The notes beneath the pieces are model-generated. The model was given only the letters and a program-made list of their open reading frames with translations. It had not been told where the DNA came from and did no database searches. The translations under genes were made by a program, and so were the position numbers. Shown here in pieces: positions 1-64,000 of a stretch of 64,000 nucleotides of DNA (positions are counted from its first letter, which is position 1; every line of letters starts with the position of its first letter). The stretch comes from Fimbriimonadaceae bacterium. GTDB taxonomy: Bacteria > Armatimonadota > Fimbriimonadia > Fimbriimonadales > Fimbriimonadaceae. The stretch is taken from contig JAHCHO010000006.1 of NCBI GenBank assembly GCA_026129685.1, positions 62,001-126,000 of the forward strand. The letters run 5' to 3'.

Positions 1-191
1 TTGATCGTGATGCCGCGCGCCTTTTCCTCGGGGGCGTTGTCGATCTGGTCGTAGTTCACCTTCTTGGCGAAGCCCTTTAGGGCCAACGCACCCGTGATGG
101 CGGACGTCAGCGTGGTCTTGCCATGGTCCACGTGACCGATGGTGCCGATGTTGACATGCGGCTTCTTGCGCTCAAACTTTGCTTTAGCCAT
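1..191 (-). CDS. tuf: Elongation factor Tu, 5' part only
   Basis: EF-Tu brings aminoacyl-tRNA to the ribosomal A site as a GTP complex. Only the first 63 residues are inside the window; the frame runs off the left edge. The P-loop GHVDHGKT lies at residues 19-26 and the visible part ends at the switch I motif RGITI. The ATG sits 24 bases downstream of the fusA stop, with a GGAGG about 15 bases before it. It is the last visible gene of a classic str operon (rpsL-rpsG-fusA-tuf). Nothing is odd in the visible part. Confidence 0.97.
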
Positions 192-214
192 GTTGGTCTA
201 GTATTTCCTCCGTG

Positions 215-2350
<2,136 letters not shown>

Positions 2351-2363
2351 GGGTCAGCTGTTG

Positions 2364-2834
2364 TTAGAAACGGTAGTGGGCGAAGGCCTTGTTGGCCTCC
2401 GCCATGCGGTGCGTGTCCTCGCGCTTTTTGATCGTCGGGCCGGTGCCGTTGAAGGCATCGGAGAATTCGCCGCTGAGTCGCTCCACCATCGACTTGCCCG
2501 AGCGCCGCCGGGCGGCCTCGATCATCCACCGCAAGGCAAGGGTGCGCCGTCGCTCCGGGCGGACCTCCATCGGAACCTGGTAGGTCTGGCCACCGACGCG
2601 GCGGGGCCGCACCTCGACCTGGGGCATGACGTTGTGCATCGCCTTCTCGAAGACGTTGAGCGGTTCGTCGTTAACCTTCTCGGCCGCCCTTTGGAGGGCG
2701 GTGTAGAAGATGTGTTCGGCCTTGGACTTCTTGCCGTCGAGCATCATCCGGTTGATGAACCGCTGGATGAGCTCGCTGCCGTAAACCGGGTCGGGAGCGA
2801 TGACGCGCTTGGGGGCTTGGCCTTTCCGCGGCAT
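2364..2834 (-). CDS. rpsG: 30S ribosomal protein S7
   Basis: S7 is a primary binder of the 3' domain of 16S rRNA and lies next to the E site. The 156-residue length matches the bacterial family, and the start [10 protein letters not shown] and the MMLDGKKS segment are typical. The ATG overlaps the rpsL stop by one base (TAATG), which points to translational coupling. In E. coli S7 is the feedback regulator of this operon; whether that applies here cannot be seen from the sequence. Confidence 0.98.
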
Positions 2835-3238
2835 TAGCGCTTCCCTCCCTTGGCGGGCGCGGCGCCCGGCTTCGGCCGCTTGGTGCCGTACTTGCTTCGG
2901 CCCTGCTTCCGGTTGCCGGTTCCCGATGTCTGCTGGGTTCCGCGCACGATGTGATAGCGCACACCCGGAAGATCCTTAACGCGACCGCCGCGCACGAGCA
3001 CCACCGAGTGCTCCTGCAGGTTGTGCCCCTCGCCCGGAATGTACGCGGTGACCTCGACGCCGTTCACAAGGCGCACACGGGCGACCTTGCGGAGGGCGGA
3101 GTTCGGCTTCTTGGGGGTCTGAGTACGAACGACCGTACACACCCCGCGTTTCTGCGGGTTTCCTTTCAGCGCCGGAGACTTCGACTTGAGTTTCGTCTCC
3201 TTCCGGCCTTTGCGAACAAGCTGGTTGACTGTCGGCAT
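2834..3238 (-). CDS. rpsL: 30S ribosomal protein S12
   Basis: S12 forms part of the decoding centre. The product is 134 residues. The conserved [11 protein letters not shown] segment (about 41-51) and the loop [13 protein letters not shown] (about 84-96) are intact, with unchanged lysines at the classic streptomycin positions, so the sequence gives no sign of streptomycin resistance by S12 mutation. Asp89 in the loop is the residue that RimO methylthiolates in E. coli, and a rimO gene begins at the other end of this window. This is the first gene of the str operon, preceded by a leader of about 220 bases that holds a terminator-like hairpin. Confidence 0.98.
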
Positions 3239-3307
3239 GCGGTGTCTTCGCCTGATTTTCCTGACTTCGGAACCCGGCGGGCCCTCCGGTCCGTCTGTAC
3301 GGACAAC

Positions 3308-3338
3308 AAAAAACCCTTCGGGCTACTCGCACGAAGGG
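3308..3338 (-). terminator. Intrinsic terminator or attenuator in the str operon leader
   Basis: Read on the minus strand, a 7-bp stem (CCCTTCG paired with CGAAGGG, 11-base loop) is followed directly by six T residues. It lies between the predicted str promoter (3467-3496) and the rpsL start (3238). It could therefore stop early transcripts of the str operon, or mop up read-through from the pheS-cupin unit upstream on the same strand. Confidence 0.75.
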
Positions 3339-3466
3339 CGCGCACTCGCGGAATCTTTCATCCTGACAGTTTCGCTAATTCGAGCGAGCCTGTAACCTTG
3401 CGGGGCGGCGCCTCCTCGTAATCGAGATAGTTGGCACGATGGGACGCGCCCATCGGACCACGGGAA

Positions 3467-3496
3467 AGTATGAAGCCCCGGGGGCCCGCTTGTCAA
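3467..3496 (-). promoter_or_regulatory. Sigma70-type promoter of the str operon
   Basis: On the minus strand there is a perfect -35 TTGACA (3491-3496), an 18-base spacer and a -10 CATACT (3467-3472). Transcription would start near 3460 and leave a leader of about 220 bases before rpsL. The leader also holds a GATGGG/CCCATC inverted repeat near 3440-3455 as well as the terminator-like hairpin. Confidence 0.8.
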
Positions 3497-3530
3497 GCCT
3501 CCCTTGAGTCGGAAGGCGAGTGCCGCGAGT

Positions 3531-3893
3531 CTATCCACCGTCTCGATGCACGGTCTCCGGGCTGAACGCCGGACAACAGACGGCCACATAGCGACACGGC
3601 CCGTGCGGGGTCCCGTATCGAACCCACTCGCCCGCCGCGACGGCGACCGCCTGCCCCGCCTCGACCTCGATCGTACGGGTCTTGGTCTCGACCCGCAGGA
3701 CGCCCTCGAGCACGAGGCTGTACTCCGAGAACTCGGGGGTCTGGCCGGGCTCTTCCCAGCCCGCCGGGCTCTCCATCACCGCGAGGCTGATCTCATGGTC
3801 GCCCGTGTTGACGCGCCCGACGAACTCCTCGATGACCTTGGGGAGGCTCCCGGCGGCGCGAACGAGGGTCGGATCGGCGATGAGGCGCGCCAT
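3531..3893 (-). CDS. Small cupin-domain protein
   Basis: A 120-residue single-domain cupin. The central part reads like a beta-barrel with the EYSLVLEGVLRVE strand pair, the VEAGQAVAVAAGEW turn and a C-terminal RYVAVCCPAFSP strand, as in sensor or isomerase-type cupins. Metal-ligand histidines of the classical cupin motif are mostly missing, so an enzymatic role is uncertain. Its ATG overlaps the pheS stop by one base (TGATG), so it is translated with pheS from one mRNA. No specific substrate can be assigned. Confidence 0.8.
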   Translation of the reverse strand: MARLIADPTLVRAAGSLPKVIEEFVGRVNTGDHEISLAVMESPAGWEEPGQTPEFSEYSLVLEGVLRVETKTRTIEVEAGQAVAVAAGEWVRYGTPHGPCRYVAVCCPAFSPETVHRDGG

Positions 3894-4891
3894 CAGGCCG
3901 GGAACTGCTCCAAGAATCGCAGGTCGTTCTCGAGGAAGTGGCGCAGGTCGTCCACCCCGTAGCGAAGCATCGGCAGCCTTTCGACGCCGAGCCCGAACGC
4001 GAAGCCGGAGTAGCGCTCACTGTCGATGCCGTAGTGCTCGAGGATGTTCGGGTGGACCAATCCCGCGCCCCCGAGTTCCAGCCATCTCCCGCCCGCGAAC
4101 TTCGGCGTGCTGATCGCGTAGTCCACGCCCGGTTCGACGAACGGAAAGAAGTCGGGCCGAAACCGAATCTTGACCTCCGGGCCGAGCATCGCCCGGGCAA
4201 AGGTGCCCAAGGTCCATTTGAGGTGAGCCATGCTCACACCCTCGTCCACCATAAACACGTCCACTTGGTGGAAGGTGTGGCCGTGAGTCCGGTCCACCGC
4301 TTCGTTCCGAAACGTGCGCCCGACGGTGAACGCACGGATCGGTGGCTTTCGGTTCTCGAACACCCGCCCCTGCAGCGCCGTGCACTGCGTCCGGAGCAAC
4401 AGGTCGCCCTCGACGTAGAAGGTGTCCTGCTCGTCCATCGCCGGATGATCCTCCGGGTAGTTCAGGGCGTCGAAGTTGTAGCGAAACTGCTCCAGTTCGG
4501 GCGACTCGAGGTACTCGAAGCCCAGCCCGACGAACACCTCTTTGATGCGGTCGGTCGTCTGCTGGAGGATGTGGGGGTTCCCGACGCGCCGACGGCGTCC
4601 GGGAAGGCTGACGTCGAGCCGCTCGGCGGCGAACTGGGCGACGCGCTCCCCCGCCCGCAACTCGCTCGCGCGGGCTTCCATCTCCGCCTGGACCCGGGCG
4701 GCCGCCTCGTTCACGCGTTGCCCGAACGCGGGACGCTCTTCCGCGGGCATCGCGCCGACCGACTTGAGAAGGCCGCGCAGCGCGCCGCTCTTCCCGAGGT
4801 ACTTGCGTTCGACCTCGCGCAGATCCGCGGTGGTCGTCGCCCCCGCGATCTCGGCCCGCGCCTCGGACACCAATTCATCGATGGCTCGCAT
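3893..4891 (-). CDS. pheS: Phenylalanine-tRNA ligase alpha subunit
   Basis: The alpha subunit carries the catalytic core of the alpha2-beta2 enzyme that charges tRNA-Phe. The 332-residue product starts at MRAIDELVSEAR; the open frame extends further upstream but without family similarity. The N-terminal coiled-coil arm spans about residues 5-95. Class II motif 2 is seen as FRNEAVDRTHGHTFHQ and motif 3 as FGLGVERLPMLRYG near the C-terminus. pheS is normally followed by pheT, but here it is followed by a cupin gene, and pheT lies 2.4 kb away on the other strand. Confidence 0.97.
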   Translation of the reverse strand: MRAIDELVSEARAEIAGATTTADLREVERKYLGKSGALRGLLKSVGAMPAEERPAFGQRVNEAAARVQAEMEARASELRAGERVAQFAAERLDVSLPGRRRRVGNPHILQQTTDRIKEVFVGLGFEYLESPELEQFRYNFDALNYPEDHPAMDEQDTFYVEGDLLLRTQCTALQGRVFENRKPPIRAFTVGRTFRNEAVDRTHGHTFHQVDVFMVDEGVSMAHLKWTLGTFARAMLGPEVKIRFRPDFFPFVEPGVDYAISTPKFAGGRWLELGGAGLVHPNILEHYGIDSERYSGFAFGLGVERLPMLRYGVDDLRHFLENDLRFLEQFPA

Positions 4892-5022
4892 GGACGGGAC
4901 TAGATTGGCGCAAGGGTGGAGCCGAAAGCAACCGAGTCCGAATGTCGGACCCCGTGAGAGACGTGGCTCTCGCTCAACCGGGGCTACAAGGCGCGAAAGG
5001 AGGACTTTTTCGCGGTTCCCCC

Positions 5023-5051
5023 TTGACACCGACCAAAGTCCCGTTTACAAT
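5023..5051 (+). promoter_or_regulatory. Near-consensus sigma70 promoter of the PEP-CTERM gene
   Basis: TTGACA (5023-5028), a 17-base spacer and TACAAT (5046-5051): eleven of twelve consensus bases with ideal spacing. The expected start is near 5058, giving a leader of about 50 bases that includes a GGAG just upstream of the ATG at 5107. This is one of the strongest-looking promoters in the window and implies high expression. Confidence 0.88.
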
Positions 5052-5106
5052 GGTGTCAACGGAAAAAGCGCCTCTGCGTGCTGACCGTCGGACTGGAGTA
5101 GGACAA

Positions 5107-5796
5107 ATGAAGAAGCTTCTCATCGCGGCGTTCGCCGCTTCCTTGTCGTCGGGCGTGTTCGCCCAGGCTCTCAACGAGGGATTCGACGATATCACGACCC
5201 TTACCGGTAGCGGTTGGGCGTTCCAGAACCTGAGCGTCGCGGGCGGCACCGCCACGTACTTCCAGGGCAACAGCACCGTCTTCGCCGCCAACTCCGGCGC
5301 GGCGACCTCCTACCTCGGGGTCAACTTCAACAGCACGACCGGCGCGAACACCATCAGCAACTGGGCGTTCATGCCGACCCGGGTCTGGAGCAACGGAGAC
5401 CAGATCTCCTTCTTCACCCGGACCGTGACGGGCAACATCTTCCCAGATCGCCTTCAGCTTCGCCTGAGCCTCAACGGCAGCAGCGTGAACGCGGGCGCGA
5501 CGCCGACCAGCGTGGGCGACTTCACGACGCTCTTGCTCGACATCAACCCGACCTACCAGACGGGCGCCGCGAACTACCCGGAGACTTGGACCCAGTTCTC
5601 CGCCACGATCTCCGGCCTCGGCGGACCGACGAGCGGTCGCGCCGCCTTCCGGTACTTCGTCGAGGACGGTGGCCCCGCCGGCAACAACTCGAACTACATT
5701 GGCATCGACGATGCCGCCGTCGTTCCCGAGCCCGCGAGCATGGCCGTTCTGGGCCTTGGCCTTCTGCCCCTCCTGAAGCGCCGCCGCAAGGCCTAA
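5107..5796 (+). CDS. PEP-CTERM sorting domain protein
   Basis: A 229-residue exported protein. The start at 5107 gives a signal peptide (MKKLLIAAFAASLSSGVFAQ); the frame is open upstream but the promoter and a GGAG place the start here. The mature part is rich in Ser, Thr, Asn and Gly and looks like a beta-rich domain. The C-terminus has the tripartite PEP-CTERM signal: VPEPAS, a hydrophobic stretch, then RRRKA. Such proteins are processed by an exosortase; none is seen in the window. Its molecular role is unknown. A strong terminator follows. Confidence 0.9.
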   Translation: MKKLLIAAFAASLSSGVFAQALNEGFDDITTLTGSGWAFQNLSVAGGTATYFQGNSTVFAANSGAATSYLGVNFNSTTGANTISNWAFMPTRVWSNGDQISFFTRTVTGNIFPDRLQLRLSLNGSSVNAGATPTSVGDFTTLLLDINPTYQTGAANYPETWTQFSATISGLGGPTSGRAAFRYFVEDGGPAGNNSNYIGIDDAAVVPEPASMAVLGLGLLPLLKRRRKA

Positions 5797-5815
5797 GCTT
5801 CCGGTCGTTCACCTC

Positions 5816-5851
5816 AAATGGCCCGCCTTCCGCCTGGAAGGCGGGCCATTT
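5816..5851. terminator. Bidirectional intrinsic terminator
   Basis: A 16-bp perfect stem (AAATGGCCCGCCTTCC paired with its complement, 4-base loop) lies between the convergent PEP-CTERM gene and the ceramidase-like gene. The A and T runs at the two ends of the stem let it work in both directions. Confidence 0.85.
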
Positions 5852-5971
5852 CGTACATGGCAGGAACCGAACCTTGGCCGGGTACTCCGCGACGATCGCC
5901 GGCCTCGCCGGGCCCTCCTCGGGCTTGCCCACTTCCCCTGTTGAGGAGCACGCCGCCGCCTCTGAGAGATC

Positions 5972-7249
5972 TCATCGCGTACCGCTTCCGAGTCGCCCCA
6001 TCCGTAGGGGCGGGCCACTCAGGAGCGCTTGCTTGGCCGCTTCAACGAGCCTTCGGCCCGTCTGCGGACCGTGCAAAGCGAGGGACGCCTCGTAGCCGCC
6101 GCGAGCATAGTCGTCCTCCGCCAGCACGTAGCCGATCCACTCGTTCGCAAACCCGATCACGGTCGCCGCCGCCAGATCGCCGACCATCGCGCGTCCGATC
6201 TCGGCGGTCGGCTCGGCCGGGACGGCGATCAGTGCGACCTCGCCCAGGCGAATGACGAGCACCGTCGCCTCGGTGGGGGCGAACTTGCCGACGAGCAAAG
6301 CGGCAAGCGGTTCGGGCACCTTGTTCGTTTCGACGAAAGCCGGACTCGGGCTCGGCTTCTCGAGCCGCACGGGGGCGGTCGATACCGAGAGGCTCGGGCG
6401 CAGGATTGCCCGACGCCGCGCCTTGTCCATCGTCGCCTGCAAGGCATGCGCGAACGCCTCCACCTTGGCCGCGCCGTCGGCCGTCTCAACTTCTGGCGCG
6501 GGAGAAACGTCCCCGATCGCTCCGACGAAGGGCGCAAGCACCGAGCGACGAGCCCACTGGCCCGGCCAGTCCGTGCGACGCCGGTTCTCCTCGGCGCCAT
6601 TGAGCGTCGGATGGGCCGGGAAGACGCCGAGCAGAGGGCGCCCCCCGATCCAAAGCCCGAACGCGGTGGGATCGGGCTTCGCTCCGGGTCGCCGGGCGCG
6701 GTTAAGCCAAGCGCCGGAGGCGTACCGGGGAGTCCACCGTGCCCACTCGAGAGGACCGGATTCCGGTCTCGCGACGAGCGCCTCACGGATGCCTTCCGCG
6801 ATTCGGTCGGCGTACCACTCGAGCCAGCGAGGACGGTAGGTGGCGATCCCCGGAATCTTCATCGTCATCCGGTCGTTCAGCATCTGGCTGTCTGGCGCGC
6901 AGTGCGTGTGGGTCGCGGCGAGAACGAGGACGACGTCGGAAGGCAACCGGGCTCGTACTTCCCGGCTCAGGCTACCGGGAACGGTCAGGGAGTCGAGGCT
7001 CACCAAGGCCACCCGCGTGGTCCCTTGCTCGAGGACGATCGTTCGCGCGCGCAGATCGTCGCCCCCGGGGAGGGCGATCGCGTCGCGCCGCTCGGTGTAT
7101 CCGCCGAGAGGAAGCGGCTCGGGAGGGACGATCGAGACGTCGCCGCGGCGGACGACGAGGGGGGGCGCCAGGAGCAGGACGGCTAGAATCGGGATCAACG
7201 GTGTGACTATACGCCCGCACCGACCCAAACCGTGTCGGTCAACTTGCAT
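5972..7249 (-). CDS. Neutral/alkaline ceramidase-like secreted or anchored protein
   Basis: About 425 residues from the ATG at 7249; an ATG at 7270 is an alternative. An N-terminal hydrophobic segment (TPLIPILAVLLLAPPLVV) acts as signal or anchor. The following region has the fold signature of the neutral ceramidase N-terminal domain: a glycine-proline rich start (PPEPLPLGGYTER), a RTIVLEQGTTRVALVSLDSL strand and the zinc-binding THTHC. The protein is much shorter than full ceramidases (over 600 residues), so sphingolipid hydrolysis is not certain. Proteins of this type without clear function are common in Planctomycetes and relatives. It lies divergent from pheT. Confidence 0.7.
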   Translation of the reverse strand: MQVDRHGLGRCGRIVTPLIPILAVLLLAPPLVVRRGDVSIVPPEPLPLGGYTERRDAIALPGGDDLRARTIVLEQGTTRVALVSLDSLTVPGSLSREVRARLPSDVVLVLAATHTHCAPDSQMLNDRMTMKIPGIATYRPRWLEWYADRIAEGIREALVARPESGPLEWARWTPRYASGAWLNRARRPGAKPDPTAFGLWIGGRPLLGVFPAHPTLNGAEENRRRTDWPGQWARRSVLAPFVGAIGDVSPAPEVETADGAAKVEAFAHALQATMDKARRRAILRPSLSVSTAPVRLEKPSPSPAFVETNKVPEPLAALLVGKFAPTEATVLVIRLGEVALIAVPAEPTAEIGRAMVGDLAAATVIGFANEWIGYVLAEDDYARGGYEASLALHGPQTGRRLVEAAKQALLSGPPLRMGRLGSGTR

Positions 7250-7311
7250 TGCCGCCCCGGGATCGGGCATGGTTCAAGGGAGCCGCGCCTCGTGCGGCGG
7301 AAGACCGATCT

Positions 7312-9366
7312 ATGAAGTTCCCGTGTTCGATGCTCCGCGACTACGTCGAAACCTCCCTCGACGCCCACCAGATCGGCGACCTGCTGACGATGGCGGGGTT
7401 CGAGTTGGAAGGCGCCGAGCCGTTGGGCGATGACGTCGTGCTCGACGTCAAGGTGATGTCCAATCGGGGCGACGGGCTGTCGGTGTTCGGGCTCGCCCGG
7501 GAGGTGCTCGCCAAGGATCGGCAGAGCCGCCCGACCCCTCTCTACGAGCGGGCCTCCACCCGGTTTTCGCTCCCCGAGTCCGCCGGAACCGTGGCCGACC
7601 GAACCTCGGTCGCCATCGAAACCCCGGCCTGCCGACGCTATGCCTGCCGAATCTTCGACGAGCCGCCCTTGGAAGGAACCCCGGCCCTGATCCGCGAGCG
7701 GCTGGAAGCGTCCGGGATGCGTTCGATCAACCTCGTCGTCGACCTCACCAACTACGTGATGCTCGAACTCGGCCAGCCGCTCCACGCCTTCGACATGGAC
7801 ACCTTGGGCGGCGGCCGTATCGTCGTCCGCCAGGCTCGCGACAACGAGCGGCTCACGACCCTCGATGGGAAAGTGCACGCGCTCGCGCCGGAAATGATGA
7901 TGATCTGCGACGCCGATCGGCCCGTCGCGGTCGCGGGGGTCATGGGCGGCGCGGAAACCGAGGTCTCGGCTTCCACCAAGACGGTGCTCCTGGAGTCGGC
8001 CAGCTTCGTCAACTTGTCCGTCCGCAAGACACGGAAACGGCTCGGTCTGAACACGGAGGCGTCGTACCGTTTCGAGCGAAGCGTCGACCCCGACGGCGTC
8101 GTCGCGGCGCTGAACCGCTTCGCCGAACTGCTGGCGGAGGTGGACGGAGGAGCCTCGCGCGTCCCCGGCGTCTTGGACGTCTACCCCGATCCCCCCAAGC
8201 CCGTCGCGATCCCGCTCCGTCACGCGCGCACCGAGCGACTCCTGGGGATGGCCGTCACGCCGGTGCAGATGGCGCACTACCTCGAGCGGCTCGGGTGCCG
8301 GGTGGAGAGTCCGCTCGACGACGCCGACTTCTCGATCACGCCTCCCTCGTGGCGCCCCGACCTGGTTCGCGAAGACGACCTCATCGAGGAGATCGGGAGA
8401 GTCCACGGGTTCGAGACGATCCCTGAGACCCCGATCCACGGTTCGGCCACCCCCGGCGGCGTGTTCGGCGTCTACCGGTTCATCGACCAGGTCCGCGAGG
8501 CGATGCTTCGGCTGGGCTACACCCAGGTCATCAGCCACACCCTTCGCGACGAGCATCCCCTCGACTTCGGCGGGTTGTTCAAGGCGCGGGTCAAGAACCC
8601 GGTCTCGCCGGAGACCGCGATGCTTCGCAACTCGCTCCTTCCCTGCCTCGCCGACGCCGCTCTGCGCAACGGGGGGCGCGACCTTCACCTTTTCGAGATC
8701 GGCAAGGTGTTCACCCGGGGCGAGTTCCAGTTCGACGAAAGCCCGGAACTCGCGATCTTGAGCACCGGACGCCTCGATCAAGTCCATTGGCGCGACGGCG
8801 CTTCGGCGGAAGCCGACTTCTACGAACTGAAGGGCGTCGTCGAGCAGATGGGTGAGATCGTCCGCACTGAACTGCACGTCGAGCCCGTCGTGACCCCGGA
8901 CCCACGCTTCCACCCGACCCGACAGGCGGCTCTGCTCACGACCGACGACGTGCTGGTGGGCGGGTTCGGGGTGATCCACCCGGACGTGGCGGAGGCGGTC
9001 GGCCTCCCCACGAACACCCTGATGGCGGAGATGGATCTGCTGGCGTTCTACCGAGGCGACCACGACCACCTTCACCTGCGCTCGATCAGCCGAAACCCGG
9101 CCGTTCGCCGGGATATCGCCTTCCAGATCGCCAAGGACGTGCCTTGGTCGGCGGTCGAGACGACGATTCGCGAGGCGGCGGGCGAGGTGCTGGAGAAGCA
9201 GTGGCTTTTCGACGTCTACGAGGGAGCCGGTTTGCCGGAGGGCACCCACAGCCTCGCGGTGGCGATGCAATTGCGTAAGCCGTCGAACTTCACGGACGAG
9301 GAAGCGAACCAGGTGCGGGACGCGGTCGTGGCGGCGCTCGCCGGGTTGGGGGCGAAACCGCGCTAG
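7312..9366 (+). CDS. pheT: Phenylalanine-tRNA ligase beta subunit lacking the N-terminal tRNA-binding domain
   Basis: The beta subunit supports the catalytic alpha subunit, edits mischarged Tyr and binds tRNA. The 684-residue product starts MKFPCSMLRDYV, as in the family. After only about 40 residues it runs directly into the B1 motif DVVLDVKVMSNRGD (41-54), which in typical 790-810 residue PheT proteins comes about 110 residues later. The EMAP-II-like OB fold (domain B2) is therefore missing. The B3/B4 editing domain, the B5 domain (TPPSWRPDLVREDDLIEEIG) and the C-terminal FDX-ACB domain are present. The start is set by the conserved MKF and a GGAAG upstream. It is split from pheS. Confidence 0.96.
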   Translation: MKFPCSMLRDYVETSLDAHQIGDLLTMAGFELEGAEPLGDDVVLDVKVMSNRGDGLSVFGLAREVLAKDRQSRPTPLYERASTRFSLPESAGTVADRTSVAIETPACRRYACRIFDEPPLEGTPALIRERLEASGMRSINLVVDLTNYVMLELGQPLHAFDMDTLGGGRIVVRQARDNERLTTLDGKVHALAPEMMMICDADRPVAVAGVMGGAETEVSASTKTVLLESASFVNLSVRKTRKRLGLNTEASYRFERSVDPDGVVAALNRFAELLAEVDGGASRVPGVLDVYPDPPKPVAIPLRHARTERLLGMAVTPVQMAHYLERLGCRVESPLDDADFSITPPSWRPDLVREDDLIEEIGRVHGFETIPETPIHGSATPGGVFGVYRFIDQVREAMLRLGYTQVISHTLRDEHPLDFGGLFKARVKNPVSPETAMLRNSLLPCLADAALRNGGRDLHLFEIGKVFTRGEFQFDESPELAILSTGRLDQVHWRDGASAEADFYELKGVVEQMGEIVRTELHVEPVVTPDPRFHPTRQAALLTTDDVLVGGFGVIHPDVAEAVGLPTNTLMAEMDLLAFYRGDHDHLHLRSISRNPAVRRDIAFQIAKDVPWSAVETTIREAAGEVLEKQWLFDVYEGAGLPEGTHSLAVAMQLRKPSNFTDEEANQVRDAVVAALAGLGAKPR

Positions 9367-10720
9367 CGACCGCCTCGAACGTCCCCCAGCCGAGCAGAAC
9401 GACGAACAAGGCTCGCATCGCCATCGGCCAGTAGTGGTAATGGTCGAACGGCTTGAGCCAGGCCATCGGCAGGTAGGCCAGTACGGACATCGCCAGTGAG
9501 CCAAAGCCCAGCGCCCACCGCCGTCCCACGACCCAATATCCCGCCAGATTGGCGACGATTCCCAGAAGGGCGCCCATCGCGACACCGCCGAAAAGCAGCG
9601 CCTCCCAGCCGAGGTCCAGGCTGCCCAAGAGGATCGGAACGTACGCCCCCTCCGGGAACGCGTAGTCCAGAATCGCCAGTCCGACGCTCCCACTCGCCCG
9701 GAACTGCTGGCGCTGGTAGCCGGAAACCTCCGTCGGCACCAGTTGGTGGCGTAGCGCGACGTAGCCGAAGAGAATCCCCCAGAAGGCGAATTGCCAGAGC
9801 CACTGCGGGCGTGCGCCCCGACCACGGAAAGCCACCGCGACCGCGACGAGGCACGCGGGAACCATCACGGCCTGCTCGTACGCCCCGAGCGCGAGGCAAA
9901 GGCACAGGCAGGCGAGGACGGCCCACGGCCAAGCCGGACCCGACGCCTTCCCAAGCGTCGCGCTTTTGGTGTTCGGGACGTCGGTGGCGCTCAGGCCTTC
10001 GAAGGAAAGCGGCTTTGTGCGCGCCGTCCGACGGTGCTCGGACCTCAGACGCTCGAACCGGGCATAGGCACCAAGCGACCCGAGCGCGAACACCGTCATC
10101 GTGGTCGCGGTGCGACCGGGCAGCCAACCCACGTTTCGCATCCACAGCGGCGCGACGCCGTCGAGTTCGGACCCGAGGTACCGCAACGCGAGCCAAGCCA
10201 GGAGCGGGCCGCCCAAGGCCGCGTACCAACGCGGTCTCACCGCTCGGCCGGAGCTTGCCAACGTGTGCCAATAGCGAAGGGCGCCCGCGACGAGAACGAA
10301 CCAACCCAGAAGACCGACGTAGCTCGAGAGCGAGTAACCGCCGTCCAGCGTCCACAGGGCGAACAGCGCCCCCCCGGCGGCCGACACGGCGGGCGAATCG
10401 GTGAATTCGCGCAGAAACCAGAAGAGAAGGAGGATGCCGAGGATGCAGAGGAGGGCGTTGGTGCGCCCGTAGCCGGCTGCGTTCCATCCGTACAGGGCGT
10501 GGTCGGCCTCGAACAACATCGTCGAAATCGGCCGATAGAAGTGGTTCTCGAGCGGCCAGTCGCCCCGAAACCAACTCAAGGGGTCGGCCCGCTCCTCCAA
10601 CTTGGTGAGCAGCACCCGGGTATCGGTGTCGGAGAGCATCGCGGGCGACTCACTACGGCGGAGCCAGATCGGCAGACATGCCAGCAGAACCACCAGGAAC
10701 GCCGGCCACCACCGTTTCAC
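9290..10720 (-). CDS. Polytopic membrane protein, GT-C glycosyltransferase-like
   Basis: A 476-residue protein with roughly ten hydrophobic segments. An early extracytoplasmic loop (HFYRPISTMLFEADHALYGWNA) resembles the loop of PMT/ArnT-like GT-C proteins, where membrane-lipid-linked sugars are transferred. The aspartate-containing motif before it (DTDTR) fits that family loosely. The start is GTG at 10720, six bases downstream of a TAGAAT box, so the mRNA is probably leaderless. Its 3' end overlaps the convergent pheT end by 77 bases. Donor and acceptor are unknown. Confidence 0.65.
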   Translation of the reverse strand: MKRWWPAFLVVLLACLPIWLRRSESPAMLSDTDTRVLLTKLEERADPLSWFRGDWPLENHFYRPISTMLFEADHALYGWNAAGYGRTNALLCILGILLLFWFLREFTDSPAVSAAGGALFALWTLDGGYSLSSYVGLLGWFVLVAGALRYWHTLASSGRAVRPRWYAALGGPLLAWLALRYLGSELDGVAPLWMRNVGWLPGRTATTMTVFALGSLGAYARFERLRSEHRRTARTKPLSFEGLSATDVPNTKSATLGKASGPAWPWAVLACLCLCLALGAYEQAVMVPACLVAVAVAFRGRGARPQWLWQFAFWGILFGYVALRHQLVPTEVSGYQRQQFRASGSVGLAILDYAFPEGAYVPILLGSLDLGWEALLFGGVAMGALLGIVANLAGYWVVGRRWALGFGSLAMSVLAYLPMAWLKPFDHYHYWPMAMRALFVVLLGWGTFEAVASAVSPPTRRAPPRPRPAPGSLPRP

Positions 10721-10726
10721 GCGATG

Positions 10727-10732
10727 ATTCTA
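10727..10732 (-). promoter_or_regulatory. -10 box predicting a leaderless mRNA
   Basis: TAGAAT on the minus strand, six bases before the GTG start at 10720. No Shine-Dalgarno sequence can fit between transcription start and start codon. Confidence 0.6.
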
Positions 10733-10743
10733 TCCGTTCGAGC

Positions 10744-11769
10744 CTAGCCGAAGGTCTCGTTCAAGAACCGGAACGCGCCGGCTCCGTGGAACACGTGGTC
10801 TCCTTCGAATACCTCGTGGCCGAAGCGCTCGGGGACTCCAAGGTCCTCGTAGATCGTCCGGGCGCGCGCCACCGCTTTCTGGAACCCTGGCAGGGGGAAG
10901 ATCGGGTCTCGCGTGCCGCTTTCGACGAACAACCGTCGGGGAGCGACGAGCGCGGCGAGATCGGGCATCTCCACGAGGGCGCCGAGACCGGGGGCAAAGT
11001 TGTCCACGCAGTGCTCCATCGCAAGGATCGAGTCGAGGAACGTGCAGAAGTAACCACTGACCGCGCAAGCCGACACGCGCTCGTCCAGGCAACCCGTGAA
11101 CAACGAAACCGTTCCGCCCCCCGAGATCCCCATCGTCGCGAGTCGCGCCGAATCGACTTCGGGGATCGATGCAAGGATGTCGAGCCCGCGCCGAGCGTCG
11201 TGCACCCGTCGGCCGATCATCGTCTCCCCGAGCATCAGCAACGCCATCGCGTCCATCGTGCACGAGTAGTCCATCGGCGCGGCTACCGGCGAACTGCGAC
11301 GGCCGAAACTGAGGTGCTCCACCGCCAGCGCCACGTACCCGTTCGCGACGCACTGCAGCGCAAAGTCGCTCGCGTACTCGTCGGGTTGACCGATGGGCCG
11401 CTGGCTTCCGTCCGCCGCGATCCCGACGACCGGGTCCACCCCTCGACCGTGGCCCGGCAGGCACAGCACCCCAGGGGCGGGAGATTTCAGTCCGTCTGGG
11501 ACCAAGAGGAAGGCAAACGCGTCCAAGCCCGGTAGCGATTCGTACACCAACGCGTCCCGACGGTAGCCATCGAGTCGGACCGATTCCACGACCCTCGGTT
11601 GGGGCGGCGGGCCGGGTGGGCGAAGGCCGACGCACCGGGCGACCTCCTGGCGGAGGGCTGCCGTCCACTCGCCTCGAGGGAAATTCGGGCGGACGCCCCA
11701 CTCGAAGGCTTTGGGACGCTCCAGCAGTTGCCGGGCGTGCGAGTGGCCGTCCATGCGCGAAGCGTCCAT
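10744..11769 (-). CDS. Alpha/beta hydrolase, acetyl-esterase/dienelactone hydrolase-like
   Basis: A 341-residue hydrolase without signal peptide. The nucleophile elbow is GISGGGT (about residue 217), the acid is likely the Asp in SGTRDPIF and the base the His in FEGDHVFHG, so the triad is complete. An oxyanion-type motif LCLPGHGRG is present around residue 145. The layout matches the abhydrolase group often found with carbohydrate-processing genes in Planctomycetes-like bacteria. The substrate is unknown. The ATG is six bases downstream of a TAATAT box. It is divergent from the redoxin fusion gene. Confidence 0.8.
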   Translation of the reverse strand: MDASRMDGHSHARQLLERPKAFEWGVRPNFPRGEWTAALRQEVARCVGLRPPGPPPQPRVVESVRLDGYRRDALVYESLPGLDAFAFLLVPDGLKSPAPGVLCLPGHGRGVDPVVGIAADGSQRPIGQPDEYASDFALQCVANGYVALAVEHLSFGRRSSPVAAPMDYSCTMDAMALLMLGETMIGRRVHDARRGLDILASIPEVDSARLATMGISGGGTVSLFTGCLDERVSACAVSGYFCTFLDSILAMEHCVDNFAPGLGALVEMPDLAALVAPRRLFVESGTRDPIFPLPGFQKAVARARTIYEDLGVPERFGHEVFEGDHVFHGAGAFRFLNETFG

Positions 11770-11775
11770 CGGCCC

Positions 11776-11781
11776 ATATTA
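11776..11781 (-). promoter_or_regulatory. -10 box predicting a leaderless mRNA
   Basis: TAATAT on the minus strand, six bases before the ATG of the alpha/beta hydrolase at 11769. Confidence 0.6.
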
Positions 11782-11870
11782 GCCCAGCCGAAACTGGAAG
11801 TTGCCGCACTCCGAAGGACATACTTCTCCGCCAACGAGACGGAATTGCCGCCTCTCGCGTTAGGAACGCT

Positions 11871-13589
11871 ATGGTGAAAGTGGCTTCATGGTCGGTGGTC
11901 GTCCTCGCGTCGGGGCTTCTCCTCGGTTGGACGCCGTTCGGCCGCCCGGGCGGGGTTAGAGAGAGGGTCGCTGAGGTCGTGCTCGTCCTCAGCACGGACT
12001 GCCCGGTCGCCATGCGCTACACGCCACGGATCAACGCCCTCGTGAGGGAGTACGCCGAAAAGGGGGTGGCGTTCCGCGCGATCTTCCCGAACGACCTGGA
12101 GAGTCGGGACGGGGTCGCCCGCTACATGGCCGAGCGCGAATACGCTTTTCCCTACCGGCTGGATCTGGGTGCGGTCGAGGCCAAGCGGCTCGGAGTCACG
12201 CACGTCCCAACCGCCCTCGTCTTCGATGCCAAGGGGCGAAAGGTCTATCAGGGGGCGATCGACGACAACAAGGACTCCACCCTGGTACGGGACCATTACC
12301 TGCGGGACGTCCTCGCCGCGACGGTCGCGGGAACCTCGGCTCCGTTCACGAGGAACACGCCCGCCGGGTGCCTTCTGATGCCCGGCGAAGCGCCGCCCGC
12401 AGTCGGCAAGGTGACTTACGCGGAACACGCGGCCCCGATCCTTGACCGATCGTGCGTCGCCTGCCATCGCCCCGGCGAGGTCGCCCCGTTTTCGCTCTTC
12501 GGATACGAGAACGCGCGGAAGTGGGCGCCCATGATCGCCCAAGTCGCCGAGAACCGGCGGATGCCGCCTTGGAAGGCGGTGCATGGCTATGGCGAGTTCC
12601 TCGGCGAAAACCGACTCTCCGAACTGGAGATCGAGACGCTGCGCCGCTGGAACGAGGCGGGGGCCCCCCGGGGTGCGACGAAGAAGGCGCCCGCGCCCCC
12701 CAAGTTCGACTCGGAGTGGACTCTCGGCGAGCCCGATGCGATCGTGAGCGCCACCAAGCCCTTCGCCCTCGAGGCCGACGGGGCGGACGTCTACCGAAAC
12801 TTCGTCGTCAAGACGGACTTCAAGGAGACGCGCTGGATTCGTGGCATCGACGTGCGGCCCGGCAACAAGCGGGTCGTTCACCACGTGATCGCGTTCTTGG
12901 ACCAGGGAGAACGGGCGGCCAGGCTGGCGGCGGCGGAAAGCGACGGCCAAGAGGGCTATACGACCACCGGCGGGGGCGTTGGCTTCGTTCCAAGCGGCTC
13001 CTTGGGGGGATGGGCACCGGGCCTAAGGCCGAATCTCACCCCCGAGGACGTGGCGTTTGAGCTGAAACCGGGCACGACGATCGTACTCCAGGTGCACTAC
13101 CACAAGTCCGGCAAGCCCGAGACCGACCTCACCAAGGTGGGGCTGTACTTCGCCGACAAGGCGCCCAAGCACCCGATGACCCTGGCTTGGATGGCGAACC
13201 CGCTGTTCCGCATCCCGGCGGGCGCATCGGCCCACAAGGTCGCGCTGAGCTATCCGATCCGATCCGACGTCGCCCTGCACACCGTCATGCCCCACATGCA
13301 CCTGCTGGGCCGTTCGATGAAAGCGTGGGCGGAATTCCCCGACGGGAGTTCCCGGCCCCTCGTCTGGATCGACGACTGGGACTTCAACTGGCAACTGATG
13401 TACGTCCTCAAGGAGCCGATGTTCCTGCCGAAGGGTACGCGCGTTCGCATCGAAGGGGTGTACGACAACTCGACCGCCAACAAGAACAACCCCCACCGCC
13501 CGCCCAAGGACGTTACTTGGGGCGAGGAAACGACGGACGAGATGTTCCTCCTCGTCGCCGCCGTCACTCCCGGACGTCTGGACCGCTGA
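11871..13589 (+). CDS. Redoxin / cytochrome-like / copper type II monooxygenase fusion
   Basis: A 572-residue exported protein with an N-terminal signal or anchor (residues 5-22). Domain 1 (about 33-155) is redoxin-like with a single Cys in TDCPVAM (Cys44). Domain 2 (about 180-265) has one CVACH site (195-199) in a cytochrome-like context ending with MPPWKA. Domain 3 (about 285-568) resembles ascorbate-dependent copper monooxygenases of the PHM/DBH type: VVHHV (His337, His338), VHYH (409-411), PHMHLLG (His475, His477) and DEMFL (Met558) could supply both copper sites. Similar fusions occur in Planctomycetes-like genomes; the substrate is unknown. The frame is open upstream, but the signal peptide supports the ATG at 11871. 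Confidence 0.85.
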   Translation: MVKVASWSVVVLASGLLLGWTPFGRPGGVRERVAEVVLVLSTDCPVAMRYTPRINALVREYAEKGVAFRAIFPNDLESRDGVARYMAEREYAFPYRLDLGAVEAKRLGVTHVPTALVFDAKGRKVYQGAIDDNKDSTLVRDHYLRDVLAATVAGTSAPFTRNTPAGCLLMPGEAPPAVGKVTYAEHAAPILDRSCVACHRPGEVAPFSLFGYENARKWAPMIAQVAENRRMPPWKAVHGYGEFLGENRLSELEIETLRRWNEAGAPRGATKKAPAPPKFDSEWTLGEPDAIVSATKPFALEADGADVYRNFVVKTDFKETRWIRGIDVRPGNKRVVHHVIAFLDQGERAARLAAAESDGQEGYTTTGGGVGFVPSGSLGGWAPGLRPNLTPEDVAFELKPGTTIVLQVHYHKSGKPETDLTKVGLYFADKAPKHPMTLAWMANPLFRIPAGASAHKVALSYPIRSDVALHTVMPHMHLLGRSMKAWAEFPDGSSRPLVWIDDWDFNWQLMYVLKEPMFLPKGTRVRIEGVYDNSTANKNNPHRPPKDVTWGEETTDEMFLLVAAVTPGRLDR

Positions 13590-13656
13590 TGGCGCGACAA
13601 TTCGGAAGGGCGGAGCCTCCGGGGGCCCCGACCTTCCGGGTTGGAAGGCGCGACCG

Positions 13657-14967
13657 TTACTTCGAGGACACCAGCCGCTCGATCTCCTGGCGGAACTTGG
13701 CGAAACTGGACGGGCTGTACCCGATCTTGACCGAGTGCACCTTCCCGTCCCGCCCGATCACGGTCACGTGCGGAATGCCCGTCACCCCGTAGGCGTCGAG
13801 GTTGCCACGCTCGCCGTAGACGACGGGCCAAGGCAGTTTCTGCTCCGCGATGAATTCCTTCATCTTGTCGAACTCCACGTCGCGCGGCATGTCCCGCTTC
13901 TCGGTGTTCTCGCGCTTGTAGTAGCCGTAGTACGTCGTGACCCCCACGATCTCGAGTCCCAGCGGCCGGAAGTCCTCGTAAAGCTTGATCATCTCCGGGA
14001 AGGCGGCGATGCACGGACCGCACCAGTGCGCGAAGAAATCGAGCAACACCACCTTGCCCTTGAGGCTCTCAAGCCCGCCGAACTCGCCGTACCCTCGTTC
14101 GGTCGTGAGGGCGGGAGCGGTGGCACCGACCATATCGAGGCGAAGACCAAAGGCCTTGGCCCGCCGGACGTTGGGGTTGTTCGGTTCTGCGGTGGAGAGG
14201 AACGATTCGAGGATCGCCTTCGCTTCGGGCTTTCGTCCCGCTTCGGCGAGCAGCTCCGCCTTGCGTTCGGCGAACGCGTACTCCAGGGCCGGACGTTGCG
14301 CCTGGGCGACGCCCAGGTACGTCTTCTTGAGGACCTCCTCGTCCGCGTTCGGGTTGTTCCGCTTTTGGGCGGCGGCCATGCGCTGGGCGTACGCCTCGGG
14401 ATCCTCGAACAGGACCTGCGCCATCGCGGTATCGAGCGCCTTGAGGGCCGCGTCGATACCCATCGTCTTGGCGATCGTGTCGCTGAACTGGAAGGCGACC
14501 GTCTGCGCGAAAGCCTGGCTGGCCTGAGGGGTTGGGCCTTTGACCTGCGGAACCATCATCGCCAGCATGTGCCCCTCCTCGAGCGTGTCGCAACTGCGCA
14601 TCATCAGCATCTGGGCATCGAACCGCTCCTGATCGCTCGGAGAGGTCTTCAGAAACTTGCCGCAAAGGTCGCAGGTCTCCTTGTGCCTGCCGGCGAGGCT
14701 GAACAATTGCGCCCAATCGTAGGCGTCCTTCGCCTCGACGCCATCCGCCTTCACGTCCTTGATCGCGGCGGCGGCTCTCTCGGCGACGGCAGCGGCGACC
14801 GCCTCAAAGCTCGCCGCCCCACCCCCCGCCTGCATCTCGGCGAAGGCCTTGCTGCGGTACCGGAAGATCTCGTCCAGCACCTGCTTGGGATCGGTCTGGG
14901 CCAAGGCGGCGAGGGACGAGAGCGTCAACAGAGCCAGGACCAGGAGGGGCTTTCGGATCGTTTTCAT
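13657..14967 (-). CDS. TlpA-like thioredoxin-domain protein with helical N-terminal region
   Basis: A 436-residue exported protein: signal peptide (residues 1-23), then about 250 residues of mostly helical, alanine-rich sequence with an unusual CDLCGK pair near 99-102, then a C-terminal thioredoxin fold with WCGPC at 315-319 and the cis-proline segment TGIPHVTV. This is the TlpA/ResA class that reduces disulfides outside the cytoplasm. The helical half may bind a partner, but that is inference. The start was moved to the MKTIRKP methionine because the signal peptide begins there. It is convergent with the redoxin fusion gene. Confidence 0.88.
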   Translation of the reverse strand: MKTIRKPLLVLALLTLSSLAALAQTDPKQVLDEIFRYRSKAFAEMQAGGGAASFEAVAAAVAERAAAAIKDVKADGVEAKDAYDWAQLFSLAGRHKETCDLCGKFLKTSPSDQERFDAQMLMMRSCDTLEEGHMLAMMVPQVKGPTPQASQAFAQTVAFQFSDTIAKTMGIDAALKALDTAMAQVLFEDPEAYAQRMAAAQKRNNPNADEEVLKKTYLGVAQAQRPALEYAFAERKAELLAEAGRKPEAKAILESFLSTAEPNNPNVRRAKAFGLRLDMVGATAPALTTERGYGEFGGLESLKGKVVLLDFFAHWCGPCIAAFPEMIKLYEDFRPLGLEIVGVTTYYGYYKRENTEKRDMPRDVEFDKMKEFIAEQKLPWPVVYGERGNLDAYGVTGIPHVTVIGRDGKVHSVKIGYSPSSFAKFRQEIERLVSSK

Positions 14968-15045
14968 GGTGGATCGCTCGGTACGGGGGCACCCTAATCT
15001 TAACACGGCCGCACGGAAAGCGCGAAACCGAACCCCACAACGCAA

Positions 15046-15073
15046 GCGGCCCCCGGAAGATTCCAAGGGCCGC
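15046..15073 (-). terminator. Intrinsic terminator after rpsD
   Basis: GCGGCCC and GGGCCGC form a 7-bp stem, extended by a short GGAA/TTCC pair inside the loop. On the minus strand it is followed by a weak T-rich tail. It lies 32 bases beyond the rpsD stop. Confidence 0.6.
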
Positions 15074-15104
15074 GGTAACTCGCTCGACGCAAAAGACGTG
15101 ATGG

Positions 15105-15716
15105 TTAGCGGGCGTAGAATTCGGTGACTTGCTGCTCCTGGAAGAAGCGGGGGAAGTCCTCGCGCTCGGGAAGGGCGACGATCTTGCCGGAATAATCGGG
15201 GACGTTCGCCTCCATGTACGGGGGCACCGGGGCGCCCTCGTAGTGGTTCATGCGGGCGATGCTTCGGCTCGACTCGCGGTCGCGCACCGAGACCTCGTCG
15301 CCGACGCAGAGCCGATAGCTCGGAATGTTGACGACCTTGCCGTTCACGCAGATGTGGCAGTGGCTCACCATCTGGCGCGCCTGGTGAATCGTCCGCGCAT
15401 AGCCCAACCGGTAGACGGCGGTCTGCAGACGAAGCTCGAGGAGGCGAAGGAAGTTCAGCGACGAGTTGCCGTGCATCTTCTGGGCCAACTCGAACGTGTT
15501 GCGGAACTGGCGCTCCATCACGTGGTAGTACTTGCGGATGACCTGCTTCGCGAGAAGCTGCTCACCGTACTCCGAGCGGTTCTTTCGGTCCTTGGTGGCG
15601 GGGCCGTGCTGACCCAGCGTGTAGGGCCGCTTGTTACTGGGGCACTTGCCGTTGCCCCAGATGTTGAAGCCGACGGTGCGGCAGATGTCGGTTTTTCGTC
15701 CTCGATACGTCGCCAT
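15105..15716 (-). CDS. rpsD: 30S ribosomal protein S4
   Basis: S4 nucleates assembly of the 16S rRNA 5' domain. The 203-residue product starts [10 protein letters not shown] and has the S4 RNA-binding motif in the middle (RLDNAVY-like region [15 protein letters not shown], then [14 protein letters not shown]). Two cysteines (12 and 25) lie near the N-terminus. The gene stands alone rather than in the alpha operon with rpsM, rpsK and rpoA. The frame is open for 160 codons upstream, but the family start is clear. A TATACT box about 50 bases upstream (15767-15772) could be its -10. Confidence 0.97.
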
Positions 15717-15791
15717 GAGTTCGCAATGCGGTTCGGACGACAAGTGTCGCCGACGCAATCGCGCAGTATACCGTCTTGCGCGCGCTTGCGC

Positions 15792-15797
15792 TATCCT
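15792..15797 (+). promoter_or_regulatory. -10 box predicting a leaderless mRNA
   Basis: TATCCT, six bases before the GTG at 15804. It supports the GTG start of the C39-like peptidase gene over the downstream ATG at 15909. Confidence 0.55.
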
Positions 15798-15803
15798 TGG
15801 CGG

Positions 15804-16901
15804 GTGCGCGACCGCACCGGCCCCGTACCCAACCTCCGAAGCGCCTTGCGTTTTGGCGTCCCGGTCCTGCTCGCGCTTGGTTCCGCGAACCTCGCCCCGA
15901 CCCAGCCCATGAGACCCCGTCACCGAATGATTCTGCTCGATTCGCCCGCCCTGGCCCCGGTCGGGTCCGAACTCGTGGTCGAGGTCGGGGACGGACGGCC
16001 GTTCGACGAGGCGGTGCTTTCGTGGAACGCGGACACTCCCGAGGGGTCTTCCCTTGACTTCTACGCCTCGGCCCGGGCCCAAGGCCGCCGAACGAAGGAG
16101 TATCGGATGGGCCTGTGGACGCCCGACGATCGCCGCCAGAGCTTCAAGGGTGAGAAGGACGACGACGGTGACGTGGACACCGACACCCTTCGGTTGCGCC
16201 ACGCGGGCGACCGATTGCGGATTCGGGTCAGGTTCGGCGGCTCGACGCCTCCCGTCTTGCGTCGGCTCAGCGTCTGCCTAACCGACACCCAGTCCCCGGC
16301 GATCGAACGCGAACCCAACCGGGCGGCCTGGGGCACCGTCCTCGAGGTCCCCCGGCGGTCGCAGATGAGTTACCCCGGCGGGAACGTGCTGTGCAGCCCG
16401 ACCTCGGTCTCGATGGTGCTCGCCCATTGGGCTTCGGTGCTCGGCCGTCCAGACCTTGACCGCGACGTCCCGCTCGTGCAGCAGGGAGTCTACGACAAGG
16501 TTTGGATGGGGACCGGCAACTGGCCCTTCAACACCGCCTTCGCCGGCTCACTGCCAGGCATGGTCGGCGCGATCGCCCGCTTCGACGACGTTCGGACGCT
16601 CGAGGAGTGGATTCTCGCCGGATTGCCCGTCGTGACCTCGATCGCCTACAACCCCTTGCGCGGCCGACCGCCAGGGTCGAACGACGGGCACCTAGTGGTC
16701 CTCGTTGGCTTCACTGCCGAGGGCGACCCGGTGTTCAACGATCCCGGGCGAAGCACCGAGGTTCGCCAGGTGTACAAGCGGGAACACTTCCTCAAGGCCT
16801 GGGAAGAATCCAACCACACCGTCTACCTGATCCACCCCCGAGGAAAGGTCCTGCCCGAAGACGCGCTCGGACAATGGTCTTCGCCTGCAACGGGCCGCTA
16901 G
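15804..16901 (+). CDS. Exported C39-like cysteine peptidase
   Basis: About 365 residues from GTG 15804; ATG 15909 is the alternative. The first 30 residues look like a signal peptide ([18 protein letters not shown]). A beta-rich N-terminal domain (about 40-170) precedes the peptidase_C39_2 region: the nucleophile Cys in [11 protein letters not shown] (about 195), the His in [10 protein letters not shown] and the Asp/Asn in VFNDPG make a complete papain-like triad. Proteins of this group are secreted and cut unknown peptides. No bacteriocin transporter is near, so a role in peptide export is unlikely. Confidence 0.8.
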
Positions 16902-16918
16902 GGTACTTTTCGGCCACG

Positions 16919-17203
16919 ATGTCCGAAGAACAAGCTCAGGAGCAACGGCCGGTCGACGTGTACGAGGTCTTCACGATGATTCTTGGCCAACTCGCCGAGA
17001 TCGCCTGGACCAAGTTGGGCCTGCGCCCCGATCTGGCGACGCGCCGCATCGAGAAAGACCTCGAGCAGGCCCGCGTCACGATCGACGTCATCGTCCAGCT
17101 CGCCCGCGTTCTCGAAGCCAAACTGGACGACGAGGACAAGCGCCAAGTGCGGAACCTCGTGAGCGACCTGAAAATGAACTTCGTCACCCAGTCGCAGGCC
17201 TAG
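16919..17203 (+). CDS. DUF1844 family protein
   Basis: A 94-residue helical cytoplasmic protein. The pattern VYEVFTMILGQLAEIAW, then KDLEQARVTIDVIVQLARVLE, then a C-terminal NLVSDLKMNFV matches the DUF1844 family found widely in bacteria, function unknown. The start is the ATG 17 bases after the C39-like gene, with a TACTTT box nine bases before it. Its stop overlaps the end of the convergent gene by four bases. Confidence 0.85.
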   Translation: MSEEQAQEQRPVDVYEVFTMILGQLAEIAWTKLGLRPDLATRRIEKDLEQARVTIDVIVQLARVLEAKLDDEDKRQVRNLVSDLKMNFVTQSQA

Positions 17204-19749
17204 TCGTCTTCCACGGTCGGGCGATAGTGCCGCTCCGGGAACGGGCGTCCCGGCATCGTCGAGAACCAGACCGCGCGCGTCGAAGCCTCGGGGTCCATCG
17301 CGTCCGGACTCTCGATGTCCAGCCGCTCCGAGGCGATCGCGTGCCGCAACGCTTCGCCCCGCAACGCCTGGCGCGGCGGGTTCATCTCGTCCAACGCGAT
17401 GCGCGCGGGAAGGTGCGCATAGGGAGCAAGGTTCGCCTTCGTCGTGAAGCACTCGAACAGCGGACGACCCACCCGGTCGAACCGGTTCATCGGGGGCAAC
17501 CCGAGGACAAGCCCGATCGTGCGGGCGAAGGACGTGTGGTCGTACATCTCGCTGACGGTGACGCCACGCTTCGTATAGGGCGAGACGACCAGGGCGAGCG
17601 ACCTGTGGCCGTCCACATGGTCCACCCCCAACTGGCTGTCGTCCTGCACGATCAGGATCAGCGTATCCTTCCAGAACGCCGACTTCGTAATGCCCTCGAC
17701 GATGCGACCCAAGGCGAGGTCGTTGTCGGCGGCCATCGCGCGGGGAGTCGGAAACGCCGGGTTCGTCCCCGCCGTATGGTCGTTTGGCAGCAGGAGCATC
17801 GTGAGAGCGGGCATCTCACCCTCCCGCTCCCATACGGCCAGTTGCTCGAGAAACACGTCGGCACGGACTTGGTCCGGCAGGTTCATCGGGAAGCCGATGT
17901 AGTTCGGCTGCAGGTGCGGACGCAGGGAGTGCTGGTCCGTCTTGGCTTCGACGACGATCTGTCGCCGACCCGAGACGTGGTCCTCCCAGCATTCCTTCCA
18001 CGAGGGCGTCTTTCCGGTCCGCGGGTCGGTGAGTTTCGGTTCGTTCACGAACTCGCCGAAGATGCGGACCCGATGTCCCGCCCGGTGGGCGGCGTTCCAC
18101 AGGAACCCCTTGGGCGAGTACGCCAGCGGGTCGCCGCCATCGTAGGGGTAGCTCCGGGCGTTCGAGGCGTAGTTTTGCTCCGAGTAGGCGTTCGCGATGG
18201 ACGAGGAAACCCATTGATGGCCGTCCGCGCTGTTCGTCCCCGATATGTAGAAGTTGTCGAGCACCACGAACTCACGGGCAAGCCGGTGGGTGTTGGGGGT
18301 GACCTCCTCCGGGAACATGCACAGGGACGGGTCGCCATTGCCCTCCTTCAAGTCGCCGAGCACCGCATCGTAGGTTAGGTTCTCCTTGATGATGTAAACG
18401 ACGCGCTTGAACAAGGACGGCTCCCCGACCCGGGCGGGAACGGGAACGGGGACGACGGCTTGACGCGCGGCGGGCGTGTCGGTCCAGCGGTTATTCTTGG
18501 CGACGCGAGCGGTCAGGCGTCGCAGATCCCGAACGTCGGCCGGGCCAAGCGCCACGAGGGCTCCGACGCTGTCGTGCACGCCGAACTTGGTCGTCTTGCT
18601 GGCGGGCCGAGAGCCGACGCCTTTTGCGCACGCCACGAACAGACGGTCTCCGGCTCGGGCGATCGAAAGCGGGTACCACCCCGTCGGCACGAACCCTTCG
18701 ACCCGAGGGAGGTCGCCCAGCGAAACCACCGCGACCGCGTTCAAACCGCCGCAAGTGACATAGAGCCGCTTCCCGTCGGCGCCGGCCACCACGTCGGTCG
18801 GCATCTGGCCGAACTCGGGGTCCTGCTCTGGGCGAACGCTGAGATTGCCCAGAACCTTCTTCTGACCGACGTCCAAGAAGCTGAGCGAATCGGAGTCCGA
18901 CTCCGTCACCACCAGGCGCGCGCCGCCGTCCAGAAAGCACATCCCGCTCGGCTGTCGTTGCACCGGAACCTCCGTTCCCTGCCAAGACCGTGTGTCGAGG
19001 AGCGTGACACTTCCCGTCAGCGCCGCGTCCGTCGCGCGCTCGATGCGGGCCGGGGTGCCGGCGGTTGGGGCCGAATCGAAATCGAGCATCGGGTAGCGGG
19101 CCCCACCCCGGTTCGCCACCGCCAAGGTCAGCCCGTCGGGCGAGAGAGCGACGTGGTAAGGCGCGACGCCGACCGGCACGTGGCGCTCGATCTTCCCGGA
19201 CTCCAAGTCCAAGACCGCCACCGAGTTTCGGATTCCGAGCGCCACGTACAGCGTCTTGCCGTCCGGCGCGATGGCGAGGCCCGTCGGTTGGGGATCTGCG
19301 GGCTGGGGACGTCGCTCCGCTGCGGGAATCGTCGCGTCGTCGACGGTCAGGACCGGGCCGACCGTCCACTTCCCTTCGCTTGCCGAGAAGGTCGCCACTT
19401 TGCCCCCTTCGGCGGACGCATAGATCGTTCGCCCATCCGGCGCCCAAACGAGGCCCACGGGCGCCGCGTTCAGATCAAGGCTCGCGATCGGACCCAAGTC
19501 CGGGGTCAGGAGATGCAGCTTGTTGTGGGCGGCGACGGCGACGGTCGCACCGTCCGGCGACACGACAACCTGCTTCGGGCGCGAGTACTCGAACCGCGCG
19601 AGCTTGCCGACGGGGGTGACCGCCTGAAAACCGGAAGAGACGAGGAACGAACCGTCCGACTGGGGGCCGAGCTGCAGTCGGCGCCCGAGCATTGCCGCCC
19701 CGGCGAGGGCGGCGGCGAAAAGAACGATCAGGCCGAAGCGGCGAGTCAT
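17200..19749 (-). CDS. YncE-like beta-propeller fused to a phosphoesterase domain
   Basis: An 849-residue exported protein. An N-terminal anchor (RRFGLIVLFAAALAGAAMLG) is followed by a beta-propeller of YncE type (about 50-440) with repeated SPDG and PDGKTLYVA motifs. The C-terminal half (about 450-800) is an alkaline-phosphatase-superfamily phosphoesterase: VVYIIKENLTYDAVLGD, then FYISGTNSADGHQW and later DDSQLGVDHVDGHRS. This is the known bifunctional YncE/alkaline phosphatase arrangement. The substrate is unknown. It is divergent from the dihydrolipoamide acyltransferase gene, with 130 bases between the starts. Confidence 0.88.
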   Translation of the reverse strand: MTRRFGLIVLFAAALAGAAMLGRRLQLGPQSDGSFLVSSGFQAVTPVGKLARFEYSRPKQVVVSPDGATVAVAAHNKLHLLTPDLGPIASLDLNAAPVGLVWAPDGRTIYASAEGGKVATFSASEGKWTVGPVLTVDDATIPAAERRPQPADPQPTGLAIAPDGKTLYVALGIRNSVAVLDLESGKIERHVPVGVAPYHVALSPDGLTLAVANRGGARYPMLDFDSAPTAGTPARIERATDAALTGSVTLLDTRSWQGTEVPVQRQPSGMCFLDGGARLVVTESDSDSLSFLDVGQKKVLGNLSVRPEQDPEFGQMPTDVVAGADGKRLYVTCGGLNAVAVVSLGDLPRVEGFVPTGWYPLSIARAGDRLFVACAKGVGSRPASKTTKFGVHDSVGALVALGPADVRDLRRLTARVAKNNRWTDTPAARQAVVPVPVPARVGEPSLFKRVVYIIKENLTYDAVLGDLKEGNGDPSLCMFPEEVTPNTHRLAREFVVLDNFYISGTNSADGHQWVSSSIANAYSEQNYASNARSYPYDGGDPLAYSPKGFLWNAAHRAGHRVRIFGEFVNEPKLTDPRTGKTPSWKECWEDHVSGRRQIVVEAKTDQHSLRPHLQPNYIGFPMNLPDQVRADVFLEQLAVWEREGEMPALTMLLLPNDHTAGTNPAFPTPRAMAADNDLALGRIVEGITKSAFWKDTLILIVQDDSQLGVDHVDGHRSLALVVSPYTKRGVTVSEMYDHTSFARTIGLVLGLPPMNRFDRVGRPLFECFTTKANLAPYAHLPARIALDEMNPPRQALRGEALRHAIASERLDIESPDAMDPEASTRAVWFSTMPGRPFPERHYRPTVEDD

Positions 19750-19879
19750 GTCCGTCCGGTTCGCCGCGCATCGTTACCATCCCTGCCCGCTTCGCGACGG
19801 GTCCGGTGGTCGGGCCGTTCCGGTACGGTTCGATTCCTTCGGGACCCTTGAGCGAGAGCAGGGTATCTTTGACGAACCC

Positions 19880-21106
19880 ATGACCGAAGTGATCATGCCC
19901 AAGATGGGCGATGGAATGGAGGAAGGCACCCTCCTCGAGTGGCTCAAGAAAGACGGGGACAAGGTGAAGTCGGGCGAGGTCATCGGCACGATCCAAACCG
20001 ATAAGGCCACCCTTGAACTTGCGTCGCCCGGCTCGGGTCGCCTCGGGGGCCTCCTTATCGAAGCGGGCATGACGGTTCCGGTGGGTCGCGCGATCGCGGC
20101 CATCCTCAAGGAGGGCGAGTCGTTGCCCGCCGATTGGGGCAGCGGGACGACGGTCGCCGAGCCGGTCGCCGAAGCGGCCGGTCCCGAGCCCGAAGCCGTT
20201 GCCGCGCCGGAAGACGATTCCCGCGTCAAGGCGAGCCCCTTGGCGAGGAAGATCGCGCGCGAGTTCGGGATCGCCCTTTCGACCATCACCGGTTCGGGGC
20301 CAGGAGGCCGCGTCGTCGAGAAGGACGTGCGCGCTGCGCTCGAGCAACGGGGAGAGGCTCTCGTCGAATCGGCTCCGACGCAAGCGCCCGTGGGCGCCGC
20401 CACGCCCGCCGCCGCCCCATCGGGGGAGGACGCGTTGGTGCCTCTGAACCGGCTACGGCAGATCACCGCACAGCGGACCGCCCAGTCGAAGCAACAGGTT
20501 CCCCACTTCTACGTCACCGTCGAGGTCGACCTCGAGAACATCGTCGATCTGCGCGAGCGGTTCAAGAAGGAAGAGGGGGGCAAGGTTTCCGTCAACGACT
20601 TCGTGATCCGGGCGTGCGCCCTCGCCCTGCGCCAGATGCCCGGGGTCAACAGTTCCTTCGACGGAACGACCCTCCGGCAGTACGGCGACGTGAACATTGG
20701 GATGGCCGTCGCGCTTGAAGACGGGCTGACCGTCCCCGTCCTTCACCAAGCGGATCGGCTGACCCTTCGTCAGATCGCCGAGGCGTCCCGCGACCTCGCC
20801 GCCAAGGCGCGCGAGAGCAAGCTTGGGCTCGACCAACTCACCGGGAGCACCTTCAGTGTCTCAAACATGGGCATGCTGAACGTCGACAACTTTGTCGCGA
20901 TCATCAACCAGCCCAACGCGGCGATCTTGGCGGTGAGCAGCGCACAGAAAGTGGTAGCGGTCAACGACGACGGCGACCTCGAGGTGCGGACCCGGATGAA
21001 CGTCACCGGCTCGTTCGACCACCGGGTGGTGGACGGGGCGGTCGGCGCACGGTTCATGAACCTGGTTCGGGACTACCTGCAGAACCCGACCCGCCTACTG
21101 AGCTGA
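19880..21106 (+). CDS. Dihydrolipoamide acyltransferase (E2) of a 2-oxoacid dehydrogenase complex
   Basis: The E2 core transfers acyl groups from lipoyl-lysine to CoA. The 408-residue product has one lipoyl domain (1-78, lipoyl Lys42 in TDKA), a peripheral-subunit-binding domain (about 116-153), a Pro/Ala linker and the acyltransferase core with FDHRVVDG (His381, Asp385). It most resembles pyruvate dehydrogenase E2, but a branched-chain enzyme cannot be excluded. No E1 or E3 gene is nearby. A TATCTT box lies ten bases upstream of the ATG. The downstream gene is secG, 39 bases later. Confidence 0.92.
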   Translation: MTEVIMPKMGDGMEEGTLLEWLKKDGDKVKSGEVIGTIQTDKATLELASPGSGRLGGLLIEAGMTVPVGRAIAAILKEGESLPADWGSGTTVAEPVAEAAGPEPEAVAAPEDDSRVKASPLARKIAREFGIALSTITGSGPGGRVVEKDVRAALEQRGEALVESAPTQAPVGAATPAAAPSGEDALVPLNRLRQITAQRTAQSKQQVPHFYVTVEVDLENIVDLRERFKKEEGGKVSVNDFVIRACALALRQMPGVNSSFDGTTLRQYGDVNIGMAVALEDGLTVPVLHQADRLTLRQIAEASRDLAAKARESKLGLDQLTGSTFSVSNMGMLNVDNFVAIINQPNAAILAVSSAQKVVAVNDDGDLEVRTRMNVTGSFDHRVVDGAVGARFMNLVRDYLQNPTRLLS

Positions 21107-21145
21107 GCCTCGGGTATCCTTTTCGCTTCGAGGTACAGCGAGCGC

Positions 21146-21391
21146 GTGGTCTTCTACAACATCGTCGTCGGTCTTTCGGTACTCGTCGCGTTGCTCTTCA
21201 CGGGCATCGTGTTCTTCTTCGGCAAAGGAGACGCGATGTCGGGCGGGGGCGGCGTGCGCACGACGTTCAAAGGAAAGGCCGGCTTCGACGATTACGTGTC
21301 GAAACTCACCCTGATCCTGGGCGCCGCGTTCATGGTGCTGATGATCCTCCTCGATATCTGGAACAACCACCTGCCGACCTCCGGCACGTGA
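21146..21391 (+). CDS. secG: Preprotein translocase subunit SecG
   Basis: SecG is the small accessory subunit of the SecYEG channel. The 81-residue product has two membrane segments (about 4-24 and 51-70) around a Gly/Thr-rich cytoplasmic loop, the family layout. The start is GTG. The stop overlaps the GTG of the following metallophosphoesterase gene (GTGA), so these two are coupled. SecG genes are often short and divergent, so the call rests on topology, the FGKGDAMSGGGG loop and length. Confidence 0.8.
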   Translation: MVFYNIVVGLSVLVALLFTGIVFFFGKGDAMSGGGGVRTTFKGKAGFDDYVSKLTLILGAAFMVLMILLDIWNNHLPTSGT

Positions 21392-22119
21392 TCCTGAGCC
21401 TCCTCCATACCGGCGACTTTCACGGTCGCCTCGACGCCGCGCGCTTCGCGCGGCTCGATCCGTGGCGCGCCCAATGCGACCTGTACTTCGACTCCGGTGA
21501 TCTGATCGCCACGGGCAACCTCGCCGTGCCCCTGCGTCCCGATCCGGCCTGGCCCCTCCTCGCCCGTCTGCGCTGCGACGCGAGCGTGCCCGGCAACCGC
21601 GACGTGCACGTCCTCCGCGGCGTTCTCGATGCGAAGATGGCCGGGTCGTCCCACCCCATCCTCTGCGCGAACCTGCGCGACTCCGACCCCGACCGCCCCG
21701 CCCCCCTTCCCGGTAGCCGGATCATCGAAGCCGGCGGCGGACGGGTCGGCGTGTTCGGCGTGATGGTGCCGATGGTGACGGAGCGGATGGCGACGAAGGT
21801 GGCGAGCGCTTACCTGTGGGATTCGCCGGTGGAAACGGCGCGCCGCCTGGTCGAAGAACTCCGACCGAACGTGGACTGCCTGATCGCCCTCACCCACATC
21901 GGCGTCAAGCAGGACATCGCATTGGCGGAGACCGTCCCCGGCCTCGACCTGATCCTGGGAGGGCACTCGCACACCGTGCTCGATTCGCCCGTCCGCGTCG
22001 GCGACGCGTGGATCTGTCACACCGGCTCCCACGGTCGCTTCGCCGGCCGGTACCGTTGGCAGTCCGGACGAGGGGTCGAAGGGCGACTGCTCCCGCTCGA
22101 CCGACCCGATGGGCTCTAG
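21388..22119 (+). CDS. Calcineurin-like metallophosphoesterase, 5'-nucleotidase-like
   Basis: A 243-residue cytoplasmic phosphoesterase. Metal-binding motifs appear in order: HTGDFHGRL (8-16), DSGD, PGNRD, a histidine in LTHIGVKQD and GGHSH near 190. This matches the catalytic domain of UshA-like 5'-nucleotidases without their C-terminal substrate domain and without a signal peptide, so it may act inside the cell. The start is GTG overlapping the secG stop. The end overlaps the convergent alpha-mannosidase by four bases. Confidence 0.82.
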   Translation: MILSLLHTGDFHGRLDAARFARLDPWRAQCDLYFDSGDLIATGNLAVPLRPDPAWPLLARLRCDASVPGNRDVHVLRGVLDAKMAGSSHPILCANLRDSDPDRPAPLPGSRIIEAGGGRVGVFGVMVPMVTERMATKVASAYLWDSPVETARRLVEELRPNVDCLIALTHIGVKQDIALAETVPGLDLILGGHSHTVLDSPVRVGDAWICHTGSHGRFAGRYRWQSGRGVEGRLLPLDRPDGL

Positions 22120-25100
22120 ACCGCGATCCGGACGGTCAGAATCTCGAACGGGCGGTACGCGAACATCGCCAGTCCGTCCACCGTCTCCAACTCCATGATC
22201 GGGTTCTCCTCCAGGTCGCAGAGCCAAGCCGAGCGGATCGGCCGCGCCGAAGCCAGTTCGCCGTTGCCCCGCGAGTTGTGGCACTCGTACAACCGGACGA
22301 TCAAGTCGTCGCCCGCCTCCGCCTTCTTGACCGCCTCGATCACCAGATTCGGGTTGTCGCAGGAGACGAACGGGGGCAACGCGGCGGCAAGTCCCTTCTG
22401 CGGTGTCAGCCGGACCGAACGAAGGGGCGCGTTCAGGGCGTAGGCCGCTTGCACCACGTTCGAGTACGGGAGGGTGCCGACGTGGGGCAAGAGCACGTAG
22501 GTGAATCGGTGTCGGCCCATATCGCATTCAGGGTCCGGGGCCTTTGGCGCGCGCAGCAGCGACAACCGAATCGTGTTGCCCTGGGCGTCATGGCCGTACT
22601 TTCCGTCGTTGAGCAGCGCCACGCCTTGGTCGCCCTCGCTGACGTCCACCCACTTCTGGGCACAGACCTCGAACTTGGCCAAGTCCCAACTCGTGTTCGT
22701 GTGCGTCGGCCGCTCCACGTGGCCAAACTGAATCTCGTAGGTGGCGCGACTCGCGTTGACGTTCAGCGGGAACGCGACCTTGAGCAACTTGTCCTCCTCG
22801 TGCCAGTCGATCTCGGTGTCGAAGCGCACCCCGGGGGTTGGGCCGAGGCTGATCCGCTGACGGATTCGGCTGTTGCCGAAACGCCGCACGACCTCTGCCG
22901 CCACCCGTACCGGGCCCTTTTCGACGACTTCAAAGCTCTCGGCTTTGAGCAGTTCGCGGCACGTCTCGTAGGCGAACACGTCGATGTCCCAAGCGGACCA
23001 GAACAACGGCTTGTCGTCGAACAACTGGAAGACGTTGGCGGGACGATCGGGCTGGACGTACTCGCGTCCGTCGCCCAGGCTCTGGACGCTCGTCAGGTTG
23101 CCGTTGGCGTCGAACCGAATCGAGAGCTCGTCGTTCTCGAGCCGGCGGCCGCTCGCCCGAAGGCGCGCCTTGACGTTGGGCGGCGCGCTCCCCAGGTCGC
23201 CCACCTGGACGGCGCCGAGCACGCTCGAAGGCGTGGCGAACACCAACTTGCTCTCGCCGAACTCCTCGACCAACTGGACCGGAAGCGCCTCGTCGCCGAC
23301 GCGCAGGGACGACGGCGTTTCGCCGCCCTCCCAGTCGATCGCGCCTTGGGTCACGATTCCCGCGTTCTGGAACAGGGCGACGGGCCGCTCGTAACCGGCG
23401 GTATCGAGTCGGGCGGCGATGGCCCGCAGGCTGTCGCCCACCACCCGCTCCCCGATCTCCACGACCGTTCGGTAGTCGGCGGCGCTGTCCACATACACCT
23501 CGTTCACCGACGAGCCGGGAATGATGTCGTGGAACTGGTTCAGCAGGACGAGCTTCCAGGCCGCCTCGAGATCCTCCGCCGGGTAGGGCCGATCGGCGAA
23601 CGCCGCCAACCACTCGGCGTCTCGCAACAGGAACTCGGTCACCCGGTTCATCTTCTTGTTCGCCGCCTGACTGGTGTAGGTGCCACGGTGAAGCTCGAGG
23701 TAAAGCTCGCCCACCCAGGTGGCAAGGTCCCGGCTTTTGGCCTTCGCCTCTTCGAAGAACGAAAGGGCGGTCTTGCTCCCCTCCACGTCCGGCAGGTTTG
23801 AGACCTTGCGCGCCCGACGCAGGAACTCGAGGTGTTGCTCGGTTGGGCCGCCGCCTCCGTCGCCGAACCCAAAGACGTAGAGCGATTGGCCCGAGCGGGC
23901 GTGATCCTTGAAGTTGGACACCGATCGGAGGAGTTCGGCCGGTTCGCCGTTCCCGCAGTAGGTGTCGGCGGGCGGGAAGTGCGACCAGACTTTGGTGCCG
24001 TCGATCCCCTGCCACCAGAACGTATGGTGCGGGAACTTGTTTAACTGGTTCCAACTGATCTTCTGGGTGAGGAAGTACCGGATGCCGAACTTCCCGAGAA
24101 TCTGCGGCAGGGCGGCGGAGTAACCGAACACGTCCGGCAACCACATGTCCTCCGTCTGGTAGCCGAGTTTGTCCCGGAAGTACTTCCGACCGTAGAGGAA
24201 CTGGCGAACGAGGGACTCCGCCCCCGTCAGGTTGCAGTCCGCCTCGATCCACATCGAACCGACCGGTTCCCATTGACCGGCGGCGATCGCCGCCTTCACG
24301 CGCTCGAACAGGACCGGATACTCCTTCTCGAGCCACTCGTACTGCGCGGCCTGGGAGTGCACGAACACGTACTCCGGATACTGGGAGATCAGATCGAGCT
24401 GGGTGGCCGTGGTGTGCGCCATCTTCAGCTTGGTCACCCGGATCGGCCAGAGCCACGCCGTGTCGAGGTGCGCGTGCCCCACCGGCGTCAGCGTGTGGCG
24501 CACGTCGGCGGTCAGTTGACCAAGCGCGTCGCGCACGATCTTGCGGCCCGTCGCGGCGGCCGCGATCCCATCGATCGCCCATACGTTGCACACCTCGTTC
24601 AGGCCGCGAAGGACGATGTGGAATTCGGGGGTGTCCTCCTTGAGCGCCCCCAGCAGACTCTGGGCAAAAGCCACGTCGTAATAGAGCGCCTTGACTCCCT
24701 CGCGGATCTCGACCAGCTCCGCGCCCTCGACGGTTGCGACGAGCGGCCGACGCGGCAGTTCACGCAGGTGAACTCGGTGTTCCGGGTTCCCGGCGTAGGC
24801 CTGGACGTACCGCTCCAGCGCCTCGCCGCCCGCCGCTTCGCGCAAGATCGGCCACACGTCGTGGGGGCCGTCGATGCCGCGCACGGGCGAGTTGTCGGCC
24901 CAGGCGGTCGCCTCCGCGCCGACCCGGACGTGGAGGCCGACGGCGCGTCCGGCCCAATCCTCGGGCACCCGGCCCTTCACCCGGAACCACGCTTCACGGT
25001 ACGCCGGTCCCCACTCGAATCCGGGAGCGACGGCCGTGTACGCGCCCTTCCGAGCATGGGCCTCGTCCGGGTGCGCTTCGCCATCGTAGGCGAGATCCAG

Positions 25101-25190
25101 GGAGACGCGCTCGCCGTACACGCTCGGCTTCAGTTGATGCTCGAGAAACTGGGCAATTCGACGACGAGTCAGGTCCGGATGCTTGAGCAT
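22116..25190 (-). CDS. Alpha-mannosidase, glycoside hydrolase family 38
   Basis: Hydrolyses alpha-linked mannose from glycans or glycoproteins, retaining mechanism with zinc. The 1024-residue product has an N-terminal beta domain (1-230), the GH38 catalytic barrel with VGHAHLDTAWLWP (zinc ligands His239 or His241 and Asp243), the nucleophile Asp353 in WLPDVFGYS, a helical middle domain and C-terminal beta sheets. There is no signal peptide, so it acts in the cytoplasm on imported oligosaccharides. The start at MLKHPDL has an AAGGA about 15 bases upstream; a TAGACT box lies further up. A sugar ABC permease lies 3 kb upstream on the same strand, but not in one operon. Confidence 0.95.
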   Translation of the reverse strand: MLKHPDLTRRRIAQFLEHQLKPSVYGERVSLDLAYDGEAHPDEAHARKGAYTAVAPGFEWGPAYREAWFRVKGRVPEDWAGRAVGLHVRVGAEATAWADNSPVRGIDGPHDVWPILREAAGGEALERYVQAYAGNPEHRVHLRELPRRPLVATVEGAELVEIREGVKALYYDVAFAQSLLGALKEDTPEFHIVLRGLNEVCNVWAIDGIAAAATGRKIVRDALGQLTADVRHTLTPVGHAHLDTAWLWPIRVTKLKMAHTTATQLDLISQYPEYVFVHSQAAQYEWLEKEYPVLFERVKAAIAAGQWEPVGSMWIEADCNLTGAESLVRQFLYGRKYFRDKLGYQTEDMWLPDVFGYSAALPQILGKFGIRYFLTQKISWNQLNKFPHHTFWWQGIDGTKVWSHFPPADTYCGNGEPAELLRSVSNFKDHARSGQSLYVFGFGDGGGGPTEQHLEFLRRARKVSNLPDVEGSKTALSFFEEAKAKSRDLATWVGELYLELHRGTYTSQAANKKMNRVTEFLLRDAEWLAAFADRPYPAEDLEAAWKLVLLNQFHDIIPGSSVNEVYVDSAADYRTVVEIGERVVGDSLRAIAARLDTAGYERPVALFQNAGIVTQGAIDWEGGETPSSLRVGDEALPVQLVEEFGESKLVFATPSSVLGAVQVGDLGSAPPNVKARLRASGRRLENDELSIRFDANGNLTSVQSLGDGREYVQPDRPANVFQLFDDKPLFWSAWDIDVFAYETCRELLKAESFEVVEKGPVRVAAEVVRRFGNSRIRQRISLGPTPGVRFDTEIDWHEEDKLLKVAFPLNVNASRATYEIQFGHVERPTHTNTSWDLAKFEVCAQKWVDVSEGDQGVALLNDGKYGHDAQGNTIRLSLLRAPKAPDPECDMGRHRFTYVLLPHVGTLPYSNVVQAAYALNAPLRSVRLTPQKGLAAALPPFVSCDNPNLVIEAVKKAEAGDDLIVRLYECHNSRGNGELASARPIRSAWLCDLEENPIMELETVDGLAMFAYRPFEILTVRIAV

Positions 25191-25263
25191 GGGGTGGGGT
25201 CCTTTGGGCGAACGCAACGCAGTCTACTTGGCGAGCCAAACCAAAGAGCGGGCACCGATAGGG

Positions 25264-25269
25264 TACTTT
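25264..25269 (+). promoter_or_regulatory. -10 box predicting a leaderless mRNA
   Basis: TACTTT, six bases before the ATG of the DprA-like gene at 25276. Confidence 0.55.
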
Positions 25270-25275
25270 CGTACC

Positions 25276-26238
25276 ATGCGGAACGTTGAATGTCGGCCGA
25301 GTGGTCTCGCGACGCCCGAACCCAACCGCGCCACGGCGGCTTGGTCGCCCGCTTCCGTCCTCGCCGCACTCTATCTGCCGGGATATCCCGGCCCGGTCCC
25401 CGCCCCGTCGAGGTGGCCCGCCGTCGCGAACGCGATTCGCGCTTCCGCGCCGGACGGGTGTCGCGACCTGAGCGAACGGTTGCGCCGAGGTGGGCTTTCG
25501 ATGGAGGCGTTCTTGCTCGAAGACGAGGCGCGCCGACGGTGGGCGCAACGGGCCCTGGATGCGGGCGGCGCCCTGACGGCGATGGACGAGGCCTACCCCC
25601 GGACGTGGCTGGCCCGCCTCGGTTCGGCCGCGCCCCCGGCCCTGTGGGTCGAACCACGGACCGACGCCGGTCCTCTTCGCCCACCGCGCTTGCCCGGTTG
25701 GATCGGCGTGGTGGGCTCGCGGTCGCCCCACGAGGCGGACCTTCGATTCGCGGCGGGCGTCGCCCGGGAGGCGCACCGCCTCGGCTTCGGCGTCGTGTCC
25801 GGCGGGGCCCCGGGCGTCGATCGCGCGGCCATCCGGGGCGCCGGTCTCGCCGCCGACACGCTCGAGGTGCTGCCTTGCGGGATCGCGGTCGCGCGGGTCA
25901 ACGGCTTTGGGTCGGCCGCGCGCTGGTCCGCTTCGATCGCGGCCCCAACGGCGGCTTTTGCGGGCGCGATGGCCATGCGCCGAAACGTCCTCGTCTACGG
26001 GCTCGGGGTCGCCACGGTGGTGGTGCGGGCGCGGTTCAAGATGGGCGGCACGTGGAACGGCGCGCTCGAGGCCCGGCGTCGGCGGCTCGGCCCGATCCTC
26101 GTCCAACGAGACGAAGGCGATCTCGCCCACCGTGCCCTCGTGGCTCTCGGCGCGGTTCCGGTCGAAACGCCCGAGGCCCTCGAGGAGGCGTTGCGCGCGG
26201 CCCCCCGCCAGCCGTCCCTGTTCTCCTCGCTCGGATGA
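25276..26238 (+). CDS. DprA/Smf-like protein, divergent
   Basis: A 320-residue protein with the Rossmann-like core of DprA, which loads RecA on incoming single-stranded DNA in natural transformation. Seen: AMDEAYPRTWLARL (the YP-x-x-L entry), GWIGVVGSRSP, GFGVVSGGAPGVDRAA and LEVLPCGIAV. The later GLSDAVVV-like segment is altered to VYGLGVATVVV and the FPxRNRIIA stretch is replaced by AFAGAMAMRRN. The C-terminal winged helix is absent. It may be a divergent DprA or a nucleotide-binding relative. The start is supported by the TACTTT box six bases upstream. It is divergent from the alpha-mannosidase gene. Confidence 0.62.
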   Translation: MRNVECRPSGLATPEPNRATAAWSPASVLAALYLPGYPGPVPAPSRWPAVANAIRASAPDGCRDLSERLRRGGLSMEAFLLEDEARRRWAQRALDAGGALTAMDEAYPRTWLARLGSAAPPALWVEPRTDAGPLRPPRLPGWIGVVGSRSPHEADLRFAAGVAREAHRLGFGVVSGGAPGVDRAAIRGAGLAADTLEVLPCGIAVARVNGFGSAARWSASIAAPTAAFAGAMAMRRNVLVYGLGVATVVVRARFKMGGTWNGALEARRRRLGPILVQRDEGDLAHRALVALGAVPVETPEALEEALRAAPRQPSLFSSLG

Positions 26239-26250
26239 TCGGGTCCGACG

Positions 26251-27849
26251 TCAGGCGGCGCGGGCGACGTCCGGTTCGTCCTCCACGACCCGGTTCCTTC
26301 CGGCGCGTTTCGCGGCGTAAAGCGATCGGTCGGCGCCCTCGACAAGTCCGGCGCGATCGTGGCCGCCGTCCGGCAGGGAGGCCACACCCACGCTGCAGGT
26401 GACGTTCCGCCCCGGCCAAGGCGACTTCTCGACCGCCTCGCGGATTCGCTCGGCGGTCGCCCGCGCGCGGGCCCGATCGGTGCTCGGAAGGATCACGGAA
26501 AACTCCTCGCCGCCGACGCGGGCGACGAAATCCTCTTCTCGTACCGTTTCCACCAAGAGGCGTCCCAGCCGCCGCAACACTTCGTCCCCCGCCGGGTGTC
26601 CGAACGCGTCGTTGAACTGCTTGAAGAGGTCCACGTCGATCGCGAGCAAGGAGGTGACCGTGCGACCTTCGGCCGCGCGCGCCAGTTCCTCGTCCAGGCG
26701 GCGGTCGAAGGCCCGCCGGTTGGCCACGCCTGTGAGGGGATCCCGGGTGGCGAGACGCTCCAGTTTCGTGTTGGCGATTTCGAGTTCGCGCGTGCGCACC
26801 TCGAGTTCGCCCTGAACCCGCGTGAGTTGGGCCATGTGCTCGGCCAGACGCGCCTCCATCGTCTTGCGCTCCGTCACGTCCTCGGCGATGCCAAGGATGC
26901 GGTTCGGCACCCCTCGAACGGACCGCTCGAAGACGACCTCGCGCGTCCGCAACCAGCGATAGTCGCCATCGAAGTGGCGGACCCGGTACTCCACGTCGTG
27001 GACTTCGCCGTCGCGCGCCGCCATCACGCGCTGAAAGTGAAGGCCCGCCGTCATGCGGTCGTCGGCGTGCACCAGATCGGACACAAGTCGGGCGCCCATG
27101 TTCTTAACCGCGTCGGGCGAGTAGCCCAGGGCGTCCTCGATGGCTTGGTTCACGTAGGCGTGGGAGTTCGCATCGAGATCGTAGATGTAGACGATGTGCG
27201 GGATCGTCTGCTCCATCTTGTCCGAGAAACGCTGCCGCTCCGCGAGTTCGCGCAGGGCGTTCTCGCGTTGCGTCACGTCGCGGGAGGTCAAGTGTAGGCG
27301 ACCGGCCGTGCCCTCCTCCGCCACCGGATGGACGGACGTCTCGAGCCAGAGCAAATCGCCCTCCCGGTTGCGGGCGCGGAACGTGAGGCGGGTCGGCGTC
27401 GCCGTGCGTTGGGCCCGACGGACGAGAGCGGCACAGCGCGCGCGATCGACCGGCTCGACGAAAAACAGGTCGCCTCGGCCCACCAACTCGCTTGGCTCGT
27501 AGCCGAGCACGACGCGGCTCGAAGGCGAGGCGTACAGGCACGTCCCGTCCGCCTCGTGAACCGTGACCATGTCGGTCGCGTGCTCCGCGACGAACCGGTA
27601 CCGCACCTCGCTCTCCGCCAAGGCGCGTTCGGTCGTGGCGAAGCGCCTCAGCTGAACACGCATGAGGATGGCAAGAGCGACCCCTGCGAGGACGGAGACG
27701 GCGAGGACGCAATCGGCGACGACCGTGTCGTACCAGAGGTGCGCGACGTAGGCGGAGACCTGGGTTGCCACGAACGCGAGGAACGCGACGCAAGACCCCC
27801 GAAGCGTTCGGGTTGTGGTCGATCGATAGTTCCCAAAGGCCGTGCTCAT
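26251..27849 (-). CDS. Membrane diguanylate cyclase with two PAS domains
   Basis: Makes the second messenger c-di-GMP from GTP. From ATG 27849 the product has 532 residues (a TTG at 27861 would add four). Two membrane helices (about 21-38 and 44-63) are followed by PAS1 (80-195, DVTQREN end), PAS2 (205-328, DVTERKT end), a short coiled coil (331-365) and GGDEF. The catalytic motif is GGEEF at 446-450, with an intact product-inhibition site RxxD (437-440) exactly five residues before it, so it should be active and feedback-controlled. No cognate effector is adjacent. It follows the ABC permease gene on the same strand after about 95 bases. Confidence 0.93.
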   Translation of the reverse strand: MSTAFGNYRSTTTRTLRGSCVAFLAFVATQVSAYVAHLWYDTVVADCVLAVSVLAGVALAILMRVQLRRFATTERALAESEVRYRFVAEHATDMVTVHEADGTCLYASPSSRVVLGYEPSELVGRGDLFFVEPVDRARCAALVRRAQRTATPTRLTFRARNREGDLLWLETSVHPVAEEGTAGRLHLTSRDVTQRENALRELAERQRFSDKMEQTIPHIVYIYDLDANSHAYVNQAIEDALGYSPDAVKNMGARLVSDLVHADDRMTAGLHFQRVMAARDGEVHDVEYRVRHFDGDYRWLRTREVVFERSVRGVPNRILGIAEDVTERKTMEARLAEHMAQLTRVQGELEVRTRELEIANTKLERLATRDPLTGVANRRAFDRRLDEELARAAEGRTVTSLLAIDVDLFKQFNDAFGHPAGDEVLRRLGRLLVETVREEDFVARVGGEEFSVILPSTDRARARATAERIREAVEKSPWPGRNVTCSVGVASLPDGGHDRAGLVEGADRSLYAAKRAGRNRVVEDEPDVARAA

Positions 27850-27943
27850 GCGCCGATCCAACCTAATCTTTCGGCACGAACGGACGCGGGAACCGGCAGT
27901 CTTTCAGGGTGTTTTCGGCATTCCGGCGATCTTGCGGGGGACC

Positions 27944-29476
27944 TCACTTGTCGTCGCCCGGAAGCACGATGCCCCGCATGATAACCCGCTGGGCGAGGAG
28001 GAACACGACGAGGGTCGGCAACGCCGCCAAGGCCACCGCCGCCATCATGACCGCCTTCGGGGCGGTTGCCTGGAGTTGGTAGATCCAGACCATCAGCGTC
28101 CACATCCTCTGGTCCTGAACGACGAGGAAGGCGTAGAGAAACGCTCCGTACGCCCCCATAAACGCCAGGAGCGCGAGGTATCCGAGCACGGGCTTGCTGA
28201 GGGGAAGGGCGATCCGCAGCATCATCGTCGTCTCCTTCGCCCCGTCGATCTGCGCGCTCTCGTAGAGCTCGCTCGGAAGGGAATCGAAGAAGCCTTTGAG
28301 GAGGAAGATCATGTAGCCGCTCGCCATCCCGGGAAGCACCAGGGCGGCGAACGTGTTCAGGAGGCCAAGGTCCTTCAAAAGCAGGAATGAAGGAATCATC
28401 GCGACCTCGGCGGGAAACGCCATCGTCGCGAGGAGGAACATCAGAATCTTCCAAGACGCCCGGACCGGGTACCGGGACAAGGCGTACGCGGCGACCGGGT
28501 TGACCAGAAGCTGCGTCCCGATGGCCAGCAGGCAGAAGATCGCGGTGTTCAGAAGGGCGCGCCCGTTCAGAAGGATGTAGTCGAGGACGAAGAGGTAGTT
28601 GCGCGTCGAGAACTCGCGCCGCAAGCCCGCTTCGTTCCGCGCGACGACGGCCCGCTCGAACGCCTCGATCGGCATCGGGCCGGACGAGACCCTTGCCCAT
28701 CGGCGTTCCACGTCGTTCTCGACGAAGCGGCGATTGGGCCAATCGGCCTCGAACTCGTCCACGTCGTTCGAAGGGGCTAGGCGTATCTGCTCGAAGGCGG
28801 TCGCCTCGCCCCGAACGCCGATGGGAACGGCGGCGAGTTGGTTCTGGTACTTGCTGCGCAACCACTCCTGGTAGAGACGCTCCTTTCGAACCGGGATGCG
28901 AAACTCGGCGGGCAACGTTCGCTTGAACTCCTGCCACTCGTCCCACTTCCGCCCGGGAAGCGGCCGCCAGACGCGACGCTCGTACTGCTCGTTCGGCGGG
29001 GAGACGGTCTGGAAGGCGAGGTTCTCCTCGATGTAGGCGTCGTTCAGGTCCTTGATCGTGGCGAAGCGACGCTGGACCCACGCCTGGTACCGGGTCTTGA
29101 GGCGGCTCGTGACCTGGTTCGGGGCGACGACGTACCCCGCGACCCAGGCCTCGTTGGGCAGGTCCATCAGGAACCGCTCGTAGGCTTTCAACGTGGCGGC
29201 GTCCGCTTCCCTTCCGATGCGGGTGCTGGCGATCGCGCTCGCGTTGCCGGCGTACTTGTCCTCGACCGCCTTCTTGTACAGCTCCTCCGGGTCGCTCCAG
29301 AAACTCGGGACGAGACGGTTGTCGTTCTGGTCGGTCGGTCCTTTGAAGCCGGTCGAGATCATCAGCAGGAACGGGTAGACGGTGGTGACGGCGCCGACGA
29401 TGAGGAGCGCGTACAGCGCCGTCATCGCCAGTCGCGCCCGAAAGCGCCGTCGCCCAACTCGGCCGACCAAGCTCAT
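27944..29476 (-). CDS. MalG-like sugar ABC transporter permease with large extracytoplasmic insertion
   Basis: One membrane subunit of a carbohydrate importer. At 510 residues it is about 220 longer than typical MalG proteins. After the first membrane helix (about 17-40) comes a hydrophilic block (about 45-260), and then the usual five-helix BPD core with the EAA motif ELYESAQIDGAKE. The block contains two related stretches with a Trp-x-x-(Arg/Lys)-x-(Tyr/Phe) core, the first being WVQRRFATIKDLNDAYIE, which resemble a motif of GH42-type beta-galactosidases. No second permease, ATPase or binding protein gene is beside it. A CATAAT box lies eight bases before the ATG. Confidence 0.88.
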   Translation of the reverse strand: MSLVGRVGRRRFRARLAMTALYALLIVGAVTTVYPFLLMISTGFKGPTDQNDNRLVPSFWSDPEELYKKAVEDKYAGNASAIASTRIGREADAATLKAYERFLMDLPNEAWVAGYVVAPNQVTSRLKTRYQAWVQRRFATIKDLNDAYIEENLAFQTVSPPNEQYERRVWRPLPGRKWDEWQEFKRTLPAEFRIPVRKERLYQEWLRSKYQNQLAAVPIGVRGEATAFEQIRLAPSNDVDEFEADWPNRRFVENDVERRWARVSSGPMPIEAFERAVVARNEAGLRREFSTRNYLFVLDYILLNGRALLNTAIFCLLAIGTQLLVNPVAAYALSRYPVRASWKILMFLLATMAFPAEVAMIPSFLLLKDLGLLNTFAALVLPGMASGYMIFLLKGFFDSLPSELYESAQIDGAKETTMMLRIALPLSKPVLGYLALLAFMGAYGAFLYAFLVVQDQRMWTLMVWIYQLQATAPKAVMMAAVALAALPTLVVFLLAQRVIMRGIVLPGDDK

Positions 29477-29484
29477 TGCGCACC

Positions 29485-29490
29485 ATTATG
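29485..29490 (-). promoter_or_regulatory. -10 box close to the permease start
   Basis: CATAAT on the minus strand, eight bases before the ATG at 29476. The mRNA would be leaderless or have one or two leader bases. Confidence 0.5.
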
Positions 29491-29776
29491 GGACCCGAAC
29501 CAGGCAACCGAACGGACGATGATCATCGCCGGTGACCAAAATCGGGGGGCGATCGCGACAGGTTTCGCCCCAGGAAAGGACAAAGATCATCGAATGATCG
29601 TCGGGGGGCGCGCGCGTTTGCGGTCAAGGGTCGGGTGGCGTCGGCCCGACGCGTCCTCCAAGATGGTCGGCGGCGAACGTCAAACGCTCACGGACCTTGG
29701 CTCAAGGAGATCGGGAGCAAGATTCGGATCGGATCGCGCAATAGGGCAAACAAAATCGGCACGATGAAGCACGGGG

Positions 29777-29785
29777 TGTTACAAT
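29777..29785 (+). promoter_or_regulatory. Extended -10 promoter of the DUF2272 gene
   Basis: TG-T-TACAAT, an extended -10 element; no good -35 is visible. Transcription would start near 29792. Confidence 0.5.
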
Positions 29786-29860
29786 CGCTCAAGCCAAACG
29801 GGACCAACGGGCGCGAAGGGAGTTCTGGCGCGGGTTCCGGGAATGGCTTGGGAGTCAGCT

Positions 29861-30628
29861 ATGAACAAGAGAGTCGATGTGCCCGAAGCCAACTTTCGGG
29901 CGACGCCGGGGACGTCGCAGGCGCCGCTGGGTCGGATGCCGATCGGACACCTGGTCGTGACGTCGGGCGCCGCTCAGGGCGGATGGCAACCGTGTACCAC
30001 GACCCTGGACGGCCATGGGCTGCAGGGTTTTGTGAGCGCGTCGCTTCTACGCGACGAGATCAACCCCTTCGTGGACAAGTTGGTCGAGGCGGCGGGGATC
30101 GAGTACAAGGCGTTTCTCTTCGGGACGAGACACGAGAACCACCCCGATTCGGTGCCGCGCATCGCGCAGTACTGGCGTTCGTTTCAGGCCACGGCGGAGC
30201 CCGTTTCCACCGCTTGGTCGGCGGCGTTCATCAGTTTCGTCGTCCGCAAGGCGGCGCTCACTAAGTCGTTCCAGTTCGCCGGAAGGCACACGACCTATCT
30301 CAGCGACTCGAAGCGCGCGCGCCAGGCGAACGACGCGACCCGAGCCTACTGGGCGGTGCGTTTGAGCGAGCGGGCGCTGCAGATCGGAGACTTGGTCGGC
30401 GCGTATCGTACCGGGGACGGTTGCGGAAGCGCGGTTCGCACCTACGACAGCCTTCCCGGGGACTTCTGCGCCCATTGCGACCTCGTCGTGGCGATCCGCG
30501 GGGGCAAGGCCCTCACCATCGGTGGCAACGTGAGCAACACGGTGAAGGTGACGGAGGTGCCGCTCACGCCACAGGGGTTCGCCCAAACCGGATCGAGGCG
30601 GATCGCGATCATGGCGAGAAACTTTTGA
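29861..30628 (+). CDS. DUF2272 domain protein with SH3-like N-terminus
   Basis: A 255-residue protein. The first 65 residues resemble a bacterial SH3 domain (NFRATPGTSQAPLGRMPIG, then WQPCTTTLDGHGLQGFVS). The rest (about 75-245) matches DUF2272: STAWSAAFISFVVRKAAL followed by FAGRHTTYLSDSKRA and a late DFCAHCDLVVAIRGGKALTIGGN. DUF2272 is thought to be related to NlpC/P60-like hydrolases, with Cys or Ser and His in the core. There is no signal peptide. The start at 29861 is preferred over 29843 because GGGAG lies eight bases before it. Function unknown, possibly cell-wall or peptide-bond cleavage. Confidence 0.78.
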   Translation: MNKRVDVPEANFRATPGTSQAPLGRMPIGHLVVTSGAAQGGWQPCTTTLDGHGLQGFVSASLLRDEINPFVDKLVEAAGIEYKAFLFGTRHENHPDSVPRIAQYWRSFQATAEPVSTAWSAAFISFVVRKAALTKSFQFAGRHTTYLSDSKRARQANDATRAYWAVRLSERALQIGDLVGAYRTGDGCGSAVRTYDSLPGDFCAHCDLVVAIRGGKALTIGGNVSNTVKVTEVPLTPQGFAQTGSRRIAIMARNF

Positions 30629-30647
30629 CCGCACGCGCAAAGGGTCT

Positions 30648-30677
30648 GAGCAGGGCGCGATGGACCGCGCCCTGCTC
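30648..30677 (+). terminator. Hairpin after the DUF2272 gene, weak terminator
   Basis: A perfect 12-bp stem (GAGCAGGGCGCG and its complement, six-base loop) begins 20 bases after the stop codon. There is no T run, so it may be a poor or factor-assisted terminator. Confidence 0.45.
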
Positions 30678-30818
30678 ACGGAGGAACCCACCCGACGGCT
30701 CGTCTGGTGCTTGGCCCCAGGATGGTTTCAACCCTCTATGCCGGGCATCCTCGACCGTCTGGCGGCGCGGGCGGGCGACGCGGAAACCGTCAAGCCACGA
30801 TGATTCGGATCGGACCGG

Positions 30819-31262
30819 TCAGACCGATCCGTCGGCCAGTTCGACGGGGTGGCGCTTGCGCCGAAGGGAGTCCTGGCGCCGGCGGGCGAACCACGCGACG
30901 CCGACCCCGAGCAACAGGGCCGCCCCCGAACCAAGCCGCGCGTAACGTCCGACCGTGTCGACCGACTTAAGTTGTAGCGGGTAGACCCCGTGCGCCCGCA
31001 TGTAGTCGTCGTCCGCCAGGAGCGCGCCGCCTTCGCCGATGCCGGGCAGGAACGCCTTGGGGTCCTCGACGATCATGAGTTCGGGAGGCCCGATGAAGGC
31101 GCCCACCTCGCCCGTCATCGCCGCCAAGTCCGCATCGTGCGGTTTGACGCGCTGGACGAGGCGCGCCCGCGAGGCGTAGTTCGCGGGTACGGCCCAACTC
31201 GCGACCAACCCGAGCAGACCGAGCAAGGCGACGGCGAGACCGATACGGGTGAGCGCTTTCAT
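30819..31262 (-). CDS. Small membrane protein of unknown function
   Basis: A 147-residue protein with one membrane helix at each end (about 5-26 and 108-125) and an extracytoplasmic middle part containing GEVGAFIGPPELMIVEDPKAF. The C-terminus is strongly basic (RRRQDSLRRKRH). I do not recognise a family. The start at MKALTRIG follows GGAGGG about ten bases upstream. The gene lies 28 bases downstream of the yceI-like gene on the same strand and may share its transcript. Confidence 0.7.
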   Translation of the reverse strand: MKALTRIGLAVALLGLLGLVASWAVPANYASRARLVQRVKPHDADLAAMTGEVGAFIGPPELMIVEDPKAFLPGIGEGGALLADDDYMRAHGVYPLQLKSVDTVGRYARLGSGAALLLGVGVAWFARRRQDSLRRKRHPVELADGSV

Positions 31263-31290
31263 CGTGTTCCCTCCGGGAATTCCGCCGGAA

Positions 31291-31899
31291 CTAGCCAGAC
31301 GCCCCAAAGGCGGTCAGCTTGACGGTCACCGAGTCGTTGACCTTGCCCTGGGCGGGGGCGGGGATCGTGACGTTGTAGTCGCTGAGCTTGATGCGGAAAC
31401 TCGTCTTCACCTGGAGCACGTCGCCTTTGAAGCCCGCCTTCTGGGTGGCCTCGCTCTGCTTGATGTGCTTCACGGTCACCGGGGCCGTGACCGTCCTGGT
31501 GACGCCCTTCAGCGTAAGCTTGCCCGTCACGGTGTAGGTGTCGCCGACCTTGTGGCGAACCGATTCCGTCGCGAAAACCGCTCGCGGGTTGTTGGCGGTG
31601 TCGAGCCACTGGGCGCTCCGCATGTGCTCGTTCCGGAGGGGTATGCCGGTGTCGAGTCCGGTCAGATCGATCTCGATGCGGCCCGAGCCCTTCTTGGTGG
31701 CGGGGTCGAAGACGACGTTTCCGGTCACCGCGTGCGTGATGCCGGTGAAGTCCTCGAGTTCGGCCTCGCTGTCCACCGTGAACACCTGGGCGGCGGCCCG
31801 TCCGGAGGCGCCGATGGCGAACTTGATCGGGGCGGCCTGCGCGGTCAGGGCGAGGACGGCGAGAGAAGAGAGGGCGAGGGTCGTGCGTAGGTGCTTCAT
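31291..31899 (-). CDS. YceI-like lipid-binding protein, exported
   Basis: A 202-residue protein with a signal peptide (MKHLRTTLALSSLAVLALTAQA). The mature part has the YceI lipocalin-like barrel signature: EDFTGITHAVTGNVVFDP, then SGRIEIDLTGLDTGIPLRNEHM, SAQWLDT, and VTGKLTLKGVTRTVTAPV. The family binds isoprenoid-like lipids in the periplasm. The open frame continues upstream into the dnaK end region, but the signal peptide fixes the start. Confidence 0.9.
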   Translation of the reverse strand: MKHLRTTLALSSLAVLALTAQAAPIKFAIGASGRAAAQVFTVDSEAELEDFTGITHAVTGNVVFDPATKKGSGRIEIDLTGLDTGIPLRNEHMRSAQWLDTANNPRAVFATESVRHKVGDTYTVTGKLTLKGVTRTVTAPVTVKHIKQSEATQKAGFKGDVLQVKTSFRIKLSDYNVTIPAPAQGKVNDSVTVKLTAFGASG

Positions 31900-31989
31900 G
31901 GTGCGATAGTTGCGTTGCGAACTATTCCTGTGATCCTTTCTAGCGCCGCCCGCCCCGACAAGTTCCACGATTCCCCTGGGAATCTCTGA

Positions 31990-32028
31990 AAAATGAAAAC
32001 GGCCGGGGGAATTTGGCCCCGGCCGTTT
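31990..32028 (-). terminator. Intrinsic terminator of dnaK
   Basis: A 12-bp stem (AAACGGCCGGGG type arms, 8-base loop) directly after the dnaK stop, followed on the minus strand by a T-rich tail TTTTCATTTTT. Confidence 0.85.
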
Positions 32029-32047
32029 CGACGTTGCCCGCCTGGTC

Positions 32048-33937
32048 CTACTTGGACTCTTTGAACTCGGCGTCGATGACGTCGTCCGAACCGCCCGCCG
32101 GAGGTTCTTCCGACCCCTCGGGCGGGGTGGCGGAACTCGCCTCGTAGAGCTTTTGGGCGATGGCGTGGGTTTCGGACTCGAGGTCGGAGAACGCCTGCTG
32201 GAGGGCGTCACGGTCGTCTCCGTGGATGTGCTTGCGCAGGGTGGCGATCTTCTCCTGCACCCGCGTTTTGGTCGCCTCGTCGATCTTGTCGCCCGCATCG
32301 CGGAGGGTCTTTTCCGTGTTGTAGGCCATGTGGTCGGCGTTGTTCTTGAGTTCGGCGAACTCCTGGGCCTGCCGATCGGCCTCCGCGTTGGCCTCCGCCT
32401 CGCGCACCATGTTCTCGATCTCGTTGCGGTTCAGGTTGCCGGAGCCGGTGATCGTGATGCTCTGCTTCGTGCCGGTGGCCTTGTCCTGGGCGCTCACGTG
32501 GAGGATGCCGTTGGCGTCGATGTCGAAGGTGACCTCGATCTGCGGAATGCGGGCGGGCGCGGGGGGAATGCCGCCAAGATGGAACCGGCCCAGGCTCTTG
32601 TTGTCGCGGGCCAGCGGACGCTCGCCCTGGAGAATGTGAATCTCCACTTCCGGCTGATTGTCCTGGGCCGTCGTGTAGACGCGGCTCTTCTTGGTCGGAA
32701 TGGTGGTGTTGCGCTCGATAAGCTTGTCGAAAATACCCCCCTGGGTTTCGACGCCGAGGGAGAGCGGGGTGACGTCGAGGAGGACGATATCCTTGACCTC
32801 GCCGCCGAGCACCCCCGCCTGGATCGCCGCGCCGACGGCGACGACCTCGTCCGGGTTGACGGATCGGTTGGGTTCCTTGCCCGTCATTTGCTTGACGAGT
32901 TCCTGGACCATCGGCATCCGGGTCGAACCGCCGACGAGAATCACCTCGTCCACCTGGCCCGTCTTGAGACCGGCATCCTCGAGGGCTTGGAAGAAGGGCT
33001 TCTTGACCCGCTCCATCAGGTCGGCGCAGAGCTCGACGAAGCGGGCGCGAGTGAGGTTGTAGTCAAGATGCTTCGGCTCGTTGTCCACCGCAGTGACGTA
33101 CGGCAGGTTGATCTGGGTCGTCATCTGGGTGCTGAGTTCGATCTTGGCGCGCTCGGCGGCCTCGCGGAGTCGCTGGAGGGCGCTCCGGTCTTTGGTGAGG
33201 TCCACTCCCTGATCCTTCTTGAACTCGGTGACGAGCCACTCGACGATCTTCTGGTCGAAGTCGTCGCCGCCCAGATGGGAGTCTCCGCTCGTGGATTTGA
33301 CCTCGAAAACGCCTTCGCCGACGTCGAGGATGGACACGTCGAAGGTGCCGCCGCCGAGGTCGAAGACGAGGATCGTCTCATTGGCCTTCTTGTCCAGCCC
33401 GTAGGCGAGGGAGGCGGCGGTGGGCTCGTTGATGATGCGCAACACCTTGAGGCCGGCGATCTCGCCCGCGTTCTTGGTGGCGGTGCGCTGCGAGTCGTTG
33501 AAGTAGGCGGGAACGGTGATCACGGCCTGATCCACCGTCTCGCCCAGGTACGCCTCGGCGTCCTTCTTGAGCTTCTGGAGGATCATCGCGCTGATCTCCT
33601 CGGGGGTGAAGTCCTTGCCTGCGGCGGGGACGACCGCGATGACGTTGCCCTTCGAGTCCGCCTTGACCTTGTACGAGACGCGCTCGGATTCGGCGCGGAC
33701 CTCGCTGAGTTTGTGGCCCATGAAGCGCTTGATGCTGGAAACCGTGTTCTCCGGGTTGACGACCGCTTGCCGCTTCGCCGTCACCCCGACCAAGCGCTCG
33801 CCGTTCTGCTTGAACGCCACGACGCTGGGACAGGTGCGCGAACCTTCGGCGGTGCTGATCACCACCGGCTCGCCACCTTCCATCACCGCGACCACCGAGT
33901 TGGTCGTTCCTAAGTCGATTCCTACCGTCTTGCCCAT
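32048..33937 (-). CDS. dnaK: Chaperone protein DnaK (Hsp70)
   Basis: ATP-dependent chaperone for nascent and stress-damaged proteins. The 629-residue length is normal. The ATPase domain has GIDLGTTNS at 5-13, the phosphate-2 motif [10 protein letters not shown] and the linker region with [11 protein letters not shown]; the substrate domain and a helical lid follow, and the C-terminus ends in an acidic tail. grpE and dnaJ are not adjacent, so this is a single-gene unit. A TAAGAT box lies nine bases before the ATG; no CIRCE operator is seen upstream. The long opposite-strand open frame here is a shadow. Confidence 0.98.
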
Positions 33938-34071
33938 TGCTTGCCTATCTTACCCGCCCTTCCGCTCTCGGTGACAAGCCACTTGAGCGTATAGGACTCA
34001 TGTTGAAGACGACAAGAGTCTAGCACAGCGGGTTCCCGGGTCTCGGGACCTTCGGCGGTACGGGCGGGGGC

Positions 34072-34275
34072 CTACTTCTTGACGGCGGACTTCTTGGGCG
34101 GCTCGGCAGGCGCCTCGCCGTCTACGGGCAGTTCAGCCGGGAACTTCGCGTGGGCGATGTTCTGGTAGTCCCGGTTCGGGCAGTTGTTGCAGACGAAGGT
34201 GACGGTGACGCCTTCGAGCCACTTGGGGACCTTATCGAGGGGTTTGCCGCAGGAACAGTAGACCATGTTGTTCAA
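34072..34275 (-). CDS. Small zinc-ribbon-like protein
   Basis: A 67-residue protein with two Cys pairs (CSC at 7-9 and CNNC at 29-32) that could bind one zinc ion, and a basic Ala/Pro/Lys tail. The start may instead be the methionine three codons later. It lies 13 bases downstream of a small membrane protein gene on the same strand and 134 bases upstream of dnaK. No named family is recognised. Confidence 0.65.
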   Translation of the reverse strand: MNNMVYCSCGKPLDKVPKWLEGVTVTFVCNNCPNRDYQNIAHAKFPAELPVDGEAPAEPPKKSAVKK

Positions 34276-34288
34276 ACCTGGGAGGGCG

Positions 34289-34543
34289 TCATTCCTCGCC
34301 CGTTTCCTCGCGGTAGTGCTTGAGGGTCAAGGTGTGGCTGATCCAGCCGTTCACGACCATCACCGCCGCCGCGACGAAGTACAAGACCGCCAACCCGCCT
34401 TCCCGCCGCTGACCGGGGTCGCGAATGGCCTCTTCGCCCGCCACAAAGGGCAGACCGACGACGCCGATCACGAAGAGGAACGCCGCCAGCCAGAAGTACG
34501 TGTTCTTCCACCAAGCGGGCTTGGGGTGAGGCTTCTTGCTCAC
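34289..34543 (-). CDS. Small two-helix membrane protein
   Basis: An 84-residue protein with two membrane helices (about 16-34 and 49-67) and a basic N-terminus (SKKPHPKPAWWKN). No family is recognised. The start is GTG at 34543, eight bases downstream of a perfect TATAAT. It heads a short unit with the zinc-ribbon gene. Confidence 0.65.
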   Translation of the reverse strand: MSKKPHPKPAWWKNTYFWLAAFLFVIGVVGLPFVAGEEAIRDPGQRREGGLAVLYFVAAAVMVVNGWISHTLTLKHYREETGEE

Positions 34544-34551
34544 AGGAGCGC

Positions 34552-34557
34552 ATTATA
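34552..34557 (-). promoter_or_regulatory. Perfect TATAAT close to the start codon
   Basis: TATAAT on the minus strand, eight bases before the GTG at 34543. It shares a 63-base divergent gap with the TACCCT box of the next gene. Confidence 0.65.
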
Positions 34558-34594
34558 CCCGTCGCCGGGTCCGGGAGGCCCCGACGTCCGTGGG

Positions 34595-34600
34595 TACCCT
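34595..34600 (+). promoter_or_regulatory. -10 box predicting a leaderless mRNA
   Basis: TACCCT, six bases before the ATG at 34607. Confidence 0.55.
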
Positions 34601-34606
34601 CCGAGC

Positions 34607-35614
34607 ATGGCGAAGCGAGCGATTCTGGTCGGTGCGGGCGGGATGGGACGGGCGTGGGCGCGCAACCTCTTGAAGCACCCCGACACCGAGATTGCGGCCT
34701 GGGTGGACCTCTCGGAAGAGACGGTTCGCAAAGCGGCGGACGAGGAGGAGGTGGCGGGGGCGTTGATCGCGACCGACCTTGGCAAGGCCCTTGCGGAAGC
34801 GAACGGCGATTTCGTGGTGGACGTGACGGTGCCGGAGGCGCACCGGGAGGTGACCGTTCAATCGCTGGAAGCGGGGCTGCCCGTGCTGGGCGAAAAGCCG
34901 ATGGCCGCCTCGATGGACGACGCCCGGGCGATGGTCGCGGCGGCCGAGGCCGCCGGCCGGTTGTACATGGTGAGCCAAAGCCGAAGGTACGACGGACGCC
35001 TGACGGGCTACCGCGACCTGATCCGCGACGTTTGCGGCGCGCCCGAAATCCTCAATTCGGACTTCTACATCGGGGCGCACTTCGGCGGCTTCCGGGACGC
35101 CATGCCGAGCCCGCTTCTGCTCGATATGGCTATCCACACGGTGGACGCGGCGCGGTACCTGACGGGCGCGGACGCGGTGACGGTGTACTGCGAGGAGTTC
35201 AACCCCTCGTGGAGCTGGTACGCGGGCAACGCCTGCACGGTGGCCTTGTACGAGATGACGGGTGGGTTGCGGTACACCTACCGAGGGAGTTGGTGCGCGG
35301 AAGGCATGCACACCTCGTGGGAGTCGGAATGGAGAGCGGTCGGGCGCGGGGGGACGGCCTGCTGGGACGGCCACCGGGCCCCACGAGCCGAGAAGGTGAC
35401 GGGTCCGGGAGGCTTCCATTCGATCACGAAAGCGATCGAGGGGGACGTGCCGACCGTGGCGGGCGGGATCGAGGGATCGCTGATCGAGTTCCTGCGGGCG
35501 CTGGAGACCGGGGCGACGCCGAACGGGGAGTGCCACGACAACATCAAGAGCCTGGCGATGGTGTTCGCGGCGTACGAATCGGCGACGACGGGTCGGCGGG
35601 TTACGGTCGGCTGA
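34607..35614 (+). CDS. Gfo/Idh/MocA family NAD(P)-dependent oxidoreductase
   Basis: A 335-residue sugar or inositol dehydrogenase-like enzyme. The N-terminal Rossmann fold has AILVGAGGMGRAWARN (5-20), and the family's GEKPMA motif appears near residue 95. The C-terminal alpha/beta domain carries DMAIHTVDAARYLTG, the usual site of the catalytic histidine. The exact substrate cannot be told. The start at MAKRAIL is six bases after a TACCCT box. It stands alone, divergent from the small membrane protein gene. Confidence 0.9.
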   Translation: MAKRAILVGAGGMGRAWARNLLKHPDTEIAAWVDLSEETVRKAADEEEVAGALIATDLGKALAEANGDFVVDVTVPEAHREVTVQSLEAGLPVLGEKPMAASMDDARAMVAAAEAAGRLYMVSQSRRYDGRLTGYRDLIRDVCGAPEILNSDFYIGAHFGGFRDAMPSPLLLDMAIHTVDAARYLTGADAVTVYCEEFNPSWSWYAGNACTVALYEMTGGLRYTYRGSWCAEGMHTSWESEWRAVGRGGTACWDGHRAPRAEKVTGPGGFHSITKAIEGDVPTVAGGIEGSLIEFLRALETGATPNGECHDNIKSLAMVFAAYESATTGRRVTVG

Positions 35615-35654
35615 GCGGGGCCGCCCCCGGCGCCTCGTTTCTAACGAACGAGTC

Positions 35655-35683
35655 TTGCATTCTCGCGCGGTCTCCGCTACCAT
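35655..35683 (+). promoter_or_regulatory. Complete sigma70 promoter giving a leaderless mRNA
   Basis: TTGCAT (35655-35660), a 17-base spacer and TACCAT (35678-35683), which ends six bases before the ATG at 35690. With normal initiation 6-7 bases after the -10, transcription would start on the ATG itself. Confidence 0.72.
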
Positions 35684-35689
35684 CGTTCC

Positions 35690-36988
35690 ATGGCGAGGTC
35701 CCCAATGCGCCTCCTAAGCCCAGGACGCTCCGACCGGCTGGCGGCGTGCGCTTGCTTGCTGCTGGGCAGCGGCATCGCGGGAGGCCAATCGGCGATCACC
35801 GCCGACCTCGAGCTTTCGGCGGGCGCCCAAAACAACACGTTGGGCTACCCGTTCCTGCCGCCGACGCGATTCCACGATCAGAAGAGCCTGGAGGGCGAGG
35901 TCGCGTCGGTGGGCTTCTCCTGGACGAACGATTGGCCGCTGTTCTCCCTTCTCACCCAGGGCGGCGCCTCCGCCATGTTCGCCCATCAGTCGGTCAACGC
36001 GGAGGTCGGCAACGTCAGCCCGAGCGAGGGGTCCAACTGCGAGGCGTCGACCGGAGTGGTCGACCGCATCGAGGTGCTGGGCCCAAGCGGTGCCGAAGCC
36101 ACGATCCGGGTTCGGGTGGTCGCCACGTGGGACTTTCATTTCACGCGGTACAACATCGGTCGGCTCCCAGACATCTCGGCGGGGCTGAACCAGTACACCT
36201 CCCTGACACCCGGGTCGGGCGCCGGGTTCACGGCCGCGTATTCCGAGGGTGAGAACAGTCTGACGCGCCCGTGGAAGGACGCCCGCCAAGGCGAGGTTCT
36301 CTACGAGGGAACGGTCGTCGTGCCGTCCGGAGGCCACCTCAACCTCGACATGCACTACTCCGTGGTGACGACGGCCGGCCCGGGAGACGGAGTCCACTAT
36401 CGGTTCATGGGGTTGTCCGGGAGCCAACGGATGGGCCTGCGCATCGTCCCCGAGGCGAACGGCACCACGCCCTTCAGCCTGCGCGCGGATTCGGGTCACG
36501 ACTACACCCGGGCGTTCGACGACCTCTCTCGAGCCGTCCTCCGCTTCACACCAAAGCCCGGAGGGCACGCCGGTGCATCACGAGTCCCGCTGACGATCGC
36601 GCTGCAAGTGGCCGGCGGCGGACCCGATCGGACCGTGCTCGTCCCGTGGTGCACCCCGTGGACCGTGAACGAGGTGCTCGCGCCCGGCTATGGCCCGAGC
36701 GACCTGTGGATCAAGGGCGAGAACTGGCTGGCGGTGCGCGTGCGCGGGGTCAACCTGGTGGGAGGGGTCGCCACAGACTTGGGAGACCTGGCGATCCGGG
36801 CGGGCGACGTAACGAACGACAACACCGTGAACATCGCCGACTTTGTTGCCCTCCGGGCGGCCTTTGGTTCGGCCTCGACGGACCCCAACTGGAACCCGAA
36901 CGCCGACCTCAACGGGGACGGGGCCGTCGGCATTCCCGATTTCCTGCTTCTGCGGGCCAACTTCGGTCGCTCGGGCGACCCCCGCTGA
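35690..36988 (+). CDS. Secreted protein with dockerin-like C-terminal domain
   Basis: A 432-residue exported protein with a signal sequence ending near AGGQS (about residue 32). The central 300 residues are beta-rich with no family I recognise. The last 60 residues have two EF-hand-like dockerin repeats: GDVTNDNTVNIADFVALR and ADLNGDGAVGIPDFLLLR, ending NFGRSGDPR. Outside cellulosomes such domains may attach proteins to the cell surface or to each other. The frameshifted RCC1 gene at 42929-45576 carries the same kind of tail. Confidence 0.8.
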   Translation: MARSPMRLLSPGRSDRLAACACLLLGSGIAGGQSAITADLELSAGAQNNTLGYPFLPPTRFHDQKSLEGEVASVGFSWTNDWPLFSLLTQGGASAMFAHQSVNAEVGNVSPSEGSNCEASTGVVDRIEVLGPSGAEATIRVRVVATWDFHFTRYNIGRLPDISAGLNQYTSLTPGSGAGFTAAYSEGENSLTRPWKDARQGEVLYEGTVVVPSGGHLNLDMHYSVVTTAGPGDGVHYRFMGLSGSQRMGLRIVPEANGTTPFSLRADSGHDYTRAFDDLSRAVLRFTPKPGGHAGASRVPLTIALQVAGGGPDRTVLVPWCTPWTVNEVLAPGYGPSDLWIKGENWLAVRVRGVNLVGGVATDLGDLAIRAGDVTNDNTVNIADFVALRAAFGSASTDPNWNPNADLNGDGAVGIPDFLLLRANFGRSGDPR

Positions 36989-37029
36989 TCCCTTTCACCA
37001 ATCGTCCGGCGATCGCGCGGCGCGTCCGA

Positions 37030-37035
37030 TACAAT
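37030..37035 (+). promoter_or_regulatory. -10 box predicting a leaderless mRNA
   Basis: TACAAT, six bases before the ATG at 37042. The six bases between (GGAGGC) look like a Shine-Dalgarno but are too close to the start codon to be used as one. Confidence 0.55.
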
Positions 37036-37041
37036 GGAGGC

Positions 37042-37608
37042 ATGCGCACGGTCTCCTTTCTCATCGCTTCGCTCGTCGTCGTCTGCCTCGTTGGGTGCAG
37101 CGGCGGGGGCGCCACCAAAGATGAAGCCACCGCCAAGACCGAGGTGAAGGCGGGAGACGTGAACGCGAAGACCGAAACAAAGTCGGACGGCACCCAAGTG
37201 ACGACCGCCGAAACCCCCGAAGGCAAGACCACCGTCGAGCAAAAGGGCGACGAGTTCAAGATGAAGGTCGAGGGCAAAGACGGGGAGCAGACGTGGGAGG
37301 CGGGAAAAAACGCCGACCTCTCTGGCATGACGGTGCCCCTCTACCCCGGCGCCGCCCGCAAGGACGGAGGAAAAGTGACGATGGGCGACCAGACGCAGTT
37401 TGGCGTCATGCTGGAAACCGGCGACGCGGTGGACAAGGTCGCCGATTACTACAAGGCACAACTCAAGGACCCGACGGTGACGTCGACGGCTGGAACGACG
37501 GCGGTGATCGGCACGGCGAAGGGCGGCGGCCAGGCGATGATCGGCGTCACGCGCGAAGGCAACGTGACGAAGGTCAGCGTCGCCGAGACCGTCACGAAGA
37601 AGCCGTGA
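37042..37608 (+). CDS. Lipoprotein of unknown function
   Basis: A 188-residue protein with a lipoprotein signal peptide (lipobox LVGC, Cys19). A low-complexity Lys/Thr/Glu/Asp stretch (24-95) acts as a linker, and a compact C-terminal domain (about 100-188) begins MTVPLYPGAARKDGGK and contains VADYYKAQLKD. This C-terminal part resembles small domains of other lipoproteins, function unknown. Its 3' end overlaps the convergent GHMP kinase by 17 bases. Confidence 0.75.
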   Translation: MRTVSFLIASLVVVCLVGCSGGGATKDEATAKTEVKAGDVNAKTETKSDGTQVTTAETPEGKTTVEQKGDEFKMKVEGKDGEQTWEAGKNADLSGMTVPLYPGAARKDGGKVTMGDQTQFGVMLETGDAVDKVADYYKAQLKDPTVTSTAGTTAVIGTAKGGGQAMIGVTREGNVTKVSVAETVTKKP

Positions 37609-38530
37609 CGCCGGGCACGAGGGCGGGCCGAAGGAAGCGGGCATACCCCCGTCGTCGAAGGCGCGCCTCGAGGTCTTCCGGGTTTTCGGTCAACGCGATG
37701 ACGGTGCCGCCGAGCCCGGCGCCCGCCAGTTTGGCGGCAACCGCCCCTTCCGCGCGGCAGGCGGCAATGAGCGCGTCGATCGCCTCGCCCGATCCGCCGA
37801 GGGCGGCGACGAGCGCATGGTTCTCGGTCATCGCCTCCCCAAGCGCCGGCCAGTCACCGTTCTGAAGGGCGCGGGCGCCCAGTCTGCCAAGTTCGGTGAC
37901 CCGATTCATCCGATCGACGACCTCCCGATCGCCGCGCAACCAGCGCTCGCGAATCGGACCGTGGACCGACCCGCTCAGGCGCTCGACTCCGGTCGAGACG
38001 AGGAGGAAGGGCAACGAGGGCGGTTCCAGGGCGGTCACCCGGGGCGGGGGCCCAGGATGCGCGGGGTGCTTGCCGGCAAAGTCCATCGCCTGAAGTCCCC
38101 CGTGCGCGATCATTTGGGAGTCCTGGTAGCCGCCGACGATGCCCGCCTGAACGCACTCGACGTCGCGCAACTCCTCGCCGAAGGCGGTGCGGCCCTCGAC
38201 CGAGCCAAGATCGGGCGGGTTCCCGTGAACCGAGCGCAAGCAGACCAGGGTCGCGGCAAGAAGGGCGGTGGAGCCGGACAAGCCCTGGGATCGGGGGATG
38301 GCGGTCTCCCACATCACGCGAACCCCGGAGGCCGGGTAGCGCGCGGTCGCAGCGTCCCACAGAAGCCGATCCTCCGGAAGAACGTCCTCGGCGACGGGCT
38401 CGAGGCGACAGACGGCGCGGTCGGGAACCGAGCAGGAGACGACGAAACCGCCGTAGATATCGCTCGGGTTGCCGACGATGCCGCATCGGCCGGGTGCGGA
38501 GGCGGAGACGGGCGACTGGAGGCGCGGCAT
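37592..38530 (-). CDS. GHMP family kinase
   Basis: A 312-residue small-molecule kinase. The N-terminal APGRCGIVGNPSDIYGG motif, the ATP-binding IPRSQGLSGSTALLAA (about residue 78) and the C-terminal KLAGAGLGGTVIAL motif are all present. The spread best fits sugar or uronate kinases (glucuronokinase-like) or mevalonate-type kinases; the substrate is not resolvable. It lies 19 bases downstream of mnmA on the same strand and is probably co-transcribed, although a weak TAACGT box lies six bases before its ATG. Confidence 0.82.
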   Translation of the reverse strand: MPRLQSPVSASAPGRCGIVGNPSDIYGGFVVSCSVPDRAVCRLEPVAEDVLPEDRLLWDAATARYPASGVRVMWETAIPRSQGLSGSTALLAATLVCLRSVHGNPPDLGSVEGRTAFGEELRDVECVQAGIVGGYQDSQMIAHGGLQAMDFAGKHPAHPGPPPRVTALEPPSLPFLLVSTGVERLSGSVHGPIRERWLRGDREVVDRMNRVTELGRLGARALQNGDWPALGEAMTENHALVAALGGSGEAIDALIAACRAEGAVAAKLAGAGLGGTVIALTENPEDLEARLRRRGYARFLRPALVPGVTASS

Positions 38531-38549
38531 GAGCGAACGTTACCGCGCC

Positions 38550-39635
38550 TCAGCCGAGGATGGTGCCGCCCATCGCCAAAGTCTGGCCGCGATAGGCGAC
38601 CGCGATCTGGCCGGGAGTGACGGCGCTGACCGGCTCGTCGAAAACCAGACGCGCGGGGTTCTCGGGGTGCAGGGTGGCGCGACGGGCCGGCATGTTGTAG
38701 CGGATCTTGGCCTCGACGCGAATGGGTCTTTCCGGGGCGCGAAGGCCCCAGGCGACGTCCCCAACACGGACCTCGCGACGCAGAAGTTCGTCCCGCGAAC
38801 CCACCGCCACCGTGCGCCGCACGGGGTCAAGGCCGATCACGTACAGTGGCCGGCCCGTCGAAACCCCGATGCCTCGTCGTTGTCCGATGGTGAAGTCTGC
38901 GACCCCTTCGTGATGGGCGACGACCCGGCCCGTGGAGTCCACCACGTCTCCGCCCTCGAACATCTCGGGGCGACGCTTGCGAAGGAACTCGCGGTAGCCG
39001 CCGGCCTCGTTCACGAAGCAGATTTCCTGCGACTCCGGCTTCTCGGCCACCGCCAAGCCCAGGTCGCGGGCGACTTGGCGCGCTTCGTCCTTGCTCGAGA
39101 GCTCCCCGAGGGGGAACCACACCTGGGACAACTGCTCCTGATCGAGCATGTACAGCACGTAGCTCTGGTCCTTGGTCCCCGCACGAGAGCGAAGCAGGCG
39201 GAAGCGGCCCGTCGAGCGGTCGTGCCGAATGCGGGCGTAGTGGCCGGTGACAAGGCGCGCGCAACCCAGTTCGCGCATTTTGCCCAGCAACATGTCGAAC
39301 TTGATGTGCTTGTTGCACTGGACGCACGGGTTGGGCGTACGGCCCCGTTCGTACTCGGCGACGAAGTCCTCGATCACCTTGGCGCGAAACTCCTCCCGGA
39401 AGTTCAGCACGTAGTACGGGATGCCGAGCGAACGGGCCACGCGGCGCGCGTCCTCGACCGCGCCGAGCGAACAACACCCGGCGTGCCGAGGATCGGTCTG
39501 CGACTCCTGCCAGATCTGGAGGGTCACGCCGACGACGTCGTAGCCGCGCCGGACCAAGAGCCCGGCGGCGACGCTGCTGTCCACCCCGCCGGACATGGCG
39601 ACGAGAACGGGACCGTCCGCCGGGCTATGAGCCAT
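38550..39635 (-). CDS. mnmA: tRNA-specific 2-thiouridylase MnmA
   Basis: Puts sulfur on U34 of tRNAs for Lys, Glu and Gln. The 361-residue product has the PP-loop [11 protein letters not shown] near the N-terminus, the first catalytic Cys in [12 protein letters not shown] and the second in ESQEICFV, then the C-terminal beta barrels. The start overlaps the end of the VKOR-DsbA gene by 11 bases, so the two are translationally coupled. Confidence 0.96.
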
Positions 39636-40788
39636 TCTTCAAGGCGGCGACCTTGCGGTCCACGATCTCCTTGAGGGTCAGGGGCGTCGCCGCCTCCGGC
39701 TTCTGTCCCGGCGCGAACACGAGGTAGGTGGGGGTGCTCTGGATGCCCGCCAGGTTCCCCAACTCGATGTCCCGGTAGACCAGATCAAAGGCGGCGCCCT
39801 CGGCCTGCCCGGCGATCTTGCGCGCTTCCGTCCGGTCGAGTCCGATCATCTCGACCACCTTGAGCAACCCTTCGTCCGACTTGACCTGCTCGGTCTCGGC
39901 CTGCATCACGACGTCCATGTAGTCCCAGAACTTGCCCTGTCTCCCGCACCATTCGGCGATGATCGCGGCGGGGAGGCTGAGTTCGTGCCCTTCGGTGTTG
40001 AAGAGGGGGAAGTGACGGTAGACCAGCCGCACCTTGCCGTCGCTCTTGACGGCGAGGTCCTTCGTCTCGGCGTAGTGGTCGCGGCAGTGGGGGCAGAAGA
40101 TGTCGGCGAACTCGACGATCGTCACCGGCGCGTCCGCGTTGCCCGCCACGTGCAGGCTCGTCTTGCCGTCCTCCGGCGCGGTCTGCGGGGCGATGAGCGA
40201 GAGATCGAGCTTCTCGAGAGCGGCGCTGGAAAGGCCGGTCTTGCCCGCCTTGTCGCGCATGCCGCCCGCTTCGACGCCCACCCCGCCGAGGGCGACGATG
40301 AGGAGGGCGAGGAAGGCGTAGCGGTCGAACTTCGATTCCGCCGGGACCTCGTCCGCCCCCCGAGCGTAGCGTTGCATCGCGATCGCGTAGACCACGAAGG
40401 TAAGGGACATGATCGCGGCGGAGGACAGGCACCAGGGGCACGTCGCCTTGATTTCCGTTAGGGCGACATAGGAGAGCCATAGGCTGACCAGGGTGCCGAC
40501 GCCGGAGGCGGCGAGCCCGAGGCCGCCGAGGCGGGGGCCGTTGTCGGGGCGCAAAATCCGCAACAGGGCGAGCACGGCGAAGAACGCGTACCCGGCCAGC
40601 CCGACGAAGGCGACGGGGACGCCGAACCACTTGGAGGTCGGGTGCATTGCCACCGTCTCGCAACCGTGGGAGTTGACGCCGCAGGGGACGGACGCGTTCA
40701 GCACGTGGCCGAGGCTCAGGACCCCCGCCACAAAAATCCCCGCGAACGCGAGGAGCATGAGAATACGATTGAGGAGCGTTTGGCTCAC
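39625..40788 (-). CDS. VKOR-DsbA fusion: disulfide-bond formation enzyme
   Basis: A 387-residue membrane protein that can both make and pass on disulfides. The first half has the vitamin-K-epoxide-reductase fold with four or five membrane helices: the loop pair Cys36/Cys43 and the active site CPWC at 117-120. A further membrane helix (about 157-172) leads to an extracytoplasmic DsbA-like thioredoxin domain with CPHC at 232-235 and the cis-proline segment QSTPTYLVF. The start is GTG, eight bases after a perfect TATAAT. The overlap with mnmA is curious, since their functions are unrelated. Confidence 0.92.
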
Positions 40789-40796
40789 GGCTTGTG

Positions 40797-40802
40797 ATTA
40801 TA
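40797..40802 (-). promoter_or_regulatory. Perfect TATAAT close to the start codon
   Basis: TATAAT on the minus strand, eight bases before the GTG of the VKOR-DsbA gene at 40788. It should drive the VKOR-DsbA, mnmA and GHMP kinase unit. Confidence 0.65.
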
Positions 40803-40888
40803 CGTGCCCGCGTCCGGGCCGCCTCCGTTCGAGGTGCTAAACACCGGGCCGGGGCTTCGGGTTCCCCGCTAACCGGCGGCCGATCCGA

Positions 40889-41650
40889 CTACTTCTTGCG
40901 CGCGCGCCAGACTTCCTCGGACGGCCAACGCTTGGCCCACTCCGCCTTCACGAAGAACTTGGTTTCCGAAGCCTCCGGCGGGGCCTGCAGTTCGATAAGG
41001 GCGTCGATCTCGAACCCGTTCGACCGCAGGACGCGGATCATCTCGCCGGTTGGGACGTGGAACTCGACCGAACCGTCGTCCTCCCAATCGAGGCGGCGCA
41101 GACCGAACCAGTCCCGCACCAGCCGTTCCGAGACCTCGCCGGAGTCGGGCATGCACAAGGTCTGGATCGTGCTGTTGCGGAGAAAGACCAGCCAGCCGCC
41201 CGGGCGAAGAAGGCGGGACGCCTCCGCGATCCAGCGGTCGGGATCGCACCAGAGGCTCGCCCCGTATTCGCTGATCGCGACGTCGAAGCTCGCGTCGGGG
41301 TAAGGCACCGCTTCCGCGTTGCCCTCGAGCAAGGGAAACTCCAACCCGAACTCCGCCTGGTACGCGCGCGCGTTCGCGAGCTGGGCGGGGGTCACGTCGA
41401 TGCCGACCGGGCGTGCGCCCGCGCGGGCCATCCAGGCGGAGAAGTAGGCGGTGCCGCAGCCCAGCTCGATCACGTCCTTTCCCGCAAGATCGATGCCCTC
41501 GAACGCGCGGGCCTTCGTCTCGGGCACCTCCCACACGCCCCAGGTGATCTCGGGCTGGGTCCAAGCGCGCCGACCGGGTTCGGCGAAGCCGACGCTGAAC
41601 GAGGTCCAGGCCTCACGGTTCTTGACCGCGTACTCGGGAAGGGCGTCCAT
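40889..41650 (-). CDS. Class I SAM-dependent methyltransferase
   Basis: A 253-residue methyltransferase. Motif I is DVIELGCGTAYFSAWMA (about 61-77), an acidic residue for ribose binding follows in VGIDVTPAQL, and the EASRLLRPGGWLVFLRN segment is typical of methyltransferase domain 11. The acceptor is unknown. The start at MDALPEYA is set by length and by a weak CACACT box six bases upstream; the frame is open further upstream without similarity. Confidence 0.88.
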   Translation of the reverse strand: MDALPEYAVKNREAWTSFSVGFAEPGRRAWTQPEITWGVWEVPETKARAFEGIDLAGKDVIELGCGTAYFSAWMARAGARPVGIDVTPAQLANARAYQAEFGLEFPLLEGNAEAVPYPDASFDVAISEYGASLWCDPDRWIAEASRLLRPGGWLVFLRNSTIQTLCMPDSGEVSERLVRDWFGLRRLDWEDDGSVEFHVPTGEMIRVLRSNGFEIDALIELQAPPEASETKFFVKAEWAKRWPSEEVWRARKK

Positions 41651-41698
41651 TCGGGCAGTGTGGCACGAAGCGCGAACGTCGGTCCGACAAACGGCGAC

Positions 41699-41726
41699 CG
41701 GGCGACGGACGAGGGTCCGTCGCCCG
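41699..41726 (-). terminator. Intrinsic terminator of rplJ-rplL
   Basis: A perfect 12-bp stem (CGGGCGACGGAC and its complement, four-base loop) begins 26 bases after the rplL stop. The tail is only weakly T-rich. Confidence 0.65.
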
Positions 41727-41752
41727 GCGACGAGCACGCGCCCGACGGCGAG

Positions 41753-42136
41753 TTACTTGATCTCGATCTTCGCGCCAACCTCTTCGAGCTTCGCCTTGAC
41801 GGACTCGGCGTCGGCCTTGTTGGTGCCTTCCTTGACCTTGTTGGGCGCGCCGTCCACGAGGTCCTTCGCTTCCTTGAGGCCGAGGCCCGTGAGTTCGCGG
41901 ACGACCTTGATGACCTGGAGCTTCTGCGCGCCGGCCTCGACGAGGACGACGTCGAACTCGGTCTTCTCCTCTTCGACGGGGGCTTCGGCGGCGGCGCCCG
42001 GCATCATCATGGGCATGCCCATCATCGGAGCGGCGGCGGTGACGCCGAACTTCTCCTCAAGGGCGGTTTTGAGTTCGGACAGTTCGAGCGCGGTAAGCCC
42101 GGCGATCGATTCAACGATATCGGCGATCTTCGACAT
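41753..42136 (-). CDS. rplL: 50S ribosomal protein L7/L12
   Basis: The stalk protein that recruits translation GTPases. The 127-residue product has an N-terminal dimerisation helix, an Ala/Met-rich hinge (about 35-55, with several MMGMP-type methionines) and the C-terminal domain with [13 protein letters not shown]. It follows rplJ after 47 bases. The Met-rich hinge is a little unusual but keeps the family pattern. Confidence 0.97.
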
Positions 42137-42183
42137 GGTGTTGGGGAATCTCCTGAGGGTTCAAATCTTGGGTCGGGGGCCGA

Positions 42184-42720
42184 TCACTCGGCCGGAGCGG
42201 TTCCTTCGTTCGCCTTGTCGGCGGCGGCGTAGATGGTCCGGATGGGTTGGGCGTAGATCGCCTCGACGGTTCCGACCAGGGCGGAGAGCGGCGCGGCGAC
42301 CGCACCGATGACCTGGGCGATAAGCTGATCCCGCGGGGGCAGCTTGGAGAGGCTCTCGACGTCCGCGCCGGTGAAGCTACGTCCGCTGAAGAAACCGCCT
42401 TTGACGACGAGCTTCTTGCTCGATTTGGCGAAATCGACCAGCGTCTTGGCGCATTCGGTTTCGTTCTTGTGAACGAAGGCGACGGCGGTGGGCCCGTGGA
42501 AGAGGTCGCTGGGCATCTTGGCGGCGTCGTCCCCCGCCGCGATGCGGAACAGCGTGTTCTTCAGCACGTGAATCTCGCCGCCTTTGTCCCGAAGCTGCGC
42601 GCGAAGGGCCTGGACCTCGTGGACTTTCAGACCGCGGTAGTCGGCAAAGACGACCCCCACGGAACCCGAGTACCACGCTTTCGCTTGCTCGATGACTTTC
42701 GCTTTTTCTGAAGTCGGCAT
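42184..42720 (-). CDS. rplJ: 50S ribosomal protein L10
   Basis: L10 anchors L7/L12 dimers to the ribosome. The 178-residue product starts MPTSEKAKVIEQ and contains VFADYRGLKVHEVQALR and VLKNTLFRIA, as in the family. The open frame continues 52 codons upstream without similarity. rplK and rplA are not upstream; instead a 180-base leader with a strong hairpin leads back to a TACAAT box, which fits L10-type autoregulation. Confidence 0.96.
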   Translation of the reverse strand: MPTSEKAKVIEQAKAWYSGSVGVVFADYRGLKVHEVQALRAQLRDKGGEIHVLKNTLFRIAAGDDAAKMPSDLFHGPTAVAFVHKNETECAKTLVDFAKSSKKLVVKGGFFSGRSFTGADVESLSKLPPRDQLIAQVIGAVAAPLSALVGTVEAIYAQPIRTIYAAADKANEGTAPAE

Positions 42721-42766
42721 TGCGGTTCTTCCGACCGCAGGCAACGAGGCGCCGACCTCGGAACGA

Positions 42767-42804
42767 CGATGGGACTCGCGCCGAAGGTCGCGCGAGTCCC
42801 ATCG
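42767..42804 (-). promoter_or_regulatory. 14-bp hairpin in the rplJ leader
   Basis: CGATGGGACTCGCG and its exact complement are separated by ten bases, 47 bases before the rplJ start. There is no T run, so it is a structural or regulatory element rather than a terminator. L10 leaders in other bacteria bind the L10-L12 complex; the match here is by position only. Confidence 0.6.
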
Positions 42805-42900
42805 CAAAGCGTTGAAACCTGTTTGTCGCGCCCCTCGGCAGGCCGATCCCGTCTGGGAACCGTTTAGGCTGGCCACCCGCTGTCTACGGAGTTGACGTTG

Positions 42901-42906
42901 ATTGTA
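42901..42906 (-). promoter_or_regulatory. -10 box of the rplJ-rplL operon
   Basis: TACAAT on the minus strand with TGACGT 19 bases upstream as a weak -35. The predicted leader to rplJ is about 175 bases. Confidence 0.5.
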
Positions 42907-42928
42907 CCAGATCCAGGGAGATGGGACG

Positions 42929-45576
42929 TCAGGTGCCGCTTCTGCCGAAGTTCTTCCGCAAGATGAGGAAGTCCTGAACGTTCACCGTTCCGCTTCGGTT
43001 GAAGTCGGCACGGACGTCCCAGTTCCATGAACCGGCCGAAGAACCAAACGCCCCCCGCAGAATCAGGAAGTCCTGGATGTTCACCGAATTGTCCCCGTTC
43101 GCGTCGCCGTTGAAGAGGTCGAACGATAGTCCGGAGATCCCCGTCGCCGTGACGTTGAACGGACCATCGGTTCGACCCAGCCACGACGGGCCCCTCGCCG
43201 TGAAGGTGTACGAACCGGGCGGCAAGATCGAAGGCGTGGCAAACTCGCCCAGAGGGTCCAACGGCAGAAGATAGGGACCATACTCCTCGCCGGACGAAGC
43301 GTTCTTCGCGACGATCGTCACGAAGATCCCGTTCGGATCGGCCACATCCTGAAGCGAGACCGAGCCGGACATCAAAGGTCCTTGGGTCGCAAGACTGTGC
43401 CAGTAGCCGGCCGCGATGGTCACGGCGCCCCGGAGTCCATGGGCTCTGACGGGCAGCAACCTCGTCGTCGCCGTCCCGTCCCCGAGTTGGTGCCCGGAGT
43501 TGGCTCCCCACCCCCAGACCGTCCCGTCACCAGCCAAGGCCAGACTGTGGTACGCGCCCGCCGCCACGGTAACGGCACCCGTCAACCCTGCGGTCTGGGT
43601 CGGGATCGCGCGATTGGTGCCCGAGCCGTCTCCCAGTTGACCTTCGCTGTTTCGGCCCCAGGCCCAGACCGTGCCGTCCGACCTCACGGCAAGGCTATGG
43701 GACACTCCCGCCGAAATCGCAATGACTTCGGCCAGCGACTGCGTCGGCACGGGAGTCGGTCGGCGGACACTGGTGCCGTCACCAAGTTGTCCGAAACCGT
43801 TGATTCCCCAGGCCGACACTGTACCGTCCTTTAGCAGGGCCAGACTGTGGGCGTAACCGGCTGCGAGGGCGGTCACATCGACGAGGCCTTGGACCTGAAC
43901 CGGGGTGGCGCGGTAGGTCTCGCCCGACCCGTCTCCAAGTTGGCCCTCTTCGTTCCAGCCCCACGCCCATACGGTGCCATCGCCCCTCAAGGCAAGGCTG
44001 TGCGACCCGCCTGCAGCGATCGCGACCACATCGGCCAGACCCTGAGTCTGCACGGGGATCAGGCTGTTCGTCGTGGTACCGTCGCCGAGCTGGCCGTAGT
44101 CGTTGGACCCCCAGGCCCAGACGGTGCCGTCCCTTTTCAGGGCCAGACTGTGCGTGCCCCCGGCCGCGATCGCGACCACGTCGATGAGGCCTTGAGTTTG
44201 CACCGGCACCTCGCCGGCGGCGATCGAGCCGTTTCCGAGTTGGCCCGCTTCGTTCCGTCCCCAAGCCCACACCGTCCCGTCGTCCCGCAGCGCGAGGCTG
44301 TGCCCGCCTCCGCCGGAAACGGCGGTCTTATCGGCAAGACCCGTGGTCAGGACGGGGGTTTCGCGATTCTGAAGCGTGCCGTCCCCAAGTTGGTAGTCGC
44401 CGTTCATGCCCCAGGCCCACGCGTAACTCGGCGGGGGTGGTCCAGCAACGGCAAGGCTGCTTACGTCACCTGCGGAAATCGAGGCAAACCTCACAGGGGT
44501 TTGGACCCGAACGGGGGTTAGCCGGTGGGTTGACGTGCCGTCTCCGAGTTGACCGAAGTTGTTCAAGCCCCACGCCCAGAACGTGCCATCGCTCCGCAAT
44601 GCGAGGCCGTGCAACTTACCGCCATCGACCTCGACCACGTTCCTCAGCGACCGAATCTTGACTGGTATACGATCTCGCACGGCCAGATAATTGTCGCCCC
44701 ACGCCGAAACGCTGCCATCGCTGTGCACGGCGAAGGAGTTGTACTCATTTGCCCGAACTTTGGCCACGCTCGCCAAATTCTGGACCTGGACGGGTAACGA
44801 TCGGTCGGTGGTCGTGCCGTCTCCGAGTTGACCGAAGATGTTCCAGCCCCACGCCCATACGGTGCCGTCGCGGCGCAGGACGAGGTTATGAAAGGTTCCC
44901 GCACTGATCGCGACCACGTCGGTCAGATTCTGGACTTGGACGGGTAGCGATCGGTCGGTGGTCGTGCCGTCTCCGAGTTGACCGTAACCGTTATAGCCCC
45001 ACGCACATACGGTGCCGTCGCTCCGCAACGCCAGACCGTGGTACCCACCCGCCGCTATCGCGACCACATTGGTCAGGTTCGCGGTCCGAACGGGCGCTAA
45101 GCGAATATCGGTCGTCCCGTCTCCGAGTTGAGCGTAGCCGTTGATACCCCACGTCCATACGGTACCGTCGCTCCGCAGAGCATGCTAAAGGAAAACCCTC
45201 TATCGACGGAAACCACGTTGGCCATCCCGGGAACCGGTCCCGGAACCAAGCGGAATCCGAAGGTGGTACCGTCGCCGAGCTGACCGCAATCGTTGGCCCC
45301 CCATGCCCAGACGGTGCCATCGCGGCGGAGTGCCAGGCTATGGCTGTCCCCCACGCGGACGGCGACCACGTCCTGCAATTCGGCCGCTTGAGCCGGCAAG
45401 CGGTATACCAAGCCGAGGCCGACCCCGAGTTGGTACCAGTAGTTGTTGCCCCACCCCCACACACGACCCGACTGCGACTCGCCACAAGCCGTCATCACAC
45501 AGCAGAACACGGCCAGGAGCAGACGGACCACACCCAGCCGTGTCCCGTGCCCCACCGTCGGCGTCTCGTTTCGCAT
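42929..45576 (-). pseudogene. RCC1-repeat lipoprotein with dockerin-like tail, frameshifted
   Basis: The intact gene would encode about 880 residues: a lipoprotein signal (ATG 45576, lipobox VMTAC), about a dozen RCC1 beta-propeller repeats of about 50 residues (SLALRSDGTVWAWG, GQLGDGT) and a dockerin-like C-terminus (GDANGDNSVNIQDFLILR and ADFNRSGTVNVQDFLILR). The frame is broken near 45183-45186: the upstream frame runs on to 45097, while the repeats continue in another frame from there. Adding one base restores SMALRSDGTVWTWG exactly, so this is a single-base loss, a recent mutation or a sequencing error. The downstream part alone is open for 712 codons. A TATAAT box lies seven bases before the ATG. 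Confidence 0.85.
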
Positions 45577-45583
45577 GCGCGCG

Positions 45584-45589
45584 ATTATA
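45584..45589 (-). promoter_or_regulatory. Perfect TATAAT predicting a leaderless mRNA
   Basis: TATAAT on the minus strand, seven bases before the ATG at 45576. Confidence 0.65.
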
Positions 45590-45663
45590 TCGCTCGGCAC
45601 TTTCGGGGTGTCAAGGGTGCGAGCCCGTGCTGAACAGCGGCGCTCGGACACGCTCGGCATTCG

Positions 45664-47061
45664 CTAGAGTCGCACCGACTTCCAGTCGCCCCGCCTGAAC
45701 AGGACGACCGTGAGGACGCCTTGGACCGCCTGGGTCGCGCTCATCGCGAGCCAGGCGCCGGACGCGCCCATCCGAAGTCCGAGGGCGAAGAAGAACGCCA
45801 GGGGCACGCGCAGTCCCCACATGGCGATGATCGCGATCCACATTGGGCGTACGGTGTCGCCTGCCCCCTGCATCGCGCCGATCAGCACCATCGCGTAACC
45901 GAACAGAATCTCGGTGACGCAGATGTAGCGAAGGAAGTCGACGATAATCCCCGCCGTCACCCGGTCCTTCGGCACGAGGGTCCCCGCGATCCACGGCGCC
46001 CCAAGGAAGACGAAGACCGAAACGACGCCGATCACGACGCCCGCGCTGTGCGACGCCACCCACGCCAGCCTTTGCGCCCGGTCCGGACGCCGCATCCCGA
46101 GGCTCTGCCCGACCAGTGCTCCCGCCGCGACGGAAAGCCCAAAGGCGGGCATGAACATGATGGACTCGATGCGAAAGCCGGCGCTCATCGCCCCGATCGC
46201 CGCGTCGCCGTTCGGAACCAGTTTGAGCGCATAGGTGAACATCCAGAGCGAGGCGACCCGGATGACGGACATCAGGGCGGCGGGCGCCCCGATCGCCACG
46301 ATGCGGTGGGTCCAGCGCCGTCGCGGCCAGACGGGCAGCCAAGCGCGGTCCAAGGGCGTCCGAAGGGTCCACAGAAGGTAGATGGCGGCGGCGACCCAAG
46401 CGCTGATCGTCAGCGCGTAGGCGGCCCCCACCAGGCCCAGGTTCGCACCGGGAACGGCGAACGTGCGCCCGGCGAACTCGACCGCGCGGGCCGGGAAGAT
46501 CAGCGTGACATTGAGGGCGATGTGAAGGAGAATCTGCAGACCGGACACCACCATCGGGCTCTTCGTGTCTCCGATCCCCCGAAGCGACCCGGCGAGGGCC
46601 TGGATGAAGGCGATCGCGGGGAGCCCGAAGGCGTAGACCGTGAGGTAGCGGACCATCAGGTCGATGGCGGGTTTCGCGTCGGGTGGCAAGAGGAGGTTGG
46701 CGGCCAGCGGGGCCAGGACGAGAGCGACCCCCATGGAGATCAGTCCCGCCAACCACGCCACGCTGAGGCACTGCCGGTTCGCGGCGTTCAGGCGCATCGT
46801 CTTCTCCGCCCCGTAGGACCGGCTGACGATGGCGGTCGAACTGGTTCCGACCGCCATCGCAACGGAGAACATGAGGAACATCACGTTCGTCGAGCCGCCG
46901 ACGGCGGTGAGCGAGGCCCGGCCTAGGCGCCCGACGAACGCCGTATCGAGCAGCATGTTCACCACCTGGAGGGAGTTCAGAGCGACGGCGGGCCACGCGA
47001 GCGCCCAAACGGTTCGGAGGTGGTTCTCCGGCTTCTCGTGAGGGGCGTCGGTCGATCTCAT
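45664..47061 (-). CDS. MATE family efflux transporter
   Basis: A 465-residue polytopic protein with about twelve membrane helices in two similar halves. The first helix region reads WALAWPAVALNSLQVVNMLLDTAFVGRLG and helix 4 to 5 holds VAMAVGTSSTAIVSRSYGAE, typical of MATE exporters that swap Na+ or H+ for cationic drugs. The substrate is unknown. Its start is only 24 bases from the start of a divergent small gene. Codon use is like its neighbours. Confidence 0.92.
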   Translation of the reverse strand: MRSTDAPHEKPENHLRTVWALAWPAVALNSLQVVNMLLDTAFVGRLGRASLTAVGGSTNVMFLMFSVAMAVGTSSTAIVSRSYGAEKTMRLNAANRQCLSVAWLAGLISMGVALVLAPLAANLLLPPDAKPAIDLMVRYLTVYAFGLPAIAFIQALAGSLRGIGDTKSPMVVSGLQILLHIALNVTLIFPARAVEFAGRTFAVPGANLGLVGAAYALTISAWVAAAIYLLWTLRTPLDRAWLPVWPRRRWTHRIVAIGAPAALMSVIRVASLWMFTYALKLVPNGDAAIGAMSAGFRIESIMFMPAFGLSVAAGALVGQSLGMRRPDRAQRLAWVASHSAGVVIGVVSVFVFLGAPWIAGTLVPKDRVTAGIIVDFLRYICVTEILFGYAMVLIGAMQGAGDTVRPMWIAIIAMWGLRVPLAFFFALGLRMGASGAWLAMSATQAVQGVLTVVLFRRGDWKSVRL

Positions 47062-47073
47062 GGGGCGTTCGGC

Positions 47074-47079
47074 GACAAT
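47074..47079 (+). promoter_or_regulatory. -10 box predicting a leaderless mRNA in a 24-base divergent gap
   Basis: GACAAT, six bases before the ATG at 47086. On the other strand the overlapping bases 47075-47080 read TATTGT, a possible -10 for the MATE gene. Confidence 0.5.
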
Positions 47080-47085
47080 AAAGCG

Positions 47086-47517
47086 ATGCTATGGCGGGCG
47101 CGGTACGAAACGCTCATCTTGCACGATATCCCCGCTCCGGACTGGGACATCGAGGACGCGGAGGGCCATTCCCTGCAAACGAACGACCCCTCGGTGTTGC
47201 TCGTCGGACGAGGGATCGCCGACCTCGGAGACGTCGAACGGTGGCGTCGGCTCGTCTGGCCGCACTGGAGCGGCTACCGGCGGGCGATCTTCGTGGCGTA
47301 CGGCGCGGAGCGGGACCGGATCCTGAAGGCGACCCCACCCTCCCGGCGGCACGAGGTCGGGTTCGCCGATCGGCCGTTGCCGGTCCGCTTGGAGGGATCC
47401 GACCGGGTCGCGGCGATGGTCGTACACGCCGGACGCGCCGTCGTCGCGATGTTCGGTCCGCCGACGGAGTCGGCGCTCGAGACGTTCACGAAGACACTTG
47501 CCCGCCTGCGTGAGTGA
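47086..47517 (+). CDS. Hypothetical protein
   Basis: A 143-residue soluble protein that I do not recognise. It starts MLWRARYETLILHD, is rich in Arg and Val, and has an alternating beta/alpha pattern with WRRLVWPHWSGYRRAIFVAYG in the middle and VVHAGRAVVAMFGPP near the end. No signal, membrane helix or metal motif is seen. It precedes nadE by 25 bases on the same strand, but nadE has its own -10 box. Confidence 0.65.
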   Translation: MLWRARYETLILHDIPAPDWDIEDAEGHSLQTNDPSVLLVGRGIADLGDVERWRRLVWPHWSGYRRAIFVAYGAERDRILKATPPSRRHEVGFADRPLPVRLEGSDRVAAMVVHAGRAVVAMFGPPTESALETFTKTLARLRE

Positions 47518-47529
47518 GAGCTTCGGGCG

Positions 47530-47535
47530 TACAAT
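47530..47535 (+). promoter_or_regulatory. -10 box predicting a leaderless nadE mRNA
   Basis: TACAAT, seven bases before the nadE ATG at 47543. Confidence 0.6.
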
Positions 47536-47542
47536 CGGGTCG

Positions 47543-48403
47543 ATGCCGCTGGACGTGTACCGCGCCCCCGCTTTCAACCCCGACGACGAAGGGCTGCTCG
47601 CGCTCGACATCCCGACGGTGGTCGAGTGGCTGACCGATTTCGTGTACGACGAGATGGTGCGGCGGCGCGGCATCCAGCGGGCGGTGATCGGCCTCAGCGG
47701 GGGGGTGGATTCGGCGGTTTCGACCTACCTGGCGGTACGCGCGCTCGGCGCGGAGAACGTCCACGCGATCCGCATGCCCTACCGCATCAGTTCGCGCGAG
47801 AGCCTGGATCACGCCCGCATGGTGGTGGACGACCTCGGCATCCCCGAACGGACGATCTCGATCACCGGCATGGTGGACGGCTACTTGGCGGAGGAACCGG
47901 ACACGCCGGCGCATCGGCTCGGAAACGTCTGCGCGCGCAGCCGAATGATCGTGCTGTTCGACCAATCGGCGAAGCTGGGGGCCTTGCCGATCGGCACGGG
48001 CAACAAGTCCGAGCGGTTGCTGGGCTACTACACCTGGCACGCGGACGACTCGCCTCCCATCAATCCCTTGGGCGACCTCTTCAAAACGCAGGTCTGGGAC
48101 TTGGCGCGCGCCCTGGGGGTTCCGAGCCAGATCGTGGAGAAACCCGCCACCGCCGACCTCGCGCAGGGCCAGACCGACGAAGGCGACTTCGGCATCACCT
48201 ACCATCGAGCCGACCGAATCCTGCACTTTCTGACCCGGGGCTATCCGCCCCGCAAGGTGGTGGAACTTGGGTTCCCCGAGAGCGAGGTCGAGATCGTATG
48301 GAAGCGTCTCGCAGGGTCCCATTGGAAGCGACGGCCGCCGACGGTGGCGATGCTGAGCAACAGCGCGATCGGCGAATACTACCTTCGCCCCGTGGACTAC
48401 TAG
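47543..48403 (+). CDS. nadE: NAD+ synthase, ammonia-dependent type
   Basis: Last step of NAD+ synthesis: amidation of nicotinate adenine dinucleotide with ATP. The 286-residue product has the ATP pyrophosphatase loop GLSGGVDSAVS (about 50-60) and the substrate region GTGNKSERLLGYYTWHADD. It lacks the N-terminal glutaminase domain of the larger enzymes, so it would use free ammonia. The start at MPLDVYRA is preceded by a TACAAT box at seven bases. The end overlaps the convergent YjbR gene by four bases. Confidence 0.93.
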   Translation: MPLDVYRAPAFNPDDEGLLALDIPTVVEWLTDFVYDEMVRRRGIQRAVIGLSGGVDSAVSTYLAVRALGAENVHAIRMPYRISSRESLDHARMVVDDLGIPERTISITGMVDGYLAEEPDTPAHRLGNVCARSRMIVLFDQSAKLGALPIGTGNKSERLLGYYTWHADDSPPINPLGDLFKTQVWDLARALGVPSQIVEKPATADLAQGQTDEGDFGITYHRADRILHFLTRGYPPRKVVELGFPESEVEIVWKRLAGSHWKRRPPTVAMLSNSAIGEYYLRPVDY

Positions 48404-48804
48404 GCTCTCGGTTCGGACGCCTCGTCGAACGCCTTTACCGCCTCTTTCGGGGCTTTGCAGCGCCACGCTTCGATCACCAGGTCCTCCAGCACGTCGGGCG
48501 GGACCTCTTCCAACCGTACGAGCACGGCGGCGTAGCCGTCGTAGTGCGGTTCCGTGAACAGCCCGGGGACGCCAGAATTCAGCCACATCTCCTTGACCCC
48601 GAGATGCGGCACGACCACCGCCAAGACGCCCGGATTCAGGACCTTGGGCTTCTTGGGGTGCGCGCGCTCCGCCCACTCCCACAGGAAGCCCTTGGCCTTA
48701 CCCTTGACCGGCACGGAGAACCCGAACCGGCCTTCTCCCTCGATCGCGCCGGGAAGGCGGGAGGCGATGCGTCGAACGTCGTCTTGGCTGGGCATGGGAA
48801 CCAC
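48400..48804 (-). CDS. MmcQ/YjbR family protein
   Basis: A 134-residue protein (starting at M1, or at the methionine three codons later). It has the YjbR double-wing-like pattern: RRIASRLPGAIEGE, then GFLWEWAERAHPKKPKV, VKEMWLNSGVPGLFTEPHYDGYAAVLVRL and EDLVIEAWRCKAPK. The family is thought to bind DNA, but proof is scarce. It follows the creatininase gene after 33 bases on the same strand. Confidence 0.85.
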   Translation of the reverse strand: MVPMPSQDDVRRIASRLPGAIEGEGRFGFSVPVKGKAKGFLWEWAERAHPKKPKVLNPGVLAVVVPHLGVKEMWLNSGVPGLFTEPHYDGYAAVLVRLEEVPPDVLEDLVIEAWRCKAPKEAVKAFDEASEPRA

Positions 48805-48837
48805 CGTGGGGCGAGGCCGGCGTCCGGCGCCTCAATA

Positions 48838-49578
48838 CTAGCGGAGAACGTAGCCGTCGTGGATCGTTTCGATCTCCCGGGTCACGCCGTCGAAGGCGAG
48901 GTCGAGCAGAGCCTTGCCCTTCTCGGGCGAAGACCCCGTCGCGTACCCCAACACCCCGTTCTCGGTGCACTCGTCGAAGTGATGGACCACGCCCTGCACG
49001 GCCGGTTCCGAGGTAAGGCCGTCGTCGACCCGCCGGTCCAGGCGGACCAGATCCGGCCGAAGGTGCTGGATCATGCTCGTCTCGGCCTCGCAAGCGTGGC
49101 GCATCTTCTTGGCCGGACCCTCGAGGATTCTCGCGGACGCGTCCTCCGGGATGAACGCGAAGTAGCCGGAGTGGCCGAAGGTGGCCTCCAAGTGACGGGC
49201 TTTCAGCGCGCGCATCGCGATGTCGTTCGGACTCGTGTTGCCCCCGTGCCCGTTGAGGACGTAGAAGCGATGGAAGCCGTGGGGAATCAGAGACTCGACG
49301 ACGGCGCTCACGGCGGCGACATAGCCCTCGAACGAGGCGGAAAGGCTGCCCGGAAACGCGAGGTGGTGGCCGGACGCGCCAAGCCAAAGCGTGGGGGTCA
49401 GCAACACCTTCTCGGGCAGGCGACGCTCGACCCCTTCCGCCACGGCGGTCACCAGAATCGAGTCGGTGAACAACGGCAGGTGGGGACCGTGTTGCTCGAG
49501 CGATCCGGTTGGGATCAGCACGACCAACGATCGGCTCAGGTCGCGAACGTCGGTCCAGGTCATGTCCCGGAGGATCAT
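48838..49578 (-). CDS. Creatininase family amidohydrolase
   Basis: A 246-residue metal-dependent hydrolase. The family motifs are all seen: TGSLEQHGPHLPLFTDS (metal ligands Glu, His and Asp), VLNGHGGNTSPN and MRHACEAETSM. Relatives include creatininase, MftE-type peptidases and riboflavin-pathway formamide hydrolases, so the substrate is open. The ATG is six bases after TACAAT. It is divergent from the lipid-kinase-like gene, with 81 bases between starts. Confidence 0.9.
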   Translation of the reverse strand: MILRDMTWTDVRDLSRSLVVLIPTGSLEQHGPHLPLFTDSILVTAVAEGVERRLPEKVLLTPTLWLGASGHHLAFPGSLSASFEGYVAAVSAVVESLIPHGFHRFYVLNGHGGNTSPNDIAMRALKARHLEATFGHSGYFAFIPEDASARILEGPAKKMRHACEAETSMIQHLRPDLVRLDRRVDDGLTSEPAVQGVVHHFDECTENGVLGYATGSSPEKGKALLDLAFDGVTREIETIHDGYVLR

Positions 49579-49584
49579 GCTTTC

Positions 49585-49590
49585 ATTGTA
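49585..49590 (-). promoter_or_regulatory. -10 box predicting a leaderless mRNA
   Basis: TACAAT on the minus strand, six bases before the creatininase ATG at 49578. Confidence 0.62.
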
Positions 49591-49648
49591 TCCGGGTTGG
49601 TTCGATCGCCCTGCGCCGCGCCACCCGGCGTCGGTCCGGCGTCGCGGG

Positions 49649-49654
49649 TATGGT
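49649..49654 (+). promoter_or_regulatory. -10 box predicting a leaderless mRNA
   Basis: TATGGT, five bases before the GTG at 49660. It helps choose the GTG start of the lipid kinase in a frame that is open far upstream. Confidence 0.5.
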
Positions 49655-49659
49655 CGGCT

Positions 49660-50565
49660 GTGTCCGAACCTCCGCGCGATCTCGTCCTGCTGGTGAACGG
49701 TCGGTCGCGGTCTGGCGCGCGAAGCGCGTCGGAAGCCAGGGCGGCCTTGGAGTCCGTCGGGTTCACCGTTCGCGACTTTCGCATCACCGGCAAGCGCCGG
49801 GAGTTCGAGCGGGTGCTGGACGATCACCTCGCGCAGGCGGCTCCCCTGATCGCCATCGGCGGCGGCGACGGCACCCAGCGGCTCGCCGCCGAGCGGATCG
49901 CCGGATCGTCCTCGGTGATGGCGGTCATCCCTTTGGGAACCGGGAACGCGTGGGCCACCGACCTCGGAATCCCGCCGGGTACCCAGCGGATGGCTCGGGC
50001 GTTGGCCTCCGCCACCGTCGAACCGATCGACATGGGGATGGCCAACGGCCGGGGCTTCGTGAACGTCGCCACGATCGGGCTGACCGCGCTGATCGTCAAG
50101 TATCTCCCGAGGCGGATGAAGAGTCATTGGGGTCGAGTGGCCTACCTGCCGGCCGTCCTTCGGTCCCTTCGCGAGCTTCGTCCCTTCGCGCTCGAGGTAA
50201 CGGTCGAGAGGGTCGGCTACTCCGGGTCGGCGCTTCTGTTCGTGGCGGCGGCAGGGCGCGCCCACGCCGGGCCGTTTCGAGTGAGCCGCACGTCGTCCAA
50301 CTCGGACGGCATGCTCTCGCTGTACGCCCTGGACGAAACGGATCGGGTCGGCCTGGTTCGATTCGGCTTCGGGCTTCTGACGGGTCGGCACACCCTGCTC
50401 GACGAGGTCTGGTCCTGCGACGCGGCGTGGGCCAAGGTGACGTCCCTCCCGCAGAAGCGGATCATCGTGGACGGCGAGCCGCTGGGCCGGACCCCGCTCG
50501 ATCTGGAAATCCGGGGTCAGGTCCTCCGAGTGCTCGTACCGGGCGACCCAACCGTGACAGACTGA
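49660..50565 (+). CDS. Diacylglycerol kinase-like lipid kinase (YegS/DagK type)
   Basis: A 301-residue soluble lipid kinase. The nucleotide-binding GGGDGTQRLAAE motif is near residue 65 and is followed by PLGTGNAWATDLGIP; the C-terminal beta domain holds IIVDGEPLGRTPLDL. Relatives phosphorylate diacylglycerol, sphingosine or related lipids. The frame is open for hundreds of codons upstream, but the family begins at DLVLLVNGRS just after the GTG. Confidence 0.88.
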   Translation: MSEPPRDLVLLVNGRSRSGARSASEARAALESVGFTVRDFRITGKRREFERVLDDHLAQAAPLIAIGGGDGTQRLAAERIAGSSSVMAVIPLGTGNAWATDLGIPPGTQRMARALASATVEPIDMGMANGRGFVNVATIGLTALIVKYLPRRMKSHWGRVAYLPAVLRSLRELRPFALEVTVERVGYSGSALLFVAAAGRAHAGPFRVSRTSSNSDGMLSLYALDETDRVGLVRFGFGLLTGRHTLLDEVWSCDAAWAKVTSLPQKRIIVDGEPLGRTPLDLEIRGQVLRVLVPGDPTVTD

Positions 50566-50643
50566 GTCCGGCCGGGTTTCGGGACTTTGCGCACACGGCC
50601 GTACCGAACCCAACCTATCTTAGAGTGCTTCGCGGAGGTTCCT

Positions 50644-51150
50644 ATGGTCGTTTCCGGTGACGTGCTCGCGGTGATCGCCGCGATCTTCCTGATCTCGCTC
50701 TCGACATGGGCGGCGATGGTCGCTTTGGCCGCCCTCTTCCCTCGGCGCGTGCGGCAGGGGCAGGACGCGCTCTCGGCCGCCCCGGGCCGAACCCTGGTGG
50801 TGGGATTGATCGAAACGGTGACGACGGTGGCGCTCGCGCTCGTCTTGGCCAACGCCACCGCGCCCCTGGCCAAGGTCCTTGGCGCGGTCCTTCTCTTCGG
50901 GCTGTTCTTCGTCGCCTCCTTCGGATTGGCTTCGGTCGCGAGCTTGGTGGGAGCCCACCTCCAAGAGGTCGACACGGTGAACGCGTACCAGGCGTTTTCG
51001 CGCGGCGCGGCGGTACTGATCGTCGCCTGTTGGCTTCCCTTCCTCGGCTGGTTCTTGTTCACCCCGATTCTTCTGAGCGTCGCGGTCGGCGCCGGCTGGA
51101 AGGCCGTTCGCGGCCCCCGGAAGGTCACCGTACGGGTGGAAACGGCCTAG
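50644..51150 (+). CDS. Four-helix membrane protein of unknown function
   Basis: A 168-residue protein with four membrane helices and a short basic loop after the first (LFPRRVRQGQDA). No family is recognised by eye. The start at MVVSGDVLAV has GGAGG eight bases upstream and a TATCTT box about 20 bases further up, so this gene has a conventional leader. It precedes the DUF1800 gene by five bases. Confidence 0.7.
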   Translation: MVVSGDVLAVIAAIFLISLSTWAAMVALAALFPRRVRQGQDALSAAPGRTLVVGLIETVTTVALALVLANATAPLAKVLGAVLLFGLFFVASFGLASVASLVGAHLQEVDTVNAYQAFSRGAAVLIVACWLPFLGWFLFTPILLSVAVGAGWKAVRGPRKVTVRVETA

Positions 51151-51155
51151 TCCCG

Positions 51156-52616
51156 ATGGACATCGATCACACGACCGGACTCAAGCGGCGCGACCTCCTA
51201 ACGATCGGGCTCGCGGCGGCCGGGGTTTCTGCCCTGAGCGGCTGCAATCAGGCGATCGACCGGGTGGTGGGGGTTCGCCCCCCGAACGAGCCGACGCCCG
51301 CCGTCAGAGGGCCCGATCGACGTCTGTTCGATCGCATCGCCTTCGGCGCGACGGCGCCCGAGCAATCCCGCCTTGCCGCGTTGGGTCGAGACGGCTACGT
51401 CGAGGAGCAACTGCGGGCGGATCGGGAGGAACCGTGGGTCTTGCGAGCCAAGCTGAACCGCCTCGACGTGGTGCGCCTGGACGGTTACGAGTTGGGCGAC
51501 CTCCCGGAACCTCGCATTCTCGAGCAACTTCAACAGTCGGCGTTGCTCCGCGCCGTGTACAGCCCCAACCAGTTGCGCGAGCGCATGGTGGACCTCTGGA
51601 CCAACCACTTCAGCATCTACGTCCCCAAGGCGCGGGGCAAGTTCCTCAAGGGTAGGGACGACCTCGAGGTGATCCGCACCCATGCTCTCGGCTCCTTTCC
51701 CGACCTGGTGAAGGCGAGCGCCAGGAGCCCAGCGATGCTCGGCTATCTGGACAATCAGGTCAATCGCAAGGGCGTACCCAACGAGAACTACGCGCGCGAG
51801 TTGATGGAGCTCCATACCCTCGGGGTGGACGGTGGCTACACCCAACGAGACGTGATGGAGGTCGCCCGATGCTTCACCGGCTGGACCTACGAGCAGGCGC
51901 CGCCGCTGGTTCAGATCGCCACAGGCAAGACGCCGGTGGCGCGCGGTCACTTCCGTTTCGATCCCAACGTTCACGACGACGGCCCCAAAGTCGTGCTCGG
52001 ACAGCGCATACCCGCCAAGGGCGGCATGGCGGACGGAGAAAGGGTGCTGGACATCCTGACGTCGCACCCGTCCTGCGCGCGTTTCGTGGCGCGGAAGATC
52101 GGGCGCTACTTCCTGGGCGAGGCGGCGGCGCAGGTCGAAGACGAGGCGGCGCGAGCCTATCGTAGAACCGGTGGCGACATCAAGGCCGTCCTACGCCCCG
52201 TCCTGTCTTCCGACGCGATCCTCGACGGACCGCCGATCGTAAAGCGTCCGTTCGATCTGGTGGTCTCCTCGTTGCGGGCGCTCTACGCCGACACGGACGG
52301 CCGGGCGGTCGGAGGCCACCTGCGGGAGATGGGGCAACCCCTCCACGAATGGCCGATGCCGGACGGCTATCCGGACCGGACGGCGGCCTGGACGGGAACC
52401 TTCCTTGCGCGATGGAACTATGCGCTTGCCTTGGCGGGCGACCAGATCGCGGGCACCACGATCGAATGGGAAGGGCTGGAACAGGCCTGGCCGGGCGGCC
52501 CGGCCGCCGTCTGGGAGCAGATCACCGGGACCCCCGCGCCCGCCTGGCTCCGGGGGCACGACACCCGGCAGGCCGTGGCGATGGCCCTGTCCGCACCGGA
52601 GTACCAATGGCGATGA
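51156..52616 (+). CDS. DUF1800 family exported protein
   Basis: A 486-residue protein with a twin-arginine-type leader (LKRRDLLTIGLAAAGVSALSGC) that also contains a lipobox, so it may be a Tat-exported lipoprotein. The body matches DUF1800: DRIAFGATAPEQSRLAALG, then RERMVDLWTNHFSIY, NENYARELMELHTLGVDGGYTQRDV and FVARKIGRYFL. Function is unknown. It is coupled to the DUF1501 gene by a stop-start overlap (ATGA), and the two families usually occur together. Confidence 0.9.
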   Translation: MDIDHTTGLKRRDLLTIGLAAAGVSALSGCNQAIDRVVGVRPPNEPTPAVRGPDRRLFDRIAFGATAPEQSRLAALGRDGYVEEQLRADREEPWVLRAKLNRLDVVRLDGYELGDLPEPRILEQLQQSALLRAVYSPNQLRERMVDLWTNHFSIYVPKARGKFLKGRDDLEVIRTHALGSFPDLVKASARSPAMLGYLDNQVNRKGVPNENYARELMELHTLGVDGGYTQRDVMEVARCFTGWTYEQAPPLVQIATGKTPVARGHFRFDPNVHDDGPKVVLGQRIPAKGGMADGERVLDILTSHPSCARFVARKIGRYFLGEAAAQVEDEAARAYRRTGGDIKAVLRPVLSSDAILDGPPIVKRPFDLVVSSLRALYADTDGRAVGGHLREMGQPLHEWPMPDGYPDRTAAWTGTFLARWNYALALAGDQIAGTTIEWEGLEQAWPGGPAAVWEQITGTPAPAWLRGHDTRQAVAMALSAPEYQWR

Positions 52617-53947
52617 GCGAACGGCGCGACTGCGAGGGCTACCGAACGTGGGAGCGAGGCCGAACGTTCGACGACGAGGCGAGTTGCTCGGTGAGCCGAC
52701 GCGGGGTGCTCATTGTAACCGCGATCGGAGCCCTCGGGTGGCTGGGCCGGCGCTCGGCCTTGGCGCAGTTGGCGGTCGCCGGCGGACCGCGCGAGGGCAA
52801 CGCGTTCGTGATGCTGTTCCTGCGCGGCGGGGCGGACGGGCTGAACCTCGTCGCCCCTTATGGCGAAGACGCATACTACCGCGAACGACCCTCCTTGGCG
52901 ATCGCGCCGCCCCGAGACGGGCGAACGGCGACGGCGAATCGGTTGCTCGACCTCGATGGTTTCTTTGGACTGCACCCTTCGATGGGGGCGATCCTGCCGC
53001 TCTACGAAGCCGGAACGTTGGCCGTGCTGCACGCCGTCGGGTCGGGAGATCGGTCCCGATCGCATTTCGAGGCGATGGCGGCGATGGAGCGTGGCCTGTA
53101 CCGAAACCCGCACTCCCTGCCCTCGGGTTGGATGGCGCGCTTCCTCGAGGCGACGCCCGCCCGCTCCAACAGCCCGTTGCGGGCGGTGGCGATGGGCGCG
53201 ACCACTCCGGACATCGTCCGGGGGGCGAGCCACGCGACGACGATCCCGTCGCTCGACCGCTATCGCATCTCGTCCCCGTTGAAGGACCTGTCCTCGGACG
53301 CCTTCGTCGAGGCGCTCGGGCGGTTGTACGCGAACGGACCGGACGAGGTCGGCCAAGCGGGGGCGGAGACGCTGCACGTGCTCAAGGCTCTCAACCGACT
53401 CGATCCCGCCGCGTACCGACCCGAGGGCGGGGCCGACTACCCGCCCACGGACGTCGGCCAAGCCATGCGCCAGGTCGCCATGCTCCTCAAGGCGGACGTC
53501 GGCGTCGAGACGGCGTTCGTGGACAAGGACGGCTGGGACACCCACGTTGCCCAAGGCGCGACGGAAGGCTGGATGACGGGGTTGTCGTCCGAGTTGGCCC
53601 TCACCCTTCGGGCGTTCGTGGACGACCTGGGTCCCGCGCGGATGCAACGCGTCAACGTGGTGGTCATGACCGAGTTCGGACGACGCTTGCGCGAAAACCA
53701 GGGATTGGGCACCGACCACGGGCGCGGGTCCTTCGCGTTCGTGCTGGGAGGCGGCGTGCGCGGCGGCCGCGTGATCGCGGATTGGCCCGGCTTGGAGCCG
53801 ACTCAACTCGAGGAGCCGGGCGACCTGCGCGTGACGACCGACTATCGCGAGGTGCTCGCCGAAGTGCTGGAGACCCGGATGGGGTTGGCCGACCCTTCCA
53901 GCGTCTTCCCTGGAGTCGGCAGAGCTCGGCGCGGGCTCATCGGATAA
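52613..53947 (+). CDS. DUF1501 family exported protein
   Basis: A 444-residue protein with a Tat-like leader (SVSRRGVLIVTAIGALGWLG) after a 27-residue N-terminal extension. DUF1501 has a sulfatase/alkaline-phosphatase-like fold; seen are MLFLRGGADGLNLV, DKDGWDTH, VVVMTEFGRRLREN and GTDHGRGSF. An ATG two codons earlier is an alternative start. Together with DUF1800 it forms a two-gene exported unit of unknown role, common in Planctomycetes-like bacteria and proteobacteria. Confidence 0.9.
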   Translation: MSERRDCEGYRTWERGRTFDDEASCSVSRRGVLIVTAIGALGWLGRRSALAQLAVAGGPREGNAFVMLFLRGGADGLNLVAPYGEDAYYRERPSLAIAPPRDGRTATANRLLDLDGFFGLHPSMGAILPLYEAGTLAVLHAVGSGDRSRSHFEAMAAMERGLYRNPHSLPSGWMARFLEATPARSNSPLRAVAMGATTPDIVRGASHATTIPSLDRYRISSPLKDLSSDAFVEALGRLYANGPDEVGQAGAETLHVLKALNRLDPAAYRPEGGADYPPTDVGQAMRQVAMLLKADVGVETAFVDKDGWDTHVAQGATEGWMTGLSSELALTLRAFVDDLGPARMQRVNVVVMTEFGRRLRENQGLGTDHGRGSFAFVLGGGVRGGRVIADWPGLEPTQLEEPGDLRVTTDYREVLAEVLETRMGLADPSSVFPGVGRARRGLIG

Positions 53948-53951
53948 GGCG

Positions 53952-53983
53952 AAACGGCCCCGCCAGACTTGGCGGGGCCGTTT
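53952..53983. terminator. Bidirectional intrinsic terminator
   Basis: A perfect 13-bp stem (AAACGGCCCCGCC and its complement, six-base loop) between the convergent DUF1501 and sigma-factor genes. A and T runs at the ends let it serve both. Confidence 0.85.
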
Positions 53984-54002
53984 CCTTGGGGCAAGACCGA
54001 CG

Positions 54003-55034
54003 TCAGCCCTGCGGGGACGCGGTGATCATGAAGCCCTGCGCGGTCAGTTCTTGGCCGATATGGCGCAGCTTCTTCATGGCTCGCAGCTCGATTTGGCGGA
54101 CCCGCTCACGGGTGACGTTGAGCTCGGAACCGACCTCCTCGAGCGTTCGCGAGCGACCGTCGTCCAGACCGAACCGCAAGCGGACCACGTCGCGCTCGCG
54201 CGAGGTCAGCCGCCCGAGAATGCCGTCGATCTCCTCGCGCCGGATGAGGTTCCAGGTGACGTCGGTCGGGTTCGGCATGTTTTTCGACTGCACGAAATCC
54301 CCGATCGAGCTGTTGTCCTTCTCGCCGACGGGCGTCTCAAGGGAGATCGGTTCGACGGCGACGCGCATCATCTCGCGGACGCGGTCCACCGTCAAATCCA
54401 CTTCGCTCGAAATCTCTTCCTCGGTCGCTTCGCGCTGAAGCTCTTGCTGGAGACGAGAGGCCGTCTTGACAACCTTGTTGATGAGTTCGGCGACGTAGAC
54501 CGGGATGCGGATCGTGCGGCCCTGGTTGATGATGGCGCGGGCGATCGCGCGACGAATCCACCACGTGGCATAGGTCGAAAAGCGAAAACCCTTGCGCCAG
54601 TCGAACTTCTCGACGGCGCGAATTAGGCCCAGGTTGCCCTCTTGAATAAGGTCCGCGAGCGGGATGCCGCGGGCGTTGTACTTCTTGGCGATGCTGACGA
54701 CGAGGCGAAGGTTGGATTCGATCAGAATCCGCTTGGCCTCCATGTCGCCCTCCTGCACGCGGCGGGCAAGGTGGACCTCCTGCTCGGGGGTCAGCAATTG
54801 GGCGCGGCGCGTCTGCCGCATCCACATTTCGAGTTCTTCCGAATCGTCGTGAACCCGTTCCTCTTCGACCTCGTCTTCGACTTCCAGAAGATCGTCTTCT
54901 TCCGGTTCGACGGCGTCGTCAATCAGCACGGCGGCGTTCGGATCGACGTACGGAGCGCGACCAGGGGTGCGGACCGTGATGGCACGGCCGCGGCGCGTCT
55001 GCGGAGCGACTCCGTTTTCAGGCATCGTAATCAT
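54003..55034 (-). CDS. rpoD: Principal RNA polymerase sigma factor (sigma70/SigA type)
   Basis: A 343-residue sigma factor. The N-terminus (1-70) is short and acidic ([18 protein letters not shown]) with no full region 1.1. Region 1.2 reads [20 protein letters not shown], region 2 contains [27 protein letters not shown] and [13 protein letters not shown], and region 4 ends with the helix-turn-helix [10 protein letters not shown]. The full set of regions 2 to 4 and the quality of region 2.4 fit the main sigma factor, although a close paralogue cannot be excluded. Two overlapping promoters lie about 150 bases upstream. Confidence 0.9.
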
Positions 55035-55153
55035 CCTCGTTCATATCCGAAATACGGCCACCATCGGCTTGGAAGAGGAAGTTCGTCTCTGAACGTCGCT
55101 TCCGGTACGCCGCCTCGCCTTCGTCATGAAAGCCGGGCGGCCCCAAACCGTCT

Positions 55154-55183
55154 ATTATGCACAGATTGTCCAACCGACTTCAA
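55154..55183 (-). promoter_or_regulatory. Second rpoD promoter
   Basis: TTGAAG (55178-55183), 18-base spacer, CATAAT (55154-55159) on the minus strand. Its -35 overlaps the -10 of the upstream promoter. Confidence 0.55.
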
Positions 55184-55210
55184 GGTAACACAGGTTTGGT
55201 CGGTTGTCAA
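55182..55210 (-). promoter_or_regulatory. First rpoD promoter
   Basis: Perfect TTGACA (55205-55210), 17-base spacer and TACCTT (55182-55187) on the minus strand. The expected transcript has a leader of about 140 bases before rpoD. Confidence 0.7.
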
Positions 55211-55439
55211 GGACAATATCGCTGCTCGGCGCAAGATTCAGCCTCGACATTCATGAGAGTTCCCGTGAACGCGAAACGATTCGCGGAGCATATCCCTTCC
55301 CTACGCCGACTCCGCTCTCGCGTTGCGGCCCCGATGCGAGATTCGTGAATTCGCCTTCGGTCGCGAACTTCCTGCCTGCTAACGAGCACGCGCCCGGGCT
55401 TTCCCGCCGGCCGGCGCTTGGGTCTATACTCTCGGAGTA

Positions 55440-56906
55440 ATGCTCGGTTCAGGCGATCACCCGAAGGAAGAGTGCGGCGTCCTTGGGGTCTACGCGCCGG
55501 ACCGTGAGGCCGCCCGGCTGGCCTTCTTCGGTCTCTTCGCCCTTCAGCACCGGGGCCAAGAGTCGGCGGGCATCGCGGTGGCGAACGGCCATCGGGTGCG
55601 CATGCACAAGGACATGGGGCTGGTCAGCCACGTGTTCAACGAGGACGTGCTGCGCGTCATGGACGGCGACATGGCCATCGGGCACACCCGCTACAGCACG
55701 ACGGGCGCGAGCGTGCTGCGCAACGCCCAACCCGTGTTCTGCCAGAGTCTCGTCGGGGACATCGCGGTCGCCCACAACGGCAACCTGATCAACACCCGCG
55801 AACTCCGCGCGGAACTCGAAGACGAAGGCGAGGTCTTCGACAGCTCGAGCGACAGCGAGATCATTGCGCGCCTGGTCGTTCGAAACATCCAGCATGGGCC
55901 GGAGGAAGCGGTAAAGACCGCGATGCGCCGGTTGCGCGGGGCCTACAGCTGCACCGTCCTGACCCCAAAAACCCTGATCGGCTTTCGCGATCCTCACGGC
56001 ATCCGTCCGTTGGTCGTCGGCCGTCTCGAGCACGGTGGAGCGGTGATCGCGAGCGAGACGTGCGCCTTCGGGCCGCTCGACGCCCAGTTCGAGCGCGAAC
56101 TCGCCCCCGGCGAGATGGTCATCGTGGGACACGACGGAATCCGTTACGCCCAAGGCGCTCCGTCCCCTCGGCCCGCGATGTGCCTCTTCGAGTTCATCTA
56201 TTTCGCTCGCCCGGACAGCCAGATGTACGGCCGGCTGCTCTACTCCGTCCGTGAGCGCATGGGCGAAAACCTGGCGAGCGAATACCCCATCGATGCCGAC
56301 ATCGTGGTACCCGTACCGGACAGCGGCATTCCGGCGGCGCTCGGATACAGCCGCCGGTCGGGCATCCCCTATCGCGAGGGCATGACCAAGAGCCGGTACA
56401 TCCACCGGACCTTCATCCAGCCCGACCAACCGATGCGCGAGTTGGGCGTAAGGATGAAACTGACCCCTCTCGTCGAGCACATTCAGGGCAAGCGCATCAT
56501 CCTCGTCGACGACTCCATCGTCCGAGCGACCACCACCACGCAGATCGTCAAGCTCATGTTCGAGGCGGGGGCCAAGGAGGTCCACGTTCGCATCACCGCG
56601 CCGCCGATCACCCACCCCTGTTTCTACGGGATCGACATGGCCTCACGCGGCGAGCTCGCCGCCGCGCGCATGACCGTCAAGGAGATCGAGCGCCATCTGG
56701 GCGCAACCTCCCTCGGATACCTGTCCATCGACGGGGCGGTGCAGGCGACGGGGCGCGACCGAGACCACTTTTGCCTGGCCTGCTTCAACGGGGACTACCC
56801 CATCGCCGTGCCGTCGGACGTCGAAGCACGACGCTCCGAGAAGCGGCAGGACGTCGGCCAACTCGCGGCGGTCGCCTCCGCTCAGCGTTCCCTGTTCGAC
56901 GAGTGA
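55440..56906 (+). CDS. purF: Amidophosphoribosyltransferase
   Basis: First committed step of purine synthesis: PRPP and glutamine give phosphoribosylamine. The 488-residue product starts with an 11-residue stretch before Cys12 (ECGVLGVY), the glutaminase nucleophile, so it is likely made with a propeptide as in Bacillus. The PRPP loop VDDSIVRATT is at about 356-365. Cys248, Cys394, Cys445 and Cys448 match the 4Fe-4S ligands of the Bacillus-type, oxygen-sensitive enzyme. The ATG lies nine bases after TATACT. No other pur gene is adjacent. The 3' end overlaps the convergent dioxygenase-like gene by 25 bases. Confidence 0.96.
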   Translation: MLGSGDHPKEECGVLGVYAPDREAARLAFFGLFALQHRGQESAGIAVANGHRVRMHKDMGLVSHVFNEDVLRVMDGDMAIGHTRYSTTGASVLRNAQPVFCQSLVGDIAVAHNGNLINTRELRAELEDEGEVFDSSSDSEIIARLVVRNIQHGPEEAVKTAMRRLRGAYSCTVLTPKTLIGFRDPHGIRPLVVGRLEHGGAVIASETCAFGPLDAQFERELAPGEMVIVGHDGIRYAQGAPSPRPAMCLFEFIYFARPDSQMYGRLLYSVRERMGENLASEYPIDADIVVPVPDSGIPAALGYSRRSGIPYREGMTKSRYIHRTFIQPDQPMRELGVRMKLTPLVEHIQGKRIILVDDSIVRATTTTQIVKLMFEAGAKEVHVRITAPPITHPCFYGIDMASRGELAAARMTVKEIERHLGATSLGYLSIDGAVQATGRDRDHFCLACFNGDYPIAVPSDVEARRSEKRQDVGQLAAVASAQRSLFDE

Positions 56907-57913
56907 CCGCCCTGCTCGCTCAGGCGGGTGAGGGCCTCCTCGTTGTACTTCAGGTTGCCGCATCCCCCTTCCCCGCTGGGACGAACGTGGGGGCCGTGCC
57001 TCTGCTCGGTGCCCTTCCAAGCGTAGGGATCCTCGCCCGCGATCATTACGATGTCGCGATGGTCGGCGATCGAAACGTGCTGTCCTTCCGGCAACGTGCC
57101 GCCGTACCAGGGGAGAAGCGATGCGGCGCTCATGTAGTGGTTCACCAGGGCGCGGCGATACCCCGCGTTCGCGTAGTTGGGCAACGAACGATGCAGCAGG
57201 TAGCCGTTAAAGAACACGATGCTCCCGGCCCTAACTTCGACCGGAACAGCGTCGGCGTCCGTCCACGGATACCGTCGGGCTTCGAACGCGCAGTCGAAGC
57301 GGGGGTCGGCGTGCCACTCTTGGTAGTAGAGGACACCCGGGCGATGCGACCCGGGGATCACCCATAGGCATCCGTTCTCGACGGTTGCGTCGTCCATCGC
57401 GATCCAACCTCCGGTGAGCGACCGGTCCCGGGTGGGAATGTAGATTTCGTCCTGGTGCCAGGCCTGGCCGGGCTTCCCGGCCGACTTGATGAAGAGCATG
57501 GACTGCATGCACTTCACGTTGGGACCGATCACCGTCGTCAGGGTTTCGACGATCGCCGGATGGGCGAGTTGCCGCTCCATGACAGGCGACACCTTGTGCG
57601 GAAAGTGGATGCAGAGGATGCGGCGCATCGCCTCGTCGTCGGACTCGCCGGCGGGTCCGGGATCGGTCCCGGGCAGGTCGCCTCGCTCTCCGCGACAAAT
57701 CGCGACCGCCTCGCGTCGGAGTTCGTCGACTTCGTCGGAACTCAGCGCGTTCTCGACGACCAAGAAGCCCTGCTCGTCGAAGAAACGGGAGGCCTCGTCG
57801 TCCAGTGGTCGCCGAACGTACCCGGCCGGAGACGCTCCGCCGGGCCAACTCTCGAAAGGCCGGAGTTCGCGCGCTTCCGCGCGACCGTTGAGGCTTGCGT
57901 GGGTGACCGCCAT
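56882..57913 (-). CDS. Phytanoyl-CoA dioxygenase family protein
   Basis: A 343-residue Fe(II)/2-oxoglutarate-dependent oxygenase. The iron site is seen as WHQDE (His and Asp) and the distal His in GYLLHRSLPNYA; the nearby arginine in NAGYRRALVNHY would bind 2-oxoglutarate. The substrate is unknown; relatives hydroxylate small metabolites. The start at MAVTHASL lies seven bases after AATAAT, and the upstream extension of the frame is not similar to the family. Confidence 0.88.
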   Translation of the reverse strand: MAVTHASLNGRAEARELRPFESWPGGASPAGYVRRPLDDEASRFFDEQGFLVVENALSSDEVDELRREAVAICRGERGDLPGTDPGPAGESDDEAMRRILCIHFPHKVSPVMERQLAHPAIVETLTTVIGPNVKCMQSMLFIKSAGKPGQAWHQDEIYIPTRDRSLTGGWIAMDDATVENGCLWVIPGSHRPGVLYYQEWHADPRFDCAFEARRYPWTDADAVPVEVRAGSIVFFNGYLLHRSLPNYANAGYRRALVNHYMSAASLLPWYGGTLPEGQHVSIADHRDIVMIAGEDPYAWKGTEQRHGPHVRPSGEGGCGNLKYNEEALTRLSEQGGHSSNRER

Positions 57914-57985
57914 AGACCCTATTATTGTCACCAGGGCCGGGCGGCGCACGCGCCTACCAAGGAAAAGTGGTTGAGCCAAAACGGC

Positions 57986-58015
57986 GGCGCCCCGGAGCTG
58001 GAGCACCGGGGCGCC
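57986..58015 (-). terminator. Intrinsic terminator of the secretin gene
   Basis: A 10-bp perfect stem (GGCGCCCCGG and its complement, ten-base loop) begins 20 bases after the secretin stop and is followed on the minus strand by GCCGTTTTGG. Confidence 0.75.
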
Positions 58016-58035
58016 GAGTCGAACCGCGCGGCGGA

Positions 58036-59367
58036 CTACTTCTTCAGGCTCAGGCCCTGCCCAACGTGGGGGGTGATGAGCATGATGACCTCGGTGGTCT
58101 TCTTCTCGGTCGTCGTCTGCCGGAAAAGCTCGCCGATGAGCGGGATGTCGCCAAGGATCGGGAGCTTCGTGACGCGGCGCTTGTCGCTGTCCTGCATCAT
58201 GCCGCCGATGGCGATGGTCTCGCCGCTGCGCACGCGGACCTGCGTGTTCGCCCGCCGAATCGTGGTGGTGGGATTGCCGGCGTTGTTCGCGACGGCGTCG
58301 CTCACTTCAGGCTGAAGGTCCAGCGTGATCCAGCCGTCGTCGCCCACCAGCGCGGTGAACTTCAGCTTAACGCCGGAGTCGATCTTCTGAATCTGGGCGG
58401 TCGGGAAGTTCACGTTGCCGGACAGGATCGAGAAGTACGTCTCCTGGCCGACGAAGAACTCGGACATGCGCCCTTCGAACGCGGCCAGCCTAGGCTGGGC
58501 GCGAAGGCGGGCCTTGTTGGCGATGATGAGGGCCTTCAGCTTGGCGACGTCCTCAAAGGTCGCCTTCGAATACTGGGCGATCAACCCGTTGTCCACCGCA
58601 AAGTTCTTCCAGCTCCAGGAAAACCCGGTTTCGGAACCGTTCACCACTTCGAGCTCGGTGATCATCGCTTCCACGACGATCTGCCGCGCCGGGCGATCGA
58701 TCATCTCGATCTGTTTCATGATGACGGTCAGGAGCGCTTTCGGCGCGGTGACCATCAGGGTGCTCGTCTCGTTGCGGACGGTGACGAAATCCTGAACCTG
58801 CTTCGAAAGGAGCGGGAAGACGTTCTCCGCCTTTTCGTTCTTGGTGCGGTACACCTGACTCTCGGCGTACTGGAAGAACAAGGGCGAATCCTTCTTTAGC
58901 AGCGTGATCAGGAAGGTGCGCGCATCGATGCGAATCACCTCGGCGCCTCCCGCGGCGAGCGCGAGTTTCTTCAGGACGCCCTCGAGCGTTTCCTCGGCGT
59001 GGGCGAAGGAAATGGTCTGTTCGCTCGAAATGGAGGTGTCGGCAATGACGGTGACGTTCGAGACCAGCGACAACTGGGCGGCGATCGTCGGGATCGACAT
59101 GTCCTCGAAGGTGTTCGGGGCCAGAATCTGTTGTCCGGGATCCACCGATTGGTTTCCGCCGGGTTGAGACGTGTTGGTCTGGTTGCCGGGCGTCGCGGGT
59201 CCGGCCGGGTTGGTCGGCGGGGTCGCGGGGGTCTTCGTGGCTCCGCCGGACCCCAGGCCCGCCTTCGCGCCTCGCCAAACGGCGACCGACTCCTGTCCGA
59301 ATCCGGGACTCGCGAACACGAGAACAATCGCGATAGCGAGGATTGCCTGAGAAGTCCTTCCCATCAT
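58036..59367 (-). CDS. Secretin (PilQ/GspD family outer-membrane channel)
   Basis: A 443-residue outer-membrane secretin. Signal peptide (about 1-25), a Pro/Thr/Asn-rich linker (about 40-75), then an N0/STN-like domain (NTFEDMSIPTIAAQLS start), an N1-like domain (RQIVVEAMITEL end) and the secretin barrel with RSGETIAIGGMM and LPILGDIPLIGELFR near the C-terminus. It is shorter than type II or type IV pilus secretins (about 600-700 residues). No pilM, N, O or P, ATPase or pseudopilin gene is near. It is preceded by two secreted-protein genes but has a terminator between, so it is probably a separate transcript. Confidence 0.92.
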   Translation of the reverse strand: MMGRTSQAILAIAIVLVFASPGFGQESVAVWRGAKAGLGSGGATKTPATPPTNPAGPATPGNQTNTSQPGGNQSVDPGQQILAPNTFEDMSIPTIAAQLSLVSNVTVIADTSISSEQTISFAHAEETLEGVLKKLALAAGGAEVIRIDARTFLITLLKKDSPLFFQYAESQVYRTKNEKAENVFPLLSKQVQDFVTVRNETSTLMVTAPKALLTVIMKQIEMIDRPARQIVVEAMITELEVVNGSETGFSWSWKNFAVDNGLIAQYSKATFEDVAKLKALIIANKARLRAQPRLAAFEGRMSEFFVGQETYFSILSGNVNFPTAQIQKIDSGVKLKFTALVGDDGWITLDLQPEVSDAVANNAGNPTTTIRRANTQVRVRSGETIAIGGMMQDSDKRRVTKLPILGDIPLIGELFRQTTTEKKTTEVIMLITPHVGQGLSLKK

Positions 59368-59540
59368 ATGAGCCAATCCGTGGACGTGGCGACGCGGGCG
59401 TCGGACCGTAACCCGAACCCGGCACTTTACCCAGGTCAGGATATCACCTCGGGGGCTCCCGGCGCTACGGGCACGTGCCCTCGCGTGATCCTCAACCTTG
59501 GGTCGAACCGAGTTTCGCATGGCCGTCCTTTGTCCAAAAC

Positions 59541-59570
59541 ATGGGAGCTACCGAAGTCGGCAGCTCCCAT
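59541..59570 (-). terminator. Intrinsic terminator after the Ig-like secreted protein gene
   Basis: ATGGGAGCT and AGCTCCCAT form a 9-bp stem with a 12-base loop, followed on the minus strand by GTTTTGG. Confidence 0.72.
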
Positions 59571-59623
59571 TGAAGGTTCGGCATCTCGCGAGCGGTCCTT
59601 TAGTCCAGCCTCGCGACTAACGA

Positions 59624-61318
59624 TTAGCCACCGCCCTTTCCGCCCGCTTTGGAACCCGTTTTGACGGGCGGTTTGGGCTTACCGCTCGTTGCGTTCGGTT
59701 TGGCCGCCGGGGGCTTCGGCGCCGCTTTCGCCTCGGGCACCTTGATGGGAACGCTGAGGGTGGCGGACAGGTCGTCGCCATAGCGGTAGACGACGTCGAC
59801 GGTGTAGCTTCCGGGCTTGAGGTCCGGTGGCAACATCACGAGGTTGGGGATGCGCGCGCCGGGAATCATGCCTCCGTCCCCCTTCAAGGGTACTTCAAGG
59901 GCGGCGACGCGGCGCAGACCTCCTTCCAGGACGATCGCTTCCGCCTGAGGACGAAGCGCCATGTTCCCGGAATTCGTAACCATGTAGCGGACGGTGACCG
60001 GCCGACCGTTGTTGTCGGTCACCAGTTCCGGCGAATCCACCGTCATGCCGGGCTGGGTCGTGCCTTTCACGACGATGTTGGCCATCATCACTTCGGCAAG
60101 GCCCTTCGGGTCCTCTCGGTCTTTCACTTCGACCCCGAACCAGTAGTCGCCCTTGGCGTTACGATCCAGCCTCGCGGTCAGGATGACGACGCCGGTCCGA
60201 CCCGGCGCGAGAGAGAGCTCGGTCGGCCGGATGTCGAGGGCGAGACCGGCCGCCACGGGCGCCTCGCCGATGCCGATCGAACCGCCCGACGACTGCTCGA
60301 GGCATCGAGTGCTGAGCGCGAGACTGATCGGCTTGTTCGACTGGTTGATGATCTTCATCGCCTGGACGCGCTGCCCGCCCGCCGCGACCTCGCCGAACGG
60401 CTTGGCCTCCGGATCGATGATGACGGGAATCTGTTTTGTGATCACCGCTTCGGACGCGGGCACGGGCTTGCCCTGCTGAACGACGTAATCCGCGACCAAG
60501 GGCGGGATGCGCCGCCGTCCGAGGTCCACGCGCACCGTCAATCGGTACCGACCGTCGTTGATGCCCCCCATGACCACCGCAAGGTGGCGTTTGGTGCCGG
60601 GAAGCAGGTTGCGGTCTTCGATCGATTCCTCGTCCACCACGCGCCCGTTGCGGTTCAGGTCGCGAACGGTCGCCGTCATGCCGATCGGCACGAAGGTGTT
60701 GCCGACCGAGGTCATGGCGATGCGAGCCTGGAAACGGCCGGGGCCGCCCGGAACGGGCATCAGTTCGGGCGTCGAAAAGGTCACTTCCGGCTTCTGGGCA
60801 CGCTTGACGGTGAGGATGATCGGGATTTCGTAGATGACGGCCGCGCCTTGGTCGGCGCCGACGGGACGCGGGCGGAACTGGATCATCGCCCAGTAGGTGC
60901 CCTCCGCCTCCCGGGGGACGACGTAGTTCAACTGCAGTTCGCGCTTCTCGGTGGGACGCAGGGTCATGTCCTCGTAGCGCTTGGTGAACCACTGCGAGCA
61001 GTCACGGTCGTGCTTGACGTCGAGTTTGGTCTTGTAGGTCCAGTCGTCCGGCATGAACGACTTGATGTCGAGTTTGCCCTCGGTCGCCGTGGCGGTGGCG
61101 TTGTTCGGGCACTCGACCTTGAGTTTGAGGGTGCGCTTCGTTCCGGGAAGGTTGACGAACTCGCGGAAGATGGTGGGCGAGACGAGGAGACCGCCGATCG
61201 CGGACCGGGGGTCGCTCTCTTGCCGGGGCTGTTTGGTCGCTTGGCCGAGCGCGGAAGACGCGAGGGCGATCGCGAGGGCCGCGCCAAGGGCGGGGATTCG
61301 AGAGAGGTTCATGGCCAT
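59624..61318 (-). CDS. Large secreted protein with Ig-like/chaperone-like domains
   Basis: A 564-residue exported protein with a signal peptide ending at SSALGQ (about residue 26). The body is beta-rich with repeated strands of the kind seen in bacterial Ig-like or fimbrial-chaperone-like domains (GLLVSPTIFREFVNLPGTKRT, VIIDPEAKPFGEVAAGGQRV, LAPGRTGVVILTARLDR, MLPPDLKPGSYTVDVVYRYG). The last 45 residues are rich in Lys, Pro, Gly and Ala. I do not recognise a named family. It lies between a small secreted protein gene and the secretin gene, so the three may form a surface-structure system. Confidence 0.72.
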   Translation of the reverse strand: MAMNLSRIPALGAALAIALASSALGQATKQPRQESDPRSAIGGLLVSPTIFREFVNLPGTKRTLKLKVECPNNATATATEGKLDIKSFMPDDWTYKTKLDVKHDRDCSQWFTKRYEDMTLRPTEKRELQLNYVVPREAEGTYWAMIQFRPRPVGADQGAAVIYEIPIILTVKRAQKPEVTFSTPELMPVPGGPGRFQARIAMTSVGNTFVPIGMTATVRDLNRNGRVVDEESIEDRNLLPGTKRHLAVVMGGINDGRYRLTVRVDLGRRRIPPLVADYVVQQGKPVPASEAVITKQIPVIIDPEAKPFGEVAAGGQRVQAMKIINQSNKPISLALSTRCLEQSSGGSIGIGEAPVAAGLALDIRPTELSLAPGRTGVVILTARLDRNAKGDYWFGVEVKDREDPKGLAEVMMANIVVKGTTQPGMTVDSPELVTDNNGRPVTVRYMVTNSGNMALRPQAEAIVLEGGLRRVAALEVPLKGDGGMIPGARIPNLVMLPPDLKPGSYTVDVVYRYGDDLSATLSVPIKVPEAKAAPKPPAAKPNATSGKPKPPVKTGSKAGGKGGG

Positions 61319-61420
61319 GGTTCCGTTCTTGTATGCCTACGGCAAGTATAGTCGGCGCGTTCGTCGCCGCCTTGACCCCAAGAAGGGGCGCGCGGAGTTG
61401 CGGGGTCCTGACAAACGTTC

Positions 61421-61445
61421 GGCCCGCTCTGCAAGAGAGCGGGCC
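61421..61445 (-). terminator. Intrinsic terminator after the small secreted protein gene
   Basis: GGCCCGCTCT and AGAGCGGGCC form a perfect 10-bp stem with a 5-base loop. On the minus strand a weakly T-rich tail follows. Confidence 0.7.
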
Positions 61446-61489
61446 GTGGACGCCTCCGAAACCGAAGTGGTTCTCGGATTGGCCGCCGC

Positions 61490-62107
61490 TTAGAGGCGGT
61501 AGAGCACGAGGTCGGCCGAGAGGTTCACGTACTGCCCGGGACCGTGGTCCGGAGCGACGTTGATCCGTCGGTAGACTTCGACGCTGGCCTTGCCGCCGGT
61601 GAGCCAAGGCGCCAGGAAGCTGCTCGGGCTCCACACCGTGTTGAAGTAGAAGCCGTTGCCCCAGTTGGAGTCGAACGGGATGCCGCCGCCGCTGAACATC
61701 GGAAGATTCGCGATGTTCTTGACGACCGCCCGATACTGCATCGGGATGTTGAGGTTCGTCAGCGGGCCGCTGGGGCCGGTGCCGGGAACCTTCGTCAGGT
61801 CGCCGAAGCCTTCGAAGTCGAGGGCGAGGATCTCGTTGTGATAGATGTTGATGGGCGTGAACATCTCGTCGGAGCCGGAGCCCCAACCGTCCACGGTCCA
61901 GACCACCTGCATGAAGCCGTTGACGTAGAGGTACGGGTTGACGTACGCCACCGTCGGCATGTGGAAGTAGATGATGTTCGTCAGGCCGTAGTACGGGCCG
62001 TTCACGTCGCTGTTCACGACGTAGTTGAACACGCGACCACCGAGGGGCTGGGCCATGGCCATTCCCGCGGTCGCCGCGATTCCGAGAGTCAGAGCGAGTT
62101 TGCGCAT
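61490..62107 (-). CDS. Small secreted protein, candidate structural subunit
   Basis: A 205-residue exported protein with a signal peptide (MRKLALTLGIAATAGMAMAQ). The mature part is rich in Tyr, Phe, Asn and Gly (GLTNIIYFHMPTVAYVNPYL, NWGNGFYFNTVW) and has almost no charge clusters, as in structural or coat proteins. It lacks a class III pilin signal, so it is not a type IV pilin. No family is recognised. A good extended -10 promoter lies about 80 bases upstream and a terminator follows, so it may be highly expressed on its own. Confidence 0.72.
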   Translation of the reverse strand: MRKLALTLGIAATAGMAMAQPLGGRVFNYVVNSDVNGPYYGLTNIIYFHMPTVAYVNPYLYVNGFMQVVWTVDGWGSGSDEMFTPINIYHNEILALDFEGFGDLTKVPGTGPSGPLTNLNIPMQYRAVVKNIANLPMFSGGGIPFDSNWGNGFYFNTVWSPSSFLAPWLTGGKASVEVYRRINVAPDHGPGQYVNLSADLVLYRL

Positions 62108-62185
62108 ATTGTCCGAGAACTCCTATGGTTCTTCAGCCTCGCCCACGGATCGCGGGCCGAAGCCACCGTCATTCTTACCAGGTCG

Positions 62186-62194
62186 ATTGTACCA
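62186..62194 (-). promoter_or_regulatory. Extended -10 promoter of the small secreted protein gene
   Basis: TG-G-TACAAT on the minus strand, an extended -10 element, with a leader of about 75 bases that contains GGAG near the ATG. A TCCCC/GGGGA hairpin (62201-62216) lies just upstream. Confidence 0.6.
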
Positions 62195-62340
62195 GGCAAG
62201 TCCCCAGAGTGGGGGACAGGCGCAACATTTGGGGGGAAATTCAGATTGTCGGCGAGCCGGCGGACAATCCCCAGGGTCCTCTGGCAAAGACCCCGTCGGA
62301 CCGATCATCGGGAAGCGGGCGACCGCCCTCGACGTTACCC

Positions 62341-62432
62341 CCGGGCCTAAAGGCCGGGTCCAAAGGACCCAGGCCCGAAACCTCCGACCGTCCGAAAGGG
62401 TCGCATTGGTATCCCAATGGGGCCGGCAGGTT
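62341..62432 (+). promoter_or_regulatory. Candidate structured leader RNA of the LuxR/PAS/GAF gene
   Basis: Four helices pack into 92 bases. GGGCCT (62343-62348) pairs with AGGCCC (62371-62376) around the hairpin GGGTCC-AAA-GGACCC (62356-62370). AACCT (62379-62383) pairs with AGGTT (62428-62432) around two further hairpins: CGACC/GGTCG (62385-62403) and CATTGG/CCAATG (62404-62419). The unpaired bases are purine-rich (TAAA, GAAA). It ends about 80 bases before the GTG start. I cannot match it to a known riboswitch. Confidence 0.5.
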
Positions 62433-62514
62433 CACCGGGATTGCCGTCGAAGCGCTCGTCGCGAGACGGCGAGCCCTGAGCGAACCGCGGATCGAGGCCA
62501 AAGGAAGGAACAGC

Positions 62515-63741
62515 GTGATCGGTGACTTCGAAAACTCGTTGCAGGAAGAACCACAGACCCGTGAGCAGCAGGTGCTGTTCTACGCGGCGCAAGGCATGAC
62601 CGACAAGGAGATCGCTCACCGCCTGGGGATCAGCCGGGAAACCGTGCTCACCTACTGGCGGCGCATCCGCCTGCGGCACGGGTCGGCGAGCCGGACCGAG
62701 GTCGTCGCCAAGTCCCTCCAGATCAAGGCGAGCGAGAAGATCAACGAGGTCGAGGACCACAACCAGCGCCTGCTCTTCGAAATCGCCGAACGCAAGCGCA
62801 TGGAGCTCCTCCTCGTCCAGGCGTCCTCCCGTCTGCGAACCCTTATGGACGCCCTCCACTCGGGCGTGCTGTTCGAGGACGACGCTGGCCGCGTCTCCTT
62901 CGTCAACCACGCCTTCTGCACGATGTTCGACATCCCCTTCCGACCGAAGGAGTACGTCGGGCAGGAGCACAAGAACCTGATTCAGCGCGCCAAGAAGGTG
63001 TTCACCGACGGCAACGCCTTCGCCGACCGGGTCACTGAACTGGAGCGGCTCGGCGAGCCCGTACGCGAGGAGCGCTTTGAGCTAATCGACGGCCGCGTCT
63101 TCGCCCTCGACTACCTGCCGATCGATCCCAGCGCTTCCGTCCAAGGCCACCTCTGGCACTTCCGCGACGTCACCGACACCGCCCACATCCATCGGCGGCT
63201 CGACGAGCACCGCGAGAAGCGCCGCTTCGTCTCCGAGATGGGCGCCGAACTCATCCTCGTGACGAACGACGCCGCCCGAAGCACCGTCGCCGCCTACTTG
63301 GAGCGGCTCGGCACGTCGGCGGGGGCGGACCGGGCCTATGTCAGCCTGGCCGGGCCGGACGGACGCGAGGCGGACGCCATCCAATGGTGCGCCCCGGGAA
63401 TCGAGCCGAAGGAAAGCTGCGTGCCCAAGTACAAAGGCTCGCAGAAGGCTTGGTGGCTCCAGCGGTTGCACGATTCCAGCGTCGTCAACGTGGACGCCAT
63501 CGAGAACATGCCGGGCGACGCCACCGACGAGAAAGCGGCCCTCGACCAATCGCACGTGCGCTCGCTCATGCTGGTGCCCGTGTCGGCGGAGGGCCGATTC
63601 GTCGGCTACATCGGTTTGGAGGCGGTCCGGGAGCCCCAACGCTGGGACGAAGAGGTGTCTTCCCTGCTCGAGGACACCGGACGACTCGTGTCGGCCCTGT
63701 TCCGTCGCCCGGAGGCGACCCGAACCGAGCGCAGCGCGTAA
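62515..63741 (+). CDS. LuxR-type HTH regulator with PAS and GAF domains
   Basis: A 408-residue cytoplasmic regulator with an unusual order: LuxR/GerE helix-turn-helix first (about 13-70, TREQQVLFYAAQGMTDKEIA then GISRETVLTYWRRI), a short coiled coil (72-100), a PAS domain (about 105-222, RTLMDALHSGVLFEDD start, HFRDVT end) and a GAF domain (about 240-395). LuxR domains normally sit at the C-terminus. The ligand is unknown. The start is GTG, with AAGGAAGG seven bases upstream; the frame is open for 130 codons before it without similarity. It is divergent from the surface-structure cluster and may control it. Confidence 0.85.
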   Translation: MIGDFENSLQEEPQTREQQVLFYAAQGMTDKEIAHRLGISRETVLTYWRRIRLRHGSASRTEVVAKSLQIKASEKINEVEDHNQRLLFEIAERKRMELLLVQASSRLRTLMDALHSGVLFEDDAGRVSFVNHAFCTMFDIPFRPKEYVGQEHKNLIQRAKKVFTDGNAFADRVTELERLGEPVREERFELIDGRVFALDYLPIDPSASVQGHLWHFRDVTDTAHIHRRLDEHREKRRFVSEMGAELILVTNDAARSTVAAYLERLGTSAGADRAYVSLAGPDGREADAIQWCAPGIEPKESCVPKYKGSQKAWWLQRLHDSSVVNVDAIENMPGDATDEKAALDQSHVRSLMLVPVSAEGRFVGYIGLEAVREPQRWDEEVSSLLEDTGRLVSALFRRPEATRTERSA

Positions 63742-63779
63742 GGCAAGCGTTGGGCCGCCGCCTGTCACAATGGGGCGGC

Positions 63780-64000
63780 ATGCCCGAAGCCAAGCCCATC
63801 GTCCGCATCGTCACCCTCGGGTGCGCCAAGAACGACGTCGACAGCGAGGAGATCGCGGGAGTCCTGCAAGGCGACGGCTTCCGCGTGGACGGCCTCGCGC
63901 CTCGCACGGAGGTAACGGTGATCAACACCTGCGGCTTCCTCGAGGCCAGCAAACAGGAGTCCATCGAGGCCATCCGGGAAGCGGTCAAGGCGAAAGCCGA
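63780..64000 (+). CDS. rimO: Ribosomal protein S12 methylthiotransferase RimO, 5' part
   Basis: A radical-SAM enzyme that adds a methylthio group to Asp89 of ribosomal protein S12. Only the first 73 residues are in the window. The N-terminal domain shows IVTLGCAKNDVDSEEIAG with the first cluster Cys, and VINTCGFLEASKQESIEAI with the second; this NTCGF..E..KQESI pattern separates RimO from MiaB. The ATG is eight bases after CACAAT. It follows the LuxR/PAS/GAF gene by 38 bases. Confidence 0.92.
   Translation, partial: MPEAKPIVRIVTLGCAKNDVDSEEIAGVLQGDGFRVDGLAPRTEVTVINTCGFLEASKQESIEAIREAVKAKA

Follow-up and report, generated by a model that had tools for sequence, protein, structure and literature searches.

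A bacterial-type phenylalanyl-tRNA synthetase β-subunit without the B2 domain in Armatimonadota

The β-subunit (PheT) of bacterial phenylalanyl-tRNA synthetase (PheRS), represented by the model TIGR00472 and by the chains 3pco_B of E. coli and 1pys_B of T. thermophilus, usually harbors the tRNA-binding OB-fold domain B2. In the PheRS β-subunits of archaea and eukaryotes (TIGR00471; human 3l4g_B) B2 is absent, and the human chain is also devoid of B8; to our knowledge, β-subunits of this type have no FDX-ACB domain. Deletion of B2 from the E. coli PheRS was reportedly described by Roy and Ibba in 2006, the domain being said to be dispensable there and yet to contribute to editing. B2 is also missing in many PheRS β-subunits of the candidate phyla radiation (CPR) (Mukai et al., 2017; PMC5370408) and, since these B2-less chains are named PheRS β in print, B2 is not taken here as defining for this subunit.

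The window studied here, i.e., the whole stretch of 64,000 nucleotides analyzed from a Fimbriimonadaceae bacterium, encodes a PheT that shares with the bacterial β-subunits the TIGR00472 cut-off, the domain order, and the editing and anticodon residues, but differs from those of E. coli and T. thermophilus in having no B2 and a B1 domain predicted to be closed by a short turn. From the archaeal/eukaryotic β-subunits it is set apart by falling below the TIGR00471 cut-off and by possessing an FDX-ACB domain (PF03147). Like the B2-less CPR subunits (17 aligned proteins), it shows the same excision point of B2 and retains B8; in CPR, however, chains with and without B2 coexist and substitutions of the editing glutamate are frequent, whereas in Armatimonadota the trait is fixed and the editing site is intact. 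The deletion attributed to Roy and Ibba, which is said to have removed the domain that is missing here, is a laboratory construct, in contrast to the natural and seemingly old state of the present case. We consider it highly probable that the window encodes a bacterial-type PheRS β-subunit without the B2 insert of B1, that this absence is fixed across the Armatimonadota, and that charging and cis editing continue. The best reading is that a dispensable domain was lost long ago.

Domain content, B2 junction, and gene order

The pheT gene and its parts are the following.

7312..9366, plus strand: pheT, PheRS β-subunit without B2, 684 aa (Pfam, TIGR00472)
7312..7428, plus strand: initial segment of B1, residues 1-39 (aligned to E. 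coli residues 1-39; model strand 31-38)
7426..7431, plus strand: junction Gly39-Asp40, site of B2 (~110 residues) in other bacteria (alignments; model turn)
7429..7536, plus strand: remaining segment of B1, residues ~40-75 with an approximate end (alignment, model)
7627..8145, plus strand: B3/B4 editing domain, residues 106-278 (PF03483, E 8.7e-64)
8209..8412, plus strand: B5 domain, residues 300-367 (PF03484)
8419..9039, plus strand: catalytic-like (CLM, B6/B7) domain, residues 370-576 (PF17759)
9088..9360, plus strand: B8/FDX-ACB anticodon-binding domain, residues 593-683 (PF03147)

The frame is unbroken over 684 codons, from the ATG at 7312 to the TAG ending at 9366. Its product scores 508.2 bits with TIGR00472 (cut-off 402.65), the model being matched from position 157 onward, and 97.8 bits with TIGR00471, which is below the cut-off of 282.65. 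The order B1, B3/4, B5, B6/7, B8 is as expected for a bacterial β-subunit, and a preliminary description of the locus was correct in stating that all domains except B2 are kept, as B3_4, B5, CLM, and FDX-ACB are found by Pfam and B1 by alignment. The OB fold of B2 (tRNA_bind, PF01588) was not detected in PheT by Pfam. PheT is an otherwise ordinary bacterial-type PheRS β-subunit from which B2 is really and cleanly missing.

The same description had placed a clean internal absence of B2 after about 40 normal residues. In the alignment with E. coli PheT, residues 1-39 indeed pair with residues 1-39, and residue 40 pairs with residue 154. A similar jump is seen in genome G153, where the match to model positions 1-40 stops at 1184591 and the match from position 158 sets in at 1184595. 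In an alignment of 150 proteins, whose rows are fetched loci only, mostly best-scoring ones rather than a random sample, the stretch corresponding to B2 is 0-14 residues long in the 87 rows from Armatimonadota (the slot is empty in 72 of them, the window PheT included), 107-128 residues in 46 rows from B2-bearing proteins, and 0-7 residues in 17 rows from B2-less Patescibacteria. Lengths of 0-14 versus 107-128 residues rule out both chance and a strongly diverged OB domain in PheT, so that the comparison with relatives and other phyla proposed earlier finds the domain missing and not diverged. The earlier wording of an absent “N-terminal tRNA-binding OB domain” holds for the absence, but “N-terminal” is loose because B2 is inserted inside B1.

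An AlphaFold2 model of PheT (20 sequences, mean pLDDT 84.2, pTM 0.55) places strands 31-38 and 41-47 in a β-hairpin across the junction, in a block with pLDDT values of 85-88; in this model, a short turn closes B1 at the position that B2 would occupy. Compared with solved structures, the model matches bacterial PheT chains over residues 1-684 (best Z 44.0) with an rmsd of 16.2 over 654 residues, which means that the single domains match and that the mutual arrangement of domains in the single-chain model is not reliable.

The partner subunit and the genes situated between both subunits are listed below.

3893..4891, minus strand: pheS, α-subunit of 332 aa (start at MRAIDEL) with its N-terminal coiled-coil domain (PF02912, PF01409)
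4942..5796, plus strand: PEP-CTERM protein gene (PF07589; listed frame, the true start probably lying downstream of 4942)
5972..7270, minus strand: neutral/alkaline ceramidase-like gene (PF04734)

PheS, for which the ATG of MRAIDEL was chosen by us as start, is of ordinary size and provides the only TIGR00468 match of the source genome (303.2 bits), so a partner for PheT is present. The divergent pheS and pheT are separated by two unrelated genes. Such a separation had been called unusual, a view that does not hold within the family: among the 45 genomes of family f1 with both genes listed (counted by hand from tables), pheS and pheT adjoin on one strand in 17, share a strand across a gap of 0.8-2 kb in 7, are divergent neighbors in 3, and lie far apart or on different contigs in 18. 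Another report also states that PheRS genes can be located apart (PMC8464048). Separation of the two genes is not linked to the loss of B2, since the domain is also absent from genomes in which they adjoin.

Editing, tRNA-Phe, and OB proteins in trans

Residues of functional interest in PheT were assigned as follows, the editing residues being those named in PMC12447630.

PheT, plus strand: editing residues R137, T146, N147, H158, G209, E228, T248 (mapped via the T. thermophilus chain)
PheT, plus strand: anticodon-contact residues D634, Y636, S647, R684 (alignment)

In T. thermophilus numbering, all 87 Armatimonadota rows retain N250, H261, G315, and E334, T249 is threonine in 85 and serine in 2 of these rows, and T354 is threonine in 78 and serine in 9. 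The arginine at window position R137 is arginine in 82 and lysine in 4 of the 87. At the positions D729, Y731, and S742, described as contacts of G34 (PMC9976931), the same rows show aspartate in 84, tyrosine or phenylalanine in 86, and serine in 76 cases, respectively. The C-terminal arginine, in our reading the equivalent of T. thermophilus R780, is kept in 81 of the 87.

One might suppose that editing was weakened or lost along with B2 and that the lineage tolerates tyrosine at phenylalanine codons. In line with this, the key editing glutamate (E334) is replaced in 8 of the 17 B2-less Patescibacteria rows, and Roy and Ibba (2006) reportedly ascribe to B2 a contribution to editing, so that some editing cost of the loss is likely. 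However, the four editing residues strictly conserved throughout the Armatimonadota rows point to selection for editing, and we regard a weakening or loss of editing as quite unlikely. It had also been argued that a B2 loss fixed in the lineage must entail another mode of tRNA-Phe binding or of editing; the fixation is borne out (see below), but “must” is overstated, given that the editing and anticodon residues are conserved and the domain is reportedly dispensable (Roy and Ibba, 2006).

Under the preferred reading, in which charging and editing proceed in the absence of B2, the following course seems plausible. A PheS-PheT heterotetramer would bind tRNA-Phe via the coiled coil of PheS, B6, and the anticodon-binding B8, tRNA-Phe would be charged in PheS, and the 3′ end of Tyr-tRNA-Phe would swing into the B3/B4 site. 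Elsewhere, B2 would merely help to hold noncognate aminoacyl-tRNA for editing, so that its loss could be tolerated. The tRNA contacts described for M. tuberculosis PheRS involve α1, β6, β8, and β3/4 (PMC12447630), and Mycoplasma pneumoniae is reported to be viable with a PheT split between B1 and B3 (PMC12494982). A scan of 30 loci out of 44 tRNA matches in the source genome revealed one tRNA-Phe gene, with a GAA anticodon (G34 A35 A36), U20, and A73 (positions numbered by hand); its position 59 is G instead of the U59 of E. coli, a point against this reading. The conserved residues, the ordinary PheS, this tRNA-Phe, and the lack of a further OB protein fit charging and editing without B2. A more specific proposal, which we put forward only tentatively, is that post-transfer editing no longer depends on B2 in this phylum, whose PheRS retains a complete editing site under selection, and that it operates either purely in cis, with no recapture of released Tyr-tRNA-Phe, or with some other surface capturing the tRNA in place of B2.

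A search of the source genome with TIGR00472 detects the window gene and a weak match, which is the C-terminus of MetRS; a second full-length PheT, which the preliminary description would have counted against itself, was not found. Could a separate OB protein, such as Trbp111, YtpR, or an Arc1p-like protein, provide B2 in trans? Some Patescibacteria do possess a stand-alone B2-like gene adjoining a single-chain PheRS (see below), but the search for such a protein that had been suggested yielded none in the source genome (99% complete), its sole PF01588 match being the C-terminal domain of MetRS. Across 291 genomes of the phylum, 13 have no PF01588 match, most have one, and some have a second. 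A trans-acting B2 is nearly refuted for the source genome, and we judge this explanation very improbable.

Spread of the B2-less form within the Armatimonadota

Named relatives (Armatimonadetes, Fimbriimonadales, and Chthonomonas) assign the source genome to the Armatimonadota. TIGR00472 has a match in 289 of 291 genomes of the phylum, in some of them only to a fragment or to the OB domain of MetRS. A genome was judged if its PheT match starts at model position 152-169, i.e., if the stretch just after B2 lies on the contig; this and the corresponding counts for Patescibacteria and Chloroflexota were made by hand from match tables. B2 is present in PheT of 0 of the 258 judged genomes (146 outside family f1, 77 of 85 within f1, and 35 of 60 others), and the fixation proposed for the lineage is thereby upheld. 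The 33 genomes that could not be judged (8 from f1 and 25 from the group of 60) comprise fragments, contig edges, genomes without a match, three archaeal-type PheT, and a broken frame in G019. The B2-less form occurs over family f1 and many other families. An artefact of assembly or gene model has nothing in its favor; the frame is whole here, and all 258 judged genomes, of which several are single-contig, share the architecture, so that it can practically be dismissed, and the earlier denial of an assembly truncation was justified.

B2 absence is a character of the phylum and not an oddity of a single genome, which makes the PheT of Armatimonadota a natural, phylum-wide counterpart of the laboratory deletion. 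By comparing such natural enzymes with those of B2-keeping bacteria, the contribution of B2 to charging and editing becomes testable. The B2-less kind as such is already known from CPR bacteria; its extent across the Armatimonadota was not found in print (open literature, the wider search being by titles and abstracts).

A possible exception is G071, from the same order, which has a normal B2-less PheT and in addition a contig-edge fragment containing B2 (L179; G071:C42:1-1500). This fragment matches TIGR00472 positions 46-229, its frame breaking off some 210 residues in, and may be a chimera, a contamination, or a remnant. Beside it lies a redoxin-like gene similar to one of the source genome. 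Three genomes of one Armatimonadota family (G202, G203, and G204; L181-L183 and L195-L197) encode an archaeal-type PheT of 565-567 aa that exceeds the TIGR00471 cut-off. A pheS frame of 524-619 aa is located near it, and together the two suggest that both PheRS subunits were replaced by transfer.

Other phyla and the origin of the B2-less form

In Chloroflexota, B2 is present in 136 of 136 judged PheT (141 genomes, five of them unjudged owing to no match, a contig edge, or an unlisted row). Among 145 patescibacterial genomes, 37 lack B2 (match start at 149-161), 92 possess it (84 as one match and 8 in pieces), and 16 were unjudged. Some patescibacterial loci looked B2-less by match range alone, an impression not borne out by a whole-genome search of 14 non-Armatimonad genomes: in 13 of them the PheT match starts at model position 1, and in the fourteenth (G302) it is split, with pieces that include model positions 1-131.

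A phylogenetic tree of 70 rows, drawn like the alignment from fetched and mostly best-scoring loci, was constructed with the B2 columns omitted, comprising the window PheT and 22 random rows of 86 from Armatimonadota, all 17 B2-less Patescibacteria, 18 of 28 with B2, 8 of 14 Chloroflexota, and 4 gammaproteobacterial rows. In this quick, unrooted tree with long branches, a branch with an SH-aLRT of 94 separates off the Armatimonadota, which are placed nearer to Chloroflexota and Gammaproteobacteria than to the B2-less Patescibacteria, and the presence or absence of B2 requires at least 7 changes. A single B2-less ancestor gene for Armatimonadota and Patescibacteria, spread by transfer or followed by a later gain of B2 elsewhere, would agree with the identical excision point in both groups, and a topology that holds all B2-less rows together is not rejected by the AU test at the 0.05 level (p 0.0621). 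However, the constrained tree is 55 log units worse and the groups are placed apart, which makes a single origin unlikely in our view. Independent losses of B2 are favored on these grounds, yet not proven.

Several Patescibacteria differ from both layouts. At five loci (L232-L236, in G430, G320, G339, G374, and G401), a stand-alone B2-like OB gene (frames of 135-184 aa) lies directly upstream of a single-chain PheRS of 380-394 aa with a class II core and FDX-ACB in the mitochondrial layout; among NCBIfam models, this PheRS scores best with NF051887 (“mystery ligase SrmL”) and TIGR00469, in each case below cut-off. These genomes have no PheT model and no pheS over cut-off, and the loci have the appearance of a bacterial PheRS made of one subunit, the OB domain being provided in trans; a monomeric PheRS in the candidate phyla radiation was not found in our literature search. 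Six further genomes (G379, G444, G436, G393, G329, and G357), with a PheS-like frame of 332-407 aa below cut-off and neither PheT type over cut-off, probably contain the same one-subunit enzyme.

Two other patescibacterial PheT frames, adjoining a normal pheS, seemingly keep B2 and lack the B3/B4 editing domain: L177 (G314:C12; 640 aa) covers model positions 1-196 and then directly 377-798, and L178 (G386:C21; 618 aa) positions 1-188 and then directly 399-798. In L190 and L191 (G334 and G352), a B1-B2-B1 part of PheT forms a frame of 259-266 aa at or near a contig edge and may represent a split gene or a truncation.

Follow-up and report, generated by a model that had tools for sequence, protein, structure and literature searches.

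One of the closest described counterparts of the transporter considered here is MalFGK2-MalE of E. coli and Salmonella, a type I ABC importer of the CUT1 family. According to Daus et al. (2007), as cited in PMC3150292, MalE of E. coli interacts with MalF P2 and MalG P1. In OpuA and GlnPQ, the binding domain is tethered to the transmembrane subunit (PMC8025302, PMC11065425). We analyzed a 64,000-nt stretch of DNA from a Fimbriimonadaceae bacterium, hereafter the window, which carries a permease gene that shares features with both kinds of system.

The gene at 27944..29476 (-) encodes a 510-aa MalG-type (CUT1-like) permease, as judged by its translation, its PF00528 match, and its fold match to MalG. 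The C-terminal 200 residues constitute a standard MalG/UgpE-like permease core: PF00528 (BPD_transp_1) matches residues 334-501 with an E of 8.9e-16, and the NCBIfam scores are 96 bits for UgpE and 68 bits for MalG, both far under the equivalog cut-offs. The AlgM2, MalG, and SugB structures align with the protein from about residue 305 onward only, and E. coli MalG (3puv_G) superposes on the whole AlphaFold2 (AF2) model (Z 19.0, 261 aligned, rmsd 3.6). Within this transmembrane core (residues 306-503; 27968..28561, (-)), delimited by sequence, Pfam, and structure alignments, an EAA-type coupling motif, ESAQIDGAKETTMMLRIALPLSKP, can be read at about residues 406-429. The Pfam match, fold match, and motif bear out the intact MalG core reported in a preliminary description of the window.

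Transmembrane helix 1 spans about residues 12-44 (29345..29443, (-)) in the AF2 model and 14-44 by hydrophobicity, and hydrophobicity places the next membrane segment at about residues 301-331. Residues 46-281 or so therefore form a soluble block between helices 1 and 2, as had been proposed with limits of ~45-260; our limits come from hydrophobicity and alignments. The N-terminus is basic (GRVGRRRFRAR), which by the positive-inside rule argues that the block is extracytoplasmic. It adds ~235-240 residues at the P1 position, where an ordinary MalG has a short loop. Four further long MalG ORFs of the same genome (L033, L036, L037, and L038) seem to owe their length to an in-frame extension upstream of a normal-size MalG, and we rejected them as long loops.

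The P1 loop (residues 46-281; 28634..29341, (-)), as delineated using homologues, a repeat HMM, and AF2 (pLDDT about 85-97), consists of degenerate units of ~70 residues in tandem, here three and a partial one. The repeat HMM was seeded with two units of distant forms and then iterated, after which it found 107 copies in 43 loops compared to 0 in five-fold shuffled loops. As iteration could inflate this count, we note that the first round, before iteration, already gave 62 compared to 0. Putative unit 1 (residues 63-124; 29105..29290, (-)) was missed by the HMM and is assigned from the AF2 helix pattern only. Unit 2 (residues 125-197; 28886..29104, (-)) contains WVQRRFATIKDLNDAY and is detected at 127-178 (E 6e-17), in addition to being marked by AF2 helices and conservation. 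Unit 3 (residues 198-248; 28733..28885, (-)) contains YQEWLRSKYQ and is detected at 199-250 (E 3e-16), again with AF2 helices. The two stretches singled out in the preliminary description thus both sit in detected repeat copies. Partial unit 4 (residues 249-281; 28634..28732, (-)), with AF2 helices at 249-253, 256-261, and 270-280, runs into the junction helix before transmembrane helix 2.

The AF2 model of the whole chain, built with 43 sequences, has a mean pLDDT of 84 overall and about 85-97 in the loop. The loop is nearly all helix, with two short strands only, and a pattern of helices of 12-13, ~8, and ~11 residues, closed by a short strand, repeats at intervals of about 60-75 residues. 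AF2 modeling of the 669-residue homologue at L070, of the Planctomycetota/Verrucomicrobiota/Lentisphaerota type, gave four units plus part of a fifth. When whole chains were used in fold searches, every match was to the permease transmembrane core, and none was informative on the loop.

A search of genome contigs yielded 32 loci with homologues of the loop-bearing MalG. Those from Fimbriimonadia-type Armatimonadota are 53-77% identical to it, and those from Verrucomicrobiota, Planctomycetota, Lentisphaerota, Sumerlaeota, and other Armatimonadota are 34-57% identical in the best segment. The soluble block is kept in 43 aligned homologues, and K69, Y75, G114, P161, P189, and P269 are near-invariant. 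Loops in Fimbriimonadia have 239-292 residues, and those of the other groups 302-385. In a tree of the core, a fully supported branch (100/100) separates all 43 loop-bearing MalGs from 13 paralogues of the genome under study. Up to about ten loop-type MalG genes occur in a single Phycisphaeraceae genome (G074).

We also observed a second insertion of ~60-70 residues in L070:8001-10007 and other loop-bearing MalGs of Planctomycetota, Verrucomicrobiota, and Lentisphaerota (e.g., L062, L069, and L072-L076). It has two hydrophobic stretches, lies just N-terminal of the LLNTFAALVLPG motif, and is absent from Fimbriimonadia and from L063, L065, and L066. It may be an additional membrane hairpin, in a region of low AF2 confidence. 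In a Planctomycetota MAG (L064:209-3022 (+)), the open frame continues without a stop for ~500 more residues past the loop-MalG core, which on this 3-kb contig reflects either a fusion or a missed stop.

The preliminary description had found no partner genes nearby, and we likewise detected no second permease, candidate MalK, or SBP_bac_8 match inside the 64,000-nt window. The genome as a whole encodes about 14 MalG-like and about 14 MalF-like proteins. Thirteen MalG/MalF pairs are adjacent, which leaves the loop-bearing MalG and one MalF, located at C15:152 kb. This MalF belongs to an 803-aa fusion of a solute-binding protein (SBP) to MalF (G000:C15:149919-152327, about 58 kb from the loop-bearing MalG), in which PF01547 (E 7e-34) and PF00528 occur in one ORF. 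Its layout is a signal-peptide-like hydrophobic N-terminus, an SBP domain, an extra transmembrane helix, and MalF, with the hydrophobic segment at 455-480 between the SBP and permease domains.

At 8 of the 10 distant loci with enough flank, the loop-bearing MalG adjoins such a fusion (L062, L063, L065, L069, L070, L073, L075, and L076), of 847-996 residues when each frame is read from its first start codon. At L066 a 981-residue fusion is found about 3.5 kb upstream, and at L067 there is none within the flank examined. The SBP and MalF parts of the distant fusions match those of the 803-aa protein with E of about 1e-20 to 1e-80. Among the 50 near-complete genomes of 61 related ones, 30 have both genes, 20 have neither, and none is discordant (Fisher 2e-14, a value that ignores shared descent); the discordant genomes among the 61 are G001 (89% complete, 690 contigs), G035 (68%), and G054 (73%). 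Near relatives with both genes on one contig have them non-adjacent, e.g., 8 kb apart in G008 and about 58 kb here, suggesting that the pair was separated in that lineage. These genomic data strongly support the 803-aa fusion as the predicted partner of the loop-bearing MalG.

The earlier argument that the isolation of this permease favors a built-in recognition domain fails because the SBP-MalF fusion is a conserved partner, and we rejected that reading. A partner gene elsewhere with an ordinary binding-protein domain, which had been named in advance as telling against it, is what we found; disorder of the insert, named likewise, is not seen at a loop pLDDT of about 85-97.

The genome encodes four SBP-MalF fusions (C15:150k, C2:96k, C14:185k, and C14:11k). 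Two of the others pair with MalGs of ordinary length (275 aa for C14:11k and 294 aa for C14:185k), so a tethered SBP does not require such a loop. On G000:C2, another long MalG, a 607-aa ORF (L032:6227-8047(-)), adjoins a further fusion (7960-10491(-)); its N-terminal extension is hydrophobic, and its P1 loop, roughly 140 residues long, is unrelated. The SBP part of the fusions at L062, L069, L070, L075, and L076 bears a cysteine-containing insertion (e.g., RECPYKEKC), absent from the Fimbriimonadia fusion, that may be a metal site.

One ATPase gene in the genome, at C12:91383, exceeds the UgpC cut-off (438.5 vs. 432 bits), and the other 44 ATPase matches are far under it. This UgpC/MalK-type ATPase probably powers the pair of loop-bearing MalG and fusion, and we infer that it is common to all ~14 MalF/MalG pairs. 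Distant copies neighbor a tagaturonate epimerase/UxaE (L070), a GH3 (L073), and a beta-helix/GH141-type protein (L075), which point to polysaccharide-derived oligosaccharides in general and to no particular sugar. The gene neighborhoods of relatives contain no constant neighbor and indicate no substrate. In the window, the loop-bearing MalG has a GH38 alpha-mannosidase gene in its vicinity (22116-25217 (-)), and in L062 such a gene adjoins the SBP-MalF fusion (2636-5608 (-)). GH38 is absent from all other flanks checked, and its proximity in these two cases may be coincidence.

With an array at the MalG P1 position and a binding domain tethered to the partner, a docking arch is the simplest reading. 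The repeat-built P1 would receive the tethered binding domain and position it over the translocation pore, as MalG P1 and MalF P2 together do for free MalE in E. coli. By analogy with that system, we infer that the P1 loop may contact and dock the tethered domain. On balance, we think it somewhat probable that the 510-aa protein serves as the MalG subunit in an oligosaccharide importer of the CUT1 type, with the binding-protein-MalF fusion as the other half and the loop as a docking arch. Of the two roles first offered for the insert, substrate capture and partner docking, docking is the best remaining reading, and capture is disfavored by a helical loop with no SBP domain. Unit 2 is the most conserved in Fimbriimonadia loops (mean majority fraction 0.64, compared to 0.58, 0.48, and 0.44) and is where an interface should be sought.

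Helical repeats are frequent protein-binding scaffolds, and the loop could bind some envelope protein other than the binding domain, such as a periplasmic glycosidase, a regulator, or a cell-wall component. The loop sequence differs between clades, and GH genes occur near some copies (including GH38 in the window and at L062), in line with this reading. However, neighbor genes vary across relatives and the sole constant companion found is the SBP-MalF fusion, and we consider such a partner unlikely.

The preliminary description had also noted a GH42-like motif in the insert, and we ran a profile of 30 loop units against all PDB sequences. The top match was the beta-amylase 3voc (E 2.9e-7), followed by the GH42 beta-galactosidases 1kwg (E 1.4e-6), 6lvw (5.4e-6), and others, and lower down by more chains of beta-galactosidase, beta-amylase, agarase, and exo-glucosaminidase. 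Glycosidase or glycosyltransferase names are borne by 30 of the top 31 chains, and the remaining one (6ptm) is labeled uncharacterized. A reversed-unit profile, built from 20 units and not 30, gave no match in the PDB at E up to 10. Together with the 107 versus 0 repeat matches, these results uphold the motif. Single loops match GH42 weakly in 19 of 43 members (best E 0.0026), as do single units (best E 0.00096), the first unit of P0001 covering 151-192 of 376 profile positions. All nine non-MalG ORFs with the motif that we checked in five genomes carry PF02449, one of them being a GH42 beta-galactosidase of the genome under study.

The matching stretch in 1kwg is residues 157-208, after strand 4, and the common motif is a helix-turn-helix of ~40-50 residues (F..yL..KYG.I..lN.a.GT.y.sf.ev..P). 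In the unit profile alignment, the MalG units lack five residues of 1kwg, AFWSQ, which include Trp182, reportedly a galactose contact in the A4 beta-galactosidase structure. The loop motif thus marks a helical element and not a catalytic or proven sugar-binding site. GH164 enzymes have domains that resemble GH42; in them, subdomain H, a helical segment between strand 4 and the helix that follows, touches a neighboring chain and is suggested to help stabilize the trimer (PMC7105311). The likeness of the loop units to GH14/GH42 reflects either common descent or convergence.

We rejected the insert as a glycosidase, as the AF2 model is nearly all-helical with no (beta/alpha)8 barrel and only the helical stretch is common, and as a binding-protein domain, given the same helical model and no SBP family in the Pfam matches of the 43 homologues. 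The structure prediction called for in the preliminary description returned an ordered helical fold, neither disorder nor a glycosidase barrel or binding-protein fold. A built-in carbohydrate-binding module, in which the GH42-like helical units hold an oligo- or polysaccharide near the pore, would fit the GH14/GH42 profile matches, the invariant aromatic and polar positions of unit 2 in Fimbriimonadia (N145, Y148, E150, W170, and W181), and the UxaE, GH3, and beta-helix/GH141-type genes adjoining paralogous systems. We rank it below another envelope partner and hold it to be improbable, as the likeness lies in the helical stretch following strand 4 and not in the catalytic pocket, AFWSQ is missing, and a cognate binding protein is already present in the fusion. 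For the docking arch, we tentatively hypothesize, with rather more doubt than confidence, that a lineage of sugar importers took up a helical element related to subdomain H of GH42/GH14 and multiplied it into a MalG P1 solenoid that serves as a dock for the tethered binding domain.

Mean identity within Fimbriimonadia is 44% for the loop compared to 78% for the core, and to distant forms it is 17% compared to 58%. The loop thus evolves faster than the core, which is compatible with a spacer as much as with a dock. That it is a passive spacer or shield grown by repeat duplication, without a specific partner, agrees with this lower conservation and with loop lengths that differ by units (239 to 385 residues), but it is the least probable of the alternatives given a well-ordered array retained in several phyla with near-invariant K69, Y75, G114, P161, P189, and P269.

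A literature search that covered few subscription papers found no description of the loop, nor of the fusion in these phyla. If true, the docking arch would define a type I importer architecture not found in the literature searched, in a family across several phyla (Armatimonadota, Planctomycetota, Verrucomicrobiota, Lentisphaerota, and others) that combines a tethered binding protein with a repeat-built arm on the other permease. The family makes the positioning of a tethered binding domain by type I importers testable, and "orphan" MalG and MalF genes of Fimbriimonadia thereby gain partners.

A helical element of glycosidases is thus seen here in a protein of an entirely different kind. GH42 beta-galactosidases and GH14 beta-amylases resemble the loop units in the helical stretch (subdomain H) after strand 4, whereas the MalG loops have no barrel and carry the stretch in tandem, in two to four detected copies. 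Like OpuA and GlnPQ, the present importer has a tethered binding domain; unlike these osmolyte and amino-acid importers, it has a heterodimeric MalF/MalG and a repeat-built loop on the non-fused subunit. With MalFGK2-MalE it shares the MalG core fold, a MalF partner, a binding domain of the SBP_bac_1 type, and an extracytoplasmic loop where P1 of MalG lies. In contrast to that system, P1 here is an array of helical repeats about 235 residues long, the malG and malF genes are not linked, and the binding protein is fused to MalF via an extra transmembrane helix. The big docking loop of the E. coli importer is MalF P2, which belongs to the other subunit than the loop-bearing MalG described here.
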